A model generated the notes under the pieces. It was not told the DNA's origin, did no database searches, and saw nothing but the letters and a program-made list of their open reading frames with translations. 64,000 nucleotides of DNA, taken from the NCBI RefSeq assembly GCF_004127445.1, contig NZ_QEXM01000052.1, forward strand, positions 1-64,000, in the 5' to 3' direction. This document shows, piece by piece, positions 1 through 64,000 of this stretch. The DNA comes from Streptomyces alfalfae. Its GTDB lineage: Bacteria > Actinomycetota > Actinomycetes > Streptomycetales > Streptomycetaceae. How positions within the stretch are numbered: position 1 is the first letter of the stretch; the number at the start of each line of letters is the position of its first letter. Made by a program: the position numbers and the translations under genes.

Positions 1-22
1 CCGCCCCTTCTCGTCCGCTCGC

Positions 23-1237
23 TCAGAGCGCCTGCGCCGCCGGCTTCACCATGCCGCGGACCGTGCGCGACTTCACGAACTGGCCCATCGCGGTCATTTC
101 CCACTCGCCGCTGAACTGCTTGATCAGCTTCGCCATCATGACGCCCGTCTGTGCCTCGGCGTTGGTCAGGTCGAAGCGGACCAGCTCCTCGCCGGAGGCC
201 GCGTCGATCAGACGGCAGTACGCCTTGGCGACCTCGGTGAACTTCTGGCCCGAGAACGAGTTCACCGTGAAGACCAGGCCCGTGACGTCCTGGGGGAGGC
301 GGCCGAGGTCGACGACGATCACCTCGTCGTCACCACCGCCCTCGCCCGTGAGGTTGTCGCCGGAGTGCTTGATCGCGCCGTTCACGATCGACAGCTTGCC
401 GAAGTAGCAGCTGTCGACGTGGTTGCGCTGCGGGCCGTACGCGATGACGGAGGCGTCGAGGTCGATGTCCTTGCCGCGGAACGCGGGCTCCCAGCCCAGG
501 CCCATCTTGACCTGCGAGAGCAGCGGCTTGCCGCCCTTGACCAGGGACACCGTCTGGTTCTTCTGGAGGCTGACCCGCCCCTTGTCGAGGTTGATCTTCC
601 CGGCGCCGGGCGCGGGCGCGGCCGGCGCGGCGGCCGGCGGGGGCGGGCCCTGCACTGGCCGGCCCACCGGCGGCGCCATGGGGGCCGCGGCGGGCGCCGG
701 AGCCGGGGCGGGCGCCGGGGCGGCGGCGGGCGCGGGCTCCTCGACCGAGACGCCGAAGTCCGTCGCGATGCCGGCGAGGCCGTTGGAGTACCCCTGGCCG
801 ACGGCGCGGGCCTTCCACGCGCCGTTGCGGAGGTAGATCTCCACGATCACCAGGGCGGTCTCCGCGCCGAGCTGCGGCGGGGTGAACGTGGCGAGCACGG
901 AGCCGCTGTCCGCGTCGCGGATGGTGGCGGTGGGCTCGATGCCCTGGAAGGACTGGCCCGCCGCGTCCGGGCTCGCGGTCACGACGATCTTCTCGATGCC
1001 GGGCGGCACGGACGCCGTGTCCACGGTGATCTTGTCGGGGGTGGAGCCGCCGCCCGACTGGTAGGTCACACCGGGGCCCGAGGGCTGGTTGAAGAAGATG
1101 AAGTCGTCGTCGGAGCGCACCTTGCCGTCGGCGGTGAGCAGCAGGCCCGATACGTCGAGCCGCACCGGGGCGGCGACGTCCACCGCCACGCGGGCGGCGG
1201 TCAGAGGGATGTTCGAGCCGGGGGTCATAGCTGTCAT
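23..1237 (-). CDS. Double TerD-domain protein
   Basis: A 404-residue TerD-family protein, the calcium-binding stress-protein family first known from tellurite resistance. There are two TerD-like modules: residues 1 to about 165 form a divergent copy, and about 215 to 404 a canonical copy with the acidic KDIDLDAS metal-binding stretch. Between them lies an alanine-proline linker of about 45 residues. Typical TerD proteins are about 190 residues with one domain, so this is a tandem fusion. The start is ATG at 1237; a second ATG at 1228 is possible and neither has a clear Shine-Dalgarno sequence. No signal peptide is visible, so it is probably cytoplasmic. No other ter genes are nearby, and its actual role is unknown. 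Confidence 0.88.
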   Translation of the reverse strand: MTAMTPGSNIPLTAARVAVDVAAPVRLDVSGLLLTADGKVRSDDDFIFFNQPSGPGVTYQSGGGSTPDKITVDTASVPPGIEKIVVTASPDAAGQSFQGIEPTATIRDADSGSVLATFTPPQLGAETALVIVEIYLRNGAWKARAVGQGYSNGLAGIATDFGVSVEEPAPAAAPAPAPAPAPAAAPMAPPVGRPVQGPPPPAAAPAAPAPGAGKINLDKGRVSLQKNQTVSLVKGGKPLLSQVKMGLGWEPAFRGKDIDLDASVIAYGPQRNHVDSCYFGKLSIVNGAIKHSGDNLTGEGGGDDEVIVVDLGRLPQDVTGLVFTVNSFSGQKFTEVAKAYCRLIDAASGEELVRFDLTNAEAQTGVMMAKLIKQFSGEWEMTAMGQFVKSRTVRGMVKPAAQAL

Positions 1238-1293
1238 GCCAGGGGTAACGAATGACCCCGCTTTACCGTTCCCTTACCCGCGGCAGGTTTTTT

Positions 1294-1515
1294 TCACCGG
1301 CGGTTGCGCGGGTGGTTCCGGGCGGTCCGTTCGTTGCCGCGCTTGTAGTCGCCCGTCCAGCGGGCCATCACCAGCTGCGGGTCCTCGCCCTCGACCTCGG
1401 CGAGGAACCGCTCGGCACGGACGCCGCGCAGCGTCCCCGCGGGGCGGCCGCCGTGCGTGATCGTCACGCTGTCGTCGGGGCGTCGGACGTAGGTGAATCC
1501 CTGGGGTCGCGGCAT
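1294..1515 (-). CDS. Small conserved hypothetical protein
   Basis: A basic 73-residue protein starting MPRPQGF. It has an N-terminal beta-rich part, a central stretch with FLAEVEGEDPQLVMARWTG, and a very basic tail (KRGNERTARNHPRNRR). I recognise the pattern as a small protein common in Streptomyces genomes, but no function is known to me. The basic tail could bind nucleic acid; that is a guess. It lies upstream of the TerD gene on the same strand, 56 bp away, and may be cotranscribed with it. Confidence 0.6.
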   Translation of the reverse strand: MPRPQGFTYVRRPDDSVTITHGGRPAGTLRGVRAERFLAEVEGEDPQLVMARWTGDYKRGNERTARNHPRNRR

Positions 1516-1557
1516 GGCCGGGAGCGTAGACCCCGGCCATGCCCGCGCGACACCGGA

Positions 1558-2547
1558 TTACGGCACGACGACGATCTTCCGCCCGACCCCGGAGGCGAAC
1601 TGGTCGAGCGCCCGGGGGTAGTCGTCGAGCGGCACCCGGTCGCTGATGAACACCTCCGGGTCGAGGACACCCGCCGCGAACAGCTCCGCAGCCCGCTCGT
1701 AGCTGTGCAGGACCGCCATCGACCCGGTGATGGTGATCTCCTGGTTGTAGATGCGGTACGGGTCGATCTCCACGCGCGTGGCGTAGTCCGCGACACCGAA
1801 CTGCAGGAACGTGCCCGCCTTCGCCACCCGGCCGAGGCCGTCCTGGATCGCGGCCGCGTTGCCCGTCGCGTCGATCACCACGTCCCAGCCCTCGGGCCGG
1901 TCGAGCTCGTCGGCCCCGGCCGCCGACGCCGAGACGCCGAGCCGCCGCGCCGTCGCCAGGCGCTCGGGGTTGAGGTCGACCACGTCGACGCTGGCCGCGC
2001 CGGTCCGCTTGGCCAGCTCCAGCATCATCAGGCCCATCGTGCCCGAGCCGTAGATCAGCACGTGCGAGGCGAGCTGCGAGCGCAGCACGTCGTAGCCGCG
2101 CACCGCGCACGACAGCGGCTCGATGAGGGCGGCGTCCTGGGTGCGCACGTGGTCGGGCAGGCGTACGCAGTTGGCGGCGGGCGCCTTGGCGTACTGGGCG
2201 GCGCCGCCCGCCGTGGTGACCCCGATCGCGGCCCAGCGCTCGCACATGTTGCCGCGTCCCACGCGGCAGAAGCGGCACTCGTGGCAGTGCAGCGAGGGGT
2301 CCACCGCGACGCGGTCGCCGACGGCGAGTTCCCGCACCTCACCGCCGAGGGCGACGACGGTGCCGGCGAACTCGTGGCCGGGCACCACGGGCAGGGTCGG
2401 GGCGAACTCGCCCTGGCGGATGTGCAGATCGGTGCCGCAGAGGCCGCACGCGGCGACCTCCACGACGACCTCGCGGGGGCCGGGCGTCGGGTCGGGCACC
2501 TCGCCGACGACGACTTTGCCCACCGACTCGACGATCGCGGCCTTCAT
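1558..2547 (-). CDS. Zinc-dependent alcohol dehydrogenase (polyol type)
   Basis: A 329-residue medium-chain dehydrogenase/reductase. The catalytic zinc ligands are visible (Cys37, His58, Glu59), as is the four-cysteine structural zinc loop (Cys88, 91, 94, 102) and a Rossmann glycine pattern near residue 171. The family oxidises secondary alcohols such as sorbitol, xylitol or threonine with NAD. The start ATG at 2547 overlaps the upstream permease stop by 4 nt, so translation is coupled. Sitting last in an ABC uptake operon with a SmoE-like binding protein, it most likely oxidises the imported sugar alcohol to a ketose. The exact substrate cannot be read from the sequence. Confidence 0.88.
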   Translation of the reverse strand: MKAAIVESVGKVVVGEVPDPTPGPREVVVEVAACGLCGTDLHIRQGEFAPTLPVVPGHEFAGTVVALGGEVRELAVGDRVAVDPSLHCHECRFCRVGRGNMCERWAAIGVTTAGGAAQYAKAPAANCVRLPDHVRTQDAALIEPLSCAVRGYDVLRSQLASHVLIYGSGTMGLMMLELAKRTGAASVDVVDLNPERLATARRLGVSASAAGADELDRPEGWDVVIDATGNAAAIQDGLGRVAKAGTFLQFGVADYATRVEIDPYRIYNQEITITGSMAVLHSYERAAELFAAGVLDPEVFISDRVPLDDYPRALDQFASGVGRKIVVVP

Positions 2548-3407
2548 TTCACAGCTCCCAACGAAAGGCCCTGGACCAGCTTGTCCTGGGCGGCGAACCC
2601 CGCGGCGAGCACCGGCAGGGAGATGACGAGCGACGCGGCGCACACCTTCGCCAGGAACAGGCCCTGGCTGGTGATGAAGCCGGTGAGGAAGACGGGCGCG
2701 GTCTGGGCGACGACGCCCGTCAGCACCCGCGCGAAGAGCAGTTCGTTCCAGCTGAAGATGAAGCAGATCAGCGAGGTCGCGGCGATGCCGGGCAGCGCGA
2801 TGGGCGCCACCACGCGCGCGAGGATGGTGGGCAGCCGCGCCCCGTCGATCTGCGCGGCCTCGATGACGGCCTTCGGCACCTCGGCGAGGAAGGACTGCAT
2901 CATCCAGACCGCGATCGGCAGGTTCATCGAGGTGTAGAGGATGACGAGCAGCCAGATGTTGTCGAGGAAGTCGGTGTTCTTGGCGAACAGGTAGATCGGC
3001 AGGAGGCCCGCCACGACCGGCAGCATCTTGGTGGAGAGGAAGAAGAACAGGATGTCCGTCCACTTCTTCACGGGCCTGATCGACAGGGCATACGCGGCGG
3101 GCAGGGCGAGGACGAGCACGAGCAGCGTCGAGGAGAGCGAGGCCACCGTGGAGTTGATGAGCGAGGGCCAGGGGCTCGCGCCGCCGCCCGTGCCGAAGAA
3201 GTCGCGGTAGCCGTCCAGGGTGAGCGAGGCGGCGAGCGAGGGCGGGTTGGTGGCGGCGTCCTCCTCCGAGTGGAAGGAGGTCAGCGCCATCCAGGCGATG
3301 GGCAGGAAGAACAGGATGCCGGCGAGCCAGGCGGCGAGGCCGACCAGGGACCCACGCGCGCGTGGACGGGCCTTCACGGCTTTCGCCGTGTCGGTGGATG
3401 CGGCCAT
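2544..3407 (-). CDS. Carbohydrate ABC transporter permease, MalG type
   Basis: A 287-residue inner-membrane permease of the CUT1 sugar-transporter family with six predicted membrane segments. The cytoplasmic EAA loop is at about residues 185-205 (EAAQIDGARLPTILARVV), where the ATPase docks. It is the second of two permeases: its ATG at 3407 shares one base with the stop of the first, and its stop overlaps the dehydrogenase start. It should work with the neighbouring binding protein and first permease. No ATPase gene is present in the operon. Confidence 0.9.
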   Translation of the reverse strand: MAASTDTAKAVKARPRARGSLVGLAAWLAGILFFLPIAWMALTSFHSEEDAATNPPSLAASLTLDGYRDFFGTGGGASPWPSLINSTVASLSSTLLVLVLALPAAYALSIRPVKKWTDILFFFLSTKMLPVVAGLLPIYLFAKNTDFLDNIWLLVILYTSMNLPIAVWMMQSFLAEVPKAVIEAAQIDGARLPTILARVVAPIALPGIAATSLICFIFSWNELLFARVLTGVVAQTAPVFLTGFITSQGLFLAKVCAASLVISLPVLAAGFAAQDKLVQGLSLGAVK

Positions 3408-4357
3408 CAGCGGGACGCCTCCTCACGGAACAGGGACGAGACGACCCGCAGGGCGAAGGTCGCGATGATGAGCGAGCCGATGACGACGAGCACGCCGGCC
3501 GCGGAGGCCAGGCCGTTCTCGTGCGCCTGGTAGAAGCTCTGGTAGACGGTGTAGGGCAGGTTGGCGGTGCCGAGGCCGCCCGAGGTGATGGTGAAGACGG
3601 CGTCGAAGTTCTGCACGATGTAGATCGAGCCGAGCAGCGCGCCCAGTTCCAGGTAGCGGCGCAGGTGCGGCAGGGTCAGATGGCGGAAGACCTGCCAGTC
3701 GCTCGCCCCGTCCATGCGGGCCGCCTCGATCAGCTCGCTGTCACGGCTCTGCAGCCCGGCGAGGATGATCAGCATCATGAAGGGCGTCCACTGCCACACC
3801 AGGGAGGCCTCGATGGCGAGCAGCGGGGTGTTGGAGATCCAGTCGGGCTGTGCCGCGGAGTCCCCGCCCACCCAGTGCAGCAGGCCGTTGAAGAGGCCGT
3901 ACTCCGGGTTGTAGAGCACGTGCTTCCACAGCAGCGCGGCGGCCACGGGCACGAGCAGGAACGGCGCGATGAGCAGCGTGCGGACGAGCCCGCGCCCCGT
4001 GAACCTGCGGTCCAGGAGCAGGGCGAGGCCGAGGCCGATGACCAGGCTCGCGAGGACGACGGAGGCGGTGAGCAGGATCGTGGTCAGCACCGACTTGCGC
4101 AGGTCGGGGTCGGTGAGGACCTCGGTGTAGTTCTCGAACCCGGCGAAGCTGCGGGCGTCGGGGTAGAGGGCGTTCCAGTCGAAGAAGGAGATCACCAGGG
4201 TCGCCACGAAGGGCAGCTGGGTCACGGCGATCATGAAGATGAGGGCGGGGAGCAGGGGCGCCCTGGTGGCCCAGGCGCGCAGCCGGCCCGACGGGGGTGT
4301 CTTCGCGGTGGGCACGCGCGTGTGCCGCACGGTGGTGGTGCTCGCGGTGGCGGTCAT
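3407..4357 (-). CDS. Carbohydrate ABC transporter permease, MalF type
   Basis: A 316-residue permease with a polar N-terminus of about 30 residues, then six membrane segments and an EAA loop (ELIEAARMDGASDWQVFRHL) near residue 215. I start it at ATG 4357, which overlaps the binding-protein stop by 4 nt. The open frame continues further upstream, but only in the shadow of the binding-protein gene. It pairs with the MalG-type permease to form the membrane channel. Confidence 0.9.
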   Translation of the reverse strand: MTATASTTTVRHTRVPTAKTPPSGRLRAWATRAPLLPALIFMIAVTQLPFVATLVISFFDWNALYPDARSFAGFENYTEVLTDPDLRKSVLTTILLTASVVLASLVIGLGLALLLDRRFTGRGLVRTLLIAPFLLVPVAAALLWKHVLYNPEYGLFNGLLHWVGGDSAAQPDWISNTPLLAIEASLVWQWTPFMMLIILAGLQSRDSELIEAARMDGASDWQVFRHLTLPHLRRYLELGALLGSIYIVQNFDAVFTITSGGLGTANLPYTVYQSFYQAHENGLASAAGVLVVIGSLIIATFALRVVSSLFREEASR

Positions 4358-5718
4358 CGGCCCTCGTACTCCTCGGAGATCTTCTCGGCGAGGTCCTGTG
4401 CCTTGTCCAGGGCCGAGGCGACGGACTGGCGTCCCGCGATGGCGGCGCTGATCTCCTGGGAGACCTTGGTGCCGAGGTCGGTGAACTCGGGGATGCCGAC
4501 GAACTGGATGCCGGGCGCGGGCCGCGGCTGGACGCCGGGGTCGCGGGGCCTGGCGCCCTCGATGGCGGCCCGCGTGACGTCCTGGAAGGCGGCGGCCTCC
4601 TCGCGGTAGGCGGGGTTGGCGTAGGTCGAGGCGCGCTTGCCCGCGGGCACGTTCGACCAGCCGATCTTCTCGCCGACGAGCCGTTCGTACTCCTTGCCCG
4701 AGGCCCAGGAGATGAACTTCCACGCCTTGTCGGGGTTGCGGGAGGCCTTCTGCATGCCCCAGGCCCAGGTGTAGAGCCAGCCGGAGTTCCCGGTCTTCGC
4801 CACCGGGGCGGAGACGTAGCCGATCTTGCCCTTGACCGGCGACTTGGCGGATTCGAGCGATCCGGCGGCGGCCGTCGCGTCGTACCACATGGCGGTCTTG
4901 CCCTGGGTGAGGTTGTTGAGGCACTCGGCGTACCCGGACTGGGCGGCGCCCGACTGGCCGTGCTCGCGTACGAGGTCCACGTAGAAGCGGGTGGCCTTCT
5001 CGAACTCGGGGGAGTCCAGGCGGGCCTTCCAGTCCTTGTCGAACCAGGTGCCGCCGAAGGTGTTCACGACGGTGGTCAGGGGCGCCATCAGCTCGCCCCA
5101 GCCGGGCAGGCCGCGCAGGCAGATGCCCTTCATCCCCTTCTCCGCGCCGTCCGCCTTGGCGGCGAGGTCGGCGACCTGCTGCCAGGTGGGGCGCTCCGGC
5201 ATTTTCAGGCCCGCCTTTGCGAAGACGTCCTTGCGGTACATCAGGAAGGACGACTCGCCGTAGAAGGGCTGCCCGTAGAGCTTGCCGTCCTCCCCGGTGA
5301 GGGACTGGCGCATCGGCGGCAGGATGTCCTTCTCGTCGTACGCGGTGTCCTTGCGCGCGTAGGAACCGACCTCGTGGAGCCAGCCGTTCTTGGCGTAGAT
5401 GGGTATCTCGTAGTTGCTGAGGGTGGCGATGTCGTACTGGCCCGCCTGGTTGGCGAAGTCCTGGCTGATCTTGTCGCGGACGTCGTTCTCGGGCAGGACG
5501 GTGAAGTTCACCTTGATGCCCGTCTCCTTGGTGAAGTGGGCGGCGGTGAGCTTGCGCAACTCCACCATCTGCGGGTTGTTCACCATCAGGACGTTGAGGG
5601 AGTCGCCTGAACCGGTCCCGCCGGCGCCGGCCCAGCAGCCGGTGAGCAGTGGGGCGAGCAGCGTCCCTGCGGCGGCAGCGGCAAGCGCGCGCGGCCTCCG
5701 TCGGCTCCGGGTTCGCAT
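4354..5718 (-). CDS. Extracellular solute-binding lipoprotein, SmoE-like
   Basis: A 454-residue secreted binding protein. The N-terminus has twin arginines, a hydrophobic stretch and a lipobox ending LLTGC near residue 27, so it should be a membrane-anchored lipoprotein. The mature region contains a segment reading GQYDIATLSNYEIPIYAKNG, closely resembling sorbitol/mannitol binding proteins of the SmoE type. The start ATG at 5718 has a good AGGAG six bases upstream; an ATG further upstream lacks this. It is the first transport gene of the operon. The polyol specificity is inferred from family resemblance and the adjacent zinc dehydrogenase. Confidence 0.88.
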   Translation of the reverse strand: MRTRSRRRPRALAAAAAGTLLAPLLTGCWAGAGGTGSGDSLNVLMVNNPQMVELRKLTAAHFTKETGIKVNFTVLPENDVRDKISQDFANQAGQYDIATLSNYEIPIYAKNGWLHEVGSYARKDTAYDEKDILPPMRQSLTGEDGKLYGQPFYGESSFLMYRKDVFAKAGLKMPERPTWQQVADLAAKADGAEKGMKGICLRGLPGWGELMAPLTTVVNTFGGTWFDKDWKARLDSPEFEKATRFYVDLVREHGQSGAAQSGYAECLNNLTQGKTAMWYDATAAAGSLESAKSPVKGKIGYVSAPVAKTGNSGWLYTWAWGMQKASRNPDKAWKFISWASGKEYERLVGEKIGWSNVPAGKRASTYANPAYREEAAAFQDVTRAAIEGARPRDPGVQPRPAPGIQFVGIPEFTDLGTKVSQEISAAIAGRQSVASALDKAQDLAEKISEEYEGR

Positions 5719-5828
5719 GAGTGCTCCTGGACGTAGAGGGGTCATATCGGGGTGATCGGGGCGCGTCGGGGCGTGCGGGAGCCCAGGGCGGCCGTACGGG
5801 GTGGAGCGGGGGAGGGGAGGGGCGGCCG

Positions 5829-6608
5829 TCAGACGCGCAGGACCTGCGGTCCGAGGAGGGAGTAGCGGTGGGCTTCGGAGGCGGGCAGGCGGGTGCTGGT
5901 GACGATCGTCTCCAGCTCGCCGATGCCGGCGAACCGGCAGAAGCTCGTCGCCCCGAACTTGGTGTGCACGCCCGGGAACACGGTGCGCCGGGACGCCCTG
6001 ATGGCCTGCGCCTTGACCTCGCTCACGGCGGGGTCGGGCGTCGTCAGGCCGTGCTCGCGGGAGATGCCGTTGGCGCCGATGTAGGCCAGATCGATGACGA
6101 AACCGGCCAGCATGCGCGTCGTCCAGTGGTCGACGGTGGCGAGGGTGCCGGGCCTGACCCGGCCGCCGAGCAGCAGCACGGTGATGTTCTCGGCCTCGGC
6201 GAGGACGCCCGCCGTGGCCAGGGACGCCGTGACCACGGTCAGCGGGCGCCCGCCCGCCACCTGGGGCAGGGCCTCGGCGATGAGCTGGGGGGTGAAGCCC
6301 TCGTCCACGAAGACGGTCTCGGCGTCCCCGAGCAGTTCGGCCGCGGCGGCGGCGATGCGCCGCTTCTCGGGGACGTGCATGGTCGTGCGGAAGGCGAGGG
6401 TGGTCTCGAACCCCGCGCTCTCCACGGGATAGGCGCCGCCGTGGGTGCGGCGGACCAGGCCGTGGTCCTCCAGGGCGCGCAGATCGCGGCGGACGGTCTC
6501 CTTCGCGACGCCGAGCCGGGCGGCGAGCTCCGTCACGTCGACGGAACCGGAAGCCCGGGCCGCGTTGACGATCCGCCGCTGACGCTCCTCCGCGGTCATC
6601 GGCGCCAC
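5829..6608 (-). CDS. DeoR/GlpR family transcriptional regulator
   Basis: A 259-residue regulator with an N-terminal DeoR winged helix (residues about 5-60, with the VTELAARLGVAKETVRRDLR recognition segment) and a C-terminal sugar-phosphate sensor domain (about 75-245, with DEGFTPQLIAE). The start is GTG at 6608 preceded by GAGGG; ATG at 6599 is the alternative. It is upstream of, and in the same direction as, the ABC uptake genes, with a gap of 110 bp. It probably represses the operon until a phosphorylated sugar intermediate binds. Repeated GTGCCCG elements in its upstream region are candidate binding sites. Confidence 0.9.
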   Translation of the reverse strand: MAPMTAEERQRRIVNAARASGSVDVTELAARLGVAKETVRRDLRALEDHGLVRRTHGGAYPVESAGFETTLAFRTTMHVPEKRRIAAAAAELLGDAETVFVDEGFTPQLIAEALPQVAGGRPLTVVTASLATAGVLAEAENITVLLLGGRVRPGTLATVDHWTTRMLAGFVIDLAYIGANGISREHGLTTPDPAVSEVKAQAIRASRRTVFPGVHTKFGATSFCRFAGIGELETIVTSTRLPASEAHRYSLLGPQVLRV

Positions 6609-6629
6609 CTGCTTCCCTCACGTCTCGCT

Positions 6630-6764
6630 GTGCCCGTTCGGGCCCTTGGGGGAAGTTCTACCGTGCCCGCACGGACGAGTGAAGGTGCCATCCGGGCGCG
6701 ATGCTGCCCGTATGTGCCCGCATCATGCGGCGTTGGCCTGGGGTACGGGCGTCGTTCGTGCCCG
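6630..6764. promoter_or_regulatory. Cluster of GTGCCCG repeats upstream of the DeoR gene
   Basis: GTGCCCG occurs at 6630, 6663, 6714 and 6758, and CTGCCCG at 6704, all in the same orientation within 135 bp. One copy lies in a short palindrome, CCGTGCCCGCACGG at 6661-6674. The cluster lies in the 222 bp between the DeoR start and the udh stop, so it is placed to be an operator array for the autoregulated deoR-ABC operon. The role is inferred. Confidence 0.4.
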
Positions 6765-6830
6765 ACTCGGGGAGCGGGGGCGCCCGGTTGCCGCCCGACC
6801 GGGCGCGGGCGTTCCCCCGCCGCCTTCGAT

Positions 6831-7640
6831 TCAGTGCGGCCAGAGCGGCGGGTTGGTGCAGAAGTGGCCGCCGATGTGGGCGTGGTCGGGGTTGGCGGGG
6901 TCCAGTTCGCCCTGCTCGGCGATGAGCTTCTCCGCGTACCGCTCGGAGTCGTCCCGGGGCGCGTAGCCGAGCGCGCGGGCGGAGGAGAGGTCCCACCACA
7001 GGCGGGTGTTGGCGGAGGAGCCGTAGACGACGGTGTGCCCGACGTCCTCGGCGGTGAGGGCCGCGTGGAAGAGGCGTGCGCCGTCGTCCGGGCTCATCCA
7101 GACCGAGAGCATCCGCACGCTGGTCGGCTCGGGGAAGCAGGAGCCGATGCGGACCGAGACCGTCTCGATGCCGTGCTTGTCCCAGTACAGCTGGGCGAGG
7201 TCCTCGCCGAAGGACTTGGAGAGGCCGTAGAAGGTGTCGGGGCGGCGCGGGGTGTCGAGCGGGATGAGCGGGTCGTCCCCCTGTGGGCGCGGCGTGAAGC
7301 CCACCGCGTGGTTGGAGGAGGCGAAGACGATCCGCCGCACACCCTCCTCGCGGGCCGCCTCGTAGAGGTTGTACGTCCCCTCGATGTTCGCCCGGAGGAT
7401 CTTGTCGAACGTGGACTCCAGGGAGATGCCCGCGAAGTGCAGGACCGCGTCGACCCCGCGCACGGCCTCGCGCAGCGCCTTCCGGTCGGTCAGGTCGGCG
7501 GTGACCGCGTCGGGCTCGCCCTCGATGGCGCGCACGTCGAGCAGGCGCAGGTCGTGGCCGTGGGCCGGCAGCAGTTCGCGCATCAGGGTGCCGAGGCCCC
7601 CGGCGGCGCCGGTCAGCAGGACGGTGCGGGAAGCGGGCAT
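6831..7640 (-). CDS. udh: Uronate dehydrogenase
   Basis: A 269-residue short-chain dehydrogenase of the extended epimerase type. It has the glycine-rich NAD loop at residues 10-17 (TGAAGGLG), a serine in FASSNHAVGF (about 109), and the Tyr138-x3-Lys142 catalytic pair. The segments VRIGSCFPEP, RMLSVWMSPDD and the C-terminal FCTNPPLWPH match the known bacterial uronate dehydrogenases, so this is a specific call. The enzyme oxidises D-galacturonate or D-glucuronate to the aldarolactone with NAD. Start ATG 7640 has AGGAG upstream; a longer frame has no such support. It is divergent from the kdgD gene of the same pathway. Confidence 0.9.
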   Translation of the reverse strand: MPASRTVLLTGAAGGLGTLMRELLPAHGHDLRLLDVRAIEGEPDAVTADLTDRKALREAVRGVDAVLHFAGISLESTFDKILRANIEGTYNLYEAAREEGVRRIVFASSNHAVGFTPRPQGDDPLIPLDTPRRPDTFYGLSKSFGEDLAQLYWDKHGIETVSVRIGSCFPEPTSVRMLSVWMSPDDGARLFHAALTAEDVGHTVVYGSSANTRLWWDLSSARALGYAPRDDSERYAEKLIAEQGELDPANPDHAHIGGHFCTNPPLWPH

Positions 7641-7791
7641 GCGGGGTCTCCTCGTGCGGCCGTGCGCGGGCGGCGGGGCGGGGCCGGAGCGTACGCGTCC
7701 GCGACCCGGATTCGTGCGCATCCACGTACAGGATTCACAACCATGGACACGCTAGGGATCTCGGCGCGACTGCGTCAAGTGTCGCGCGGAC

Positions 7792-7828
7792 GCGGCGAAT
7801 CCGCTCCCGTGCGCGCGGCGGATCCGCT
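7792..7828. promoter_or_regulatory. Paired operator-like palindromes in the udh-kdgD intergenic region
   Basis: Two copies of a 14-bp element, GCGGCGAATCCGCT at 7792-7805 and GCGGCGGATCCGCT at 7815-7828, differ by one base and are spaced 23 bp apart, about two helical turns. The core of the second copy, GCGGATCCGC, is a perfect palindrome. The second copy abuts the -35 box of the kdgD promoter. This is the layout of a cooperative repressor or activator site for the divergent uronate genes; the protein that binds is not known. Confidence 0.5.
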
Positions 7829-7857
7829 TGACCAGGGTCGAGAGGGCACCTTAGCGT
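7828..7857 (+). promoter_or_regulatory. Candidate kdgD promoter
   Basis: A TTGACC -35 box (7828-7833) and TAGCGT -10 box (7852-7857) are separated by 18 bp, close to the main vegetative (HrdB) promoter pattern in Streptomyces. Transcription would start near 7864, about 50 bases ahead of the GTG start. Confidence 0.45.
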
Positions 7858-7913
7858 GGTCGCGTTCAGGGATATGGACGCCAATCAGAAACGTGCACGC
7901 CTAGGGAGAGCCC

Positions 7914-8903
7914 GTGACGTCAGCCCCTCTCGCTTCCCGACTCCGCGTTCCCAGCGGGCCGTTGTTCTTCCCCGTCACCGCCTACGGACCCGACGGCTCC
8001 CTCGACCTGGAGACCTTCCGCACCCATGTCCGCGCGGGCGTCGACGCCGGGGCGGCGGCCGTCTTCGCCTGCTGCGGCACGGGCGAGTTCCACGCCCTGA
8101 CCCCCGAGGAGTTCCACAGCTGCGTCGCCGCCGCCGTCGAGGAGACGGCGGGCCGGGTGCCGGTCGTCGCGGGCGCCGGGTACGGCACCGCCCTCGCCGT
8201 GCGGTACGCGCGCCTGGCCGAGGAGGCGGGCGCCGACGGACTGCTCGCCATGCCGCCCTACCTCGTGGTCGCCGGGCAGGAGGGGCTGATCCGGCACTAC
8301 ACCGAACTGGCCGCGGCCACCCCCCTGGACGTCATCGTCTACCAGCGCGACAACGCCGTCCTCACCCCGGAGACGGTCGTCGAACTCGCCCGTGCCGAAG
8401 GCGTCATCGGCTTCAAGGACGGCCTCGGCGACATGGACCTGATGCAGCGCACGGTCAGCGCCGTCCGCAGCGAGGCGCCGGGCGACTTCCTGTACTTCAA
8501 CGGCCTGCCGACCGCCGAGCTGACCGCCCTCGCCTACCGCGGCATCGGCGTCAGCCTCTACTCCTCGGCCGTGTTCTGCTTCGCCCCCGACATCGCCCTC
8601 GCCTTCCACCGGGCGCTGGGCGCCGGGACCGCGGCGGGCGACGCCACCGTCAACCGCCTCGTCGACGGCTTCTACCGGCCCTTCGTCGAGCTGCGGGCCC
8701 TCGGCCGGGGCTACGCCGTCTCGCTCGTCAAGGCGGGTGTGCGGCTGAGCGGTCTCGACGTCGGCGGGGTGCGCCCGCCGCTGAACGAACCCGCCGCCGA
8801 ACACGTCAAGCGCCTCGCCGAACTCATCGAGCGCGGCCGGGCGCTGCTCGGCGACGAACTGCCGGGCCAGGACGCCGGGAAGACGCGGCGGGGCAACGCG
8901 TGA
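7914..8903 (+). CDS. kdgD: 5-dehydro-4-deoxyglucarate dehydratase
   Basis: A 329-residue class I aldolase-fold enzyme of the DHDPS/NAL superfamily. The Schiff-base lysine is Lys168 in GFKDGLGD and the helper tyrosine is Tyr143 in VYQRDN; both contexts are typical of KdgD. It dehydrates and decarboxylates 5-dehydro-4-deoxyglucarate to alpha-ketoglutarate semialdehyde in the oxidative uronate route. Start GTG 7914 follows an AGGGAG sequence. The stop overlaps the GTG of the next gene by 4 nt. Udh, divergent from it, supplies the start of the pathway, and the KGSADH gene at 21.7 kb supplies the last step. Confidence 0.92.
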   Translation: MTSAPLASRLRVPSGPLFFPVTAYGPDGSLDLETFRTHVRAGVDAGAAAVFACCGTGEFHALTPEEFHSCVAAAVEETAGRVPVVAGAGYGTALAVRYARLAEEAGADGLLAMPPYLVVAGQEGLIRHYTELAAATPLDVIVYQRDNAVLTPETVVELARAEGVIGFKDGLGDMDLMQRTVSAVRSEAPGDFLYFNGLPTAELTALAYRGIGVSLYSSAVFCFAPDIALAFHRALGAGTAAGDATVNRLVDGFYRPFVELRALGRGYAVSLVKAGVRLSGLDVGGVRPPLNEPAAEHVKRLAELIERGRALLGDELPGQDAGKTRRGNA

Positions 8904-10060
8904 AGGCCGCCGCGTTCCTCTACCCCTGGGACGTCGTCGGCGATCCCGACGCCCCCGCCCGCCTCACCGGCCTCGGCATCCGGCAGGTCACCCTCGCCGC
9001 CGCCTACCACTCCACGCGCGCGCTGACCCCGCGCCACCCCCGCCACCGCGTCGTCACGGCCGCGCACGCCGCCGTGCTGTACCCGCCGGGGGAGCGGTGG
9101 CGGGGGCGCGCCCTCCAGCCGTGCCAGGCCGGGGACTGGGCGCCCGGCGACGCCTACGGACAGGCGGCCGAAGCCCTGGCCGCCGCCGGAATCGACGTGC
9201 ACAGCTGGGTCGTCCTCGCCCACAGCTCCCGCCTCGGCGACGACCACCCGGAGACCTCCGTGGTCAACGCCTACGGCGACCGCTACCCCTGGGCGCCCTG
9301 CATCGCGCGGACCGCCACGCGCGCGTACCTCGTCGACCTTGCCGCCGAAGCCGCCGCACGCCCCGGCGCGCACGGCGTCGAGCTGGAGTCGTGCGGCTGG
9401 TACGGCCTCGCGCATCTGCACGCCCACGACAAGACCGCGGGCGTCGGACTCGGCGAGGCGGGCCAGTACCTGATGTCCCTGTGCTTCTGCGGCTCCTGCC
9501 GCGCGGGATACGCGGGAGCGGGCCTCGACCCGGACGCCCTGGCGGCGGCCGTGCGGGACGCCATGGAGCCCGTCTGGCGGGGCGCCGGCGAGGACCCGGG
9601 CTGGGCCGGGGTCGAGAAGCTCCTCGGCGCCGACCGGGCGGCGGCCACGCGCGCGTGGCGCGACGAGGTGGCCCGCACGCTCCAGGAGGCGGCGGTCGCA
9701 GCGGTCCGCGCGGCGGCCCCGCCGGACTTCCAGGTCCTGCTGCACGCCGACCCCGTCCCGTACCACTGCGGGGCCAACGCGGGCGTCGACCCGGAGCACA
9801 TCCTCGGGGTGGCGGACGGCGTGGTCGTGCCCTGCGGGGGCGGGCCGGAGCCGCTGACGCCCTTCAGGGGCCGCGGCGGGGGCGTCATCGCCGCCAACTT
9901 CCCCGTCGTCGCGGGCATGGGCGGCGACCCCGCCCGCCTCGCCGACGACGCGGCGCGGGCGGCCGAGCACGGCGCCACCGAACTCCGCCTCTACCACGCC
10001 GGTCTGGCCTCGGACGGCGACCTGGCGCTGGTCGCGGAAGCCCTGTCGCGCCTGGAGTGA
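8900..10060 (+). CDS. Uncharacterised protein coupled to kdgD, possibly a TIM-barrel glycosidase-like fold
   Basis: A 386-residue protein whose GTG start overlaps the kdgD stop (GTGA), so it is translationally coupled to a uronate-degradation enzyme. I do not recognise a named family. Conserved-looking features are HSWVVLAHSSRLG (about residue 95), a GVELESCGWYG segment (about 158), and a cysteine-rich LCFCGSCRAGY (about 193) that recalls uncharacterised glycosyl-hydrolase-like TIM barrels. There is no signal peptide and no membrane segment, so it should be cytoplasmic. From context it may act on an oligo-uronide, a uronate lactone or an aldarate; this is inference only. Confidence 0.75.
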   Translation: MKAAAFLYPWDVVGDPDAPARLTGLGIRQVTLAAAYHSTRALTPRHPRHRVVTAAHAAVLYPPGERWRGRALQPCQAGDWAPGDAYGQAAEALAAAGIDVHSWVVLAHSSRLGDDHPETSVVNAYGDRYPWAPCIARTATRAYLVDLAAEAAARPGAHGVELESCGWYGLAHLHAHDKTAGVGLGEAGQYLMSLCFCGSCRAGYAGAGLDPDALAAAVRDAMEPVWRGAGEDPGWAGVEKLLGADRAAATRAWRDEVARTLQEAAVAAVRAAAPPDFQVLLHADPVPYHCGANAGVDPEHILGVADGVVVPCGGGPEPLTPFRGRGGGVIAANFPVVAGMGGDPARLADDAARAAEHGATELRLYHAGLASDGDLALVAEALSRLE

Positions 10061-10124
10061 TCGCCGATACGATCCGCGCACCACAACCGTCGCTCCAGTA
10101 CGACCAGGGGACAAGGGAGACAAG

Positions 10125-11501
10125 GTGCGCAACAAGGGGATATCCGCGCTGGCCTGTGCCGGACTGATGGCGGGCGCCGCCGTGCTCGGCGGCGCGGCGC
10201 CCGCCACCGCGCAAGCCGCGACGGCGGCGCGGGCGGCGGACACGGCGGCCGACACGGCGAAGGATACGCCGGCCGACATCAGGGCCCGGCTCGAGAAGCT
10301 GCCCGGCATGAAGGTCGTCTCCGTCACGGACCGGGAGGGCCACCCCCTCTACTCGCTGACGTACCGGCAGCCCGTCGACCACCGCAGGCCCCACGGCGCC
10401 ACCTTCACCCAGCGCGCCACCCTCTGGCACAAGTCCACCGCCAAGCCGACCGTCCTCTACACCGGCGGCTACACCCTCGCGGGCGGCACCGCCTCCCTCA
10501 CCAGACTGCTCGATGCCAACCAGGTCAGCGTCGAGCACCGCTACTTCGGCGAGTCCCGGCCCGAGGGCCCGGCGGGCGACGACTGGTCCAAGCTGACCGT
10601 CCAGCAGGAGGCCGCCGACGAGCACCGCCTGACCCGGGCCCTGCGCACCATCGAGAAGGGCAAGTGGCTGGGGACCGGGGCCAGCAAGGGCGGCATGACG
10701 GCCACCTACCACGAGCGCTTCCACCCCGGCGACCTGGACGCGGTCGTGGCCTTCGTCGCGCCCAACGACGCCGACAACCGCGACGACAGCGGCTACGAGC
10801 GCTTCTTCGCGACGGTCGGCACCCAGGAGTGCAGGGACGCCCTGAACGCCGTGCAGCGCGAGATGCTCGTACGCCGTGACACCCTCCTCCCCCGGTTCGA
10901 GAAGGAGGCGAAGGCCGAGGGCAGCACCTTCGACCAGACCCTCGGCACCACCGACCGCGCCTACGAGTTCGCGGTCCTCGACCAGGTGTGGAACTTCTGG
11001 CAGAGCGGCACCGCCGCCGCCTGCCCGACCGTGCCCGACGCGAAGAAGGCCACCGACGACGAGCTGTACGACTGGTCGAAGGGGCACGGCTTCAGCGTCT
11101 ACCGCGACCAGGAGCTCGGCGTCAACGGCTCGGGGCCGTACTACCGCCAGGCCGCCACCCAGCTCGGCTGGGCCGACCTGCGGTTCAGCCACCTCAAGGA
11201 CGTCCGCCGCCACCCGGACGTCTACCAGCCCAACTCGGTGCTGCCGAAGGCCATGCGCGGCACGTACAACAACAAGACCATCGCCGACGTCGACCGCTGG
11301 GTGAAGAAGCGCGGCCAGCGCATGATGTTCATCTACGGCCAGAACGACCCCTGGAGCGCCGAGCGCTTCACCCCCAGCCGCCACGACTCCTACCGCTACG
11401 AGGTGCCGGGCGCCAACCACGGCGCGTCGATCGCCAAGCTGCCCGAGCCGCAGCAGTCGAAGGCCATCGCGACGATCAAGCGGTGGGCCGGCGTGAAGTA
11501 G
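10125..11501 (+). CDS. Secreted S37-family tripeptidyl aminopeptidase
   Basis: A 458-residue serine peptidase resembling the Streptomyces PS-10 prolyl tripeptidyl aminopeptidase (MEROPS S37). The N-terminus carries a signal peptide of about 30-38 residues (hydrophobic core ALACAGLMAGAAVLGG). The nucleophile is Ser187 in GASKGGMT; the acid is probably in YGQNDPW and the histidine in PGANHGASI, both near the C-terminus. The start GTG 10125 follows an AAGGGAG sequence. It should release tripeptides from peptides outside the cell. Its last 26 nt overlap the convergent MFS gene. Confidence 0.9.
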   Translation: MRNKGISALACAGLMAGAAVLGGAAPATAQAATAARAADTAADTAKDTPADIRARLEKLPGMKVVSVTDREGHPLYSLTYRQPVDHRRPHGATFTQRATLWHKSTAKPTVLYTGGYTLAGGTASLTRLLDANQVSVEHRYFGESRPEGPAGDDWSKLTVQQEAADEHRLTRALRTIEKGKWLGTGASKGGMTATYHERFHPGDLDAVVAFVAPNDADNRDDSGYERFFATVGTQECRDALNAVQREMLVRRDTLLPRFEKEAKAEGSTFDQTLGTTDRAYEFAVLDQVWNFWQSGTAAACPTVPDAKKATDDELYDWSKGHGFSVYRDQELGVNGSGPYYRQAATQLGWADLRFSHLKDVRRHPDVYQPNSVLPKAMRGTYNNKTIADVDRWVKKRGQRMMFIYGQNDPWSAERFTPSRHDSYRYEVPGANHGASIAKLPEPQQSKAIATIKRWAGVK

Positions 11502-12684
11502 CCCTTCGGGCCGGGCGCAGCAGGGGCGCGGCGATCAGCAGCCGCGCCCCCGCGAGCAGCGGGAGGAGCACGCGGAGGTCGACGCTCTCCACCAACGCCG
11601 CCCCCGCCGCGATGCCGAGGGCGGTCGGCGCGAACATCAGCGTGCCGGCGGTCGCCGCCGCCCGGCCGAGCAGCGCGTCCGGGGTCTCCCGCTGCACGGC
11701 CGTGAGCCCCGCGATCAGCACGCAGGGCAGCCCGGCGCCGTTCGCGAGGCTGCCCGCGAGGACCGCCGTGTCGCTCGGCAGGGCGCTGAGCGCCAGACCC
11801 GCGCCGCTCAGCGCGACGCCCGCGCCGGCGAACCGCCGCTCGCCCAGGCGCCGCAGCAGGGCGCCCGAGGCCACGCCCACCGCGACGGACCCCGCGCCCT
11901 GCACGACGTAGAGCACCCCCGTGTGCGCGGGCGCGTGGCCGAGCCCTTCCACGATCGCGTACACCGCGGCGCCGCTCACCCCCGACGTCAGCATCGTCAG
12001 GCCGCCCGCCACGACGAGGGGCCGCAGCCGTGCGTTCCTCCACAGGTGCCGCGCCCCCTCGGCGGTCCTGGCCCGCAGCGGCGTGCGCTCGGGCGCAGGC
12101 ATCGGCTCGCGGACCCGCAGCAGCGCGTACATCCCCGCGGCGAGCACGAACGTGACGGCGTCGAGGAGCGCCACCCGGGCCCCGCCGTACGCGGTGAACA
12201 ACCCCGCGCCGACGAGCGGCGCCACCAGCTTCATGCCCTCGTTGGCCGCCATCCGCAGGCCGTTGAAGTCGCCCAGCAGCTCCTTGCCGACGGCCGCCGG
12301 GGCGAGGGCCGCCTCCGCCGCGTCCGTGACGACGCCGCACGCCCCGTGGACGAGGAGCACCGCGAAGAGGATCCACAGCCGTCCCGCGCCGTCCACGGCG
12401 AGCAGGGCCAGGAGCAGCGCGCCGAGCGCGAGGCAGACGGTCACGAGCAGCGGCCTGCGGCGCGTGCGGTCGGCGAGCGTGCCGAGCAGCGGGCCGAGGA
12501 GGGTGGGCGCCCAGAGGGCGAGCTGGCAGAGCGCGGCCAGGCCGTCGGAGCCGGTCAGCTCCTTGACCCAGATGCCGGAGACCAGCCCGAGCGCGGTGCT
12601 CCCGAAGCCGGACACCAGCACCGCGCCGAGGTAGAGCCCCGCGTTGCGGTCCCGCAGGACACGCCCGATCGTCGTCGATGTCAT
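11476..12684 (-). CDS. MFS transporter (drug-efflux type)
   Basis: A 402-residue major facilitator protein with about 12 membrane segments. It has the loop 2-3 motif GTLADRTRRRP (about 69-79), which marks the family. The arrangement resembles MDR-type exporters of about 400-430 residues. I start it at ATG 12684; a longer frame reaches 12756 but adds a proline-rich, non-membrane leader. The substrate is not predictable. The 3' end overlaps the convergent peptidase gene by 26 nt. Confidence 0.87.
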   Translation of the reverse strand: MTSTTIGRVLRDRNAGLYLGAVLVSGFGSTALGLVSGIWVKELTGSDGLAALCQLALWAPTLLGPLLGTLADRTRRRPLLVTVCLALGALLLALLAVDGAGRLWILFAVLLVHGACGVVTDAAEAALAPAAVGKELLGDFNGLRMAANEGMKLVAPLVGAGLFTAYGGARVALLDAVTFVLAAGMYALLRVREPMPAPERTPLRARTAEGARHLWRNARLRPLVVAGGLTMLTSGVSGAAVYAIVEGLGHAPAHTGVLYVVQGAGSVAVGVASGALLRRLGERRFAGAGVALSGAGLALSALPSDTAVLAGSLANGAGLPCVLIAGLTAVQRETPDALLGRAAATAGTLMFAPTALGIAAGAALVESVDLRVLLPLLAGARLLIAAPLLRPARRATSRRPTA

Positions 12685-12840
12685 GCCTGGTGATGGTGGT
12701 TCTAAGGCCCCGGCGGCGGGATCGGGCGGATGCCCTGGCGGCGGGCGATGAGTCACGGGCGCGGGGCGGGTCTACCGGGGAGACGTACCGAGGCCGCCGC
12801 CTCAGAGGCGCGCGGCGCGTGGACATGTGGAGGCAGCACC

Positions 12841-13431
12841 ATGACCGACGACACCTTCGACCTCGGCCCGCAGGCCCGCCTCGTGGCGCGCGTGGCCGAA
12901 CGCGTCGGCGACGATCAGCTCGCGGCGCCGACGCCCTGCCCCGAGTTCGCCGTACGCAACCTGCTCGGGCATCTCATCGGCCTCACCCAGGCCTTCGAGC
13001 TGGCCGCCCGGAAGGACTTCCGGCCGGTTCTCGACCGCGACCCCGGCAGCGTCGTGCCCGACATCGGACCCGGCTGGCGCGGTGAGCTGCCGAAGTCCCT
13101 GGAGGCCCTCGTCGAGGCGTGGCGCGACCCGGCGGCCCGGCAGGGCATGACGCGCGCGGGCGGGGTCGACCTGCCGGGGGAGGTCGCGGCCCTCGTCGTC
13201 CTCGACGAACTGGTCGTGCACGGCTGGGACCTGGCGCGCGCCACGGGCCAGGAGTACGCGCCCGACGAGGCGAGCCTGGAGGGCGCGCGGGCGCTCCTCA
13301 CGCCCGCCGACGGCGATGACGCGGAGAGCGGCCTGTTCGGGCGGCCGGTGCCCGTGCCGCGGGACGCGCCCCTGCTCGACCAGGTGATCGGGATGAGCGG
13401 CCGTGACCCGCGGTGGACCGCGGGCGGCTGA
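12841..13431 (+). CDS. TIGR03086-family protein (mycothiol-dependent isomerase-like DinB fold)
   Basis: A 196-residue four-helix-bundle protein of the MDMPI/DinB superfamily. Recognisable stretches are PCPEFAVRNLLGHLIGLTQAFE near residue 38 and LDELVVHGWDLARATGQ near residue 122; the histidines in LGHL and VHGWD are the usual metal ligands. Relatives are thought to be thiol-dependent (mycothiol) enzymes. The ATG at 12841 has GGAGG upstream. It is divergent from the MFS gene with 156 bp between the starts. The substrate is unknown. Confidence 0.82.
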   Translation: MTDDTFDLGPQARLVARVAERVGDDQLAAPTPCPEFAVRNLLGHLIGLTQAFELAARKDFRPVLDRDPGSVVPDIGPGWRGELPKSLEALVEAWRDPAARQGMTRAGGVDLPGEVAALVVLDELVVHGWDLARATGQEYAPDEASLEGARALLTPADGDDAESGLFGRPVPVPRDAPLLDQVIGMSGRDPRWTAGG

Positions 13432-13606
13432 GGGGAGGCCGGGCGCCGGACGCGCGGAGCGAGCCGGAAGCAGAGTCTGCGTAGCGAGATAGGTTGCAAT
13501 CCTGACTAGGTCGCCATACGGTCTAGGTAGCTCATACGCACAGGGGTCGGTGCGGCGCGCGGCACACGTGCGCGCGCCCCGCCGCCCCTTCGGGAAGGGG
13601 GACCCC

Positions 13607-14338
13607 ATGACCATCTCGCCGGACTTCTCGGCCGCATCCACGGCCGTGACAGCCGCGCTCGCCGGCTACCTGCTGCTCGGCGAACCCTGGGCGGGCCGCA
13701 GGATGTACGGCTCGCTGGCCCGGCGCAGGCACACCGAACCCCGCGCCCTCGTCCGCTACTTCGGCTCCGTGCTCGCCCTGTGGTGGGCGTTCGCCGCCCT
13801 CGCCGTCGCCGCCCTGCTGCTCTCGCCGGGCGTGGGCGCCGCCGACCTCGGCCTCGCGACGCCGGACAGGTCAGCGGTCGTGATCACCGGCGTCCTCCTC
13901 GCCGCCGCGATCACCATGGCCTCGGCCCGCAACTTCCACGACCTCGCCCGGCAGGGCAAGAACGTGCCGGGACGCGCCTCCATCGAGGCGATGCTGCCGC
14001 GCACCCCGAAGGAGCGCCGGCTGGCGGTCGCCGTCGCCGTCACCGACGGCCTCTGCGCCGAGCTGGTCTACCGCGGCCTGCTGACCGCCTTCGGCGTCGG
14101 GGTCCTCGGCCTGGACGTCACCGTGGCCGCGGCCCTCTCCGTCGTCGTCTACGCCGTCGCCGGGTTCTACCAGGGCCGCCAGGGCGTCCTCGTCTTCGCC
14201 CTCTTCGGCGTGCTCTTCAGCGGCCTCTACCTCGCGACCGGCAGCCTGCTGCTCCCCGCCGCCGTGCACGTCCTCATCTCCGTACGCGATCTGACGCTGC
14301 CCGCGCCCGAGAGGCCGCTCGCCGCGGCCGCCGCCTGA
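13607..14338 (+). CDS. CPBP-family intramembrane protein
   Basis: A 243-residue membrane protein with about seven or eight hydrophobic segments. The CPBP/Abi signature is seen as AELVYRG (Glu152 and Arg156) and a late histidine in AAVHVLIS. In active CPBP glutamic proteases the first motif is usually EExxxR; here the first Glu is Ala, so activity is uncertain. Start ATG 13607 follows GGGAAGGGGG. It lies 16 bp upstream of a PadR regulator gene and is probably cotranscribed with it and the following HAAS protein. Confidence 0.75.
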   Translation: MTISPDFSAASTAVTAALAGYLLLGEPWAGRRMYGSLARRRHTEPRALVRYFGSVLALWWAFAALAVAALLLSPGVGAADLGLATPDRSAVVITGVLLAAAITMASARNFHDLARQGKNVPGRASIEAMLPRTPKERRLAVAVAVTDGLCAELVYRGLLTAFGVGVLGLDVTVAAALSVVVYAVAGFYQGRQGVLVFALFGVLFSGLYLATGSLLLPAAVHVLISVRDLTLPAPERPLAAAAA

Positions 14339-14354
14339 CCAGGACGGACCCTTC

Positions 14355-14696
14355 ATGAGCGACCGCAGATCCAGCTGGTTCAAGGGCGTGCTCGATCTGC
14401 TCGTGCTCGCCGCCCTCACCGGCGGCGAGAGCTACGGCTACGAGATCGCCAAGCTCCTCGGCGGCGCCGGCTTCGGGCAGATCAAGGGCGGCACGCTCTA
14501 CCCCGTCCTCAACCGCCTGGAGGAGGCGGGCCTGGTCGACGCGGAGTTCCGGGCCGCGGAGAAGGGGCCGGGGCGTCGCTACTACCGGCTCACCGAAGAG
14601 GGCCGCGCGACCCTCGGTGAGCAGGGCGGGCTCTGGCTCGCCTTCGACCATTCCGTACGTGAGGTCCTCGCCAGGGCGGGAGTGGAGGAACGATGA
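14355..14696 (+). CDS. PadR-family transcriptional regulator
   Basis: A compact 113-residue PadR regulator with one winged-helix domain (residues about 10-90: LDLLVLAALTGGESYGYEI, then GTLYPVLNRLEEAGLV and RRYYRLTEEG). These proteins usually repress membrane-transport or protease genes and respond to ligands. It overlaps the next gene by 4 nt (ATGA), and such PadR-HAAS pairs act together in other genomes. Confidence 0.9.
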   Translation: MSDRRSSWFKGVLDLLVLAALTGGESYGYEIAKLLGGAGFGQIKGGTLYPVLNRLEEAGLVDAEFRAAEKGPGRRYYRLTEEGRATLGEQGGLWLAFDHSVREVLARAGVEER

Positions 14697-15451
14697 GCAC
14701 GACCGACGCGGACGACCGCCACCGGCAGGACGGCTACCTCCTGGAGCTGGCCGAGCGGCTGCGGGCACACGGCCTGCCCGCCGACCGCGTCGAGGCGACC
14801 GTCATGGACCTCGGGGCGCACCTCGCGGAGTGCGGCGCGGGGGACGCGGAGGCCGAGTTCGGCCCCGCCGAGGAGTTCGCCCGGCAGCTGGTGCCCGACA
14901 CGGGGGTGCGGGCACCGGCTGATCCGGGCGACGAGGTGGAGACGTGGCGCTGGACCGCCGACGCCTACGTCGACGAGGCGCTGTTGAACCGCTTCGGCGA
15001 CGAGGGCTGGGAGGTGCAGCGCGTCGACGCCGTCGGGCGCTTCGTGAGCCACCGCGACGTGGCACAGCCGCAGCGCTGGGAGTACCGGCGCGAGCTGGTC
15101 ACCCGCGGCCGCGCGGACGTCGACCTGCGCCTCGCTCCGGACGGCTGGGAAGCGTGCGGGGACTGGCTCGTCTACGCCTACTACAAGCGCCCCCGCGCGG
15201 CGAGCCTCGGGCCCGCGGCGCGGGTCGACTCCCCGCCGCCGGTGCCGGAGCGCTCCAGCTTCTTCAGCCGGAAGTTCTACGCGCTCCTCGCGGTGTTCGC
15301 CGCCGCGCTGGTCGTGGCGGGCGCGGTGGCGGCCGTGGGGGACGGTGACGCGTCCAGCGGCCTCGGTTTCGTGACCGGCGGCATCGTGGGCGCGGCGATC
15401 CCCGCGGCGGCGGCCTGGACGTACCAGCGGCGGCGGACCCGGCGGTCGTAG
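14693..15451 (+). CDS. HAAS-domain membrane protein, partner of PadR
   Basis: A 252-residue protein. Residues about 10-65 form an alpha-helical HAAS-type module (LLELAERLRAHGLPADRVEATVMDLGAHL, split by short loops), the kind that commonly follows PadR genes. Residues about 82-170 form a globular part with DEGWEVQRVD that resembles DUF2812-type modules. The C-terminus has two membrane helices (about 190-215 and 220-240) and a basic tail. Its start overlaps the PadR stop. It may relay a membrane signal to the PadR regulator; this is inference. Confidence 0.75.
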   Translation: MSTTDADDRHRQDGYLLELAERLRAHGLPADRVEATVMDLGAHLAECGAGDAEAEFGPAEEFARQLVPDTGVRAPADPGDEVETWRWTADAYVDEALLNRFGDEGWEVQRVDAVGRFVSHRDVAQPQRWEYRRELVTRGRADVDLRLAPDGWEACGDWLVYAYYKRPRAASLGPAARVDSPPPVPERSSFFSRKFYALLAVFAAALVVAGAVAAVGDGDASSGLGFVTGGIVGAAIPAAAAWTYQRRRTRRS

Positions 15452-15473
15452 CGGGCAGCGCTGCGCGCCGCTT

Positions 15474-15530
15474 GCGGAGAAGTCCCGGCGCCACGCCGAG
15501 TGGTACGGCGTGGCGCCGGGACTTCTCCGC
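15474..15530. terminator. Bidirectional terminator hairpin
   Basis: A perfect 25-bp inverted repeat (15474-15498 and 15506-15530) surrounds a 7-nt loop. It sits exactly between the stops of the convergent HAAS and penicillin-binding protein genes. Its very high GC stem without a U-tract is typical of Streptomyces terminators. Confidence 0.9.
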
Positions 15531-15542
15531 GACCGCCGGGGC

Positions 15543-16991
15543 CTACGACCTCAGCGCGGCCTGCATCATCGCCTTGGCGATCGGGGCGGCCAGGCCGTTG
15601 CCGCTCACTTCGTCGCGGGCCGCGCTGGACGATTCGATCATCACGGCCACCGCGACCTCCTTGCCGTCGTCGCTCTTCGCGTACGACGTGAACCAGGCGT
15701 ACGGCGTCTTGCTGTTCCGCTCGCCGTGCTGGGCCGTGCCCGTCTTGCCGCCGACCGTCACGCCCGCGATCTGCGCGTTCGAGCCGGTGCCCTCCTCGAC
15801 GACCGTCTCCATCGCCGACTGCAGGCCCTCCGCGGTGCCCTCGCCCATCACCCGCCGGCCGTCGCCGTCGCCGTACTTCTCCAGGACGTCGCCGCCCGAG
15901 TCGGTGATCTGCGAGACCATGTGCGGCGCGGCCAGCTCGCCGCCGTTGGCGATGGCCGCCGAGACCATCGCCATCTGCAGCGGTGTCGCCGTGACGTCGA
16001 ACTGGCCGATGCCGGACAGACCCGTCTGCGCCTTGTCCATGCCCGACGGGTAGACGCTCTCGCCCGCGCGCACCGGGACGTCCAGCTTGTCCGCGTTGAA
16101 GCCCAGCTTCTCCGCCATCGCCCTCACCTTGTCCTGGCCGAGGTCCACGGCCATCTTCGCGAAGACGTTGTTGCAGGAGTACCGCAAGGCCGTGCGGATG
16201 TCCGCGTCCTCGCAGGGCGCCGCCTGGTTCTCGTTGCGCAGGACCGTCGCCGTGCCCGGCAGGGTGTACGGGTTCGGGCTGTCGGTCTTCGAGTCGACCG
16301 AGGAGTACAGGCCGTCCTCCAGGGCCGCCGCCGCGACGACCAGCTTGAACGTCGAACCGGGCGGCAGCGGCTGGCGCAGCGCGCGGTTCACCATCGGCTT
16401 CTCCTCGTCCGTCGTCAGCTCCTGCCACGCCGCGGAGTCCATGGAGCCGCTGATCCGCGACGGGTCGTACGACGGCGTGGAGACCATGCCGAGGACGCGG
16501 CCGGTCTTCGGGTCGACGGCGACCGCCGCGCCCTTCTTGTCGCCCAGCGCCTTGTACCCCGCCTTCTGCACCGAGGGGTCGATGGTCGTCACGACGTCGC
16601 CGGGGTCGGCGCGCTTGTTCGTGAGCGTGTCGAGCGGGTTCTTCAGGCGGTTGTCGGTGCCGTCGAGGACGTCCTTGTAGATGCCCTCCAGTTGCGTGGC
16701 GCCGTACACCTGGGAGCTGTAGCCCGTGACGGGGGCGTACAGGGCGCCGTCCTCGTACGTGCGTTTGTAGGCGAGGTCTCCTCCCTTCGTCCGCGCGGAG
16801 CCGGTGACGGCCTCACCGCCCACGATGATGTCGCCCAGCGGGTTCGCGTACTGCTCGATCACGTTCCGCCGGTTGTGCTTGTCGTCCGCGAGCGCCTTCG
16901 AGTCGTGGAACTGCACCCAGGTCGCCCGCAGGAGGAGGGCGAGCACGAGCAGCAGAGCGAAGACCGAGGCGTGCCTGATCGTCTTGTTCAT
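15543..16991 (-). CDS. Penicillin-binding protein, class B transpeptidase
   Basis: A 482-residue PbpA/FtsI-type transpeptidase that crosslinks peptidoglycan at the outer face of the membrane. There is one N-terminal membrane anchor (residues about 8-24). The three catalytic motifs are intact: STFK at 213-216, SCN at 272-274 and KTG at 416-418. There is no FtsW/RodA or PknB gene beside it, so it is not the division-cluster PbpA but one of the additional Streptomyces paralogues. It has its own upstream region of 231 bp and ends at the strong terminator hairpin. Confidence 0.93.
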   Translation of the reverse strand: MNKTIRHASVFALLLVLALLLRATWVQFHDSKALADDKHNRRNVIEQYANPLGDIIVGGEAVTGSARTKGGDLAYKRTYEDGALYAPVTGYSSQVYGATQLEGIYKDVLDGTDNRLKNPLDTLTNKRADPGDVVTTIDPSVQKAGYKALGDKKGAAVAVDPKTGRVLGMVSTPSYDPSRISGSMDSAAWQELTTDEEKPMVNRALRQPLPPGSTFKLVVAAAALEDGLYSSVDSKTDSPNPYTLPGTATVLRNENQAAPCEDADIRTALRYSCNNVFAKMAVDLGQDKVRAMAEKLGFNADKLDVPVRAGESVYPSGMDKAQTGLSGIGQFDVTATPLQMAMVSAAIANGGELAAPHMVSQITDSGGDVLEKYGDGDGRRVMGEGTAEGLQSAMETVVEEGTGSNAQIAGVTVGGKTGTAQHGERNSKTPYAWFTSYAKSDDGKEVAVAVMIESSSAARDEVSGNGLAAPIAKAMMQAALRS

Positions 16992-17125
16992 CCCAGGGGA
17001 TGACGAGCGGGGGGAGCCGGTTCGTTCCCTTCTGGTGGGCTTGTGACCGTTTTCTCAGGCAGTTCTCACATCGGGCAGCAGATCAGGCAGCAGATCCAGC
17101 AGGTCCGTCGTGCGTATGCGGTGCG

Positions 17126-17190
17126 GCCCCCGGCCCTCCGGCCCCCCGGCCCTCCGGCCCCCCGGCCCCCTGGCCCCCCGGGCCCCGGCC
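17126..17190. repeat. C-rich 16-bp tandem repeat (G-tract on the minus strand)
   Basis: The unit GGCCCTCCGGCCCCCC is repeated exactly at 17132-17147 and 17148-17163, flanked by near copies. Read on the minus strand, downstream of the response-regulator gene, it gives runs of three to six G separated by two to five bases, a strong G-quadruplex pattern in the 3' untranslated RNA. Confidence 0.75.
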
Positions 17191-17222
17191 GCCGTCGGTC
17201 TTCGGGCGGCCATCCTCCGTCG

Positions 17223-17909
17223 TCAGGCCGCTTCCATGAAGCCCGACTCGTAGGCCGCGATCACCGCCTGCGTGCGGTCCCGTGCGCCCGTCTTGGCCAG
17301 CACCGAGGCCACGTGCGTCTTCACCGTGGCCGCGCCCACGCCCATCCGCCCGGCGATCTCCGCGTTGGTCAGGCCCGTCGCCATCCACCGCAGCACCTCG
17401 CTCTCCCGTGCGGTGAGCCGCGCGACCCAGGCGGGCGGCTCGGGCTCGGGGCGGCCGTGCTCGGCGGCCAGGGCGCGCACGGCTGCGGGGAAGAGGAGGG
17501 AGTCGCTGTGCGCGACGATGCGCACGGCCTGGACCAGGGAGTCCGCGTCCGCCCGCTTCAGGAGGAAACCGGCGGCTCCCGCGCGCAGCGCCTCGTAGAC
17601 GTAGGAGTCGTTCTCGAACGTCGTCACGACGACGACGCGCGGCGGCTCCGGCATCGTGCGCAGAATCTGCTCCGTGGCGCGGATGCCGTCGACCTCCGGC
17701 ATGCGGACGTCCATCAGGACCACGTCGGGCCGCAGCTCCCTGACGGCGGATACGGCCTCCGCGCCGGTCGCCGCCTCGCCGACGACCTCGATGCCGGGCT
17801 CGGCGGAGAGGATCGCGCGCAGCGCGGTGCGCACCATGCGCTCGTCGTCGGCGAGGACGACGCGGATGGCCGCGCGTCCGGGGCCCGTGCCTTCGGGCGT
17901 GGTCGTCAT
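17223..17909 (-). CDS. NarL/LuxR-family response regulator
   Basis: A 228-residue two-component response regulator. The receiver domain spans about 15-130 with the acidic pocket DDE at 21-23 and the phospho-acceptor Asp67 in VVLMDVRMPEVDG; the DNA-binding LuxR helix-turn-helix is at about 160-222 (LTARESEVLRWMATGLTN). The start ATG 17909 overlaps the histidine-kinase stop by 4 nt, so the two form a cognate pair. Its target genes are unknown; the membrane protein upstream is one candidate. Confidence 0.93.
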   Translation of the reverse strand: MTTTPEGTGPGRAAIRVVLADDERMVRTALRAILSAEPGIEVVGEAATGAEAVSAVRELRPDVVLMDVRMPEVDGIRATEQILRTMPEPPRVVVVTTFENDSYVYEALRAGAAGFLLKRADADSLVQAVRIVAHSDSLLFPAAVRALAAEHGRPEPEPPAWVARLTARESEVLRWMATGLTNAEIAGRMGVGAATVKTHVASVLAKTGARDRTQAVIAAYESGFMEAA

Positions 17910-19168
17910 GCGTGTCCCTTCGGGGGCATAAGCGGGAGGCGTACGGTCAGCCGCCACACCCCGGCCGCGGGGCCCGCCTCCGCGGCGCCGCCGAGGAGGC
18001 GGGCCCGGTCGGCGATGCCGCGCAGTCCGTGGCCGCCGCCGGGGCGGGTGGCAGGGGAGTGGGCGGGCAGGGGGTTCTCGGCGGTGACGGTGAGGTCCGG
18101 GCCGGCCGGGGTGATGCGCAGGGTGACGCAGGAGTCGCCGCCGTGGCGCAGGGCGTTGCTCAGCGCCTCCTGGACGATGCGGTAGGCCTCGCGGGAGACG
18201 AGGGGCGGCAGGGCCGCGGGGTCCATGCCGACGGTGGCGCTCACGCGCAGGCCGCCCGCCCTGGTGCGGCGCAGCAGGCCGTCCAGATCTGCGGCGAGGC
18301 TGGGCGCGGGCGCCGTGGAGCGGGCGCCGTCGGCCTCCCTCAGCACCCCGAGGACGGCGTCCAGTTCGCCGACCGTGCGCCGCGTGGTGTCCTCGATGGC
18401 GGCCAGCGCCTCCCGCACGAACTCCGGGTCCTGGTCGAGGACACGGCGGGCCGCGGACGCCTGGAGCGTGACGGCGCTCAGGGCGTGGCCCACCGAGTCG
18501 TGCAGCTCGCGCGCCAGGCGGTTGCGCACCGCCAGGTCGGCGGCGCGCCGCTCGGCGTCGGCGAGCCGGTCGGCGGGCGTCGGGCCCAGCAGCCGGGGCG
18601 CCCAGTGCGCCAGGAGCCCGCCCGCCACCGCCGCGCACGCCGCGAGCGCCACCAGCGAGGCGACGCCGATGAGCGGGCTGAGCGCGAGCACCCAGGGCTC
18701 GCCGAAGGCCGCGGGCATCCCGAGGCGGCTGTCCCGCAGGGCCGAGAAGAACGGCAGCGCGATCAGCACGGCCGCGAACGGCGGCAGCGCCAGCGACATG
18801 CCGCTGATGACCCCGCCGAAACCCAGGTGCAGCGCGAACCACGCGGCGGTGCGCCCCCGGGCCGCCCGGGAGCGCGCGGGGCCTTCGGCGAGGGCGTCGT
18901 CCGGCACCCCGCACAGCGCCCGCACGGCGGCCACCGACATGGGCCGGGTCAGCGGGAACAGCGCGGTGACCGCGGCGAGCGGCAGCCCGACCGCGAACGA
19001 GCTGAGCTGGGCGGTGAGCGACCCGAGGACGTGGTCGTCGCCGATGAGCGGCCCGATGATCACGGAGCCCACGAAGACGTACGGCATGGCGAGCGCGCCG
19101 CCCAGGATGAGATGGATCCACCGGCGGCGCGCACGGCGTCCGAAGAGGGCGGTGCGGACGGCTCTCAC
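17906..19168 (-). CDS. NarL-type sensor histidine kinase
   Basis: A 420-residue membrane sensor kinase. Four to six membrane segments occupy residues about 20-185. The dimerisation and phosphorylation helix has the HisKA_3 H-box RELHDSVGHAL with His223, followed by a HATPase domain (EALSNALRHGG near 340, and a GGGHGLRGIADRARLL G-box near 385). No extracellular sensor domain is visible, so the signal is probably sensed in the membrane. The start is GTG 19168, overlapping the stop of the upstream membrane protein gene (GTGA). Confidence 0.9.
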   Translation of the reverse strand: MRAVRTALFGRRARRRWIHLILGGALAMPYVFVGSVIIGPLIGDDHVLGSLTAQLSSFAVGLPLAAVTALFPLTRPMSVAAVRALCGVPDDALAEGPARSRAARGRTAAWFALHLGFGGVISGMSLALPPFAAVLIALPFFSALRDSRLGMPAAFGEPWVLALSPLIGVASLVALAACAAVAGGLLAHWAPRLLGPTPADRLADAERRAADLAVRNRLARELHDSVGHALSAVTLQASAARRVLDQDPEFVREALAAIEDTTRRTVGELDAVLGVLREADGARSTAPAPSLAADLDGLLRRTRAGGLRVSATVGMDPAALPPLVSREAYRIVQEALSNALRHGGDSCVTLRITPAGPDLTVTAENPLPAHSPATRPGGGHGLRGIADRARLLGGAAEAGPAAGVWRLTVRLPLMPPKGHA

Positions 19169-20196
19169 GCCCCGTCCCCGGAGCCGGCGGCCGACGCGCG
19201 TGCCCGCTCGGCGAGGAACCGCGCCGCGACGACGGCCACCAGCGTCCCGATGATCACGTGCACAGCGTAGGTGAGGAACATCGTGCCGGTGGGCCGTCCC
19301 GTGGAGTCGCCCAGGGTCGTCAGCGCGCCGAACAGCAGCCAGCCGCCCCAGCAGCCCACCGCGCCCGAGCCCAGCCAGGCCAGGGCGAGCGGCACCTTGA
19401 CCGGGAGCGCGGGCCGCCACCCGCAGGCCAGGAGCAGGCCGCCGGCCACGGCCACGGCGAGGTAGAGGGCGTTCAGCGCCTCCAGGACGGCGAAGTCGGT
19501 GCCGCGCTCCTCGATCCGTGCCGCGCTCAGGCCGGTGGTGGCGCCGGTGGCCCACAGCAGGTGCAGGGCGGCGGGGCAGAGCGCGAGCAGGGCGGCGGCG
19601 AGCGCCGTGGCGCGGCGGGCCCGGCCGTGGCCGCGCGGCAGGTCCCCCAGCCGGCCGCGCCACAGGTGGCCCCAGCGGTCCCTGGCGTAGAGGACGAAGA
19701 GGCAGCCGAGGGCGATGCCCTGCACGATGAAGCCGGTGTAGACCACGCCGAAGACCCACTCGTCGAGGAAGGGCTCGGCCGCGCCGCCGCCGTCCCCCGA
19801 GCCGCCGCCGAGGCCGCCGTCGAAGGCCCTGACCAGCTGGGTCAGCGGGAACCCCGCCATGATCGGCACGAGCAGGCCGGTCGCCGCCCACATCGGCGGC
19901 ACGAGGAACCGGGCGGGCGTCCGCGTCCCCCAGGGCCGGGTGAGCAGCAGCACGAGGACGACGACGGCGCCGTCCATCAGGACGGTCAGCCCGTTCGCGA
20001 AGATCATCAGGGCCCGGTGGTCGAGCAGCGTGCTGCCCTCGGGGATGCCCGGCCGGCTCCCGGCGATCCAGGCCACCTTGAGGGAGAGGTACGGGACACA
20101 GGCGGCCAGCGCGGCGCACCGCAGGGCGCGGCGGAGGCGGCTGAGGGCGAACGGGGCCGGGGCGCGCCGCGGGGCGGTGGGCAGTGTCTGCGTCAT
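19165..20196 (-). CDS. Multi-pass membrane protein of unknown function
   Basis: A 343-residue protein with about eight hydrophobic segments and a glycine-rich loop near residue 130 (GGLGGGSGDGGG). I do not recognise a named family. It is the first gene of a three-gene operon with the kinase and response regulator, and its stop overlaps the kinase start. Membrane proteins in this position often act as accessory sensors or as the target controlled by the system; either is inference here. Confidence 0.8.
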   Translation of the reverse strand: MTQTLPTAPRRAPAPFALSRLRRALRCAALAACVPYLSLKVAWIAGSRPGIPEGSTLLDHRALMIFANGLTVLMDGAVVVLVLLLTRPWGTRTPARFLVPPMWAATGLLVPIMAGFPLTQLVRAFDGGLGGGSGDGGGAAEPFLDEWVFGVVYTGFIVQGIALGCLFVLYARDRWGHLWRGRLGDLPRGHGRARRATALAAALLALCPAALHLLWATGATTGLSAARIEERGTDFAVLEALNALYLAVAVAGGLLLACGWRPALPVKVPLALAWLGSGAVGCWGGWLLFGALTTLGDSTGRPTGTMFLTYAVHVIIGTLVAVVAARFLAERARASAAGSGDGA

Positions 20197-20272
20197 GGCT
20201 CCACGCTCCCGCCCGCGGCCGGGCCCGCACCTCCTGCGCCCTGATGATCCGCATCGGCCGTGCGGCGGAGGG

Positions 20273-20749
20273 TCAGCCGCCGTCCAGGACGAGGACCACC
20301 TCGTCGATCTCCGCCCCGCGGGCCGCGGCGAACCCCCGGTCGCGCGCGCTCTCCCGGAAGCCGCACTTCTCCAGCACGCGCCGCGAGCCCACGTTGTCGG
20401 CCGCCGCGCGGGCGTACAGCGGGCGCTCGGGGATCAGTGCGAGCAACTCGCGCAGGGCGGCCGTGGCAAGGCCCCGGCCCCAGTACGCGCGGTCGATCCA
20501 GTACGTGACCTCGCGCTCGCCCGGCTCGCCGTACACCGCGGCGCTGCCCACCACGTCGCCGTCGGCGAGGACCGTGCGCACGTCGACGTCGGCGGAGCCC
20601 AGCATCTTCGTCCAGTGGGCGTCGAAGCGGTCCTTGTCCAGGGGGTCCTCGGGCGTGAACGCCGCCATGCGGCAGGACTCGGGATCGCTCATCTGCCGGA
20701 AGAAGACGGGCAGATCGCTGTCGTGGACCTCGCGCAGACACACATCCAT
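20273..20749 (-). CDS. GNAT-family N-acetyltransferase
   Basis: A 158-residue acetyltransferase of the RimJ/RimL type. The acetyl-CoA binding motif A is seen in DRAYWGRGLATAALRELLAL (about 88-107) and the late NVGSRRVLEKCGF segment (about 118-130) is characteristic. The substrate, a protein N-terminus or small amine, cannot be told. It lies 3 bp downstream of the IclR regulator stop and is probably cotranscribed with it. Confidence 0.88.
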   Translation of the reverse strand: MDVCLREVHDSDLPVFFRQMSDPESCRMAAFTPEDPLDKDRFDAHWTKMLGSADVDVRTVLADGDVVGSAAVYGEPGEREVTYWIDRAYWGRGLATAALRELLALIPERPLYARAAADNVGSRRVLEKCGFRESARDRGFAAARGAEIDEVVLVLDGG

Positions 20750-20752
20750 GCG

Positions 20753-21526
20753 TCAGAGCCTACGAGTCGCCAGTGTCAGCCGGTCGCGCGCGTCGAACAG
20801 GGCGTCCTTGACCATCTGTTCATGGGCCGGGGTGAGCCGCGCCACCGGCACCGAGCAGCTGATCGCGTCACGCGCGGGCGTGCGGTACGGGATGGCGACG
20901 CCGAAGCAGCGCAGCCCCAGCGTGTTCTCCTCGCGGTCCACCGCGAAGCCCTGCTCGCGCACCGCGCGCAGCTCCTCGATGAGCTTCTCGCGGTCGGTGA
21001 TGGTGTGCTCGGTGAGCGCCGGCAGCGTCTCCGGGAGCATCGTGCGGACCTGCTCGTCGGTGTGGGTGGCGAGCAGCGCCTTGCCGAGCGAGGTGGAGTG
21101 CGCGGGCAGCCTGCGGCCCACCCGCGTGAAGGGCCGCAGATAGTGCTGGGACTGGCGGGTGGCGAGGTACACGACGTTGGTGCCGTCGAGCCGCGCCAGG
21201 TGGATGGTCTCCGTGGTGTCGTCGGAGAGCCGGTCCAGGGTCGGCCTGGCCGCGGCCACCACCTCGTCGCCGTCGATGTAGGACGTGCCGACGAGCAGCG
21301 CGCGCACGCCGATGCCGTACCGCGTGCCGGTGGCGTCGGTCTCCACCCAGCCCAGCTCGACCAGGGTGCGCAGCAGCATGTAGAGGCTCGACTTCGGATA
21401 GCCCACGGCCTCCTGGACGGCCGCCAGGGAGTGCATGCCGGGGCGGCCCGCGAAGTATTCGAGCAATTCCACCGTGCGCACGGCGGACTTGACCTGCGCG
21501 CCGCCTCCGGTCTCGCCAGCCGACAT
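20753..21526 (-). CDS. IclR-family transcriptional regulator
   Basis: A 257-residue IclR regulator: an N-terminal winged helix (about 10-65, with MHSLAAVQEAVGYPKSSLYM) and a C-terminal effector domain (about 80-250). It is divergent from the KGSADH gene, with 147 bp between the starts holding a matching palindrome. It probably represses that gene until an intermediate of uronate or aldarate breakdown binds. Distant KdgD and Udh may be in the same regulon; no copy of the palindrome was found at that locus by eye. Confidence 0.9.
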   Translation of the reverse strand: MSAGETGGGAQVKSAVRTVELLEYFAGRPGMHSLAAVQEAVGYPKSSLYMLLRTLVELGWVETDATGTRYGIGVRALLVGTSYIDGDEVVAAARPTLDRLSDDTTETIHLARLDGTNVVYLATRQSQHYLRPFTRVGRRLPAHSTSLGKALLATHTDEQVRTMLPETLPALTEHTITDREKLIEELRAVREQGFAVDREENTLGLRCFGVAIPYRTPARDAISCSVPVARLTPAHEQMVKDALFDARDRLTLATRRL

Positions 21527-21594
21527 CGCCCTTGACCCCTTAGTTCGCCGAGAAATAGTCTCCGAAGCCCCCGCTCATTCATCAGCAGAGACAG

Positions 21595-21612
21595 TGTTCA
21601 GCATATCGAACA
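21595..21612. promoter_or_regulatory. Candidate IclR operator
   Basis: TGTTC and GAACA form an inverted repeat around AGCATATC (18 bp in total). Sites of this size and arm sequence are known for several IclR regulators. It sits 69 bp before the IclR start and 62 bp before the KGSADH start, so one bound dimer could control both promoters. Confidence 0.5.
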
Positions 21613-21627
21613 GCCCGGGTGAGCGGC

Positions 21628-21650
21628 ACCTCTTGCATGACCTCTTGCAT
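21628..21650. repeat. 12-bp tandem repeat before the KGSADH gene
   Basis: ACCTCTTGCAT occurs at 21628-21638 and again at 21640-21650, followed by a third partial copy (ACCTCT). The repeat is 24-46 bases ahead of the start codon, downstream of the palindrome. It could be a second operator or a slippage product. Confidence 0.6.
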
Positions 21651-21673
21651 TACCTCTGGAAAGGGAATCCACG

Positions 21674-23206
21674 GTGGCAGCAGCACCAGTCTGGAGTGTC
21701 GACCCCCGAACCGGGAAGCAGCGCGAGCAGGTTGCGGTGGAAGCCACGGCCGAGGAGGTCGGCCTGGCCGTCACCGCCGCTCGCGACGCAGCCCCCGCCC
21801 TGGCCGACCGCGCGGTGCGCACCGCCTTCCTGCGCACCGCCGCCGACCTCCTCCAGGAGGCCGGGGACCGGCTCGTGGAGGCCGCGGACGCGGAGACCGC
21901 GCTCGGCCCGGTCCGGCTCACCGGGGAACTCGCCCGCACCTGCTTCCAGTTGCGCGCCTTCGCGGACATCGTCGACGAGGGCGCCTTCCTCGGAGTCGTC
22001 ATCGACCACCCCGACGGGTCGGCGACCCCGCCCATCCCCGACCTGCGCCGCTACAAGATCCCCCTCGGCGTCGTCGCCGTCTACTCCGCGTCCAACTTCC
22101 CCTTCGCCTTCTCCGTGCCCGGCGGCGACACCGCGAGCGCGCTCGCCGCGGGCTGCCCGGTCGTCGTCAAGGCCCACCCCGACCACCCCGGCACCTCCGA
22201 GCTGGTCGCCTCCGTGCTGCGCAGGGCCGCCGCCCGGCACGACATCCCCGAGGGCGTCGTCGGCCTGGTGCACGGCTTCGAGGCGGGCATCGAGCTGGTC
22301 AAGCACCCGCTGGTGGCCGGGGCCGGGTTCACCGGCTCCATCCGCGGCGGCCGGGCCCTCTTCGACGCGGCGGCGGCCCGGCCAGTGCCGATCCCCTTCC
22401 ACGGCGAGCTGGGCTCCCTCAACCCCGTCGTCGTCACCGAGGCCGCCGCCGCCGAGCGCGGCGAGGAGATCGGCACCGGCCTCGCGGGCTCGATGACGCT
22501 CGGCGTCGGCCAGTTCTGCGTGAAGCCCGGCCTCGTCCTCGCCCCCGAGGGCGCGGGCGGCGACCGGCTCGTGAAGTCCCTGACCGATGCGGTCGGCGAC
22601 ACCGACGCCGGAGTGCTCCTGGACCACCGGATGCGGGACAACTTCGTCGCCGGGGTCCGCGAGCGCGCGGGCCTCGCGGACGTCGACTCCCCCGTCACGC
22701 CCGGCGCGGGCGGCGAGCACACCGTGAGCGCGGGCTTCTTCACCGTCCCCGCGGCACGGCTCGCCGCCGAGGGCGAGCACGACCTGCTCATCGAGGAGTG
22801 CTTCGGCCCCGTCACCGTCGTCGCGCGCTACAAGGACGCCGCGGAGATCACCGCCGTCCTCTCCCGCCTGCCCGGCAACCTCACCGCCACCGTGCAGCTC
22901 TCCTCCGACGAGGCGGCGGGCGTGAGCCCCCGCGGCACCGAACTCCTGGCCGAGGTCACGCCGCTCGCGGGCCGCGTCCTCGTCGACGGCTGGCCCACCG
23001 GCGTCGCCGTCGCCCCCGCCCAGCACCACGGAGGCCCCTACCCGGCCACCACGTCCACGTCGACCTCGGTGGGCGGCACCGCCATCGAGCGCTGGCTGCG
23101 CCCGGTCGCGTACCAGAACACCCCGGAGCCCCTGCTCCCGCCCGAGCTGCGCGACGACAACCCGCTGGGGCTGCCGCGGCGGGTCGACGGGACCCTGGAA
23201 CACTGA
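21674..23206 (+). CDS. Alpha-ketoglutarate semialdehyde dehydrogenase
   Basis: A 510-residue NADP-type aldehyde dehydrogenase. The catalytic Cys282 (VGQFCVKPG) and general base Glu245 (FHGELGSLNP) are present, and these contexts are characteristic of the 2,5-dioxopentanoate dehydrogenase branch of the family. It oxidises alpha-ketoglutarate semialdehyde, the product of KdgD, to alpha-ketoglutarate. The start is GTG 21674, after a GGAAAGGG sequence. The IclR gene is divergent. It lies 12.8 kb from kdgD, so the uronate pathway is split between two loci in this window. Confidence 0.87.
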   Translation: MAAAPVWSVDPRTGKQREQVAVEATAEEVGLAVTAARDAAPALADRAVRTAFLRTAADLLQEAGDRLVEAADAETALGPVRLTGELARTCFQLRAFADIVDEGAFLGVVIDHPDGSATPPIPDLRRYKIPLGVVAVYSASNFPFAFSVPGGDTASALAAGCPVVVKAHPDHPGTSELVASVLRRAAARHDIPEGVVGLVHGFEAGIELVKHPLVAGAGFTGSIRGGRALFDAAAARPVPIPFHGELGSLNPVVVTEAAAAERGEEIGTGLAGSMTLGVGQFCVKPGLVLAPEGAGGDRLVKSLTDAVGDTDAGVLLDHRMRDNFVAGVRERAGLADVDSPVTPGAGGEHTVSAGFFTVPAARLAAEGEHDLLIEECFGPVTVVARYKDAAEITAVLSRLPGNLTATVQLSSDEAAGVSPRGTELLAEVTPLAGRVLVDGWPTGVAVAPAQHHGGPYPATTSTSTSVGGTAIERWLRPVAYQNTPEPLLPPELRDDNPLGLPRRVDGTLEH

Positions 23207-23210
23207 CGCC

Positions 23211-23819
23211 ATGGACCTCGACCTCCCCCAGCTCCCCTTCTCCCTGCGCGGCTACGGCCCCGACGGCCACTGGTCCCACGAGGACGGGGTGCTCACCGGC
23301 TGGGCGGGCGCCCGGCAGGACCGCTTCGTGCCGCCGACCGGCGAGGCGCTCGACCCCGCCGCCGACGCGCCGCGCCTGCTGGGCGCGCCGGAAGGCGACT
23401 TCCAGCTGATCGCCCGCGTCACGGTCGGCTTCGCGGCGCCCTTCGACGCGGGCGTGCTCTATCTGCACGTCGGCGAGCGGGAGTGGGCCAAGCTCTGCCT
23501 GGAGCGCTCCCCGGACGAGCCGACGGTCTGCACCGTCGTGACGCGCGGCCACTCCGACGACGCCAACGCCTTCACCGTGGACGGCGCCAGCGCCTGGCTG
23601 CGCATCAGCCGCACGGGCTCGGCGTTCGCCTTCCACGCGTCGGCGGACGGCGAGCGGTGGACGTTCGTGCGGATCTTCTCGCTCGGCGACGAGGAGTCGG
23701 CGGGCGCCGCCCTCGTCGGCTTCATGGCGCAGTCGCCGGTGGGGGAGGGGTGCGTGGTGACGTACGACCACATCGAGTTCCGCCCGAACTGGCCGAAGGG
23801 CCTGCGCGACGGCTCGTAG
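23211..23819 (+). CDS. DUF1349 domain protein
   Basis: A 202-residue protein with a DUF1349 (concanavalin-like beta-sandwich) fold over most of its length; the segment AGVLYLHVGEREWAKLCLE near residue 82 and the FHASADGERWTFVRIF repeat near 143 are typical. There is no signal peptide. Members are thought to bind carbohydrate. It begins 4 bp after the KGSADH stop, so it is almost certainly in the same operon and may help in sugar-acid use; this role is not proven. Confidence 0.85.
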   Translation: MDLDLPQLPFSLRGYGPDGHWSHEDGVLTGWAGARQDRFVPPTGEALDPAADAPRLLGAPEGDFQLIARVTVGFAAPFDAGVLYLHVGEREWAKLCLERSPDEPTVCTVVTRGHSDDANAFTVDGASAWLRISRTGSAFAFHASADGERWTFVRIFSLGDEESAGAALVGFMAQSPVGEGCVVTYDHIEFRPNWPKGLRDGS

Positions 23820-23856
23820 GGGAATGCGCCGCTTCGCCCGTGTGTTGACGGCGGTG

Positions 23857-23885
23857 GCGGAGGGATCCCGCAGGGGACCCTCCGC
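23857..23885 (+). terminator. Terminator hairpin after the DUF1349 gene
   Basis: A stem of eight plus five base pairs with a single A bulge around a 2-3 nt loop (23857-23869 with 23873-23885). It would end the KGSADH-DUF1349 transcript. Confidence 0.55.
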
Positions 23886-23933
23886 GCCGACCGTCACGCA
23901 CCCGCGTACCGCACGACCCGGAAAGAGCCACAC

Positions 23934-24650
23934 ATGCGCGTCGAGATCTGGAGCGACATCGCCTGCCCCTGGTGCTACGTGGGCAAGGCCCGCTTCGAGA
24001 AGGCGCTCGCCGCCTTCCCGCACCGCGACGCCGTGGAGGTCGTGCACCGGTCCTTCGAGCTGGACCCCGGCCGCGCCAAGGGCGACACCGGGCAGGTCCT
24101 TCCGATGCTCATGAACAAGTACGGCATGACCGAGGAGCAGGCCCGCGAGGGCGAGCGGCGCCTCGGGGAGAACGCCGCCGCCGAGGGCCTCGACTACCGC
24201 ATCGAAGGCCGCGACCACGGCAGCACCTTCGACATGCACCGTGTGCTGCACCTCGCCAAGGAGCGGGGGCGCCAGGACGAGCTGATCGGTCTGCTCTACC
24301 GGGCGAACTTCGCCGAGGAGCGGTCCGTCTTCGCCGACGACGAGCGGCTCGTCGAGCTCGCCGCAGAGGCGGGCCTCGACGAGGCCGAGGTGCGCGCCGT
24401 CCTCGCCGACCCGGGCAGGTACGCCGACGACGTCCGCGCCGACGAGCGCGAGGCCGCCGAGCTGGGAGCGAACGGCGTGCCGTTCTTCGTGCTCGACCGC
24501 CGGTACGGCGTCTCCGGCGCCCAGCCCGCCGAGGTGTTCACCCAGGCCCTCGAGCAGGCGTGGGGCGGCCGTTCCCCGCTGACCACCCTCGCGGACGCCG
24601 GTGACGGCGAGGCGTGCGGTCCCGACGGATGCGCGGTTCCCGGGGCCTGA
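23934..24650 (+). CDS. DsbA-family oxidoreductase, FrnE-like
   Basis: A 238-residue thioredoxin-fold protein with the active-site CPWC at residues 11-14 and the cis-proline context NGVPFF near residue 182. FrnE-type proteins are cytoplasmic disulfide isomerases or polyketide isomerase relatives; there is no signal peptide here. Two extra cysteines in the C-terminal tail (GEACGPDGCAVPGA) may be a second redox or metal-binding pair. The next gene starts 22 bp downstream. Confidence 0.88.
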   Translation: MRVEIWSDIACPWCYVGKARFEKALAAFPHRDAVEVVHRSFELDPGRAKGDTGQVLPMLMNKYGMTEEQAREGERRLGENAAAEGLDYRIEGRDHGSTFDMHRVLHLAKERGRQDELIGLLYRANFAEERSVFADDERLVELAAEAGLDEAEVRAVLADPGRYADDVRADEREAAELGANGVPFFVLDRRYGVSGAQPAEVFTQALEQAWGGRSPLTTLADAGDGEACGPDGCAVPGA

Positions 24651-24672
24651 CCGGGCACCCTAGGTTGATCCC

Positions 24673-25734
24673 ATGACTTCCCTGGGGATCGACCACCACG
24701 TCAGCGCCGAGTTCGCGCCGGAGACGACCTTCCTCAACACCGCGGTCCGCGGCCTGCTGCCGCGCCGCGCCGCCGAGGCCGTACAGGCCCTGACGGCGGA
24801 ACTCGTCTCCGGCGGGCGGAGCGGATCGGGCGACTTCGCCACGGTCGACCGGGCCCGCGCCTCCTTCGCGCGCCTCGTCGGCGTGGACCCCTCGCGCGTG
24901 GCGACGGGCGGCTCGGTCGCCGTGCACGTCGGCCTCATCGCGGCGTCCCTCCCCGCGGGCGCCGAAGTGCTCTTCCCCGAAGGCGACTTCTCCTCCCTGA
25001 TCAACCCCTTCGTGCTGCGCGGCGACCTGAAGCCGCGGTTCGCGCCGCTGGACGAACTCGCCGACGCGATACGGCCGAAGACCGCGCTCGTGGCGTTCTC
25101 CACCGTGCAGTCCGCCGACGGGCGTACGGCGGACTGCGCGGCGATCCGCGAGGCCGCCGCCGCCCACGGCGCGCGCACCCTGGCCGACACCACGCAGTCG
25201 GCGGGCTGGCAGCCGCTCGACGCGGGCGCGTACGACTACTCCGTGACCGGCGCCTTCAAGTGGCTGCTCTGCCCGCGCGGCACGTCCTTCCTGACGGTCG
25301 GGGAGGCGGCGCAGGAGTCCCTGGCGCCGCTGCACGGCGGCTGGCTGGCCGCGGCCGACGCCTGGAACTCGACCTACGGCCCGATCGGCGAGGTCGTCGC
25401 CGACGCCCGCCGGTTCGACGAGCCGCCCGCCTTCCTCGCCCACCACGGGGCCGCGGCGGCGCTCTCCCTCATCGAGGAGATCGGCGTCGACGCCATCCAC
25501 CGCCACGACCTGGCCCTCGCCGCCCGCTACCGCGCGGGCCTCGCCGGCCTCGGCCACGCGCCCGTGCCGGGTGCGTCGCCCATCGTCTCGGTGCCGGGGC
25601 TCGCCGACCGCGAGCCGGAGCTGGCCCGCGCGGGCGTCGTCGTCGCGGCGCGGGCGGGTCACCTGCGGGCCACGTTCCACCTCTACAACACCGAGGCGGA
25701 CGTGGACCGGCTCCTGGACGTGCTGGCGGGCTGA
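24673..25734 (+). CDS. Class V aminotransferase
   Basis: A 353-residue PLP enzyme of the class V (NifS/CsdA) fold. The PLP lysine is in TGAFKWLLCPRG near residue 195, and the preceding acidic residue is in LADTTQSAGWQP near residue 173. It lacks an obvious cysteine-desulfurase loop cysteine, so it is more likely an aminotransferase, or a kynureninase/isopenicillin-epimerase-like enzyme, than a sulfur donor. The substrate is unknown. It ends at a strong hairpin facing the ectoine operon. Confidence 0.85.
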   Translation: MTSLGIDHHVSAEFAPETTFLNTAVRGLLPRRAAEAVQALTAELVSGGRSGSGDFATVDRARASFARLVGVDPSRVATGGSVAVHVGLIAASLPAGAEVLFPEGDFSSLINPFVLRGDLKPRFAPLDELADAIRPKTALVAFSTVQSADGRTADCAAIREAAAAHGARTLADTTQSAGWQPLDAGAYDYSVTGAFKWLLCPRGTSFLTVGEAAQESLAPLHGGWLAAADAWNSTYGPIGEVVADARRFDEPPAFLAHHGAAAALSLIEEIGVDAIHRHDLALAARYRAGLAGLGHAPVPGASPIVSVPGLADREPELARAGVVVAARAGHLRATFHLYNTEADVDRLLDVLAG

Positions 25735-25745
25735 GGAACGGAAAT

Positions 25746-25776
25746 CGGCCCGGCGCCCACGAGGGGCGCCGGGCCG
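25746..25776. terminator. Bidirectional terminator between the aminotransferase gene and ectD
   Basis: A perfect 13-bp inverted repeat (25746-25758 and 25764-25776) with a 5-nt loop lies between convergent stop codons at 25734 and 25815. Confidence 0.85.
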
Positions 25777-25814
25777 AGTCCCGGGTACGTCAGGCCGGGC
25801 GGACCCGGCCCCGG

Positions 25815-26714
25815 TCACCTCACCGGGGTGAAGTCCCGCGCGCCGATGAACTCGGGCCTGCGGACCGGCGCCGCGAACGGCTCCACCGCGGTGTTCTCCA
25901 CGCTGTTGAAGACGATGAAGACGTTGGACCGCGGATAGGGGGTGATGTTGTCCCCCGAGCCGTGCATGGCGTTGCAGTCGAACCACGTGGCCGAGCCGGC
26001 CTCGCCCGTGAAGAGGCGGATGCCGTGGTCGGACGCGAGGTGGGTCAGCGTCTCGTTCGACGGGATGCCCGCGTCCTGCATCTGCAGCGACCGCTTGTAG
26101 TTGTCCTTCGGAGTGGCGCCCGCGCAGCCGAGGAACGTCTTGTGCGACCCCGGCATGATCATGAGACCGCCGTTGGTGTCGTGGTTCTTCGTCAGGGCGA
26201 TCGACACCGACACGGTCCGCATGTTCGGCAGGCCGTCCTCCGCGTGCCAGGTCTCGAAGTCGGAGTGCCAGTAGAACCCGGAGGCCCCGAAGCCCGGCTT
26301 CACGTTGATCCGTGACTGGTGCACGTACACGTCGGACCCGAGGATCTGCCGGGCCCGGCCCACCACGCGCGGGTCGGCGGCCAGCTTGCCGAACAGCTCA
26401 CTGATCTTGTGCACCTCGAACAGGGAGCGGATCTCCTGCGACCGCGGCTCGACGATGGAACGCTCGTCGGCGCGCATCGCCGGGTCGTTGACGAGCCGCT
26501 CCAGCTCGGCGTGGTAGACGCTCACTTCGTCCGGGGTGATCAGCTGGTCGATGGCCAGGAAACCGTCCCGCTCGAACCCCGCCAGATCCCCGGCCGAGAT
26601 CGGCCCTTCGGCACCCGGCTCGGACCACACGACGGGGTCCTTGCGTTCGATGAGCACCTCTTCGGCGCCTCGGGTCGGGTACAGGTCTGTGGTGCGTTCG
26701 GGTGCGGTGGTCAT
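25815..26714 (-). CDS. ectD: Ectoine 5-hydroxylase
   Basis: A 299-residue Fe(II)/2-oxoglutarate dioxygenase that converts ectoine to 5-hydroxyectoine. The iron ligands His150, Asp152 and His251 are in place within the EctD signature (FYWHSDFETWHAEDGLP) and NAMHGSGDN. It is the last gene of ectABCD and follows ectC by 74 bp. With it the strain should be able to make hydroxyectoine under salt or heat stress. Confidence 0.97.
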   Translation of the reverse strand: MTTAPERTTDLYPTRGAEEVLIERKDPVVWSEPGAEGPISAGDLAGFERDGFLAIDQLITPDEVSVYHAELERLVNDPAMRADERSIVEPRSQEIRSLFEVHKISELFGKLAADPRVVGRARQILGSDVYVHQSRINVKPGFGASGFYWHSDFETWHAEDGLPNMRTVSVSIALTKNHDTNGGLMIMPGSHKTFLGCAGATPKDNYKRSLQMQDAGIPSNETLTHLASDHGIRLFTGEAGSATWFDCNAMHGSGDNITPYPRSNVFIVFNSVENTAVEPFAAPVRRPEFIGARDFTPVR

Positions 26715-26788
26715 GGTGTTGCCTGCCTCTCCTCTCGTACGGCCCTGTGCGGGATGTCAGCCGACCTCAGCCGACCTGCGCGCGGCTC

Positions 26789-27193
26789 TCAGGCCTCGTC
26801 CGGCTCCGTGAGCAGCGGGTACACGCCGTTCTCGTCGTGGTCCTCGCGACCCGTGACGGGCGGGTTGAAGACGCAGATGCAGTGGAAGTCCTCCTTGATC
26901 CGCATCGTGTGCTTCTCGTGCCCGTCGAGCAGATACATGGTCCCCGGCGTGATCGTGTACTTCTCACCGGTCGTGTCGTCGGTCAGCTCGGCCTCGCCCT
27001 TGGTGCAGACGACGGCCTCGATGTGGTTGGCGTACCACATCGACGTCTCGGTCCCCGCGTACAGGATGGTCTCGTGCACCGAGAAGCCCACCCGCTCCTT
27101 GGCGAGGACGATGCGCTTGCTCTCCCAGGTGCCGGACGCGGCCTTCACGTGCCGGTCGGTGCCTTCAATGTCCTTGAACGAACGGACGATCAC
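26789..27193 (-). CDS. ectC: L-ectoine synthase
   Basis: A 134-residue cupin that closes the ring of N-gamma-acetyl-diaminobutyrate to give ectoine. The full family length and characteristic segments are present ([14 protein letters not shown] at the start; [20 protein letters not shown] at about 41-60; [11 protein letters not shown] near 88). It lies between ectB (53 bp) and ectD. Confidence 0.97.
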
Positions 27194-27246
27194 GGTGTAT
27201 CGGTTCCTTTTCTCTTACGGGGTGAGGGGCTCGGTCAGCCGCCGGG

Positions 27247-28518
27247 TCAGGCGGTCTCGCGTACCGCGCGGGCCAGCGTGCGCAGCCCCTCGTCCAGCTC
27301 TTCGGGGGTGATCGTCAGCGCCGGAAGCAGCTTGACGACCTCGCCCTCGGGGCCGGAGGTCTCGATGAGCAGGCCCAGTTCGAAGGCCCGCTTCGCCACG
27401 GCGCTCGCGCGGTCCTTGTCCAGGAACTCGATGCCCCAGACCAGGCCGCGGCCGCGGAACTCCTTGATGTCGGCGCGGTTCTCCTCGACGATCGAGGCGA
27501 GCACCTGCTCGACCTGCTCGCCGCGGGCGCGGGTCTGCTTCTCCATCGCGGAGCCGTCGGTCCAGTAGGCCTCAAGGGCGGCGGCGGCCGTCACGAACGC
27601 CGGGTTGTTGCCGCGGAACGTGCCGTTGTGCTCGCCCGGCTCCCACACGTCGAGCTCCGGCTTGAACAGGCAGAGCGACATGGGCAGGCCGTAGCCGCTG
27701 ATGGACTTCGACACCGTCACGATGTCCGGCGTGATGCCCGCCTCCTCGAAGGAGAAGAACGCGCCGGTGCGGCCGCAGCCCATCTGGATGTCGTCGACGA
27801 TCAGGAGCATGTCCCAGCGCTCGCACACATCGGCGAGCTTGCGCAGCCACTCGGCGCGGGCGACGTTGATGCCGCCCTCGCCCTGCACCGTCTCCACGAT
27901 CACGGCGGCGGGCTGGTTGAGGCCGGAGCCCTGGTCCTCCAGGAGCCGCTCGAACCAGATGAAGTCCGGGGTCCGCCCGTCGAGGTAGTTGTCGAACGGC
28001 ATCGGCGTGCCGTGCACCAGCGGGATGCCGGCGCCCGCCCGCTTGAAGGCGTTGCCGGTCACCGCGAGCGAACCGAGCGACATGCCGTGGAAGGCGTTCG
28101 TGAACGACACGATCGACTCGCGGCCCTTGACCTTGCGGGCCAGCTTCAGCGCCGACTCCACGGCGTTGGTGCCCGTCGGGCCCGGGAACATGACCTTGTA
28201 GGGAAGGTCGCGCGGGCGCAGGATGATGTTCTGGAACGACTCCAGGAAGGCGCGCTTGGCGGTCGTCGACATGTCGAGCCCGTGCGCGATGCCGTCGCGC
28301 TCCAGGTAGTCGATGAGCGCGCGTTTCAGGACCGGGTTGTTGTGGCCGTAGTTGAGCGAGCCGGCTCCGGCGAAGAAGTCGAGGTACTCGTGGCCGTCCT
28401 CGTCGAACATGCGGCTGCCCTGCGCGCGGTCGAAGACCGTAGGCCAACCGCGGCAGTAGCTGCGCACCTCCGACTCCAGGGTCTCGAAGACGCTCAGGTC
28501 GGGCTGGGTGATGGTCAC
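27247..28518 (-). CDS. ectB: Diaminobutyrate-2-oxoglutarate transaminase
   Basis: A 423-residue class III aminotransferase, the usual EctB length. It makes L-2,4-diaminobutyrate from aspartate semialdehyde and glutamate. The PLP lysine is Lys271 in VSKSISGYG, with the GPTGTNAVESALKLAR cofactor loop near 113. The start is GTG 28518, preceded by AGGAGAT at an ideal distance; the frame runs further upstream but without homology. Confidence 0.97.
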   Translation of the reverse strand: MTITQPDLSVFETLESEVRSYCRGWPTVFDRAQGSRMFDEDGHEYLDFFAGAGSLNYGHNNPVLKRALIDYLERDGIAHGLDMSTTAKRAFLESFQNIILRPRDLPYKVMFPGPTGTNAVESALKLARKVKGRESIVSFTNAFHGMSLGSLAVTGNAFKRAGAGIPLVHGTPMPFDNYLDGRTPDFIWFERLLEDQGSGLNQPAAVIVETVQGEGGINVARAEWLRKLADVCERWDMLLIVDDIQMGCGRTGAFFSFEEAGITPDIVTVSKSISGYGLPMSLCLFKPELDVWEPGEHNGTFRGNNPAFVTAAAALEAYWTDGSAMEKQTRARGEQVEQVLASIVEENRADIKEFRGRGLVWGIEFLDKDRASAVAKRAFELGLLIETSGPEGEVVKLLPALTITPEELDEGLRTLARAVRETA

Positions 28519-28588
28519 AGCGGATCTCCTGGGAGATGGAAAGACGTGGGAGTGGGGGGTTGCGGACATGCGGGGGGAGCGAAACCGG

Positions 28589-29140
28589 TCAGCGGCCGAC
28601 GGGCCCGATGCGGTAGAGCACTTCTGGCTCGTGCCCGTCATCGGGGAAAAGACCCGCGTCGAAGAGGATCTTCTGCTCGACCGCCGCGCCGTGGCGCCGC
28701 GCGTAGGAGAGGAACAGCCGCTCGGAAGCCGTGTTCCCCGGCGTGATGGTCGTCTCGACGGTGATCGGCGCACGTCCGGCGGTGACCTTCGCGGTCAGCC
28801 CGTCGAGCAGGGCGCCGGCCAGACCGCGACCGCGCTGTGCGTGATCGACGGCGACCTGCCAGACCAGCAGGGTGTCCGGGCGCTCGGGCCGGAAGTAGCC
28901 GGTGATGAAACCGACCGGCTCCCCGTCGGCGCCCCGGGCCACCACGGAGGTCGCCGCGAAGTCGCGGCACCACAGCAGGTAGCTGTACGAGGAGTTGAGA
29001 TCGAGCACCTTGGAGTCGCGGGCGATCCGCCAGATCGCGGCGCCGTCGGCGACGGCGGGGCTGTCGATGCGCAACCCCTCGGGCATTTCCAGGAATTTCG
29101 CTTGCAGGTCGGTCGGTAGATCGGCTTGTGCAGCGGTCAT
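28589..29140 (-). CDS. ectA: L-2,4-diaminobutyrate acetyltransferase
   Basis: A 183-residue GNAT enzyme that acetylates diaminobutyrate, the first dedicated step in ectoine synthesis. LDLNSSYSYLLWCRDF near residue 44 is the EctA signature, with acetyl-CoA motif A at HAQRGRGLAGALL near 100. The start is ATG 29140, as in other Streptomyces EctA proteins. Unusually, no Shine-Dalgarno is visible upstream (the last bases are AATTCAATCCGC), so translation may be leaderless or weak. It heads the ectABCD operon. Confidence 0.95.
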   Translation of the reverse strand: MTAAQADLPTDLQAKFLEMPEGLRIDSPAVADGAAIWRIARDSKVLDLNSSYSYLLWCRDFAATSVVARGADGEPVGFITGYFRPERPDTLLVWQVAVDHAQRGRGLAGALLDGLTAKVTAGRAPITVETTITPGNTASERLFLSYARRHGAAVEQKILFDAGLFPDDGHEPEVLYRIGPVGR

Positions 29141-29635
29141 GCGGATTGAATTTACCGAGCAATTTCTCGGATTGCATCGGGGAAAGGGGTTACACAAGCG
29201 CGCCCCATGTGTTATCACGCGGGGGTGCGCGCCCGCATGAAGACATGGGCTTTTGTCTTGATTTGACCGGGCCATAGCGGACAAAACGCACGCGATGTGG
29301 AGTACGTCACAGGGGTGCGGGCTCTGGCGGGCGCGTCCGGATTGCGGTGATTGGCGCTGTCGAAATCTTAGTGTTTAGGTCCCCGGGAAGCGGGCAGAAG
29401 AATACGGGAAGCTGTGCTGATAAAGAATTCATGAGAATGCGCGGCTGAATTGGCCGAGGGGGCGCGGAGGGTGCTGTAATAGAACACCCGATTCCGATTC
29501 CGGCCCCGCTTCTCGGGCGTCGCGGGCGCCGCGGGTGCGGGCGCCGCGGGCGCGGACCTCGTGATCGCGCTCCCGTTCCCGGCCGCGCCCGCGCCCCTGT
29601 CTCCGCCCGTGCCTTCGTGGACGCCCTCGCACATG
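29141..29635. other. Intergenic region upstream of ectA
   Basis: A 495-bp stretch with no convincing gene, lying between the ectA start and the stop of the DinB gene. It is visibly richer in A and T than its surroundings, especially 29360-29480. A small inverted repeat, CCGAG-N6-CTCGG (29155-29170), is 15-30 bp before ectA. The ectABCD promoter, probably osmotically controlled, must be here, but I could not assign -35 and -10 boxes with confidence. Short reading frames in it have no recognisable content. Confidence 0.6.
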
Positions 29636-30163
29636 TCAGGTCCCCGTCACGCCGTCGATGCGCTCCCTGATCAGATCCGCGTGGCCGTTGTGGCGCGCGT
29701 ACTCCTCGATGAGGTGCACCAGGATCCAGCGCAGGCTGACCACGGCCTCGCCGCCGGTGACGACCCTCTGCTCGGGACCGAGCCGCCCCGTCTCGTCCAG
29801 GTCGCGCCCCGCGCAGATCTCCCGGCTCACCGCGACCTCGCGCTCCCACACCGCGAGCACCTCGGCGAACGTCCGCGACCCGTCCACGGCGAAGCCGCCG
29901 GGCGGCATCCCGTACAGCAGCGGGACGTCACGCCCGGCGAACACCCGCTGGATCCAGTTCCGCTCGACCTCGGCCAGGTGCTGCACCAGCCCGAACAGCG
30001 AGAGCGCGGAAGGCTTCACGCAGGCGCGCAGCGTCTGCTCGTCGTCCAGCCCCGCGCACTTCACGGCGAGGGTGTCGCGGTGCAGATCGAGCCAACCGGC
30101 CAGCATGGCCGGCTCGTCGGCGGTCAGCGGCGGGATACGGCGTCCGTCCGGCAGCGTGGTCAT
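29636..30163 (-). CDS. DinB-family protein
   Basis: A 175-residue DinB-like (DUF664) four-helix-bundle protein. Metal-ligand histidines are likely in LFGLVQHLAEVERNW (near 60) and in LIEEYARHNGHADLIRERIDG near the C-terminus. Actinobacterial members are thought to be mycothiol-dependent enzymes. I start it at ATG 30163; a GTG at 30172 is possible. Its target is unknown. Confidence 0.88.
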   Translation of the reverse strand: MTTLPDGRRIPPLTADEPAMLAGWLDLHRDTLAVKCAGLDDEQTLRACVKPSALSLFGLVQHLAEVERNWIQRVFAGRDVPLLYGMPPGGFAVDGSRTFAEVLAVWEREVAVSREICAGRDLDETGRLGPEQRVVTGGEAVVSLRWILVHLIEEYARHNGHADLIRERIDGVTGT

Positions 30164-30247
30164 GCCTGGCACGCTGCCATGCGGGAGCGCCTCGGGGGAA
30201 GGGGGTCCCGAGGCTCTTCTGCCTTCGCCGCGCGGGCGGCGCGCCGG

Positions 30248-31381
30248 TCAGCTCCAGGCGTCCGTCACCGCGCGGCGGGCCCCCTCCAGGTCCACGGTGA
30301 CACCGGCCTCGCCCAGGGCGGCGCCGAGCGCGGCCAGCGAGGCGTGGACGACACCGCGGGTGGCGTCGGGACCGTAGTGGTTGACCCGGATCATCTCCTG
30401 GGCGAGGGCGCCGCCCCCGGCGACCAGCGGAAGCACCGGGTCGGCGGCGAGCGCCGCGGCGACCAGGTCCGAGGCGTCGACGCCCTCGGGCGCGCGCAGC
30501 GTGGTGGCGACCGGAGCCGCGTCGGCGGCCTCGTGCACGTACGGCCGCAGACCGCCGCCGAGCGCGAGCGCGCCCGCGCGAGTCGCGGCGGCGGCGGTGG
30601 CGTGCCGCGCCATGAGGGCGTCGAGGCCCTCCGTCTCGATGCGCTCCACGCACGCTTCGAGCGCCAGCATCTCCAGCTGCGCGGGCGCGTGCAGCAGGGC
30701 CTTGCGCCCGGCGTCGATCCAGCGCTCCTTCCAGTCGAGGAGGGAGAGGTAGGAGCGGCGCGGCGCCCGCGGGTTGGCGGCGATCCGCTGCCAGGCCCGC
30801 TCGCTCACCGACACCGCCGAGACGCCGGCCGGGCCGCCCATCGCCTTCTGGGCGCCGATCACGCACAGGTCCACGCCCCACGCGTCCGGGAGCAGCGGCT
30901 CGGCGCCCACCGAGGCGACCGCGTCCAGCATGAACAGGGCCCCGTGCTCGCGCACGACCGCGCCGATCTCCGCGACGGGGTTGGTGTTGCCGGTGGCGGC
31001 CTCCGCGTGCACCAGCGAGACGAAGTCGATCTCGGGGCGCTCGGCGAGGGCCCGGCGCACCTGCTCGGCGGTGACGGCGGTGTGGAACGGCACGGCGAGG
31101 TCGACGACGTCCGCGCCGCAGTCCCGCAGCCAGTTCCCGAAGGTCTGCCCGTACGGTCCCGTGATCACGTTCAGCGCGGTCGTGCCCGGCCGCGCCGCGG
31201 AGCGGATGCACCCCTCCAGGGGCAGCAGGGCCTCGCCCTGCATGATCACGACATCCTGTCCGGTGCCGAGCAGCCGGGCCACCCGCGCCTCGATGGCGGC
31301 GAAGTGCTGGGCGCTCAGCGGCGCCAGGTCCAGAAAGGGGTGCGTCACAGTACTGCTCACGTCACTGCTCACTTCGCTCAC
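30248..31381 (-). CDS. Alanine-glyoxylate type aminotransferase
   Basis: A 377-residue class V PLP aminotransferase. The lysine is in GAQKAMGGPAG near residue 189, with DAVASVGAEPL upstream (near 163) binding the ring nitrogen. It resembles serine/alanine-glyoxylate or pyridoxamine-pyruvate aminotransferases. The first 12 codons hold several possible GTG starts in frame; the most upstream, 31381, is used here. It is divergent from an amidohydrolase gene, but no common pathway is evident. Confidence 0.85.
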   Translation of the reverse strand: MSEVSSDVSSTVTHPFLDLAPLSAQHFAAIEARVARLLGTGQDVVIMQGEALLPLEGCIRSAARPGTTALNVITGPYGQTFGNWLRDCGADVVDLAVPFHTAVTAEQVRRALAERPEIDFVSLVHAEAATGNTNPVAEIGAVVREHGALFMLDAVASVGAEPLLPDAWGVDLCVIGAQKAMGGPAGVSAVSVSERAWQRIAANPRAPRRSYLSLLDWKERWIDAGRKALLHAPAQLEMLALEACVERIETEGLDALMARHATAAAATRAGALALGGGLRPYVHEAADAAPVATTLRAPEGVDASDLVAAALAADPVLPLVAGGGALAQEMIRVNHYGPDATRGVVHASLAALGAALGEAGVTVDLEGARRAVTDAWS

Positions 31382-31527
31382 GAGTTCGTCCGGCTGCGGT
31401 GCACGAGCCTACCGACCGCCGCATACGGCACGTTCCCGGCGTCCCGTCGCACGCCTTTCCCGCACCCCGCGCACCGCCTCCCCGGCACCCCGTACCGCCC
31501 GTCATCGCCGCCTCCTAAGCTGCTGCC

Positions 31528-32622
31528 ATGAGTGATCACGCGGTGCTGCACGTGAAGGGGCGGGTGCTCGTCGGGCCCGAGGACGTACGGGACGAACTGT
31601 GGGTGGTCGGCGGCAGGGTGACGTACGACCGCCCGGTGACCCCGGCGACGGAGACGGCCACCGTCGAGGGGTGGGCCCTGCCCGGCCTGGTCGACGCGCA
31701 CTGCCACGTGGGCCTGGACGCGCACGGCCCCGTGGACGCCGCCACCGCGGAGAAGCAGGCGCTGACCGACCGCGAGATCGGCGCGCTCCTCATCCGCGAC
31801 GCGGGCTCCCCGTCGGACACCCGCTGGATCGACGACCGCGAGGACCTGCCGAAGATCATCCGCGCCGGCCGGCACATCGCGCGCACGCGCCGCTACATCC
31901 GCAACTACGCCCATGAGATCGAACCCGACGACCTCGTCGCATACGTCGCCCAGGAGGCGCGGCGCGGCGACGGCTGGGTCAAGCTCGTCGGCGACTGGAT
32001 CGACCGCGAGGCGGGCGACCTGACCGCCTGCTGGCCGCGCGACGCGGTCGAGGCGGCCATCGCGGAGGCCCACCGGCTCGGCGCCCGCGTGACGGCCCAC
32101 TGCTTCGCGGAGGACTCGCTGCGGGACCTGGTGGAGGCGGGCATCGACTGCGTCGAGCACGCGACGGGCCTCACGGAGGACACGATCCCGCTCTTCGCGG
32201 AGCGCGGCGTCGCGATCGTCCCCACGCTGGTGAACATCGCGACCTTCCCCGACCTGGCCGCGGGCGGCGAGAAGAAGTTCCCGCGCTGGTCGGCCCATAT
32301 GCGCCGCCTTCACGACCGCCGCTACGACACGGTCCGCGCGGCCTACGACGCCGGCGTCCCCGTCTTCGCGGGCACCGACGCGGGCGGCTCCCTGGCCCAC
32401 GGCCTGGTGGCCGCCGAGGTCGCCGAACTGACCCGCGCGGGCATCCCCCCGGTGGCCGCCCTCTCGGCCACGACCTGGGGCGCCCGCACCTGGCTCGGCC
32501 GCCCGGGCCTGACGGAGGGCGCCCCCGCCGACCTGGTGGTGTACGGGTCGGACCCCCGGCAGGACGTGGCGGTCCTGGCGACACCACGGAGGGTGATCCT
32601 GAACGGGAGGGTCGTGGCTTAG
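31528..32622 (+). CDS. Amidohydrolase-family metal-dependent hydrolase
   Basis: A 364-residue cytoplasmic amidohydrolase (imidazolonepropionase/prolidase-like subgroup). The N-terminal HxH metal motif is in DAHCHVGLD (near 58-64), a further histidine in VTAHCFAEDS (near 190), and the catalytic aspartate in FAGTDAGGS (near 285). A small beta domain is formed by the two ends of the chain, as in related cyclic-amide hydrolases. The substrate is not known. It is convergent with the ComB-like gene with only 20 bp between stops. Confidence 0.88.
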   Translation: MSDHAVLHVKGRVLVGPEDVRDELWVVGGRVTYDRPVTPATETATVEGWALPGLVDAHCHVGLDAHGPVDAATAEKQALTDREIGALLIRDAGSPSDTRWIDDREDLPKIIRAGRHIARTRRYIRNYAHEIEPDDLVAYVAQEARRGDGWVKLVGDWIDREAGDLTACWPRDAVEAAIAEAHRLGARVTAHCFAEDSLRDLVEAGIDCVEHATGLTEDTIPLFAERGVAIVPTLVNIATFPDLAAGGEKKFPRWSAHMRRLHDRRYDTVRAAYDAGVPVFAGTDAGGSLAHGLVAAEVAELTRAGIPPVAALSATTWGARTWLGRPGLTEGAPADLVVYGSDPRQDVAVLATPRRVILNGRVVA

Positions 32623-32642
32623 GGGGCGTGGTCCGGCGGGGC

Positions 32643-33440
32643 CTACGGGGACGAAGGGCTCGGAACGCCCGGCGCCCGGTCGAAGGCTCCGCCCTGTAGG
32701 AGCGGGACCGCGTCCGACGTGTCGGACTCGGCGGCCAGGGCCACGTCGCCCTCGTAGGCGCGGGCGGCCAGTTCCCGCCCCGAGGCGCACCCGGCCAGAG
32801 CGGCGCCGAGGCCCGGCGTCGACGTGAACGCCGCCACGGCCGCCCGCGCCTCGGGCGACAGCCCGCCGGGCGTGCCGAGCGCCGAGATCACCGCGCCCGC
32901 GCCCAGCAGATCCTCCAGGGCGGGCCGCAACCCGCCGTCCGGCCACCGCTCGCCCGCCGGGACCACGGCCAGCGGCTTCTCCGCCGAGCCGTAGCCGTGG
33001 AGGGCAGCCCAGCTCCCCACGGCCCGTGCGTTCCTCAGACACCCCGCCACCACGAGACAGCCGGCGTCCGCTGCCGCCGCGGCGATCGTCGAACCGTTCG
33101 GGGAGGGCAGCACCAGCCGGGCGGGCAGCCGTGCCGCGCGCAGGGCGGCGGGGGACAGGGACCACGGCGTCGTCGGCGTGGCCGCGCCCCGTCCCACCGC
33201 GAGCCCGGCGTCCCGCGCGCCCGCGAACGCCGCCGCGGTCTCGTCGCGCCAGCGGTACGGGAAGACGCGCGTACCGGCGTCCACCGCCACGGACACCGCC
33301 GTGGTGAACGACAGCACGTCCACCACGACCAGGCACGCGACGTCTCCGGCTGCGGTGAGCCGTCGCGCGCCGTCGAGTCCCCACTCGCAGCGCACGCCGT
33401 ACGGGGACTGGGTGGACCAGTGGTCGCTGTGCGGGGGCAT
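32643..33440 (-). CDS. 2-phosphosulfolactate phosphatase-family protein (ComB-like)
   Basis: A 265-residue member of the ComB family. The segments VVVDVLSFTTAVSVAVDAG (near 32-50) and LVLPSPNGSTIAA (near 108-120) are the family signature, with the aspartate and magnesium-binding residues conserved. In methanogens ComB acts in coenzyme M synthesis, a cofactor Streptomyces does not make, so the true substrate here must differ. It is on the same strand as, and downstream of, the CbiG-CobC fusion gene. Start ATG 33440 has AGGAG five bases upstream. Confidence 0.85.
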   Translation of the reverse strand: MPPHSDHWSTQSPYGVRCEWGLDGARRLTAAGDVACLVVVDVLSFTTAVSVAVDAGTRVFPYRWRDETAAAFAGARDAGLAVGRGAATPTTPWSLSPAALRAARLPARLVLPSPNGSTIAAAAADAGCLVVAGCLRNARAVGSWAALHGYGSAEKPLAVVPAGERWPDGGLRPALEDLLGAGAVISALGTPGGLSPEARAAVAAFTSTPGLGAALAGCASGRELAARAYEGDVALAAESDTSDAVPLLQGGAFDRAPGVPSPSSP

Positions 33441-33776
33441 GGGGCTCCTGACGCGGGGGCCGGTTCCTGGGCGCGCGGTCGCGGCTCGGGCCGCGGTGAC
33501 GCGTGCGAGCTTGCCACTCGGCCCGGCCCGGGGGGAGCCGGCTCGGCGGGGCTGTGTCCCTCCGCTGCGCTCGCGCCCCACGTCCCCTTCCGCCGCTTCG
33601 GCGCCAGCGGGTGAGTGGGGGTGCCCCTCACCGGCCACCGGCCTGCGGCGGAGGAACCCTCACGGGCGGTGGTAGTGGCTCTCGGGCCGGCCCTCCCAGG
33701 GCCGCCCCTGCCTCGCCGTGTCCGCCGCTCAGCCACGAGCCGGCGGGTTTCGGGCCCGCAGGGAAGACCCGCCCCG
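33441..33776. other. Intergenic region between the ComB-like gene and the cobC fusion gene
   Basis: A 336-bp GC-rich stretch with no gene I can support; open frames in it have shadow-like composition. Just after the cobC stop there is a 7-bp inverted repeat (GGCGGGT at 33742 with ACCCGCC at 33767) that could be a weak terminator. No riboswitch motif was found here. Confidence 0.55.
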
Positions 33777-35282
33777 TCAGGGGCCGAGCGCCGCGGCGAG
33801 GGCGGGGACGAAGCGGGACGTGGTGGCGCGGTCGCGGACCGCGAGCCGTATCCAGCCGGGCCCCAGGCCAGGAAACGTGTCGCCGCGCCGCACCGCGAAC
33901 CCCGCCCCCCGCAGCCGCTCCCGCACCGCCTCCGCCCCGGGCGCCCGTACGAGGACGAAGGGCCCCTCCGCGGGGCCCACCACCCGCACCCCGCGGGGCG
34001 CGAGCGAGGCGAGGCCCGCCAGCAGGTGGGCCCGGTCCGCGGCCACGCGGTGCGCCGCGTGCCCCGCCTCCGCCAGCGCCCGCGGCGTCACACACGCCTC
34101 CGCCGCCACGAGCGCCGGCGTGGACACCGGCCACAGCGGCTGCGCCTGCTCCAGCGTGGCGATCACGTCGGGGGAGGCGAGGACGTAGCCGATCCGCAGC
34201 CCCGCGAGGCCCCACGTCTTGGTGAGGCTGCGCAGCACCACGAGCCCGGGGACGTCGGTGCGGCCGGCGAGGGCCTCCCGCTCGCCCGGCACCGCGTCCA
34301 TGAACGCCTCGTCGACCACGAGGACCCGCCCCGGTCGGGCCAGCGCGGTGACCGTGGCCGCCGGGTGGAGCACGGACGTGGGGTTGGTGGGGTTGCCGAC
34401 GACCACCAGATCGGCCGCCTCCGGGACCCGCTCCACCGCCGCCGCGTCGAGACGGAACCCGTCCTCCTCCCGCAGCAGCACCCGCTCCACCTCGTGCCCC
34501 GCGTCCCGCAGCGCCGCCTCGGGCTCGGTGAACTGCGGATGCACGACCACGGGGTGACGCACCTTCAGCGCCCGCGCGAGCAGGACGAAGGCCTCCGCCG
34601 CGCCCGCGGTGAGCAGCACCCGGTCCGGGCTCAGACCGTGCCGCGCGGCCACCGCCTCGCGCGCGGCCCGCCCGTCCGGATAGGCCGCCAGACCGTCCAG
34701 CGAGGCGGCGATCTTCTCCTTCAGCCACGCGGGAGGCGTGTCGGACCGCACGTTGACCGCGAGGTCGGTGAGCCCGGCCCCGCCGTCCCGCACCTCCGCG
34801 TCCCCGTGGTGCCGCAGATCCGGCCCCGGCACGGGCTCCGGGTCGCCGTGCGCCACGGCGGCGGGCCGCTCCTCGTACGCGAGACGCGCCGGCCTGCGGA
34901 CGATTGCGCACGTCGCCATCGGCGGGCGGCCCGCCGGCGCCGACTTCCGCTTGGGGACGATGAGCTCACCCCCGCCCCGCAGCGCCGCCGCCTCCGCCAC
35001 GGACGGCGTGCCCACGGCGGCGCTGGACGCCGGGGACGGGTTCGGCACGGAGACCTCCGCGAGGTCCCGCGCCGCGTACGCCACCACCGGCACCCCGAGC
35101 TGCGCCGCCGCTCCGACGATCCCCGGCTCGGCCGCCTTCACGTCCACCGTCGCCAGCTCGGCGATCGACCGCTCGGCGAGACCGGCGGCGCGGACGGCGT
35201 CCCGGATCAGCCCGAGCACCTCCTCCTCCGGGGCGGCCTCACAGGCGCCGACACCCACGACGAGAACCTGGGCGTCATCCAT
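33777..35282 (-). CDS. CbiG C-terminal domain fused to CobC-like threonine-phosphate decarboxylase
   Basis: A 501-residue fusion. Residues 1 to about 130 are the CbiG C-terminal domain (VLVVGVGACEAAPEEEVLGL at the start, then ATVDVKAAEPGI), part of cobalt-precorrin 5A hydrolase in the anaerobic route. Residues about 150-501 are a class I PLP aminotransferase fold of the CobC/CobD type with the lysine in LRSLTKTWGLAGLRIGY. That enzyme makes aminopropanol phosphate from threonine phosphate for the nucleotide loop. The Mycobacterium Rv2231c-type protein has similar content. Start ATG 35282 follows AAAGGA. The gene is in the cobalamin region but not directly behind the riboswitch. Confidence 0.88.
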   Translation of the reverse strand: MDDAQVLVVGVGACEAAPEEEVLGLIRDAVRAAGLAERSIAELATVDVKAAEPGIVGAAAQLGVPVVAYAARDLAEVSVPNPSPASSAAVGTPSVAEAAALRGGGELIVPKRKSAPAGRPPMATCAIVRRPARLAYEERPAAVAHGDPEPVPGPDLRHHGDAEVRDGGAGLTDLAVNVRSDTPPAWLKEKIAASLDGLAAYPDGRAAREAVAARHGLSPDRVLLTAGAAEAFVLLARALKVRHPVVVHPQFTEPEAALRDAGHEVERVLLREEDGFRLDAAAVERVPEAADLVVVGNPTNPTSVLHPAATVTALARPGRVLVVDEAFMDAVPGEREALAGRTDVPGLVVLRSLTKTWGLAGLRIGYVLASPDVIATLEQAQPLWPVSTPALVAAEACVTPRALAEAGHAAHRVAADRAHLLAGLASLAPRGVRVVGPAEGPFVLVRAPGAEAVRERLRGAGFAVRRGDTFPGLGPGWIRLAVRDRATTSRFVPALAAALGP

Positions 35283-35386
35283 GGAGGGGTCCTTTCGTAC
35301 GAGGTGGTGGGGAGCAGGAAGGGAAACGTGGGGCAAACCGGGTGGCGGACGCGCGCCCGGCGGCGTCAATCCGCTAGCAAGGGCGC

Positions 35387-36118
35387 ATGGCGGTGTTCGT
35401 GGCGCTCGGCGCCTTCCTCATGACCCTGGTGGGCGGCTGGACGGCCCAGCGGGTCACCGACCGGCGCCATCTCGTCCTCGGCCTCGCCGGCGGCCTGATG
35501 CTCGGCGTCGTCGGCCTCGACCTGCTGCCGGAGGCGCTGGAGGCCTCGGGCGGGCCGGTCTTCGGCGTACCGGCGGCCCTGCTCCTGTTCGTGGCCGGCT
35601 TCCTCGTCGCGCACCTGGTGGAACGGCTCCTCGCGGGCCGCCAGGCCGCCCACGGCGCGGGGGAGCACGAGGGCGGCAGGGTCCCCCAGGTGGGGCTCAC
35701 GGCCGCCGCCGCGATGGTCGGGCACAGCGTCATGGACGGCATCGCGATCGGCGCGGCGTTCCAGGTCGGCGGCGGCATGGGCGTGGCCGTGGCACTGGCG
35801 GTGATCGCCCATGACTTCGCGGACGGCTTCAACACGTACACGATCACCAGCCTGTACGGCAACGCCCGCCGCAAGGCGCTCGCGATGCTCTTCGCGGACG
35901 CGGCGGCACCCGTGGTCGGCGCCGCGTCGACGCTGCTGTTCACCATCCCGGAGCGGCTGCTCGGCGGCTACCTCGGCTTCTTCGGCGGAGCCCTGCTCTA
36001 CCTCGCCGCCGCCGAGATCCTGCCCGAGGCGCACCACGAGCACCCGGCGCGCTCGACGCTGCTGTGCACGGTGGCGGGGGCCGCGTTCATCTGGCTGGTG
36101 GTGGGTGTCGCGGGCTGA
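35387..36118 (+). CDS. ZIP-family metal transporter
   Basis: A 243-residue membrane protein with eight hydrophobic segments. The two metal-binding helices are seen as GHSVMDGIAIGAAF (near 116) and AHDFADGFNTYT (near 144), the GufA-like variant of the ZIP pattern. A histidine-rich loop, QAAHGAGEHEGG, lies near residue 87. ZIP proteins bring zinc, iron or other divalent metals into the cytoplasm. It is the only plus-strand gene within the cobalamin block, so cobalt is a possible substrate, but this is inference. Confidence 0.85.
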   Translation: MAVFVALGAFLMTLVGGWTAQRVTDRRHLVLGLAGGLMLGVVGLDLLPEALEASGGPVFGVPAALLLFVAGFLVAHLVERLLAGRQAAHGAGEHEGGRVPQVGLTAAAAMVGHSVMDGIAIGAAFQVGGGMGVAVALAVIAHDFADGFNTYTITSLYGNARRKALAMLFADAAAPVVGAASTLLFTIPERLLGGYLGFFGGALLYLAAAEILPEAHHEHPARSTLLCTVAGAAFIWLVVGVAG

Positions 36119-36135
36119 GCCGCGCCGCCGTACGG

Positions 36136-37518
36136 TCACCGTGCGCAGCTCTCGACGAAGCGCCGCGCGACGCCGGGCTCCGAGGCCCAGTGCGTGTGCA
36201 GATAACTGGCGTGCACGTGCCCCCGCACGAAACCCTCGACGCGGCGCTGCGGCGCGTGCAGGCCCCAGGCGGGCGACGCCCCCGCCCCGGGCTCGACCGC
36301 CGTGCGGTGGAACTCGTGCCCCCGCATCCGCGTGCCCGCGGCGGCGAGGACGCTGTCGGAGACGGCCACGGCCTCGCGGTAGCCGAGCGTCAGCCGCTCC
36401 GACATCCGCGCCTTCGCGTCGAGCACCCCGCACATGGGCTCTCCGTCCAGCTCACGGGTCAGGTACAGCAGCCCCGCGCACTCGGCGGCCACCGGCGCCC
36501 CGGAGAGCGCCAGTTCCGCCACGGCCTCGCGCAGCCGTTCGTTGGCCGACAGCTGGGGCGCGTACACCTCGGGGAAGCCGCCCCCGATGACGAGACCGGC
36601 GGTGCCCTCGGGCAGCCCCTCGTCATGGAGCGGGTCGAACGTCACGACCTCCGCCCCGGCGGCCGTGAGCAGCTCCGCGTGCTCGGCGTAGGAGAACGTG
36701 AAGGCGGCCCCGCCGGCGACGGCGACGCGGGGGGCAGGACCAGCCTGTGCGGCGACCGGGGACGAAGCCGGCGCAGCCGGTGATCGACCGAGCGCGGACG
36801 CGGGGTCCCACGCGGCCCCCGGCAGGGCCGGCGCACTGCGCGCGAGCGCCAGCAGCCCCTCCAGATCGCACCCCTCCCGCACCCGCGAAGCCAGCTCCGC
36901 GACCGACTCCACGGCCTCGGCGTGCCGCTCGGCCACCGGGACGAGCCCCAAGTGCCGCGAGGGCGCGCTCACTCGCGCCACGCGGCGCAGCACGCCGAGC
37001 ACCGGCACACCCGACTCGTCCAGGGCCTCCCGGAGCAGCGCCTCGTGCCGGTCGGAGCCGACCTTGTTGAGGATGACGCCCGCGACCCGCACCTCCGGGT
37101 CCCACGAGGCGAAGCCGTGGACCAGCGCGGCCACCGAACGCGACTGCGACGAGGCGTCGACGACCAGGACGACCGGCGCCCGCAGCAGCTTCGCGACATG
37201 GGCCGTGGAGGCCAGTTCGCCCTGCCCGGCGGCCCCGTCGTACATCCCCATCACGCCCTCGACGACGGCCAGGTCGCACCCGGCCGCGCCGTGCGCGAAC
37301 AGCGGCGCGACCAGGTCGGGCCCGCACAGGTACGCGTCGAGGTTGCGGCCGGGGCGGCCGGTCGCGAGCGCGTGGTAGCCGGGGTCGATGTAGTCGGGGC
37401 CGACCTTGTGCGGGGAGACGGCGAGCCCGGCCGCCGCGAACGCGGCCATCAGGCCCGTCGCGACGGTCGTCTTGCCGCTGCCGGACGACGGCGCCGCGAT
37501 GACGAGGCGAGCTACCAC
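36136..37518 (-). CDS. cobB: Cobyrinate a,c-diamide synthase
   Basis: A 460-residue glutamine-dependent amidase. It has the P-loop-like APSSGSGKTT at residues 8-17, a KVGPDYIDPGYH segment near 44, and a C-terminal glutaminase domain with the cysteine in VAAECAGLLYL near 343. It amidates the a and c side chains of cobyrinate or hydrogenobyrinate with ATP. Its GTG start overlaps the cobO stop by 7 nt, so it is translationally coupled. It is the last gene of the operon and is convergent with the ZIP gene. Confidence 0.95.
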   Translation of the reverse strand: MVARLVIAAPSSGSGKTTVATGLMAAFAAAGLAVSPHKVGPDYIDPGYHALATGRPGRNLDAYLCGPDLVAPLFAHGAAGCDLAVVEGVMGMYDGAAGQGELASTAHVAKLLRAPVVLVVDASSQSRSVAALVHGFASWDPEVRVAGVILNKVGSDRHEALLREALDESGVPVLGVLRRVARVSAPSRHLGLVPVAERHAEAVESVAELASRVREGCDLEGLLALARSAPALPGAAWDPASALGRSPAAPASSPVAAQAGPAPRVAVAGGAAFTFSYAEHAELLTAAGAEVVTFDPLHDEGLPEGTAGLVIGGGFPEVYAPQLSANERLREAVAELALSGAPVAAECAGLLYLTRELDGEPMCGVLDAKARMSERLTLGYREAVAVSDSVLAAAGTRMRGHEFHRTAVEPGAGASPAWGLHAPQRRVEGFVRGHVHASYLHTHWASEPGVARRFVESCAR

Positions 37519-38120
37519 TCGATGCCCCTCTGGCCCTTCTGGCCCGCGTCCATCGGGTGCTTGACCTTCGACATGTCGGTCACCAGGTCGGCGAAGTCGA
37601 TCAGCTGCCGCGGCGCGTTGCGGCCGGTGATCACGACGTGCTGGGTGCCGGGACGGTCGCGCAGCACCTGGACGACCTCGTCGACGTCGATCCAGCCCCA
37701 GTGCATGGGATAGGCGAACTCGTCGAGCACGTACAGCTTGTACGTCTCGGCCGCGAGGTCCCGCTTGACCTGCTCCCAGCCCTCGCGGGCCTTGTCCTCG
37801 TTGGTCGGCTCGCCCTCGGCGGGGGCGCGCTGGATCCACGACCAGCCCTCGCCCATCTTGTGCCAGGCGACCGTGCCGCCCTCACCGGAGGCGCCGAGGA
37901 CCTTCAGCGCGTTCTCCTCGCCGACCTTCCACTTCGCCGACTTCACGAACTGGAAGACACCGATCGGCCACCCCTGATTCCAGGCCCGCAGCGCGAGCCC
38001 GAACGCGGCCGTCGACTTCCCCTTGCCGATGCCCGTGTGGACGAAGACGAGCGGCCGGTTGCGGCGCTGCCGCGTGGTGAGTCCGTCGTCCGGTACGACA
38101 CTCGGCTGTCCCTGCGGCAT
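37512..38120 (-). CDS. cobO: Cob(I)yrinic acid a,c-diamide adenosyltransferase
   Basis: A 202-residue CobA/CobO-type adenosyltransferase with the P-loop VHTGIGKGKSTAAFG near residues 27-41 and YVLDEFAYPMHWGW near 128. It transfers adenosyl from ATP to the cobalt, making the upper ligand of coenzyme B12. Its start codon shares one base with the stop of the chelatase gene. Confidence 0.96.
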   Translation of the reverse strand: MPQGQPSVVPDDGLTTRQRRNRPLVFVHTGIGKGKSTAAFGLALRAWNQGWPIGVFQFVKSAKWKVGEENALKVLGASGEGGTVAWHKMGEGWSWIQRAPAEGEPTNEDKAREGWEQVKRDLAAETYKLYVLDEFAYPMHWGWIDVDEVVQVLRDRPGTQHVVITGRNAPRQLIDFADLVTDMSKVKHPMDAGQKGQRGIEW

Positions 38121-40165
38121 TACGCGGCCCTCCTGGAGTGGTGTGACTGTCCCTGCACGTCCTTGACGAGCCCGGCGATCGAGTCCGCCCGCAGCTCGTC
38201 GAGCGTCACGGCGGTCCCGCCGAGCTCGCCCGCCAACTGCCCCGCGAGGCCGAGCCGCACGTAGCCCGACTCGCAGTCGACGACCACCGAGGCCACGCCC
38301 TCCGCCGCGAAGAGACGGGCCGCGCGGCCCGCCTGCGCCACCGGTTCCACGCCGCCCGTGGCCCGCCCGTCGGTCACCACGACCAGCAGCGGACGCCGGG
38401 CCGCGTCCCGCAGCCGCTCCACGCGCAGCACGTCGTGCGCCTTGAGCAGCCCGGCGGCGAGCGGCGTGCGCCCGCCGGTCGGCAGCGTCTGGAGCCGCGC
38501 GGCGGCGGCGTCCACCGACGAGGTCGGCGGCAGCGCCACCTCGGCGGCCGAGCCGCGGAACGTCACGAGACCCACCTTGTCGCGCCGCTGGTAGGCGTCC
38601 AGGAGCAGGGAGAGCACCGCGCCCTTGACCGCGCTCATCCGCTGCCGGGCCGCCATCGACCCGGAGGCGTCCACGACGAAGAGCACCAGGTTGCCCTCGC
38701 GCCCCTCGCGCGTGGCCTGGCGCAGGTCGTCACGGCGTACGACGAGACCGGTGCCCGAACGCCCGCGCGCCCGCTGGTGCGGGGCGGCGGCCTGCACGGT
38801 CGCGGCCAGGTGCAGCTTGGTCAGCGAGCCCTGGGGCCGCCGCGAACCCGTCGTGCGCCCGTGCTCGGTGCGGGCCCGCGAACGCCGCCCGGCCGCGCCC
38901 TCACCGATGCCGGGGACGCTCAGCGCCTTCGTGCGGAACGGCTCGGCGGCGGGCACGGCCTGCTGCTCGCCGGGGCCGCCGGAGGCGGGTGCCTGCGGAG
39001 CCGGCGCGTCCTCCCGGTCGGAGCCCTCGCCCTGGTTCTGGGACGGCAGGCCGGGGGAGTCGGGGCCGCTGTCGGCCGGGGGCTGCCCGCCACCGCCGTC
39101 GGGACCGCCGCCGTCGGGACCGCCGTCGCCGTCCGGGGGCTCGGGGCCGTCGTCCTCGCGGGCCTCCTCCAGCGTCTCGTCGAGCTTGTCCTCGTCGAGG
39201 CCCGGGGCGTCGAAGGGGTTGCGGCGCCGCCGGTGCGGCAGCGCGAGCAGCGCGGCCTGCCGCACGTCCTCGCTCTCGACGTCCGTACGGCCCGCCCAGG
39301 CGGCCAGCGCGGTCGCCGTACGGGCCATCACGATGTCCGCGCGCATGCCGTCGACCTCGAACGCCGCGCAGGTCGCCGCGATCTGCCGCAGCGCGCCGTC
39401 GCCCAGGGTCACCTGGGGGAGCAGCGCCCGCGCCGCGACGACGCGTTCGCGCAGCGCGGCCTCGTCGTCGGCCCAGCGGCCGGCGAACGCCTCGGGGTCG
39501 TCGTCGTAGGCGAGGCGGCGGCGTACCACCTCCACGCGCTGGTCGGTCTCGCGGGAGGCGGCCACCTCGACGGTGAGCCCGAACCGGTCGAGGAGCTGCG
39601 GGCGCAGCTCGCCCTCCTCCGGGTTCATGGTGCCGACCAGCAGGAACCGCGCCGCGTGCCGCACGGAGACGCCCTCGCGCTCCACGTACGAGGCGCCCAT
39701 CGCGGCGGCGTCGAGGAGGAGGTCGACCAGGTGGTCGTGGAGGAGGTTGACCTCGTCGACGTAGAGGATGCCGCGGTGCGCGTCGGCGAGGAGCCCCGGC
39801 TCGAAGGCCTTCACGCCCTCCGCGAGCGCCCGCTCGATGTCGAGCGCGCCGACGAGGCGGTCCTCGGACGCGCCGACCGGCAGCTCCACCATGCGCGCGG
39901 GACGCGCACTCGCGCCGCCCGACTCGTGCGGCCCGTCGGGGCAGTTGGGGTCCACAGCGGCCGGATCGCACGAGAACCGGCACCCGGCGACGACCGGCAC
40001 CTCGGGCAGCAGCGCCGAAAGGGCGCGCACGGCCGTGGACTTGGCGGTGCCCTTCTCACCCCGTACGAGCACGCCGCCGACGGCGGGCGAGACGGCGTTC
40101 AGCAGCAGCGCGAGCCGCAGATCGTCCTGCCCGACGAGGGCGGTGAAGGGATACGGGGTACTCAC
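38120..40165 (-). CDS. Putative cobaltochelatase, fused ChlI/ChlD-type AAA-VWA protein
   Basis: A 681-residue protein. Residues 1 to about 320 are an AAA+ module (Walker [11 protein letters not shown] near 36-45, [16 protein letters not shown] near 137). A long acidic, proline- and glycine-rich linker covers about 335-430. The C-terminus (about 490-670) is a von Willebrand A domain with the MIDAS motif DASGSMAAR (near 503) for magnesium. Such fused subunits drive metal insertion by a large CobN/ChlH-type subunit, which is not in this window. The GTG start at 40165 has a perfect AAGGAGG. A 28-codon frame fills the gap from cobQ. Confidence 0.93.
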
Positions 40166-40248
40166 GGGGCCTCCTTGACTGAGGTGACGGCGGTGACTTC
40201 GGGGGTGCTCACGGCGGCGCTCACGACGGTGGTCGCGGCGGCGCTCAC
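40162..40248 (-). CDS. Possible 28-residue mini-ORF linking cobQ to the chelatase gene
   Basis: From a GTG at 40248 (overlapping the cobQ stop as GTGA) an open frame runs 28 codons to a TGA at 40162-40164 that overlaps the chelatase GTG start, again as GTGA. It thus bridges the gap exactly and carries the chelatase Shine-Dalgarno near its end. The peptide ([20 protein letters not shown]...) is low-complexity and contains an 18-bp repeat of a 24-bp unit (40212-40235 and 40236-40253). It may only couple translation, or be chance in GC-rich DNA. Confidence 0.3.
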
Positions 40249-41753
40249 GACGGCGCCCCCGGCGGAATGAACGGCAGCCCCGCGGGCGCCCCGTGCTCGA
40301 TCAGGGCGAGGAGCGCGTCCGTGTCCGCGTGTTCTTCGATCAGGTCGCCGAGCAGGTCGAGCTGTTCCTCCCGCAGCGCGGCGAAGCTGGTGTCGGGCGC
40401 GGGGACGAAGCGGCGTCCGGCCGCACGCGCCACCTCGGCGAGGAAGCGGCGCCGGAAACCGTCGCTCTCCAGCGACCCGTGCCAGTGCGTGCCCCACACC
40501 TCCCCGACCCGGCAGCCGTCGAGGAACGCCTCGCCGCCGCCGACCTCGGCCACGCCGTGATGGATCTCGTACCCCTCGACCGGTTCCCCGAGGGCCTCGC
40601 CCACCGGACGGGCGAGCGTCTTCTCGCGGGCGAACCGCACCCGCACCGGCAGCAGTCCGAGCCCGTCCACGGAGCCCTCGCGCGACTCCACGTCGTCCTC
40701 GATGTGCTCGCCGAGCACCTGGAAGCCGCCGCAGATCCCCAGCACGGGGCGTCCCTCGGCGGCGCGCCGCGCCAGGGCGTCGGCGAGGCCGCGCTCCCGA
40801 AGCCACCGCAGGGCGCGCACGGTCCCGCGCGTGCCCGGCACGACCACGAGGTCGGCGTCGACCAGCTCCTCGGCCCGGTCCACGAACCGCACGACGACGC
40901 CGGGCTCGGCGGCCAGCGCGTCCACGTCCGTGAAGTTGGACATCAGCGGCACCGCGCACACGGCGACCCGCAGCACGTCGTCACCGACCGGCGGGGCCAC
41001 CACGGACTCGCGGACCGCGCCGCGCAGCGAGACCCGCAGGCCGTCCTCCTCGTCGATGCCGAGCCCGTGCTGGAACGGCAGCACGCCGTACGTGCGCCGG
41101 CCGGTGAGGCCGAGCAGCATGTCGAGACCCGGTTCCAGGAGGGAGACGTCGCCGCGGAACTTGTTGACGAGGTACCCGGCGACCAGCTCCTGGTCGGCGG
41201 CGCTCAGCAGCGCCGTCGTCCCGAAGAACGACGCGAACACCCCGCCCCTGTCGATGTCCCCGACCACCAGGACGGGGAAGCGGGCGGCCCGCGCGATGCC
41301 CATGTTCACGATGTCGGTGCGCCGCAGGTTGATCTCGGCGGGACTGCCCGCGCCCTCACAGATCACGGCGTCATACGTGCCCCGCAGCTCCTCCAGGCAT
41401 CCCACGACGGTGTCGAGCAGGGCGGCCTGGCGTCCCCCGTGGTAGCCGCGCGCGCTCATCTCGCCCACCGGCCTGCCCATCAGCACGACCTGGCTCGTGC
41501 GGTCGCCGCCGGGCTTGAGCAGCACCGGGTTCATCAGCGCGGTCGGCTCGACGCGGGCGGCCTGCGCCTGCATGGCCTGCGCCCGGCCGATCTCGGCGCC
41601 CTCGCGGGTGACGAAGGAGTTCAGGGACATGTTCTGCGCCTTGAAGGGCGCGACGGACACGCCCTTGCGGGTCAGCCACCGGCAGATGCCGGCGGTGACG
41701 ACGCTCTTCCCGGCGTCCGACGTGGTCCCGGCGACGAGCAGTCCACCACTCAT
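40245..41753 (-). CDS. cobQ: Cobyric acid synthase
   Basis: A 502-residue amidotransferase that amidates the b, d, e and g side chains of adenosylcobyrinate diamide. It has the N-terminal dethiobiotin-synthase-like ATP site ([10 protein letters not shown] near 8-17), the family segment [13 protein letters not shown] near 37-49, and a triad glutaminase C-terminus with [10 protein letters not shown] near 338. Its ATG overlaps the cbiB stop by 4 nt. Confidence 0.96.
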
Positions 41754-42712
41754 GAGGGGAGCCCCTTCCTCCTGCTGCCGACGGCACGCAGGCCCGCCCG
41801 TGCGGCGATCGAGACGCCGAGGGCCAGCAGGCCGACCCGGCGGGAGAGCCGCACGGCCCGTTCGATGTCGCCGCCCCCGACGGGGCGGCCGTGGGTGTTC
41901 AGGACCGGCCGGTGCTCGACGCGTCCCGCGTACGAGAGGGTCCCGCCGAGCCGTACCCCGAGCGCCCCGGCGAAGGAGGCCTCCACGGGCCCGGCGTTCG
42001 GGCTCGGATGCTTCGGGGCGTCGGCGCGCCACGCCCGTGCCGCCCCGCGCGGCGAGTCGCCCGCGAGGACGGCCAGGGCGGCGGTGAGCCGGGCGCCCGG
42101 CCAGCCGAAGACGTCGTCGAGGCGGGCGGATGCCCAGCCGTAGCGGCGGTAGCGGGGGGACTTGTGGCCCACCATGGCGTCCAGGGTGTTCACGGCGCGG
42201 AAGGCGACGAGCCCCGGCACCCCGCCGATCGCGCCCCAGACCAGCGCCCCCACCACGGCGTCGGAGGTGTTCTCGGCGACGGACTCCACCACGGCCCGCG
42301 CGATGCCGTCGGCGTCCAGGGCCTGGGGGTCGCGCCCGCACAGATGCGGCAGCCGCTCGCGGGCCGCCCCGATGTCGCCGTCCCGCAGGGCGTCGCCGAT
42401 GACGCGCGCCTCCCGGCCGAGCGAGGTCCCGCCGATCACGGACCAGGTCGCGGCGGCGGTCAGCGCGAGGGAACCGGCGCGTGAACGGCGTACGAGGGCG
42501 GAGGCGAGGGCGGCGGCCCCGGCGGCGCCTCCGGCGCATACCGCGGTGTGCAGTGCGCCCCACCCGCGGTGGTCGCGCCACAGCACCCGCTCGACGGCGC
42601 CGGCGCCACGTCCGAACGCGGCGACCGGATGGCCGCGGCGGGGATCGCCGAGCAGCAGGTCACCGAGGAATCCGGCGGCGGCGCCGTACGCGAAGTCACG
42701 ATCGCCGCGCAT
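41750..42712 (-). CDS. cbiB: Adenosylcobinamide-phosphate synthase
   Basis: A 320-residue membrane protein (CobD in the Pseudomonas naming, CbiB in Salmonella) that attaches aminopropanol to adenosylcobyric acid. Family marks are [22 protein letters not shown] near residue 20 (split across loops), [15 protein letters not shown] near 150, and [16 protein letters not shown] near 180. Start ATG 42712 has GAGGA upstream. It is the first gene behind the cobalamin riboswitch. Confidence 0.94.
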
Positions 42713-42744
42713 GGCAAATGTCCTCACTCAGGGTGTCCGCGCCC

Positions 42745-42893
42745 TGGTTCGACGTGATCGGCGGTGAGAGTTCCTGGCTCGCGGGGAAGTTCCCCCGCTG
42801 ACAGTGGCGGGACCGCGCCGGATTCGCACCGGCTTCCTCTGCTGCCGCCGTAGTTGGCCCGGGCAGTCCACCACGCCCTGCGAACGCCCGTCA
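42745..42893 (-). ncRNA. Cobalamin riboswitch
   Basis: On the minus strand the conserved AdoCbl-riboswitch core is clear: AGGAAGCCGGTGCGAATCC with the small GCCGG...CCGGC stem (42817-42833), then the B12 box GCCACTGTCAGC around 42797-42808. The element ends about 35 bases before cbiB. B12 binding should turn off the cbiB-cobQ-chelatase-cobO-cobB operon. The outer limits are approximate because the P1 stem was not folded. Confidence 0.93.
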
Positions 42894-42942
42894 ACTCGCC
42901 GTTGACCTGCGGCGGAGGAGTGTGTTGGGGCCCACATGCCGG

Positions 42943-42976
42943 AGCGGGGCCCGCACGCCTGGGGGCGGGCCCCGCT
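42943..42976. terminator. Terminator hairpin upstream of the riboswitch
   Basis: A perfect 12-bp inverted repeat (42943-42954 and 42965-42976) with a 10-nt loop lies between the phosphate-transport operon and the riboswitch, on the upstream side of the cob operon, and would insulate the cob promoter. Confidence 0.6.
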
Positions 42977-43000
42977 GCCGAGGCGGGGCGCTCACGCGAA

Positions 43001-43039
43001 AGAGGGGCGCGCGGCGTCCAGTACGCCGTGCGCCCCTCT
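43001..43039 (-). terminator. Terminator after the phosphate-transporter operon
   Basis: A 17-bp stem with one mismatch (43001-43017 and 43023-43039) and a 5-nt loop begins 16 bases after the stop of the small membrane protein gene. Confidence 0.8.
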
Positions 43040-43055
43040 CGGGCCCAGCCCGTCG

Positions 43056-43280
43056 TCAGACGACGATCAGGGAGATCCCGTACGCCACCGCCGCCGCGCA
43101 GAGCGCGAAGCAGGCGTACGCGCCGGTGCGGGCCAGGGCCGCGGAGCCGCCGCCCGAGGCGGAGGCCGTCTCCTGCTTGGAGAGGCCGATGATGCCGAGG
43201 GTGAAGAGGCCCACCAGGGCCACCGTGACCACGAGGCTGACTCCGAAGACGGAGCCGAGGGCTGCCCAGTCGATGTTCAT
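43056..43280 (-). CDS. Small membrane protein downstream of the phosphate transporter
   Basis: A 74-residue protein with two membrane helices (about 8-32 and 50-73) separated by a short polar loop (SKQETASASGGG). It follows the Pit-type transporter gene by 12 bp, with a terminator right after it, so it is cotranscribed. I recognise no domain; a regulatory or stabilising subunit of the transporter is the likely role, by context only. Confidence 0.8.
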   Translation of the reverse strand: MNIDWAALGSVFGVSLVVTVALVGLFTLGIIGLSKQETASASGGGSAALARTGAYACFALCAAAVAYGISLIVV

Positions 43281-43292
43281 GCTGATCCGTCC

Positions 43293-44594
43293 TTATACCG
43301 TCGCGGGCCTGGCGGGGTCCGCCATGGCGCCGGTCGTGGCGGTGGTCGGGCCCGCGATGGTGGCCTTGACCGGGTCGTCCGAAGAGGCGTCGAGGGTCGT
43401 CACCGGGCCCGCGGGCGGCGGGGTGACGGCGGCGATCGCGGTGGTCACGACGCCCACGGGCTCCGCGTTCGCGCGGTCGCCGTCGTGGCGGATCTCGTCG
43501 GCGGTGACATTGGTGTGGTCGACCGCGTTGCGCCGGGAGAGCACCCAGATGACGGCCGAGCCGGCGACCAGGAGCGTCGCGGTGGCCGCGATGCCCCAGG
43601 GGCCCTGCTGGGTGAGGAACTCGGCGCCCGCGCCGACCAGACCCGCGGCCGGCAGGGTCAGACCCCACGCGACGAACATGCGGGTGGCCGTGGACCAGCG
43701 GACCACGCCGCCCTTGCGGCCGAGGCCCGCGCCCATGACGGCGCCGGAGCAGGACTGGGTGGTGGAGAGCGAGAAGCCCAGGTGCGAGGAGGCGAGGATG
43801 ACCGTCGCGGCGCTGGTCTGGGCGGCGAAGCCCTGCTGCGGCTGGAGGTCGGTGAGGCCCTTGCCCATCGTGCGGATGATGCGCCAGCCGCCCAGGTACG
43901 TGCCGAGGGCGATGGCCACACCGGCCGAGACGATGACCCACATCGGGGGGTTGGCGCCGGGGTTGAGGACACCGCCGGTGACCAGGGCGAGCGTGATGAT
44001 GCCCATGGTCTTCTGCGCGTCGTTGGTGCCGTGCGCCAGCGAGACGAGGCCCGCGGAGGCGATCTGGCCCACGCGGTAGCCCTTGGCGGTGGCCCGGGTG
44101 TCGGTGCCGCGTCCGATCCGGTACGTCAGGCGCGTGGCCAGCATCGCGGCGAGGCCCGCCACGAGCGGCGCGGCGAGGGCCGGGATCAGGATCTTGGTGA
44201 CGACGGTGCCGCCGTTGATCGACGACCAGCCCATCGACATGACCGCGGCGCCGATGAGGCCGCCGAAGAGCGCGTGGGAGGAACTGGAGGGCAGGCCCAC
44301 CAGCCAGGTCAGCAGATTCCAGAGGATCGCGCCGACGAGCGCGGCGAATATGACCTCGGTCTTGAGGCCGTCCTCGTTGACGATGCCGCCGGAGATCGTC
44401 TTGGCGACCTCCACGGAGAGGAAGGCGCCGACGAGGTTGAGCACGGCGGACATGGCCACCGCCGTCTTGGGCTTGAGAGCGCCGGTCGAGATGGTCGTCG
44501 CCATCGCGTTGGCAGTGTCGTGGAAACCGTTCGTGAAATCGAACACGAGAGCGGTGACGATCACGATCCCGAGGAGAAGCGTGATGTGTTCCAT
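43293..44594 (-). CDS. Low-affinity inorganic phosphate transporter, Pit family
   Basis: A 433-residue secondary transporter with about 10-12 membrane segments. The two inverted PHO-4 signature repeats are seen as FDFTNGFHDTANAMAT (near 19-34) and LVSLAHGTNDAQKTMG (near 203-218). The C-terminus is a threonine- and alanine-rich cytoplasmic tail. It imports metal-phosphate with protons. The context, including the small downstream gene and the PHO box upstream, matches the gene called pitH2 in Streptomyces coelicolor, but the name was not checked. Confidence 0.93.
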   Translation of the reverse strand: MEHITLLLGIVIVTALVFDFTNGFHDTANAMATTISTGALKPKTAVAMSAVLNLVGAFLSVEVAKTISGGIVNEDGLKTEVIFAALVGAILWNLLTWLVGLPSSSSHALFGGLIGAAVMSMGWSSINGGTVVTKILIPALAAPLVAGLAAMLATRLTYRIGRGTDTRATAKGYRVGQIASAGLVSLAHGTNDAQKTMGIITLALVTGGVLNPGANPPMWVIVSAGVAIALGTYLGGWRIIRTMGKGLTDLQPQQGFAAQTSAATVILASSHLGFSLSTTQSCSGAVMGAGLGRKGGVVRWSTATRMFVAWGLTLPAAGLVGAGAEFLTQQGPWGIAATATLLVAGSAVIWVLSRRNAVDHTNVTADEIRHDGDRANAEPVGVVTTAIAAVTPPPAGPVTTLDASSDDPVKATIAGPTTATTGAMADPARPATV

Positions 44595-44641
44595 TTACCC
44601 AGGCTTCTGTTGGACGTCAGTGGCAGTTGGAAGTTAGGCAA

Positions 44642-44663
44642 CCCGGGTGAACGGAAGATGAAC
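44642..44663 (-). promoter_or_regulatory. PHO box (PhoP binding site)
   Basis: On the minus strand two adjacent 11-nt direct repeat units, GTTCATCTTCC and GTTCACCCGGG, match the Streptomyces PhoP unit pattern. They begin 48 bases upstream of the phosphate transporter start. A weaker third unit may follow at 44631-44641. PhoP would control the transporter in response to phosphate supply. Confidence 0.75.
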
Positions 44664-44967
44664 TCGGTCGGGCGGTGCGGTGACCCGAAGTGGAGTGCGT
44701 TCACTCCGCATCGAGCGGGCCTCCGTCCACGAGCGTACGGACGGACCGTACGGGCCTTGCAAATCGGGCGGAGTGTCGCCTTCCGCCATCCGGGCGCCCA
44801 CCCCTGGGACAGGGCCGCCGAGGGCCCCGGAATCCGGTGAGGAGATCCTGGTCACCCCGAGTGCGACGGCGTCGCTCGCCGCCCCCGTCCGCAGGGGCGG
44901 ACGAGGGGGTGCGGACCGGCGCGCGGACGCCCTTCAGCGCGCCCCGCCCGGCTGGCAGGATCGCCGC

Positions 44968-45678
44968 ATGACCGAGCAGCGGCAGGACCCCGGAAACGGC
45001 ACGGAGCGGAACGCCCCCGCGGCGGCCTCGGACGAGGCGCTCGCGGCGGCGTGGGAGGAGCTGGTGGAGACCGCCCGCAGGACCGTGCGGGACGGCCTCG
45101 TCGTCGGCACGTCGGGCAACGTCTCCGTCCGCGTCGGCGACACGGTCCTCATCACCCCGACCGGGGTCCCCTACGACCGGCTGGGCCCCGGGGACGCGGT
45201 CGGCGTCGACCTCGCGGGCCGGCAGGTCGTCGGAGACCTGGCGCCGACCAGCGAGCTGCCCATGCACCTGGCCGTCTACCGCTCCACCGACGCGCGGGCC
45301 GTCGTCCACACCCACGCCGTGCACGCCACGGCCGTCTCCCTGCTGCTGGACGAGGTGCCGCCGGTCCACTACGTGACGGGCCTCCTCGGCGGCCCGGTCC
45401 GCGTCGCCCCCTACGCCCTGTACGGCACCGAGGAACTGGCACACGCCATGCTGGACGCTCTGCGGGACCGCACCGGCTGCCTGCTGCGCAACCACGGCAC
45501 GGTCACCCACGGGGCCTCCCTGGGCCAGGCCTACGACCGCACGGCCCAGCTGGAGTGGATGTGCCACCTCTGGCTCACCGCCTCCGCGGTCCCCGGACGC
45601 ACGCCCGCGCTCCTGACCGAAGAACAGCTCGCGGAGGCACAGGAGCGGCTGCGGGGGTACGGGCAGCCGCGTTCCTGA
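44968..45678 (+). CDS. Class II aldolase/adducin-family protein (fuculose-phosphate aldolase-like)
   Basis: A 236-residue zinc aldolase. The zinc ligands are in VVHTHAVHATAVS (near 111-123, HxH) and LLRNHGTVTHG (near 172-182), and the catalytic glutamate in APTSELPMHLAVY (near 93). It cleaves a sugar phosphate such as L-fuculose 1-phosphate to dihydroxyacetone phosphate and an aldehyde, but related enzymes act in methylthioribose salvage, so the substrate is uncertain. It is divergent from the phosphate transporter gene. Start ATG 44968 is chosen by homology. Confidence 0.87.
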   Translation: MTEQRQDPGNGTERNAPAAASDEALAAAWEELVETARRTVRDGLVVGTSGNVSVRVGDTVLITPTGVPYDRLGPGDAVGVDLAGRQVVGDLAPTSELPMHLAVYRSTDARAVVHTHAVHATAVSLLLDEVPPVHYVTGLLGGPVRVAPYALYGTEELAHAMLDALRDRTGCLLRNHGTVTHGASLGQAYDRTAQLEWMCHLWLTASAVPGRTPALLTEEQLAEAQERLRGYGQPRS

Positions 45679-45904
45679 CGGCGCCGCCGCCCGGCGCGCC
45701 TGGCAGCGGCGCCGCCCGTCATTTCCCGACGGTGACGCCGCCCATCGCGGGCAGAAGGTCCCCATGGCACGAGCGATACGCATCTTCGGCCCCTGGTCCG
45801 CTCCCCGGCGCGGCGGGGAGCGGCTGCGCGGGCGTTCCGCCGCCGCGTCACCCCGTGGCCGCCGCCCACTGGCCCCCCGGCGCACCGGCCCGGACACTGG
45901 AGCG

Positions 45905-47044
45905 GTGCGTCCAGCCAAAGCGACGGCAGCGGCCGTCACCGCAGTCACCGCCGCCCTGGGGACGGCCGCAGCAGCCGCGATCGCTGCCGGCCGGTTCGCG
46001 AGCGACGCCGCCCTGCGCGCCCCGGCGGGCCGCCCCCTGCCGACGGAGCCCCGACTCACCGTGCACGCCACGACCCCGGACCGGGTCACGCTGACCCGCG
46101 CCCTCGCCAGCCGCCGCCCCGGCACCTACGGGCTGACCGGCGACGGCGCCCACGCCGTCGTCGGCCCCGTCCTGGAATCGGCGCCGCACAAGGCCGACAC
46201 CGTCGTACGCCGCCTCCGGGCCGTCACCCGCGGCGCCCTGCACGCCGGGGCGAAGGTCAGGCTCACCCCGCAGGTCCACGTCGGCGACCCGCGCACCGCG
46301 CTCGGCATCGACCACCAGGACGTCGTGGTGCCCGGCGAGCTCGGCGGCCTGCCCGCCTGGTTCGTGCCCGGCAACCGCGACACCTGGGTCATCACCGTGC
46401 ACGGCCTGGGCGCCACCCGCGAACACCCCATGGTCGTGCTCGACTTCCTGCGGCGGCTCGGCCTCCCCGTGCTCGACATCGCCTACCGGGGCGACCCGGG
46501 CGCGCCCCGCTCCCCGGACGGCCTCGGCCACCTCGGCGAGACCGAGTGGCGCGACGTGGACGCCGCCATCCGCTATGCCGTGCGCGGCGGCGCCCGCCAC
46601 GTCGTCCTGCACGGCTGGTCCACCGGTGCCACCATGTGCCTGCGCGCCGCCACCCGCTCGGCCCTGCGCGAGCACGTCAGCGGCCTCGTCCTCGACTCCC
46701 CGGTGCTCGACTGGGAGGCCACCCTGCGCGCCCTCGCCTCGGCCCGGCGCACCCCCGGCCCGCTCCTCCCGCTCGCGGTGCGCGCGGCCCAGGGGCGCAC
46801 CGGGCTCCGCGGCGAGCGCGCCCCGGCCGCCACCGACCCCGGCGAGCTGCGGGTGCCGACGCTCCTGGTGCACGGCCCCGACGACGTCGTCGCGCCCTGG
46901 GGCCCCTCCCGCCGGTTCGCCCAGCGGCGCCCGGACCTCATCACGACGCACACCGTGGACGGCGCGCCCCACGGAGCCATGTGGAACGCCGACCCCGCGG
47001 GCTACGAGGAGGCGCTGCGCCGCTTCCTCGTCCCCCTGATGTGA
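45905..47044 (+). CDS. Alpha/beta hydrolase with N-terminal membrane anchor
   Basis: A 379-residue alpha/beta hydrolase. Residues about 5-28 form an alanine-rich hydrophobic anchor or signal. The nucleophile serine is in LHGWSTGATM near 240, the oxyanion loop is ITVHGLGATREHP near 162, the acid is probably in LVHGPDDVVAPWG, and the histidine in GAPHGAMWN near 355. The start is GTG 45905, preceded by GGAGCG; the frame extends to 45764 without similar support. Substrate unknown, probably an ester or lipid at the cell surface. Confidence 0.83.
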   Translation: MRPAKATAAAVTAVTAALGTAAAAAIAAGRFASDAALRAPAGRPLPTEPRLTVHATTPDRVTLTRALASRRPGTYGLTGDGAHAVVGPVLESAPHKADTVVRRLRAVTRGALHAGAKVRLTPQVHVGDPRTALGIDHQDVVVPGELGGLPAWFVPGNRDTWVITVHGLGATREHPMVVLDFLRRLGLPVLDIAYRGDPGAPRSPDGLGHLGETEWRDVDAAIRYAVRGGARHVVLHGWSTGATMCLRAATRSALREHVSGLVLDSPVLDWEATLRALASARRTPGPLLPLAVRAAQGRTGLRGERAPAATDPGELRVPTLLVHGPDDVVAPWGPSRRFAQRRPDLITTHTVDGAPHGAMWNADPAGYEEALRRFLVPLM

Positions 47045-47068
47045 CCCCTCGGCCACCGTGCCGAGGGG
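47045..47068 (+). terminator. Terminator after the alpha/beta hydrolase gene
   Basis: A perfect 9-bp stem (47045-47053 and 47060-47068) with a 6-nt loop starts directly after the stop codon. Confidence 0.75.
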
Positions 47069-47155
47069 GCGGTCCCGGCCCCCGGCCACGGGGCCCAAGA
47101 GCCGCCGTCGCCATTCCGTTTGGGTTTTCGGACCGTCAACAGGAAGACTGCTCCC

Positions 47156-48601
47156 GTGACGTCCCGTACCCCGCGCGACTCCAGGCTCCGACTCGTCCGC
47201 GCCCCCTACCCGAGGGCCGACCGGAGAGGAGACGCCCAGCGCGACCCAGCGCGCCCCCTCTCCGCCGCCCCGGGCGCGGTGAGCCACCGACGCACGCGCC
47301 GCCCCGCGCCCCGGCCGCCCGAGGGCACGCCACCGCCGTCGGAACTGGCCCGCGGGGCACGCGCGGGCCTCGCCGACGCCGTCCGGATCGCCCGCTGGGC
47401 CGACGCGGCGCTGCGACCGGGCCCCGGCGGCGCCGCGCCCGACGGCAAGGGCGCCCTCTCGGACGCCACCGCCGAACGCGCCGCCGCCGAGCTGGGGCTG
47501 ACCCCCGATCAGGTGCGCGCCGACTGGGACACCGCACGGCTCGCGGGCCTCATCGAGGTGCACGGCGACAGCGCCCGCCCCGGCTGGCGGCTGCGCGCCT
47601 GGAACCGCGACGACACCGCCGTCCTGCGCGGCTGGGTCGCCCTCTTCGACGCCTGGTCGCTGGCCCATCCCGCGCCCGCCGACCTGCCGCCCGCCGCGGT
47701 CGCCGAAGCCGTCGAGGCGATGCCGCAGCTGCTCTCCTTCCTCCAGCTCTCGGCGGGACCCGTCCCCGTGCCGCAGCTCCTGGACCTCCTGGAGCAGCGC
47801 GTCGACGAACTGCGCACCGAGCGCTGCGAGATCCCCTACGACCAGCCCGACCCCGCGGCCGACGAGGGCGCGGAGGCGGCCCCGCTGCCCGCCCTCCTCG
47901 ACTGGGCCCTGCGCGGCCTCGCCGCCGTCGGCGCGCTGACCTACGCCGAGGGGCAGGCCACGCTCACCCCGCTCGGCAGCTGGGCGGTCTGGGTCAAGCT
48001 GGAGCAGATCTGCGTCGCCGCGCAGAGCCCCGCCGGGCACATCGAGCAGTCCGCCGAGGACATGCTGCGCGGCTGCGCGCGCCTGCGGCCCAACGCCGCA
48101 CGCGCCGAATACCGCGCCTGGCTCGCCGCCCGCCCCGTCGGCAGCGCCGTCACCGACCTGCTCACCGCGGCCCGCGGCGAGGACGCCCTGCTGCGCGGCC
48201 TCGCCTTCGAGGCCCTGCGGGTGGTCGGCGCCCCGGCCGAGCCCGACGTCAGGGCCGCGGCCGACGAGGCGTCGCTGCGCCCGTACGCCCTGCTCTGGCT
48301 CGCCGAGCAGGAGGGCGCCGACCCCGAGGACGTCCACCTCGTCCTGAGCCGCGAGGAGTCCACCTGGCTCTGGATCGACACCGCGGCGGCCGTCGCGGAC
48401 CACGGCGAGGCCCACCTGCTCGTGCGGCACCTGGAGTCGGCGGTCCAGCCCACGGTCCCCGCCCTGCTCGACGAGGTGCGCCGCGCGGGACACCCCCGCA
48501 CGGTCCAGGTCCTCGTCGCGCTCGCCGCGGCGCACCCCGACCCGGCGCTGGCCAAGGCCGTCCGCCGCGCCGCCTTCCAGGTGCACACCGGCGGGGAGTG
48601 A
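47156..48601 (+). CDS. Conserved hypothetical protein, helical repeat-like
   Basis: A 481-residue protein with a disordered basic, proline-rich N-terminus (to about 60) followed by a winged-helix-like segment (TAERAAAELGLTPDQVRADWDTARLAGLIEV, broken by a short turn, near 105) and then an all-helical body. The C-terminal 180 residues consist of short alanine- and leucine-rich helices resembling HEAT-like repeats. No catalytic motif is seen. The start is GTG 47156 after AGGAAG; an ATG at 47120 is possible. Function unknown. Confidence 0.72.
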   Translation: MTSRTPRDSRLRLVRAPYPRADRRGDAQRDPARPLSAAPGAVSHRRTRRPAPRPPEGTPPPSELARGARAGLADAVRIARWADAALRPGPGGAAPDGKGALSDATAERAAAELGLTPDQVRADWDTARLAGLIEVHGDSARPGWRLRAWNRDDTAVLRGWVALFDAWSLAHPAPADLPPAAVAEAVEAMPQLLSFLQLSAGPVPVPQLLDLLEQRVDELRTERCEIPYDQPDPAADEGAEAAPLPALLDWALRGLAAVGALTYAEGQATLTPLGSWAVWVKLEQICVAAQSPAGHIEQSAEDMLRGCARLRPNAARAEYRAWLAARPVGSAVTDLLTAARGEDALLRGLAFEALRVVGAPAEPDVRAAADEASLRPYALLWLAEQEGADPEDVHLVLSREESTWLWIDTAAAVADHGEAHLLVRHLESAVQPTVPALLDEVRRAGHPRTVQVLVALAAAHPDPALAKAVRRAAFQVHTGGE

Positions 48602-48733
48602 GCCGGGGGCCCACGCCCGAACGGGCGACGGCGGCCACCCCGCCCGCCGTGTCGCCCCCGCGCCCCGCGGCCCACACGGAACCCGCCGCTACGCTCTGCG
48701 CCTGATCCGTGGCACAGGTACCGAAGGGGGCCC

Positions 48734-49555
48734 ATGTCCGCTCCGCCGCTCGACGCGACCGGCCTGCCGCGCGAGAGCGAGGGGGCGTGGGGCCCGCAGC
48801 CGGCGTCCCGCCCCGCCCCGGCCCGCCGAGGCGCCCGCATCGCCCTGCCCGCGGCCCTCGCGCTGCTGGCCGTGCCGCTGATCACCGCCGCCCACCACTC
48901 GCGGCCTGCCCCCTACGGCGACCGCCTCACCGTCCACGCGCGCGTGGCCGGCGGCGGCTCCGCTGCGGCCACCGGACTGCGGACCAGGGGCAGCGCGGTG
49001 GAGGCGTACGACCGGGGGAGCGGCACGGTCCGCTGGACGTACACGAGGAAGGGGCGCACCCCCGTCACGCTGCTCGCCGCCCCGGGGCACGCCGTCGCGC
49101 TCTGGAGCGACGGCCTGGTCACCGACACCGCCCGCGACGGCGGCTCCGTGCGCTGGCACCGCGCCATCCCCGCGAGCGCCGCCTGGCTGCGCACCCCCGG
49201 GGCCCGGGGCGGCGCCGGAGTGCTGCGGCCCCTGGCCCCCGGCGCCCGCATGCTGGCCGTGGTCACCCCGCACCGCATCGCCGCGTACCGCGCCGCGGAC
49301 GGGGACCTGCGCTGGGTGCTGCCCGCCCGCCCCGGCTGCGCCTTCGAGCCCGCCCGCTCGCTGCGGCGCGGCGGGGCCCTGCTGGTCGCCCAGCCCTGCA
49401 CGGGCCCGGCCGCCTCGTGGACCTCCCAGGTCATCGCGGTGGACGACTACGGGAGGATCGTTCCGGGCCGCACCCCCCTCGGCAATGGGGAACCGCAGCG
49501 CGACGGCGTGCGGGACAGCGGCCGGGGCGGCGGCGTCGGGCGGCCAGAAAATTAG
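48734..49555 (+). CDS. Membrane-anchored protein with PQQ-like beta-propeller segments
   Basis: A 273-residue protein with a cytoplasmic N-terminus of about 35 residues, one membrane helix (about 36-53), and an extracellular part. The outer part has repeated short stretches such as YDRGSGTVRWTYTRKG and YRAADGDLRWVLPARPG that recall PQQ-binding-like propeller blades. Only about four blades fit, fewer than a full propeller. It may be a cell-surface scaffold. It is followed after 122 bp by the ABC-F gene. Confidence 0.7.
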   Translation: MSAPPLDATGLPRESEGAWGPQPASRPAPARRGARIALPAALALLAVPLITAAHHSRPAPYGDRLTVHARVAGGGSAAATGLRTRGSAVEAYDRGSGTVRWTYTRKGRTPVTLLAAPGHAVALWSDGLVTDTARDGGSVRWHRAIPASAAWLRTPGARGGAGVLRPLAPGARMLAVVTPHRIAAYRAADGDLRWVLPARPGCAFEPARSLRRGGALLVAQPCTGPAASWTSQVIAVDDYGRIVPGRTPLGNGEPQRDGVRDSGRGGGVGRPEN

Positions 49556-49677
49556 TTGCGTTGGGCCGTTAGAATGGCTGCCATGGCAGCTCCTCTCCTC
49601 AGTTGGACGGCGTAGACACCGGTCCCGACCACCCGCAGTCGTCCCTCTCGCCGTCCACCCTGTTCAGGAGTACCCCC

Positions 49678-51276
49678 GTGATCACCGCTTCCGGCATCGA
49701 GCTGCGCGCCGGCGCCCGCATCCTCATCGAGAACGCCACCTTCCGCATCGCGAAGGGCGACCGCATCGGCCTCGTCGGCCGCAATGGGGCGGGCAAGACC
49801 ACCCTCACCAAGTGCCTCGCGGGCGAGGGCACCCCCGCGGGCGGCACCATCGCGCGCTCCGGAGAGGTCGGCTACCTCCCGCAGGACCCCCGCACCGGCG
49901 ACCTCGACGTGCTCGCCCGCGACCGCATCCTCTCCGCGCGCGGCCTCGACACCCTGATCCGCAAGATGCGCGAGAACGAACAGCGCATCGCCAACGGCCA
50001 GGGCTCCACCCGCGAGAAGGCCCTCAAGCAGTACGAGCGCCAGGAGACGGAGTTCCTCACCAAGGGCGGTTACGCCGCCGAGGCCGAGGCCGCCACCATC
50101 GCCGCCGCGCTCAACCTCCCCGACCGCGTGCTCGGCCAGCCCCTGCACACGCTCTCCGGCGGTCAGCGCCGCCGCATCGAGCTGGCCCGCATCCTCTTCT
50201 CGGACGCCGACACGCTCCTCCTCGACGAGCCGACCAACCACCTCGACGCCGACTCGATCGTCTGGCTCCGCGACTACCTCAAGACGTACCGCGGCGGCTT
50301 CATCGTGATCTCCCACGACGTCGACCTCGTCGAGACGGTCGTCAACAAGGTCTTCTACCTGGACGCCAACCGCTCCGCGATCGACGTCTACAACATGGGC
50401 TGGAAGCTCTACCAGCAGCAGCGCGAGTCCGACGAGAAGCGCCGCAAGCGCGAGCGGCAGAACGCCGAGAAGAAGGCCGCCGCCCTGCACTCGCAGGCCG
50501 ACAAGATGCGCGCGAAGGCCACCAAGACCGTCGCCGCGCAGAACATGGCGCGCCGCGCCGACAAGCTCCTCGCGGGCCTGGAAGAGGTCCGCCAGAGCGA
50601 CAAGGTCGCCAAGCTCCGCTTCCCCGAGCCCTCGCCGTGCGGCAAGACGCCGCTCATGGCCGAGGGCCTGTCGAAGTCATACGGCTCGCTGGAGATCTTC
50701 ACCGACGTCGACCTCGCGATCGACAAGGGCTCGCGGGTCGTCATCCTCGGGCTCAACGGCGCGGGCAAGACGACCCTGCTCAGGTTGCTCGGCGGCGCCG
50801 AGAAGCCCGACACGGGCCAGGTCATCGAGGGCCACGGCCTCAAGCTCGGCTATTACGCGCAGGAGCACGAGACGCTGGACCCCGAGCGCACGGTCCTGGA
50901 GAACATGCGCTCGGCCGCCCCCGACCTCGACCTCGTCGAGGTGCGCAAGACGCTGGGCTCGTTCCTCTTCTCCGGGGACGACGTCGACAAGCCCGCCGGG
51001 GTGCTCTCCGGCGGCGAGAAGACCCGGCTCGCGCTCGCGACCCTGGTCGTCTCCTCGGCCAACGTCCTGCTCCTCGACGAGCCCACCAACAACCTCGACC
51101 CGGCGAGCCGCGAGGAGATCCTCGGCGCGCTGCGCACCTACAAGGGAGCGGTCGTCCTCGTCACCCACGACGAGGGCGCGGTGGAGGCCCTCCAGCCGGA
51201 GCGGATCATCCTGCTGCCGGACGGTGTGGAGGACCTGTGGGGCCAGGACTACGCGGACCTGGTCGCCCTCGCCTGA
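49678..51276 (+). CDS. ABC-F family ATPase
   Basis: A 532-residue soluble protein with two ATP-binding cassettes and no membrane segments. The first has GRNGAGKTT (near 35), LSGGQ and LLLDEPTNHLD; the second has GLNGAGKTT (near 360), LSGGEK and LLLDEPTNNLD. Between them is the charged linker (about 245-310, SDEKRRKRERQNAEKKAAA) that reaches into the ribosome in this family. Members act as translation factors or protect ribosomes from antibiotics; this core-located copy is more likely a housekeeping translation factor. Start GTG 49678 follows CAGGAG. Confidence 0.92.
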   Translation: MITASGIELRAGARILIENATFRIAKGDRIGLVGRNGAGKTTLTKCLAGEGTPAGGTIARSGEVGYLPQDPRTGDLDVLARDRILSARGLDTLIRKMRENEQRIANGQGSTREKALKQYERQETEFLTKGGYAAEAEAATIAAALNLPDRVLGQPLHTLSGGQRRRIELARILFSDADTLLLDEPTNHLDADSIVWLRDYLKTYRGGFIVISHDVDLVETVVNKVFYLDANRSAIDVYNMGWKLYQQQRESDEKRRKRERQNAEKKAAALHSQADKMRAKATKTVAAQNMARRADKLLAGLEEVRQSDKVAKLRFPEPSPCGKTPLMAEGLSKSYGSLEIFTDVDLAIDKGSRVVILGLNGAGKTTLLRLLGGAEKPDTGQVIEGHGLKLGYYAQEHETLDPERTVLENMRSAAPDLDLVEVRKTLGSFLFSGDDVDKPAGVLSGGEKTRLALATLVVSSANVLLLDEPTNNLDPASREEILGALRTYKGAVVLVTHDEGAVEALQPERIILLPDGVEDLWGQDYADLVALA

Positions 51277-51339
51277 GTCCGGCCGCCCGCGGGGTGCCCA
51301 CCGCCCGGTCCGCGCACCGCGGCGGCGTCCACTCGGCGT

Positions 51340-51389
51340 GATCGAACCGCTGATCCACTGCGTATGGATCATTCGGCCGATCCGTGATC
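51340..51389. promoter_or_regulatory. Cluster of five GATC sites upstream of gbn
   Basis: GATC occurs at 51340, 51352, 51367, 51379 and 51386, five times in 50 bp, with spacings of 12, 15, 12 and 7. The protein encoded 290 bp downstream belongs to a family reported to bind GATC, so this is a strong candidate for an autoregulatory site. The functional claim is inference. Confidence 0.6.
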
Positions 51390-51535
51390 CCTCATCTGTG
51401 TGAGCTGTCCTCGTACCGAGGTGTGTCCTACACGGATTTTGCGGGCCCCCGGTGGGATGGGGAAGGCGCCGGCTTCGGAAGCCCCTGACCTGCTCGTTCT
51501 CCGTGGCGCCGGATCTCGTACGGAAAATCCCGCGT

Positions 51536-51554
51536 GTGGAATCGTTAATTCCAC
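51536..51554. promoter_or_regulatory. Inverted repeat in the gbn leader
   Basis: GTGGAAT and ATTCCAC form a perfect 7-bp inverted repeat around CGTTA, 122 bp before the gbn start. Its A/T content stands out from the surroundings, consistent with an operator for another regulator. Confidence 0.4.
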
Positions 51555-51676
51555 TCGTGGTGGACGCATCCGGAACGAGGAACCTCGCCGTACTGACCTT
51601 GCCGAATGGGTGGCCAGGAAGCCCGCGAGGGGTGATCATGAGAAGTCCAGAGCGCACTTCCCATGAGGAGGCACGG

Positions 51677-51898
51677 GTGGCCGAGACTCTGAAGAAGGGC
51701 AGCCGGGTTACCGGCGCCGCGCGCGACAAGCTCGCGGCAGACCTGAAGAAGAAGTACGACGGCGGTGCGAGCATCCGGGCGTTGGCCGAAGAGACCGGCC
51801 GCTCGTACGGGTTTGTGCACCGGATGTTGAGCGAGTCCGGCGTCACGCTGCGGGGACGCGGCGGGGCGACGCGAGGCAAGAAGGCCGCCGCCGGCTGA
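51677..51898 (+). CDS. gbn: GATC-binding nucleoid-associated protein
   Basis: A 73-residue basic DNA-binding protein with one helix-turn-helix (residues about 30-54: GASIRALAEETGRSYGFVHR) and basic tails rich in lysine and arginine. The sequence is nearly identical in my memory to S. coelicolor SCO1839, named Gbn and reported as a small nucleoid-associated protein that binds GATC and affects sporulation and antibiotic production. The start GTG 51677 follows GAGGAGG. It is flanked by an unusual density of GATC sites on both sides. Confidence 0.88.
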   Translation: MAETLKKGSRVTGAARDKLAADLKKKYDGGASIRALAEETGRSYGFVHRMLSESGVTLRGRGGATRGKKAAAG

Positions 51899-51933
51899 TC
51901 GCGGCGGCGCGCTGCTCCATGGTCCGATGGTGG

Positions 51934-51965
51934 CCACCCGGCCGATCACGTGATCGACCGGGTGG
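51934..51965. terminator. GATC-containing palindrome downstream of gbn
   Basis: A near-perfect 32-bp palindrome with 16-bp arms, one mismatch and no spacer. Its centre reads GATCACGTGATC, so it holds two GATC sites. As RNA it would make a hairpin suited to ending the gbn transcript; as DNA it could bind Gbn itself. Confidence 0.6.
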
Positions 51966-52031
51966 TTACTGTGCAGTCACTTACGGGCGCTCACCCGCGC
52001 CCGGCCCGACCGCACCCCACCGGAGGCACCC

Positions 52032-52835
52032 ATGGCTTCGACCGACAGCGAGCTCGCACCGGTTCTCGACAAGGACGGCGTACGCCTCACCATCGACGAG
52101 GCCGTCGCCACGGTGACGCTGACCAACCCGGCCAAGCGAAACGCCCAATCTCCCGCGCTGTGGAGGGCGTTGGCCGAGGCCGGTCAGCTGCTGCCGGGCA
52201 GCGTCCGTGTCGTGGTGCTGCGCGGAGAGGGCAAGTCCTTCTCCGCGGGCCTCGACCGGCAGGCGTTCACGCCGGAGGGCTTCGACGGCGAGCCGTCCTT
52301 CATCGACCTGGCACGCGGCGACGACGGCGTCCTCGACGCCACGATCGCCGAATACCAGGAGGCGTTCACCTGGTGGCGGCGGAGCGACATCGTGTCCATC
52401 GCCGCCGTCCAGGGGCATGCCATCGGCGCCGGCTTCCAGCTCGCGCTCGCCTGTGACCTGCGGATCGCGGCCGACGACGTGCAGTTCGCCATGCGCGAGA
52501 CCAGCCTGGGCCTCGTTCCCGACCTCACCGGCACGCATCCGCTGGTGGGCCTCGTCGGCTACGCCCGCGCCCTGGAGATCTGCGCCACCGGGCGCTTCGT
52601 CCACGCGGACGAGGCCGAGCGGGTGGGCCTCGCCAACCTCGTCGTGCCCGCGGACCAGCTCGGCGCCGCCGCGAACGACCTCGCCGCCGCGCTCGTCGCC
52701 GCGCCGCGCGACGCCGTCATCGAGACCAAGGCACTGCTCCAGGGCGCCACGGACCGCACCTACGAGGAGCAGCGCGTGGCCGAGCGCGCCGCGCAGGGCC
52801 GCAGGCTCCGCGACCTCGCGGGCCTCGGCGACTGA
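52032..52835 (+). CDS. Enoyl-CoA hydratase/isomerase-family protein
   Basis: A 267-residue crotonase-fold protein. The oxyanion-hole segments are present (GKSFSAGLDRQAF near 67-79 and GHAIGAGFQLALACDLRIA near 124-142). The usual first catalytic glutamate is in MRETSLGLVPDL near 151. The typical PGAGG loop reads PDLTGTHPL here, as in several actinobacterial paralogues of unknown substrate. It probably acts on an enoyl-CoA in fatty-acid or amino-acid breakdown. Confidence 0.9.
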   Translation: MASTDSELAPVLDKDGVRLTIDEAVATVTLTNPAKRNAQSPALWRALAEAGQLLPGSVRVVVLRGEGKSFSAGLDRQAFTPEGFDGEPSFIDLARGDDGVLDATIAEYQEAFTWWRRSDIVSIAAVQGHAIGAGFQLALACDLRIAADDVQFAMRETSLGLVPDLTGTHPLVGLVGYARALEICATGRFVHADEAERVGLANLVVPADQLGAAANDLAAALVAAPRDAVIETKALLQGATDRTYEEQRVAERAAQGRRLRDLAGLGD

Positions 52836-52857
52836 GCCTGCCGCAGCCCGGCCGGGC

Positions 52858-53592
52858 TCACTCTGCGCCGGTGACCAGCACCGCCACCGAGGGGTGGTCC
52901 GGCAGGGCCGCCGCCACCGCCGCGCGGACCGCCAGCGCCACGTCGAGGGCGCGGTGGCCGCCGCCGGTGGCCAGCTCCACGCGCGCGTGACGGCGCGGCA
53001 GCGCGTTGGCCGCGGGGCGCTCCTCCAGGTGCACGGCCGGGCCCAGCGCGCGGGTCAGCCGGGACACCCCGGGCACGGCCAGCGCGGCCCGTGCGGCACG
53101 CGCCGCGTCGCTCGAGTCCTCGGCCGCGGTCGCCCCCTCGTCCGGCTCCTGCCGTGCGCCGGCCGGGGCCTTCCGCGTCACCCGTTCGGCGTCACGCGCG
53201 TCGTCGAGCAGCGCCGTCACGCGCAGGTCCACCTCCGGGGCCACCAGGCCGAGCCGGTCCGCCGCCGCGCGGAGCGCCGCGCGCAGCCGGTCGGCCGCCG
53301 CGGGCAGCGGCGCGGTCGCCACGGCCGCGAAGTCCGCCGTGATCCGCAGCGGCCCCGGCGGCAGCGCGCTCGGCGGGGGCGGCACGACCGGCGCCCGCGT
53401 GTCCTCCGGATCGGCCGGGGCGATGCGCAGTGTGCCCAGGCGTACGCCGCTCACGTCGCGCGCCGCCGCGCGCAACGCGCCGTCCGCCGCCGCCTCCGTC
53501 ACCCATGTGCCGTCTTCCGGGCCGCCGAGCGGCAGCACCCTGCCGAGCCCGAGCTGCCGTCGTACCGCCTGGGGCCAACCGTCACCCGTCAT
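52858..53592 (-). CDS. Conserved protein next to the Asp23 cluster (annotated elsewhere as P10-like)
   Basis: A 244-residue alanine-rich protein. The N-terminus (to about 60) and the C-terminal part (about 145-240, with LTRALGPAVHLEERP and VAVLVTG at the end) have the look of the small Asp23-like modules encoded beside it, with pairs of short beta strands and one helix. In other Streptomyces this gene carries the label nucleopolyhedrovirus P10 family, which I consider uninformative. It is divergent from the Asp23 gene and convergent with the hydratase gene. Confidence 0.72.
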   Translation of the reverse strand: MTGDGWPQAVRRQLGLGRVLPLGGPEDGTWVTEAAADGALRAAARDVSGVRLGTLRIAPADPEDTRAPVVPPPPSALPPGPLRITADFAAVATAPLPAAADRLRAALRAAADRLGLVAPEVDLRVTALLDDARDAERVTRKAPAGARQEPDEGATAAEDSSDAARAARAALAVPGVSRLTRALGPAVHLEERPAANALPRRHARVELATGGGHRALDVALAVRAAVAAALPDHPSVAVLVTGAE

Positions 53593-53688
53593 GTTCCCCA
53601 GCCTGCCGCATCCCCGGAGCGCAGCCGCGCAACCGGACTTAATGTGGCGGAAGAAGACAGATCCCCTTTCGGAACGGACGGGACGGCG

Positions 53689-54180
53689 ATGACCGACATC
53701 GGACAGCGGAAGACGTCTCAGACACTGCGGCAGGACTCCGCGACGGAAGCTTCGGCGCGGGGCCAGACCGGGCGCGCGAGTGGCGGCGGCGCCCCCGGGG
53801 GCCGCGGCAAGACCACCATCGCGGACGGCGTCGTCGAGAAGATCGCCGGGCTCGCCGCGCGTGACGTCGAGGGCGTGCACGCGATGGGCGGCGGCCTCGC
53901 GCGGACCTTCGGCGCCGTGCGCGACCGGGTGCCCGGCGGCACGAAATCCGTCTCGCGCGGCGTGAAGGCCGAGGTCGGCGAGGTGCAGACCGCGCTCGAC
54001 CTGGAGATCGTCGTCGAGTACGGCGTCTCGATCGCCGACGTCGCCCGCGACGTGCGCGAGAACGTGGTCGCCGCCGTGGAGCGCATGACCGGTCTCGAGG
54101 TCGTCGAGGTCAACATCGCCGTGAGCGACGTGAAACTCCCCGACGAGGAGGACGAGGAGCCCGAGGGCCGCCTCCAGTAG
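53689..54180 (+). CDS. Asp23/Gls24-family envelope stress protein
   Basis: A 163-residue Asp23 protein. A flexible glycine- and serine-rich N-terminus (to about 40) precedes the Asp23 domain (about 42-150), with IADGVVEKIAGLAARDVEGV at its start and ALDLEIVVEYGVSIADVARD near 105. Asp23 proteins are cytoplasmic but held at the membrane by AmaP, which is encoded at the end of this cluster. The acidic tail is DEEDEEPEG. First gene of a five-gene cluster. Confidence 0.93.
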   Translation: MTDIGQRKTSQTLRQDSATEASARGQTGRASGGGAPGGRGKTTIADGVVEKIAGLAARDVEGVHAMGGGLARTFGAVRDRVPGGTKSVSRGVKAEVGEVQTALDLEIVVEYGVSIADVARDVRENVVAAVERMTGLEVVEVNIAVSDVKLPDEEDEEPEGRLQ

Positions 54181-54225
54181 CACCGGCGAAGGCGCAGCCG
54201 CGTCCCGAGGACGAGCGCAGGACAG

Positions 54226-54253
54226 GGAGCGCACGATGAGGAGCGCACGATGA
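54226..54253 (+). repeat. 14-bp tandem duplication of ribosome-binding site and start codon
   Basis: GGAGCGCACGATGA occurs twice head to tail (54226-54239 and 54240-54253). Each copy has a GGAG and an ATG. The first ATG opens a five-codon frame whose TGA overlaps the second, real ATG (54250) of the small membrane protein gene. Confidence 0.85.
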
Positions 54254-54435
54254 GCATGGCCGTGATCGGCATGGTGGCAGGGATGGCGCTCGGCTTCGCC
54301 GGATACTTCGGTGGATTCGGGGCGTTCCTGCTGGTGGCAGCCTTGGGAGCCGTCGGCTTCGTGGCCGGGCGGTTCCTGGAGGGGGACCTGGAACCCGGCG
54401 ACTTCTTCCGCGGCCGCGGCGACCGGCGGCGGTGA
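54250..54435 (+). CDS. Small membrane protein of the Asp23/AmaP cluster (DUF2273-like)
   Basis: A 61-residue protein with two close membrane helices (about 2-19 and 23-42, both glycine- and alanine-rich) and a charged tail ending FRGRGDRRR. Small DUF2273-type proteins occupy the same place beside Asp23 and AmaP in other bacteria. It follows the Asp23 gene by 69 bp and the next gene starts 3 bp after its stop. Confidence 0.8.
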   Translation: MSMAVIGMVAGMALGFAGYFGGFGAFLLVAALGAVGFVAGRFLEGDLEPGDFFRGRGDRRR

Positions 54436-54438
54436 GCG

Positions 54439-54783
54439 GTGGCGGCACAGGTCGCTCCGGGGGAGCGCGGCGCCACCCGGATCGCCGACCGGGTCGTCGC
54501 GAAGATCGCCGCGCAGGCGGCGCGTGAGGCCGTGGACGAGGTGCCGGACGGCGGCTCACCGCCGCACGCCACGGTCGCCGTGCACCAGGACACCGCCCGC
54601 GTCCGCGTCAGCCTCGAACTGGACTACCCCTGCGACATCGGCGGACGCTGCGGCGAGGTGCGCCGCCACGTCGCCGAGCGCGTGAAGGCGCTGGCGGGCA
54701 TGGACGTGCCCGAAGTGGCGGTCCAGGTGGAACGGCTGCACTCGGCGCGGGTCCGCGCCACGGCACAGGGGAGGACACGATGA
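54439..54783 (+). CDS. Second Asp23-like protein
   Basis: A 114-residue Asp23-type protein made of the domain alone: TRIADRVVAKIAAQAAREAV at about 13-32, VRVSLELDYPCDIGG near 55, and VPEVAVQVERLHS near 90. It is shorter and more divergent than the first copy. Start GTG 54439; its stop overlaps the next start (ATGA). It may form mixed complexes with the first Asp23 at the membrane. Confidence 0.82.
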   Translation: MAAQVAPGERGATRIADRVVAKIAAQAAREAVDEVPDGGSPPHATVAVHQDTARVRVSLELDYPCDIGGRCGEVRRHVAERVKALAGMDVPEVAVQVERLHSARVRATAQGRTR

Positions 54784-55517
54784 GGGAGGCCGAGGGGGGC
54801 GACGGCGCCCGGCCGCTGCCGCCCGCCGAAGAGGCCCGCTCCGAAGGGACGGGGCCCGAGGAGACAGCGCCCGATCAGACCGGGCCCGAGGGGACTCGAC
54901 CCCGGGGAGAGCCGGACCGGGCCGATTCCGCCGCCGGCCACGGGCCGCCGCCCACGTTCGCCGAGGACGGCCGCGGGGCCGGACGGTTCTGGTCCCGCCG
55001 CCGGGTGCCCGCCGCCCTGCTCGCCGTACTGGTCCTCGCCGGCACGGGACTGCTCCTGTACGACGTCGTCGCCGTACGGGCCGACCACTCCGCGATGCAC
55101 TGGCGGCGCGAGCTGGCCAGGGAGCTGGGGGAGCGTCCCCTCGACGACACCGCGGTCCTGGTCGGGGCGGGCGTGGCCGCGGCTCTCGGCCTCTGGCTGC
55201 TCGTGCTCGCCGCGACCCCGGGGCAGCGCAAGCTCCTGCCGATGCGGCGCACCGACTCCGACGTGCGCGCGGGGCTGGAGCGGACCGCCGCCGCCATGAT
55301 GCTGCGCGACCGCGCGATGGACGTGCCGGGCGTGCAGTCGGTACGGGTCCGCGTGCGGCGCTCCAAGGTGCGCGTGCGGGCCGTCTCGCACTTCCGCGAC
55401 CCCGACGACGTACGCGACGACCTGGACACCGCACTGGCCGGCGGCGTCGACGACCTCGGGCTGGCCCGCCCGCCCGGCGTCCTCGTGCGCGTCACCCGGC
55501 CCGGCAGGAAGGGGTGA
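54780..55517 (+). CDS. DUF6286-type membrane protein of the Asp23 cluster
   Basis: A 245-residue protein with a long acidic, disordered N-terminus (to about 70), two membrane helices (about 77-97 and 124-146), and a C-terminal globular domain (about 155-240) with alkaline-shock-like beta strands (VPGVQSVRVRVRRSKVRVRA). It overlaps both neighbours by 4 nt. Probably a membrane partner for the Asp23 proteins; its precise role is unknown. Confidence 0.82.
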   Translation: MREAEGGDGARPLPPAEEARSEGTGPEETAPDQTGPEGTRPRGEPDRADSAAGHGPPPTFAEDGRGAGRFWSRRRVPAALLAVLVLAGTGLLLYDVVAVRADHSAMHWRRELARELGERPLDDTAVLVGAGVAAALGLWLLVLAATPGQRKLLPMRRTDSDVRAGLERTAAAMMLRDRAMDVPGVQSVRVRVRRSKVRVRAVSHFRDPDDVRDDLDTALAGGVDDLGLARPPGVLVRVTRPGRKG

Positions 55518-56101
55518 ACACCATGCCGCGCACGGTCAACCGCGTGCTCCTGGCCCTGGCGGGGCTCGTCCTGCTCGTCCTCGGCGGCTCGGTGCTCGCC
55601 GTGGGGCTCGGCGCGCCGCCGCCCTCCTGGTGGATCCACGACGGCCGGCACGACGTGCTGCTCAGCGACGGCGACCGGACCCGATGGCGGGACGCCGGAT
55701 GGTTCTGGCCGGTGGTCATCGCCGTCCTGGCGCTGCTCGTGCTGCTCACGCTGTGGTGGCTCTCGGCCCAGCTCCGCAGGCGCCGCCTCGCGGAGGTCCT
55801 GGTGGAGACCGGCGACGGCGAGGGCGCTGTGGTGCGCGGGCGCGCCCTGGAGAGCGTCATGGCCGGCGAGGCCGAGGCGCAGGACGGCGTCGAGCGGGCC
55901 CGGGTCGCGCTGACCGGGCGGCGCGGTACGCCGAGGGCGCGCGCGGAGCTCGCCCTGGAACCCCGCGCCGCGCCCGCCGACGCGCTGCACCGCTTCGGCG
56001 CCGAAGCCCTCGCCCACGCCCGTGAGTCGGCGGGCCTCGCGAGCCTGCCCGCCACGGTCCGGCTGCGCGGCGTCAAGCACCGCGCCCGGCGTGTGAGCTG
56101 A
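55514..56101 (+). CDS. amaP: Alkaline shock response membrane anchor protein AmaP
   Basis: A 195-residue protein with two membrane helices (about 11-31 and 68-86) enclosing a short tryptophan-containing loop (PPPSWWIHDGRHDV), and a C-terminal Asp23-like cytoplasmic domain. This is the AmaP layout, which anchors Asp23 to the membrane. It is the last gene of the cluster. The start may be GTG 55514 or ATG 55523. Confidence 0.85.
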   Translation: MNTMPRTVNRVLLALAGLVLLVLGGSVLAVGLGAPPPSWWIHDGRHDVLLSDGDRTRWRDAGWFWPVVIAVLALLVLLTLWWLSAQLRRRRLAEVLVETGDGEGAVVRGRALESVMAGEAEAQDGVERARVALTGRRGTPRARAELALEPRAAPADALHRFGAEALAHARESAGLASLPATVRLRGVKHRARRVS

Positions 56102-56127
56102 CGGACGGGGCGCGCGGGGCCGCGACG

Positions 56128-56883
56128 CTAGAAGCCGCTGCGGGCCCCGCCGTCCACCGGCACCATGATCCCGGTCAGGTACGAGGCCGCGGGGGAGAGC
56201 AGGAAGGCGGCCGTGCGGCCGAACTCCTCCGGGGTGCCGTAGCGGCGCAGCGGGATGCCCGCCTCGTTGGCGGCGCGGGTCGCCTCCGGGTCCGGCGAGA
56301 GACCGTCGAGCTGGCGCATGCGGTCGGTGGCGATGCGGCCGGGGAGCACGCCGACGACGCGGATGCCGCGCGGGCCGAGCTCGTCCGCGAGGGACTTGGC
56401 GAACCCGGCGAGGCCGGGACGCAGGCCGTTGGAGATCGTCAGGCCCGCGATCGGCTCGTAGACCGACCCCGAGAGGACGAAGCCGATGACGCCGCCCTCG
56501 CCCAGCTCGGCGGCGGCGGCGCGGGCGAGCCGCACGGCGCCGAGGAAGACCGCCTCGAAGGCGGTCTGCCACTGCTCGTCGGTGTTGTCGGCGACGAAGC
56601 CGGGCGCGGGCCCGCCGACGCTGATCAGCACGCCGTCGAAGCCGCCGAAGTGCTCGCGCGCCGCCGCGATCAGGCGGCCCGGGGCGGCCGGATCGGCGTT
56701 GTCGGCGGCGACGCCCACCGCGTTCGCGCCCAGTTCGGCGGCGGCCTCCGCGACGGTCTTCTCCTCGCGCCCGGTGATGACGACCTTCGCGCCGTCCGCG
56801 ACGAGCCGGCGCGCGGTGGCGTTGCCGAGGCCGCGGGTGGCGCCGGTGACGACGTAGACACGGTTTTCCAGTCCAAGATCCAT
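56128..56883 (-). CDS. SDR-family protein with altered catalytic residues
   Basis: A 251-residue short-chain dehydrogenase fold. The NAD(P) loop TGATRGLGNA (near 13-22) and C-terminal PVDGGARSGF are classical. The catalytic Tyr-x3-Lys is not: the region reads LTISNGLRPGL, so the pair appears to be Ser151 and Arg155. Some SDR subgroups share this pattern, so it may be active by another mechanism or be a binding protein. It lies 4 bp downstream of the GH15 gene and is probably cotranscribed. Confidence 0.87.
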   Translation of the reverse strand: MDLGLENRVYVVTGATRGLGNATARRLVADGAKVVITGREEKTVAEAAAELGANAVGVAADNADPAAPGRLIAAAREHFGGFDGVLISVGGPAPGFVADNTDEQWQTAFEAVFLGAVRLARAAAAELGEGGVIGFVLSGSVYEPIAGLTISNGLRPGLAGFAKSLADELGPRGIRVVGVLPGRIATDRMRQLDGLSPDPEATRAANEAGIPLRRYGTPEEFGRTAAFLLSPAASYLTGIMVPVDGGARSGF

Positions 56884-56887
56884 GCGC

Positions 56888-58672
56888 CTAGTCTCGCGCG
56901 TCCGCCCCGTAGAGCGCGAGGGCGGTGTTCACCAGGCCGATGTGGCTGAACGCCTGCGGGTAGTTGCCGAGCTGGCGGTCGCTCACCGGGTCGTACTCCT
57001 CGGCGAGCAGCCCCACGTCGTTGCAGAGCCCCACCAGGCGTTCGAACAGTTCGCGCGCCTCCTTCGTGCGTCCCGTCATGTGCAGGGCGTCCGCCAGCCA
57101 GAAGGAGCAGACGAGGAAGGTGCCCTCCTCGCCGGGCAGGCCGTCGACCGTGTTCCCGGCCGAGGTGTAGCGCAGCATCAGGCCGTGGTGGTCGAGCTCG
57201 GCGCGGACCGCGTCGACGGTGCCGATGACGCGCGGGTCGTCGGGGGGCAGGAAACCCGTACGCGGGATGAGCAGCAGCGAGGCGTCCAGTTCGGTGGAGC
57301 CGTAGTACTGGGTGAAGGTGTTGCGCTCGGCGTCGTAGCCGCGCTCGCAGACCTCGCGGTGGATCTCGTCGCGCAGCTCGCGCCAGCACTCGATGTCGCC
57401 GCGCAGGTCCGGCTGCTCCTCCAGGGTGCGCACCGCGCGGTCGGCGGCGACCCACGCCATCACCTTGGAGTGCACGAAGTGGCGGTCGGGGCCCCGCATC
57501 TCCCACAGGCCCTTGTCCGGCGCACGCCAGTTCTCGCGCAGGAACTGCAGGAGGCTGAGCTGGAGGTTCCACGCGTGCGGACGGCTGTGCAGGCCCGCCT
57601 TCCGCGCGAGGTACAGGGAGTCGGCGACCTCGCCGTACACGTCGAGCTGGAGCTGGTCCACGGCCCCGTTGCCGACGTGCACCGGGCGGGAGCCCTCGTA
57701 GCCCGGCAGCCAGTCGACCTCGTACTCGGGCAGCCGGCGCTCACCGGCGAGGCCGTACACGATCTGCAGGTCGTCGGCGTTGCCCGCGACGGCGCGGAGC
57801 AGCCAGTCGCGCCAGGCCTCGGCCTCCTCCAGGAAGCCGGCCGCGACCAGGGCGTTCAGCGTGAGGGTGGAGTCGCGCAGCCAGCAGTAGCGGTAGTCCC
57901 AGTTCCGTACGCCGCCGATCTCCTCGGGCAGGGACGTCGTGGGGGCGGCGACGATGCCGCCGGTGGGCGCGTAGGTGAGGGCCTTGAGGGTGATGAGGGA
58001 GCGGATGACGGTGTCGCGGTGCGGTCCCTCGTAGTGGCAGCGGGCGGTCCAGGCGCGCCAGTCCACGAGGCTGTGCTCCAGCGCTTCGTAGGGGTCGACC
58101 AGCGCGGGGCGCGGCTCGTGGGAGGGGTGCCAGGTGAGGACGAACGCCACCTTCTCGCCCTCCTCGACGGTGAACTCGGAGTGGGTGCCGTAGGCGTGGC
58201 CCCAGGTGTGCACGGCGGGCTCGCTGCGCAGCCAGATCGAGTCGGGGCCCGCGACGGCGACGCGGTGGCCGTCCACCTGGCGCATCCAGGGCACGACCGA
58301 TCCGTAGTCGAAGCGGAGCCGGAGCGTGCTGCGGACGGTGACGCGGCCGCTGAGTCCCTCGACGATGCGGACGACGTCGGGGGCGCGGTCACGCTGCGGC
58401 ATGAAGTCCGTCACGCGGACGGAGCCGTCCTCGGTGTCCCACTCGGAGTCGAGGACGAGGGAGTCGGGCCGGTAGGCGCGGCGGGTGCAGGCGTTCGCGT
58501 CCTTCGGGGCGATGCGCCAGTGGCCGTTCTCCTCGTCGCCGAGCAGGGCGGCGAAGCAGGCGGCGGAGTCGAATCGGGGCAGACACAGCCAGTCCAGCGA
58601 GCCGTCACTGCCGATGAGGGCGGCGGTCTGGAGGTCGCCGATGAGCGCGAGGTCTTCGATGGGGCGAGGCAC
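56888..58672 (-). CDS. Glycoside hydrolase family 15 protein (trehalase/glucoamylase-like)
   Basis: A 594-residue GH15 enzyme. The N-terminal super-beta-sandwich begins IEDLALIGDLQTAALIGSDG; the (alpha/alpha)6 barrel includes NWDYRYCWLRDSTLTLNAL near 320 and the late EEYDPVSDRQLGNYPQAFSH near 558, which carries the catalytic base. The composition resembles actinobacterial GH15 trehalases and cytoplasmic glucoamylases; no signal peptide. I use GTG 58672 because homologues begin at this point; upstream frame sequence is of shadow type. Confidence 0.88.
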   Translation of the reverse strand: MPRPIEDLALIGDLQTAALIGSDGSLDWLCLPRFDSAACFAALLGDEENGHWRIAPKDANACTRRAYRPDSLVLDSEWDTEDGSVRVTDFMPQRDRAPDVVRIVEGLSGRVTVRSTLRLRFDYGSVVPWMRQVDGHRVAVAGPDSIWLRSEPAVHTWGHAYGTHSEFTVEEGEKVAFVLTWHPSHEPRPALVDPYEALEHSLVDWRAWTARCHYEGPHRDTVIRSLITLKALTYAPTGGIVAAPTTSLPEEIGGVRNWDYRYCWLRDSTLTLNALVAAGFLEEAEAWRDWLLRAVAGNADDLQIVYGLAGERRLPEYEVDWLPGYEGSRPVHVGNGAVDQLQLDVYGEVADSLYLARKAGLHSRPHAWNLQLSLLQFLRENWRAPDKGLWEMRGPDRHFVHSKVMAWVAADRAVRTLEEQPDLRGDIECWRELRDEIHREVCERGYDAERNTFTQYYGSTELDASLLLIPRTGFLPPDDPRVIGTVDAVRAELDHHGLMLRYTSAGNTVDGLPGEEGTFLVCSFWLADALHMTGRTKEARELFERLVGLCNDVGLLAEEYDPVSDRQLGNYPQAFSHIGLVNTALALYGADARD

Positions 58673-58799
58673 GCAGAACGCGTTCCCGTGAGTCGGCTCC
58701 GCCAATCGGCGGGCCGGGACAATCGGCTCCGACCTGCGGCTCTCGGGTCCCCGGAGAGCGGGCTTCTGGTGGCGTGGGCCGCTTCCCCGCGCCGTGGGC

Positions 58800-59612
58800 T
58801 CAGACGGCCGCGGGCGTCGGCTCCTGCTCGGGGGCCGCCGCTGCGGCGGCGCGGTCGCGGCGCTCCCTGCGGACCAGGACGACCCAGCCCACCGGGACAC
58901 CGGCGGCGAACAGCCACCACTGGACCGCGTACGCCATGTGCGGGCCGATGCTGCCGTGGTCGGGCTCGTCGATCAGCTCGGGGGTGTCGCCCGCGGGCTC
59001 GGGCGAGGTCTGCTCGACGTATCCGCCGAGGACCTCCTTGCCGAGGCTGTGGGCCTGCTGGCCGCTGCTGATCAGCATGATCTGACGGTCCGGCAGGCCG
59101 CGGACGTCCTTGATGCCGCTCTCCGCGGACGTCTCGTCGGCCATCAAGCGGCCGGTGACGACGGTCCTGCCCCTGGGCGGCGCGGGGATCTTCGGGAAGG
59201 CGGTCTGCGGGCCGTCGGCGGGGATCCAGCCGCGGTTGACGAGCAGCACCTTGCCGTCGTCGAGGACGAAGGGGGTCAGGACGTGGAAGCCGACCTTGTC
59301 GTCGGAGTTCGTGCGGCGCCGCACGACGACCTCGTGCTCCGTGTCGAACCTGCCCTCGGCGCTCACCCTGCGGTACAGATCCGCCTTGGGCACCTCGTGC
59401 CCGGGGGAAGTGATCTTCTCGGCCTGGACCGGGTCGGCGCTCAGCGCCTTGGAGACCCGCTGGTTCTGCGCGACGCGGTGCTCGTGCCGGTGCAACTGCC
59501 AGAAGCCCAGCTCGACCATCACGGGGATGAGAACGAGGGCGATGAGGGTGAGGATCACCCACTGCCGGGACAACAGGAAGCGGTACACCCCACGACCGTA
59601 CAACTCGGTCAT
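58800..59612 (-). CDS. SURF1-family protein
   Basis: A 270-residue membrane protein with an N-terminal helix (about 18-38, ending in ELGFWQLHRHEHR) and a C-terminal helix (about 225-245), enclosing an extracytoplasmic domain with VNRGWIPAD near 120. SURF1 helps insert heme into cytochrome c oxidase. No other oxidase genes are near. Confidence 0.92.
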   Translation of the reverse strand: MTELYGRGVYRFLLSRQWVILTLIALVLIPVMVELGFWQLHRHEHRVAQNQRVSKALSADPVQAEKITSPGHEVPKADLYRRVSAEGRFDTEHEVVVRRRTNSDDKVGFHVLTPFVLDDGKVLLVNRGWIPADGPQTAFPKIPAPPRGRTVVTGRLMADETSAESGIKDVRGLPDRQIMLISSGQQAHSLGKEVLGGYVEQTSPEPAGDTPELIDEPDHGSIGPHMAYAVQWWLFAAGVPVGWVVLVRRERRDRAAAAAAPEQEPTPAAV

Positions 59613-59699
59613 GGGGTGTCCGGAAGTGGGGTCGGGATGGGACGGGGAGGGAGCCGGTGGGGCGGGGTGGAGCCGGAGCGCCGCGCGGATGGGCCCGGG

Positions 59700-59933
59700 T
59701 CAGACCTTGTCGATGATGCCCACCCGGCCCTCCGCGCGTGAGCAGTGGGCGCCGCAGTACCAGTGCCCGTCGACCTCGACGCCCTGGCCGATGATCCGGC
59801 ACCGGCAGTGCTCGCAGATGGGCGCCATGCGGTGGATGGCGCAGGAGAAGCAGTCGAAGACGTGCACCGCGCCCTGCGCGTGCACTTCAAAGGACATGCC
59901 GTAGTCGTTTCCGCAGACCTCGCAACGTGCCAT
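59700..59933 (-). CDS. Small zinc-ribbon protein
   Basis: A 77-residue protein with paired cysteines at 4/7, 28/31, 40/43 (plus 45) and 60/64, enough for two zinc sites. It is a conserved actinobacterial protein of unknown function; the pattern suggests binding to nucleic acid or another protein. It lies 87 bp upstream of the SURF1 gene on the same strand. Confidence 0.82.
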   Translation of the reverse strand: MARCEVCGNDYGMSFEVHAQGAVHVFDCFSCAIHRMAPICEHCRCRIIGQGVEVDGHWYCGAHCSRAEGRVGIIDKV

Positions 59934-60035
59934 GCGCCACAGCGTGGGACGCGACGGCGGTGCGGGGCGAGCCGTCGGCGGGCGAGTCGCCCGCCAATCA
60001 CCCGTCTGACGGTCGCCGCGCCACCGGCCCGCCCG

Positions 60036-61031
60036 TCACCCGTCCGAGGCGGGCGCCACGTCCGGGAGGAGCTGGCCGAAGGCGGCCTCGTCGATCACCG
60101 GGGTGCCGAACGCGCGCGCCTTGACGGTCTTGGAGGTGCCCGAGTCCGGATCGTTCGTGACGAGCAGGCTGGTGAGGCGCGACACGCTCGTGGCGATGTG
60201 CAGGCCCGCCTCGACGGCCCGGTCCTCAAGGAGATCGCGCTCGATGGAGGTGTCCCCGGAGAAGGCGATCCGCATGCCCTGCTTGAGTGGTTTGCCCGGT
60301 TCGTAACGCCCCGGGTTCGGGTACGGGCACGGCGGGCGCTTGCGCGAGGGGCGCCAACTCGTGGGCCGGTACGCGGCGGCGGGCGCGGACCCCGTCGACT
60401 GGCGCACGACACGGGGCGGGCCGTCGGACCACTCGGTGAGCGGACGGCACTCCAGGAGCGGCAGCCGGACATTGCCGCCGGCGGCCGCGAGCAGGCTCGG
60501 ACGGAACGCCTCGGCGAGGACGCGGGCGTCGTCGAGCGCGTTGTGCGCGTGGCGCTGCTCGACGCCGAAGTGCGCGGCCAGCGACTCCAGCTTGTGGTTG
60601 GGCAGCGGGAGCGCGAGCTCCTTGGAGAGCGCGATGGTGCACAGCCGCTGCCGCACCGGGGCGGTGCGCTCCGCGCGCGCGTACTCTCTGGCGATCATCG
60701 ACCAGTCGAAGACGGCGTTGTGCGCGACCAGGACGCGGCCGTCGAGGCGGCTCGCGAACTCCTCGGCGATGTCCGTGAACAGCGGCGCGTCCGCGAGCAC
60801 CTCGGTGGTGAGACCGTGGATCCAGACGGGGCCCGGGTCACGCTGGGGGTTCACCAGGGTGTACCAGTGGTCCTCGATCTCGCCCCGGGCGTCCACGCGG
60901 TAGACGGCGGCCGACACTATGCGGTCGTCGCGGGCCAGGCCGGTGGTCTCGACGTCGACGACCGCGTACCCCGTTGGATACGCGGCCGGCCAGGGGGCGG
61001 CGGACGCTGCGGTCGTGCGGTCTTCGAGCAT
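60036..61031 (-). CDS. DEDDh 3'-5' exonuclease with C-terminal BRCT domain
   Basis: A 331-residue nuclease. The exonuclease domain (about 18-190) has the ExoI motif VVDVETTGL, the central VLVAHNAVFDWSM near 95, and the HAHNALDDARVLAEA ExoIII motif near 160. A linker follows, and residues about 245-325 form a BRCT domain (MRIAFSGDTSIERDLLEDRA, then TSLLVTNDPDSGTSKTVKA). It resembles the epsilon proofreading subunit fold fused to a BRCT, as in several actinobacterial DNA-repair proteins. Confidence 0.9.
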   Translation of the reverse strand: MLEDRTTAASAAPWPAAYPTGYAVVDVETTGLARDDRIVSAAVYRVDARGEIEDHWYTLVNPQRDPGPVWIHGLTTEVLADAPLFTDIAEEFASRLDGRVLVAHNAVFDWSMIAREYARAERTAPVRQRLCTIALSKELALPLPNHKLESLAAHFGVEQRHAHNALDDARVLAEAFRPSLLAAAGGNVRLPLLECRPLTEWSDGPPRVVRQSTGSAPAAAYRPTSWRPSRKRPPCPYPNPGRYEPGKPLKQGMRIAFSGDTSIERDLLEDRAVEAGLHIATSVSRLTSLLVTNDPDSGTSKTVKARAFGTPVIDEAAFGQLLPDVAPASDG

Positions 61032-61062
61032 GGTCCATGAGGATACGGGCCGCGACTGACAG

Positions 61063-61209
61063 TCAGCTCCCCGGTCCGAGGAGCCCGGCCACCAGAGCCG
61101 TGACGGAGGCGGTGAACAGCGCCTCCGGATCGAGCGGTGCGGCGAGGGCGCGGGCGAGCGCGCCGTCCCGCTCCGCCGCCTCCGCCGTCCACGGCTCCTC
61201 CTCCGCGGG
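61063..61209 (-). pseudogene. C-terminal remnant of a regulator gene, possibly TetR family
   Basis: An in-frame tail of about 45 residues, reading RDGALARALAAPLDPEALF then TALVAGLLGPGS, ends at 61063. It looks like the C-terminal helix of a TetR-type regulator. Upstream (above about 61210) the frame passes into the antisense of the amidohydrolase gene and loses meaning. The regulator family is my best guess from composition; the N-terminal DNA-binding domain is missing. Confidence 0.4.
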
Positions 61210-61212
61210 GCG

Positions 61213-62208
61213 TTGGACGGGGGCGCGTTCACGGTTGCGCTCGACCAGAAGGAGCTGGACGGCGACGGGGTGGCCGCCGAGGTCGTCTTCCCCGACGCGG
61301 ACGCCGTGGACAGCCGGACGGCCGCGCCCTTCGGCGTGGGCCTCAGCCTCTCCGGCGACCAGGACCCCGAACTCGGCATGGCGGGCGCGCGGGCGCACGA
61401 CCGCTGGCTCGCCGACTTCGTGTCCGAGCACCCCGAACGGCACTGCTACGTCGCGCTGTTGCCGGTCACCGGCGAGGCCGACCGGGTCGTCGCCGAGATC
61501 CACCGCGCCAAGGAGTCGGGGCTCGGGGCGCTGATGATCCCCGCCATGTGGGTCGACAAGGCGCCCTACCACGACCGGCGCTATGACCCGGTATGGGCGG
61601 CGGCGGCCGAGTGCGCGATGCCCGTCCTCACGCACTCGGGGGCCGTGCCCCGCCACGAGTACGGCGACCACCTCGGGATCTACGTATCCGAAGTGACGTG
61701 GTGGCCCGGGCGGCCCCTGTCGTTCCTGCTCTGGTCGGGCGTCTTCGAGCGCCACCCGGGGCTGCGGCTCGTCCTCACCGAGCAGGGCTCCGGATGGATA
61801 CCGGGGGTGCTCGACATGCTGGACTACTGCCACGCGCGGCTGGTGGCGGCGGCCAGGAGCGGGGGAACCGCGGAGACGGCGGAGTCGAAGTTCGGCGCGG
61901 GCCTCGCCGAGGCCATGGGCAAGGGCCCCTCCGAGGTGTGGCGGGACAACTGCTTCGTGGGCGCCAGCTTCATGCGCCCGCACGAGGCGGCCCTGCGTGA
62001 CCGCATCGGCCTGGACAAGATCATGTGGGGCGGCGACTACCCGCACGACGAGGGCACCCACCCGTACTCCCGCGAGGGGCTGCGCACCGCCTACGCGGGC
62101 CTGCCCAGGGACGAGATCGCCGCCATGGTCGGCGGCAACGCGGCCCGCGTCTACGGCTTCGACCTGGAGCGGCTCGAAACGATCGCCGCGCGCGGGGCCC
62201 CGCGGTGA
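61213..62208 (+). pseudogene. Amidohydrolase, N-terminally truncated
   Basis: An open frame of 331 codons resembling the amidohydrolase 2 (PF04909) family. The C-terminal half is well kept, with PVLTHSGAVPRHEY (near 138) and the GGDYPHDEGTHPYSREG motif (near 274) with a metal-binding aspartate. Full-length relatives are about 100 residues longer and start with a metal-binding DGH motif, which is missing. Homology begins near KELDGDGVAAEVVFPDAD (61249). The gene is therefore probably non-functional, or has acquired a new start; the frame itself is intact. Confidence 0.65.
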
Positions 62209-62294
62209 GCGAACTGGACGAACCCCTGAAGGAGCCCCCGGCCGACGCGACGAGCCCGGTCTTCGCGGCGGGCGGGGCGGTGCGGGTCCGGTGA
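62205..62294 (+). CDS. Possible 29-residue peptide or gene remnant
   Basis: A GTG overlapping the amidohydrolase stop (GTGA) opens a 29-codon frame (VSELDEPLKEPPADATSPVF...) ending at 62294. Its composition resembles the disordered start of a larger protein. It could be the remnant of a downstream operon partner lost when this region was rearranged, or chance. Confidence 0.3.
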   Translation: MSELDEPLKEPPADATSPVFAAGGAVRVR

Positions 62295-62344
62295 ACCGGT
62301 AGCCGTCCGGTGCCCGGGACCACTGTCGGCGCCCTATGGGATCC

Positions 62345-62381
62345 TGGCCCGTGTCACGCTCGGAAGGGGAGACACGGGCCA
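62345..62381 (+). promoter_or_regulatory. Hairpin enclosing the ribosome-binding site of the caspase-like gene
   Basis: TGGCCCGTGTC (62345-62355) and GACACGGGCCA (62371-62381) are perfect 11-bp inverted repeats. The 15-nt loop contains AAGGGGA, the only Shine-Dalgarno for the gene, and the right arm ends with the A of the ATG start. In RNA this would hide the start codon in a stem; in DNA it could also be an operator. Confidence 0.6.
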
Positions 62382-64000
62382 TGGGGGAGAGCAAGCAGGC
62401 GCTGGTCATCGCCGTGCCGAGGTATGAACTGGAGGAAGAGTTCGCCGACTTGACGGCCGCGGTCGACCGGGACGCGGAGCTCATCGGCGCCGCGCTGCGC
62501 TCCTCCGGGTACAGCGTCGAGGTCCTCGGGCTCACATCCGACAGACCCGCGCAGCGCTCCCGGATCCGCAGCGCGATCAGCCGGATCTGCTGCACCGCTC
62601 CCGAGGACGGCACCGTCCTCGTCCACTTCACCGGACACGGCCTCTCGGTCGGCGGCGCCGACCACCTGGTGCCGGCGGACGCCCAGTTGAGCTGGGCCAC
62701 CGACCCGCCCGAGGTCGCGCTCGACAGCCTCATCGACCTCGACCTCGCGTCGCTGCTCCAGGGGTGCAGGGCCGGGACGGTGCTGCTCACCGTCGACGCC
62801 TGCCGCGACCCCGCCGACCCGGACGGCGGCTCGCACGGCGGCCGGGCGACGAGCTTCCCCGCGGGACACGACCGCGTGGCCGTGCTCTTCGGCTGCGGAC
62901 CGGGCCAGACCTGCGGGTCCGACGACGAGGCGGGCAGCCACTTCACGCGCGCGCTCGCCGAGGCCCTGGACGCCGACACCTCACCGCGGACCGTGGCCGA
63001 AGTCATCGAGTACACGACGGCGCGCACGACGGAGCTGGCCCGCGCCGCGAGACACCGGCAGACCCCCACCCCGCACTACGCGCCGAGCGGCCCCGCCGCC
63101 ATCGCCTCGGCAACGCTCTGCTCGGGGCGCACGCGCCAGGAGGCGTGGAAGGCAGCGGTCCGCGACCCCGAGCTGTGGGCCGCCGTCCGCTGCGACGCGG
63201 CCCGCAGGGCCTGTGTCCAGGAGGCGCTGGTCGCGCTCACCGAGGAGTGCGCGCGGTGGTACGGCTCCGCGTCGGCAGGGGTCCAGGACCCCTGGGCGGA
63301 CGACGACTATCCCGTACGGGTCCTGACCAGGGGCCTCAGACCGCTGCTCGCCCCCTCGCAGACCCAGGGCGGGCCGCTCATCGACGCGGGCGAGTTCGCC
63401 GTCCTCGCGGCGGCCCCCTTCGTGCGGGAGGCGCTGCACGCCCTCGGCGTCAAGGCGGCCATCGGCGCCGATGCCTTCCGGCTCGATCCCGCGGTGGACG
63501 ACGTCGAGACGCAGACGGACCGCGTGGACCTGGAGCACACCTTCGCCGCCCACGCGCTCATCTGGCGCAAGGGACGCGAACTGGCGGGCCGCGGACGCAC
63601 CGAGGAGGCGCGGGCCGTGGCCGCCTGGCTGATGCACCGGCACGTCCGCGGCAGGGAGGAGTTGTGGGACGAGGCGTATGCCGCGCAGCTCCTCACCCCC
63701 CTCGCCACGGCCCTCATCGGGGACGCGGCGCCCGCCCGGCGCGTCGGCGAGCTCACCGACGAACTGGTCCGCGTCTGCCGTCAGACCGGAGTCGTGCCCG
63801 CCCGGTCCTACGACGAAGAGCGCGAGGCCCCCTTCCGGCTCAGCGAACTCGTCTGCCCGGGGCCGGATGGGACCGGTGAGGTCACCGAGAGCTGGCGCCC
63901 GAGGGAGCTGTCCTGGCTGACCGCCGTCTCCGGACTGCTCGGCGGTGATCTCAGGGACCTGCCGGGGGTCCTCGTCGACAACATCGGTGTCACCGACGGG
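62381..64000 (+). CDS. Caspase-like (peptidase C14) multidomain protein, partial at the window edge
   Basis: The frame is open from ATG 62381 to the window end, 540 codons so far. Residues 1 to about 235 are a caspase p20/p10-like domain: VLVHFTGHGLS carries the catalytic His86 and LLTVDACRDP the catalytic Cys141. The following 300 residues are helical and match no family I know well; they include AWKAAVRDPELWAAVRCDA and LEHTFAAHALIWRKGRELAGRG. Large Streptomyces proteins with this start often continue into ATPase or Hsp90-like modules and are viewed as conflict or cell-death effectors. The C-terminus lies outside the window, so the architecture is incomplete. Confidence 0.85.
   Translation, partial: MGESKQALVIAVPRYELEEEFADLTAAVDRDAELIGAALRSSGYSVEVLGLTSDRPAQRSRIRSAISRICCTAPEDGTVLVHFTGHGLSVGGADHLVPADAQLSWATDPPEVALDSLIDLDLASLLQGCRAGTVLLTVDACRDPADPDGGSHGGRATSFPAGHDRVAVLFGCGPGQTCGSDDEAGSHFTRALAEALDADTSPRTVAEVIEYTTARTTELARAARHRQTPTPHYAPSGPAAIASATLCSGRTRQEAWKAAVRDPELWAAVRCDAARRACVQEALVALTEECARWYGSASAGVQDPWADDDYPVRVLTRGLRPLLAPSQTQGGPLIDAGEFAVLAAAPFVREALHALGVKAAIGADAFRLDPAVDDVETQTDRVDLEHTFAAHALIWRKGRELAGRGRTEEARAVAAWLMHRHVRGREELWDEAYAAQLLTPLATALIGDAAPARRVGELTDELVRVCRQTGVVPARSYDEEREAPFRLSELVCPGPDGTGEVTESWRPRELSWLTAVSGLLGGDLRDLPGVLVDNIGVTDG

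Follow-up and report, generated by a model that had tools for sequence, protein, structure and literature searches.

GATC sites upstream of gbn in Streptomyces alfalfae: a distal array with a conserved core and a widely conserved proximal GATCAT at a putative -10 position

The gbn locus

We analyzed a 64,000-nucleotide (64-kb) stretch of Streptomyces alfalfae DNA, referred to here as the window, in which gbn occupies positions 51677..51898 of the forward strand with its stop codon at 51896-51898. The gene encodes 73 aa, and the helix-turn-helix domain of the product matched the PF19575 (HTH_58) profile with 112.7 bits against a cut-off of 23.8 (E 7e-33), so that the assignment to the Gbn family made in an earlier sequence-only reading of the window was borne out. 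This was the sole PF19575 match in the source genome. Among named records, the nearest one found was from S. atriruber, at 99% protein identity. The GTG start was found at all 100 Streptomyces loci read, and a ribosome-binding site, GAGGAGG, was read from the sequence at 51665..51671 of the forward strand; it was near-invariant in the 100 Streptomyces. Upstream on the same strand lies an open reading frame (49603..51276, start codon as listed by the tool) which we take to be an ABC-F type ATPase, the name being recognized from the translation. Its 3' end holds a further GATCAT at 51204, the GATC of which was kept in 69/100 Streptomyces, and an intergenic stretch of 400 bp runs from its end (51276) to gbn. 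After gbn, at 51934-51985, we noted a 32-bp inverted repeat (CCACCCGG..CCGGGTGG) and then TTACTGTGCAGTCACTT, which was present at most 300 bp downstream of the gbn stop codon in 62 of the 100 Streptomyces. An Rfam scan of 51200-52050 returned four matches, all far under their gathering scores, and thus no known RNA leader.

The helix-turn-helix of Gbn is similar in sequence to that of Cbp1, a CRISPR repeat-binding protein (NCBIfam NF040595; E 5e-8), but Gbn scored 33 bits with this model against a cut-off of 140, and the model spans 135 positions compared with the 73 residues of Gbn. A PDB sequence search with Gbn gave two hits, both with E above 0.5. PF19575 also matched the control genomes Haloferax volcanii and Sulfolobus acidocaldarius; Du et al. 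(2022, PMC9239103) report no Gbn hits outside Actinomycetales.

In S. coelicolor, Gbn (SCO1839) binds GATC, and GATCWT best (PMC9239103). According to the same paper, Gbn alters when Streptomyces sporulates and produces antibiotics, gbn expression goes up during development, and constitutive expression of gbn delays sporulation by ~17 h. Gbn hardly alters DNA conformation in vitro, four sites in 50 bp gave three Gbn binding events, and the protein is described as generally, or on average, suppressive at promoters. Of the genes whose promoters Gbn bound strongly, only 9.5% were changed in the gbn mutant, so binding by Gbn often occurs without a direct effect. Deletion of both HU genes raises gbn transcription (PMC11472566), and gbn and the nearby ccr1 have no mutual effect on transcription (PMC11272600). 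In the main text of PMC9239103 we found no wording of autoregulation or feedback and no Gbn effect on gbn transcription; Table 1 of that paper has no mutant-comparison value for gbn because gbn was the deleted gene. A literature search for Gbn autoregulation in Streptomyces, which mostly covered sources other than subscription journals, found no report.

Genomes and control sets

A gbn match was present in 100 of 101 Streptomyces genomes (all except G079) and in 144 of 216 genomes of the class, which represent 60 of 85 genera with Streptomyces included. The Streptomyces set comprised 99 genomes drawn evenly from the genus and the window, giving 100 loci; one row containing N was dropped from two of the intervals in which GATC was counted (99/100). 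The class set comprised 60 loci from 58 genera in 28 other families, with one locus per genus except for two genera with two loci each; one of 59 genera, whose match had an E of 2.6e-6, was left out, and the gene start is uncertain for two loci (L302 and L305). A family was scored as having a site if any of its loci had it, and family counts are given because the shuffles ignore relatedness. Promoters of HU, cold-shock and Lsr2 genes were used as controls in 30 genomes, namely 29 of the class set and the window's own. One locus was left out of the HU control for too little upstream sequence, and the 89 control loci include a second HU and Lsr2 locus of the window genome.

Five GATC sites within 50 bp upstream of gbn

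Five GATC sites lie in a span of 50 bp at 51340..51389, starting at 51340, 51352, 51367, 51379 and 51386 with spacings of 12, 15, 12 and 7, which places the array 288-337 bp upstream of the gbn GTG at 51677 (-337 to -288). The array is real and unusual. The sequence-only reading had called attention to this density against an expectation of about one GATC per 200 bp, and both figures held: the window contains 301 GATC, or one per 213 bp, and 100 dinucleotide shuffles of the window gave at most four GATC in 50 bp. Apart from these sites, the tightest grouping of five GATC in the window spans 160 bp. When the 400-bp intergenic stretch alone was shuffled 5000 times, the array had a P of 0.0002, and two order-1 Markov sequences of genome length had no run of five GATC in 50 bp. 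This last simulation was lenient, since close GATC triples number 345 in the real genome and 141-145 in the simulated ones. GATC is thus common in the genome, which is the one point in favor of the cluster being due to chance; given the shuffle tests and the conservation described below, we regard that explanation as having a negligible probability, and for the three-site core it is refuted. Taken individually, the sites at 51340 and 51379 may be due to chance. Among the five, the site at 51367 (GATCAT) is the only match to GATCWT, the published consensus. Helical phasing of the sites was considered and gave no ground for a claim, the spacings of 12, 15, 19 and 7 not being multiples of a turn.

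A three-site core conserved in Streptomyces

GATC was present at the 51352, 51367 and 51386 positions in 83, 98 and 99 of the 100 Streptomyces, respectively, and at 51379 in 15. The conserved part of the array is therefore a three-site core (51352..51389) with spacings of 15 and 19. Its central pair, GATCAT with a GATC 19 bp further on, occurred in 97/100 Streptomyces (the three genomes without the pair being counted as misses), and 82 of these 97 also had the third site 15 bp before GATCAT. The two spacings of exactly 12 that had been pointed out before are present in the window, but they are not the conserved feature, since a GATC 12 bp ahead of the 51352 position was found in only 32 of the 97 genomes and one 12 bp past 51367 in only 15. 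Similarly, five GATC in 50 bp were seen in 11/100 Streptomyces, three being the commonest number (53/100). Among 80 named Streptomyces loci, 75 had the pair at 19, 65 had the third site at 15 and six had five GATC in 50 bp. Immediately ahead of the core, in a stretch of 60 bp, the Streptomyces set contained 102 GATC as compared to 44.5 in shuffles (maximum 59), with no excess in the next 60 bp (57 versus 49.7). An earlier fixed-interval count of these extra sites (67 versus 30) was discarded in favor of the core-anchored count, as the interval overlaps the core in a few genomes. Between the array and the proximal site described below, at 51477-51617, GATC was depleted in the 100 Streptomyces, with 26 GATC in -200..-100 as compared to 60 in shuffles and three in -100..-60 as compared to 12.

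Binding of Gbn to this region is already published for S. coelicolor. The ChIP summit on gbn itself was at -326 (25 h) and -324 (48 h), with enrichments of 67.75- and 58.18-fold, respectively, the top enrichment in Table 1 of PMC9239103, a table limited to the genes discussed in the text. Transferred to the window by homology, and as a position only, -326 corresponds to 51351, inside the array, and the sequence-only reading, which had proposed inspecting Gbn ChIP data at its own promoter in a related strain, was right as far as binding is concerned. Purified Gbn was also used in a gel shift with a gbn promoter fragment from -561 to -239 containing eight GATC (PMC9239103); in the 100 Streptomyces this interval held 3 to 12 GATC per genome; 20 genomes matched the S. 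coelicolor count of eight, and the window had seven.

The core lies in a larger conserved block (51349..51416) with near-invariant non-GATC letters (TTCGGC and TCATCTG.GTGAG). These letters would fit a block conserved for some other factor, or as an unrecognized second promoter, with GATC merely carried along. We give this explanation a small probability, because in S. coelicolor Gbn enrichment peaks at the block (PMC9239103), the 51352 position keeps its GATC in most genomes while its neighbors vary, and more GATC accumulate and turn over beside the block.

Outside Streptomyces, other genera of the same family had the core pair at just six of 20 loci. The expected conservation of the cluster across species was thus confirmed for the three-site core within Streptomyces, and for its pair at a minority of the family loci beyond it. 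In four genera of another family (f15), a separate group of five GATC is packed into ~90 bp in front of gbn, at about -135 to -50, which is not where the Streptomyces array lies. Paralogues of gbn were also searched as carriers of an array in a set of 20 loci, one of which (L313) had only 123 bp of upstream sequence; none of the 19 loci with 450 bp upstream had more than two GATC in 60 bp.

These counts bear on the proposal that Gbn regulates its own gene directly through the multi-site array. That the array is bound in S. coelicolor and that its core is conserved both stand; its role as the element responsible is doubtful. If the array were the main autoregulatory operator and the proximal GATCAT of little weight, the position of the ChIP summit, the near-constant core pair and the extra GATC piled up before the core would all be accounted for. 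However, the pair is mostly missing from the other genera of the family, the array lies ~260-300 bp from the putative transcription start, only one of its five sites has the preferred form, and looping over this distance is unlikely because Gbn hardly changes DNA conformation in vitro. We therefore consider this explanation unlikely.

A proximal GATCAT with counterparts across the class

A full Gbn consensus site, GATCAT, lies much nearer the gene at 51634..51639 (-43), where a -10 hexamer would be expected. The sequence containing it, GTGATCAT, was invariant in 100/100 Streptomyces, and GATCAT was present at this place in all 80 named Streptomyces loci and, at -40 to -43, in all 20 loci sampled elsewhere in the family. 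In the class set, GATCWT in either orientation was found in -110..-10 of gbn at 50 of 60 loci and in 24 of the 28 other families, the remaining 10 loci and four families having no proximal GATCWT; shuffles averaged 7.2 loci (at most 14) and 5.8 families (at most 10). GATCAT ranked first by excess among all 6-mers in this interval. In four other intervals GATCWT occurred at 10, 3, 7 and 2 of the 60 loci. Two of these counts (10 in -220..-120 against a shuffle maximum of 6, and 7 in -900..-800 against a maximum of 5) beat every shuffle, so the shuffles understate the background, but the excess falls well short of the margin seen in -110..-10. GATC itself was 1.57 times as frequent as in shuffles in -1150..-700.

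To set the site against promoters of the same genomes, we compared gbn with the control genes. The site was found in 25/30 gbn promoters versus 3/29 for HU, 2/30 for cold-shock and 2/30 for Lsr2 genes, i.e. 7/89 for the controls together (Fisher P 1e-14), and the mean GATC count per 100 bp was 1.6 for gbn and 0.36 for the controls at similar G+C. In further genomes of two families already sampled, which add depth and not breadth (loci from 30 of 33 matching genomes), the site was present at 27/27 loci and the promoter overlap described below at 26/27. Among the gbn paralogues, six of 20 loci had GATCAT within -50..-40 (L309, L313, L314, L317, L322 and L323) and one more had ATGATC, and some second copies of gbn may be under the same control. 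On these distributions the proximal site is conserved far more widely than the array and looks like the older self-control switch.

The GATCATG formed in the window offers a reading in which the site owes its conservation to the ATG, as the start codon of an upstream open reading frame or of an N-terminally extended Gbn. The ATG can be read through in frame into gbn in 63/100 Streptomyces, but it is out of frame in 36 and stopped in one; moreover, it is in frame and open at five of the 20 family loci and eight of the 27 class loci with GATCATG, about the chance level, and the three families with a turned site described below keep GATC without GATCATG at the TRGC-spaced position. A conserved start codon was rejected on these frame counts, and we consider the reading as a whole very improbable.

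A promoter-like arrangement around the proximal site

The hexamer TGGCCA (51611..51616, forward strand) resembles a -35 element and is followed by 17 bp (51617..51633), the spacer of the putative promoter, and then by GATCAT, giving the pattern TRGC-N19-GATCAT. A spacing of 17 bp is that of sigma-70 promoters, TGGCCA and GATCAT each fit four of six positions of the sigma-70 consensus hexamers, and GATCAT has the A at position 2 and the T at position 6 of the -10 box. A promoter and terminator scan of 51200-52100 with a rule of -35 and -10 hexamers at 16-18 bp and at least 9/12 matches found neither; TGGCCA-N17-GATCAT fits the spacing of this rule and reaches 8/12 matches. The segment 51611-51639 is thus promoter-like only, and as the gbn promoter TGGCCA-N17-GATCAT is putative.

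TRGC stood exactly 23 bp before GATCAT in 100/100 Streptomyces and in all 80 named loci. Of the 37 class loci with GATCAT, 24, representing 10 of 16 families, had TRGC at this distance, as compared to a mean of 0.35 and a maximum of 3 in 1000 shuffles; the other 13 had none. When only the promoter-like letters were required (TRGC-N19-NANNNT), the pattern was found at 33/60 gbn loci versus 2/89 controls. The source genome contains 18 occurrences of TRGC-N19-GATCAT, so the pattern alone is not diagnostic. In a look made after the first analysis, with spacers of 16-18 allowed, three families (f16, f20 and f32) kept the TRGC-spaced hexamer with GATC turned round (GAAGATC, CATGATC), which means that both the -10 position and GATC persist, and in a fourth (f35) the frame persisted without GATC (GACGAT).

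The first 11 bases of the spacer are the least conserved part of the block 51594-51676. This 83-bp block is otherwise near-invariant across Streptomyces, with the exception of ~11 bases at 51617-51627; it exceeds the needs of a promoter and ribosome-binding site, and part of it resembles an RNA hairpin by eye.

The fixed 17-bp spacing, the A and T at positions 2 and 6 and the family whose spaced hexamer lacks GATC would also be expected if the only role of GATCAT were that of the -10 box of gbn, with Gbn binding incidental. However, the -10 consensus needs neither the G at position 1 nor the C at position 4, GATC survives the change of orientation in three families, the control promoters of the same genomes rarely have GATCWT, and genomes without the site had a more divergent Gbn (Mann-Whitney P 0.015, relatedness uncorrected). 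On balance, an explanation of the site as a -10 box and nothing more appears improbable to us.

A model for the control of gbn

The consensus sites upstream of gbn are beyond chance and conserved, as an autoregulatory operator requires. With modest confidence we favor a model in which Gbn binds the gbn control region at two places, the proximal site on the putative -10 serving to lower its own synthesis and the distal array being an addition of the Streptomyces lineage. GATCAT at 51634-51639 would coincide with the -10 of the putative promoter, and Gbn bound there would keep RNA polymerase off so that less Gbn is made. Since Gbn prefers GATCWT and is suppressive at promoters, its presence on the putative -10 would most simply repress gbn. 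Occupancy of the proximal site in vivo and its negative effect are inferred; the published summit in S. coelicolor falls, by homology, on the distal array and not on the proximal site (PMC9239103). The distal cluster (51340-51389), a three-site core with extra sites that come and go, could place several Gbn molecules ~260-300 bp before the putative start; its role in the loop is probably one of tuning or buffering. Close packing of the sites may limit occupancy, as with the three events on four sites of Du et al.

The developmental rise of gbn would need an activator or relief of repression, for which an inverted repeat between array and gene is a candidate. This AtrA-like element, GGAATCGTTAATTCC (51538..51552), has the 15-bp form GGAAY-N5-RTTCC, a form taken from one published AtrA-responsive element (PMC4457907). 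It occurred at about -140 in 63/100 Streptomyces, at one of 20 other family loci and at none of the 60 class loci. That published element, GGAACCACCGGTTCC at ssgR, is a GGAAT-N5-ATTCC repeat, and a likewise built repeat lies between the gbn array and its gene; unlike at ssgR, AtrA binding at gbn is a prediction only, made by Du et al. (PMC9239103) for a site in the gbn promoter. In the same region, CTGACCTG at 51485-51492 was near-invariant in the 100 Streptomyces amid variable sequence.

More tentatively, and with less confidence than in the model itself, we suggest that in most Actinomycetes families carrying gbn the -10 of gbn is itself a Gbn site through which Gbn reads its own free concentration, extra GATC clusters such as the present array having been added independently in single lineages. 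If this is true, the balance between Gbn and chromosome copies would be sensed at one built-in switch, TRGC-N19-GATCAT or its turned form. Setting the level of Gbn matters in view of its effect on when sporulation and antibiotic production occur. The analysis names one six-base candidate switch with a counterpart in 24/28 other families, keeps it apart from the younger distal array, and supplies an operator sequence for predicting which sequence Gbn orthologues in other genera recognize.

Comparison with known systems

The closest known system is the S. coelicolor gbn promoter (PMC9239103), which concerns the same gene, has a GATC-rich stretch at the same place and yielded a multi-GATC fragment that was bound by Gbn; the account in that paper differs in that we found in it no description of a conserved proximal GATCAT, TRGC spacing or conservation in other families. 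What the present analysis adds is a three-site core kept in Streptomyces and, above all, a proximal site that recurs across the class at a promoter-like -10. Negative autoregulation through an operator overlapping the -10 box is a textbook class, and gbn resembles its members as a gene for a DNA-binding protein with its own consensus site at the putative -10. Unlike in the textbook class, the protein is nucleoid-associated and has thousands of targets, its site at gbn is the same short sequence that it binds genome-wide, and any repression there is putative.
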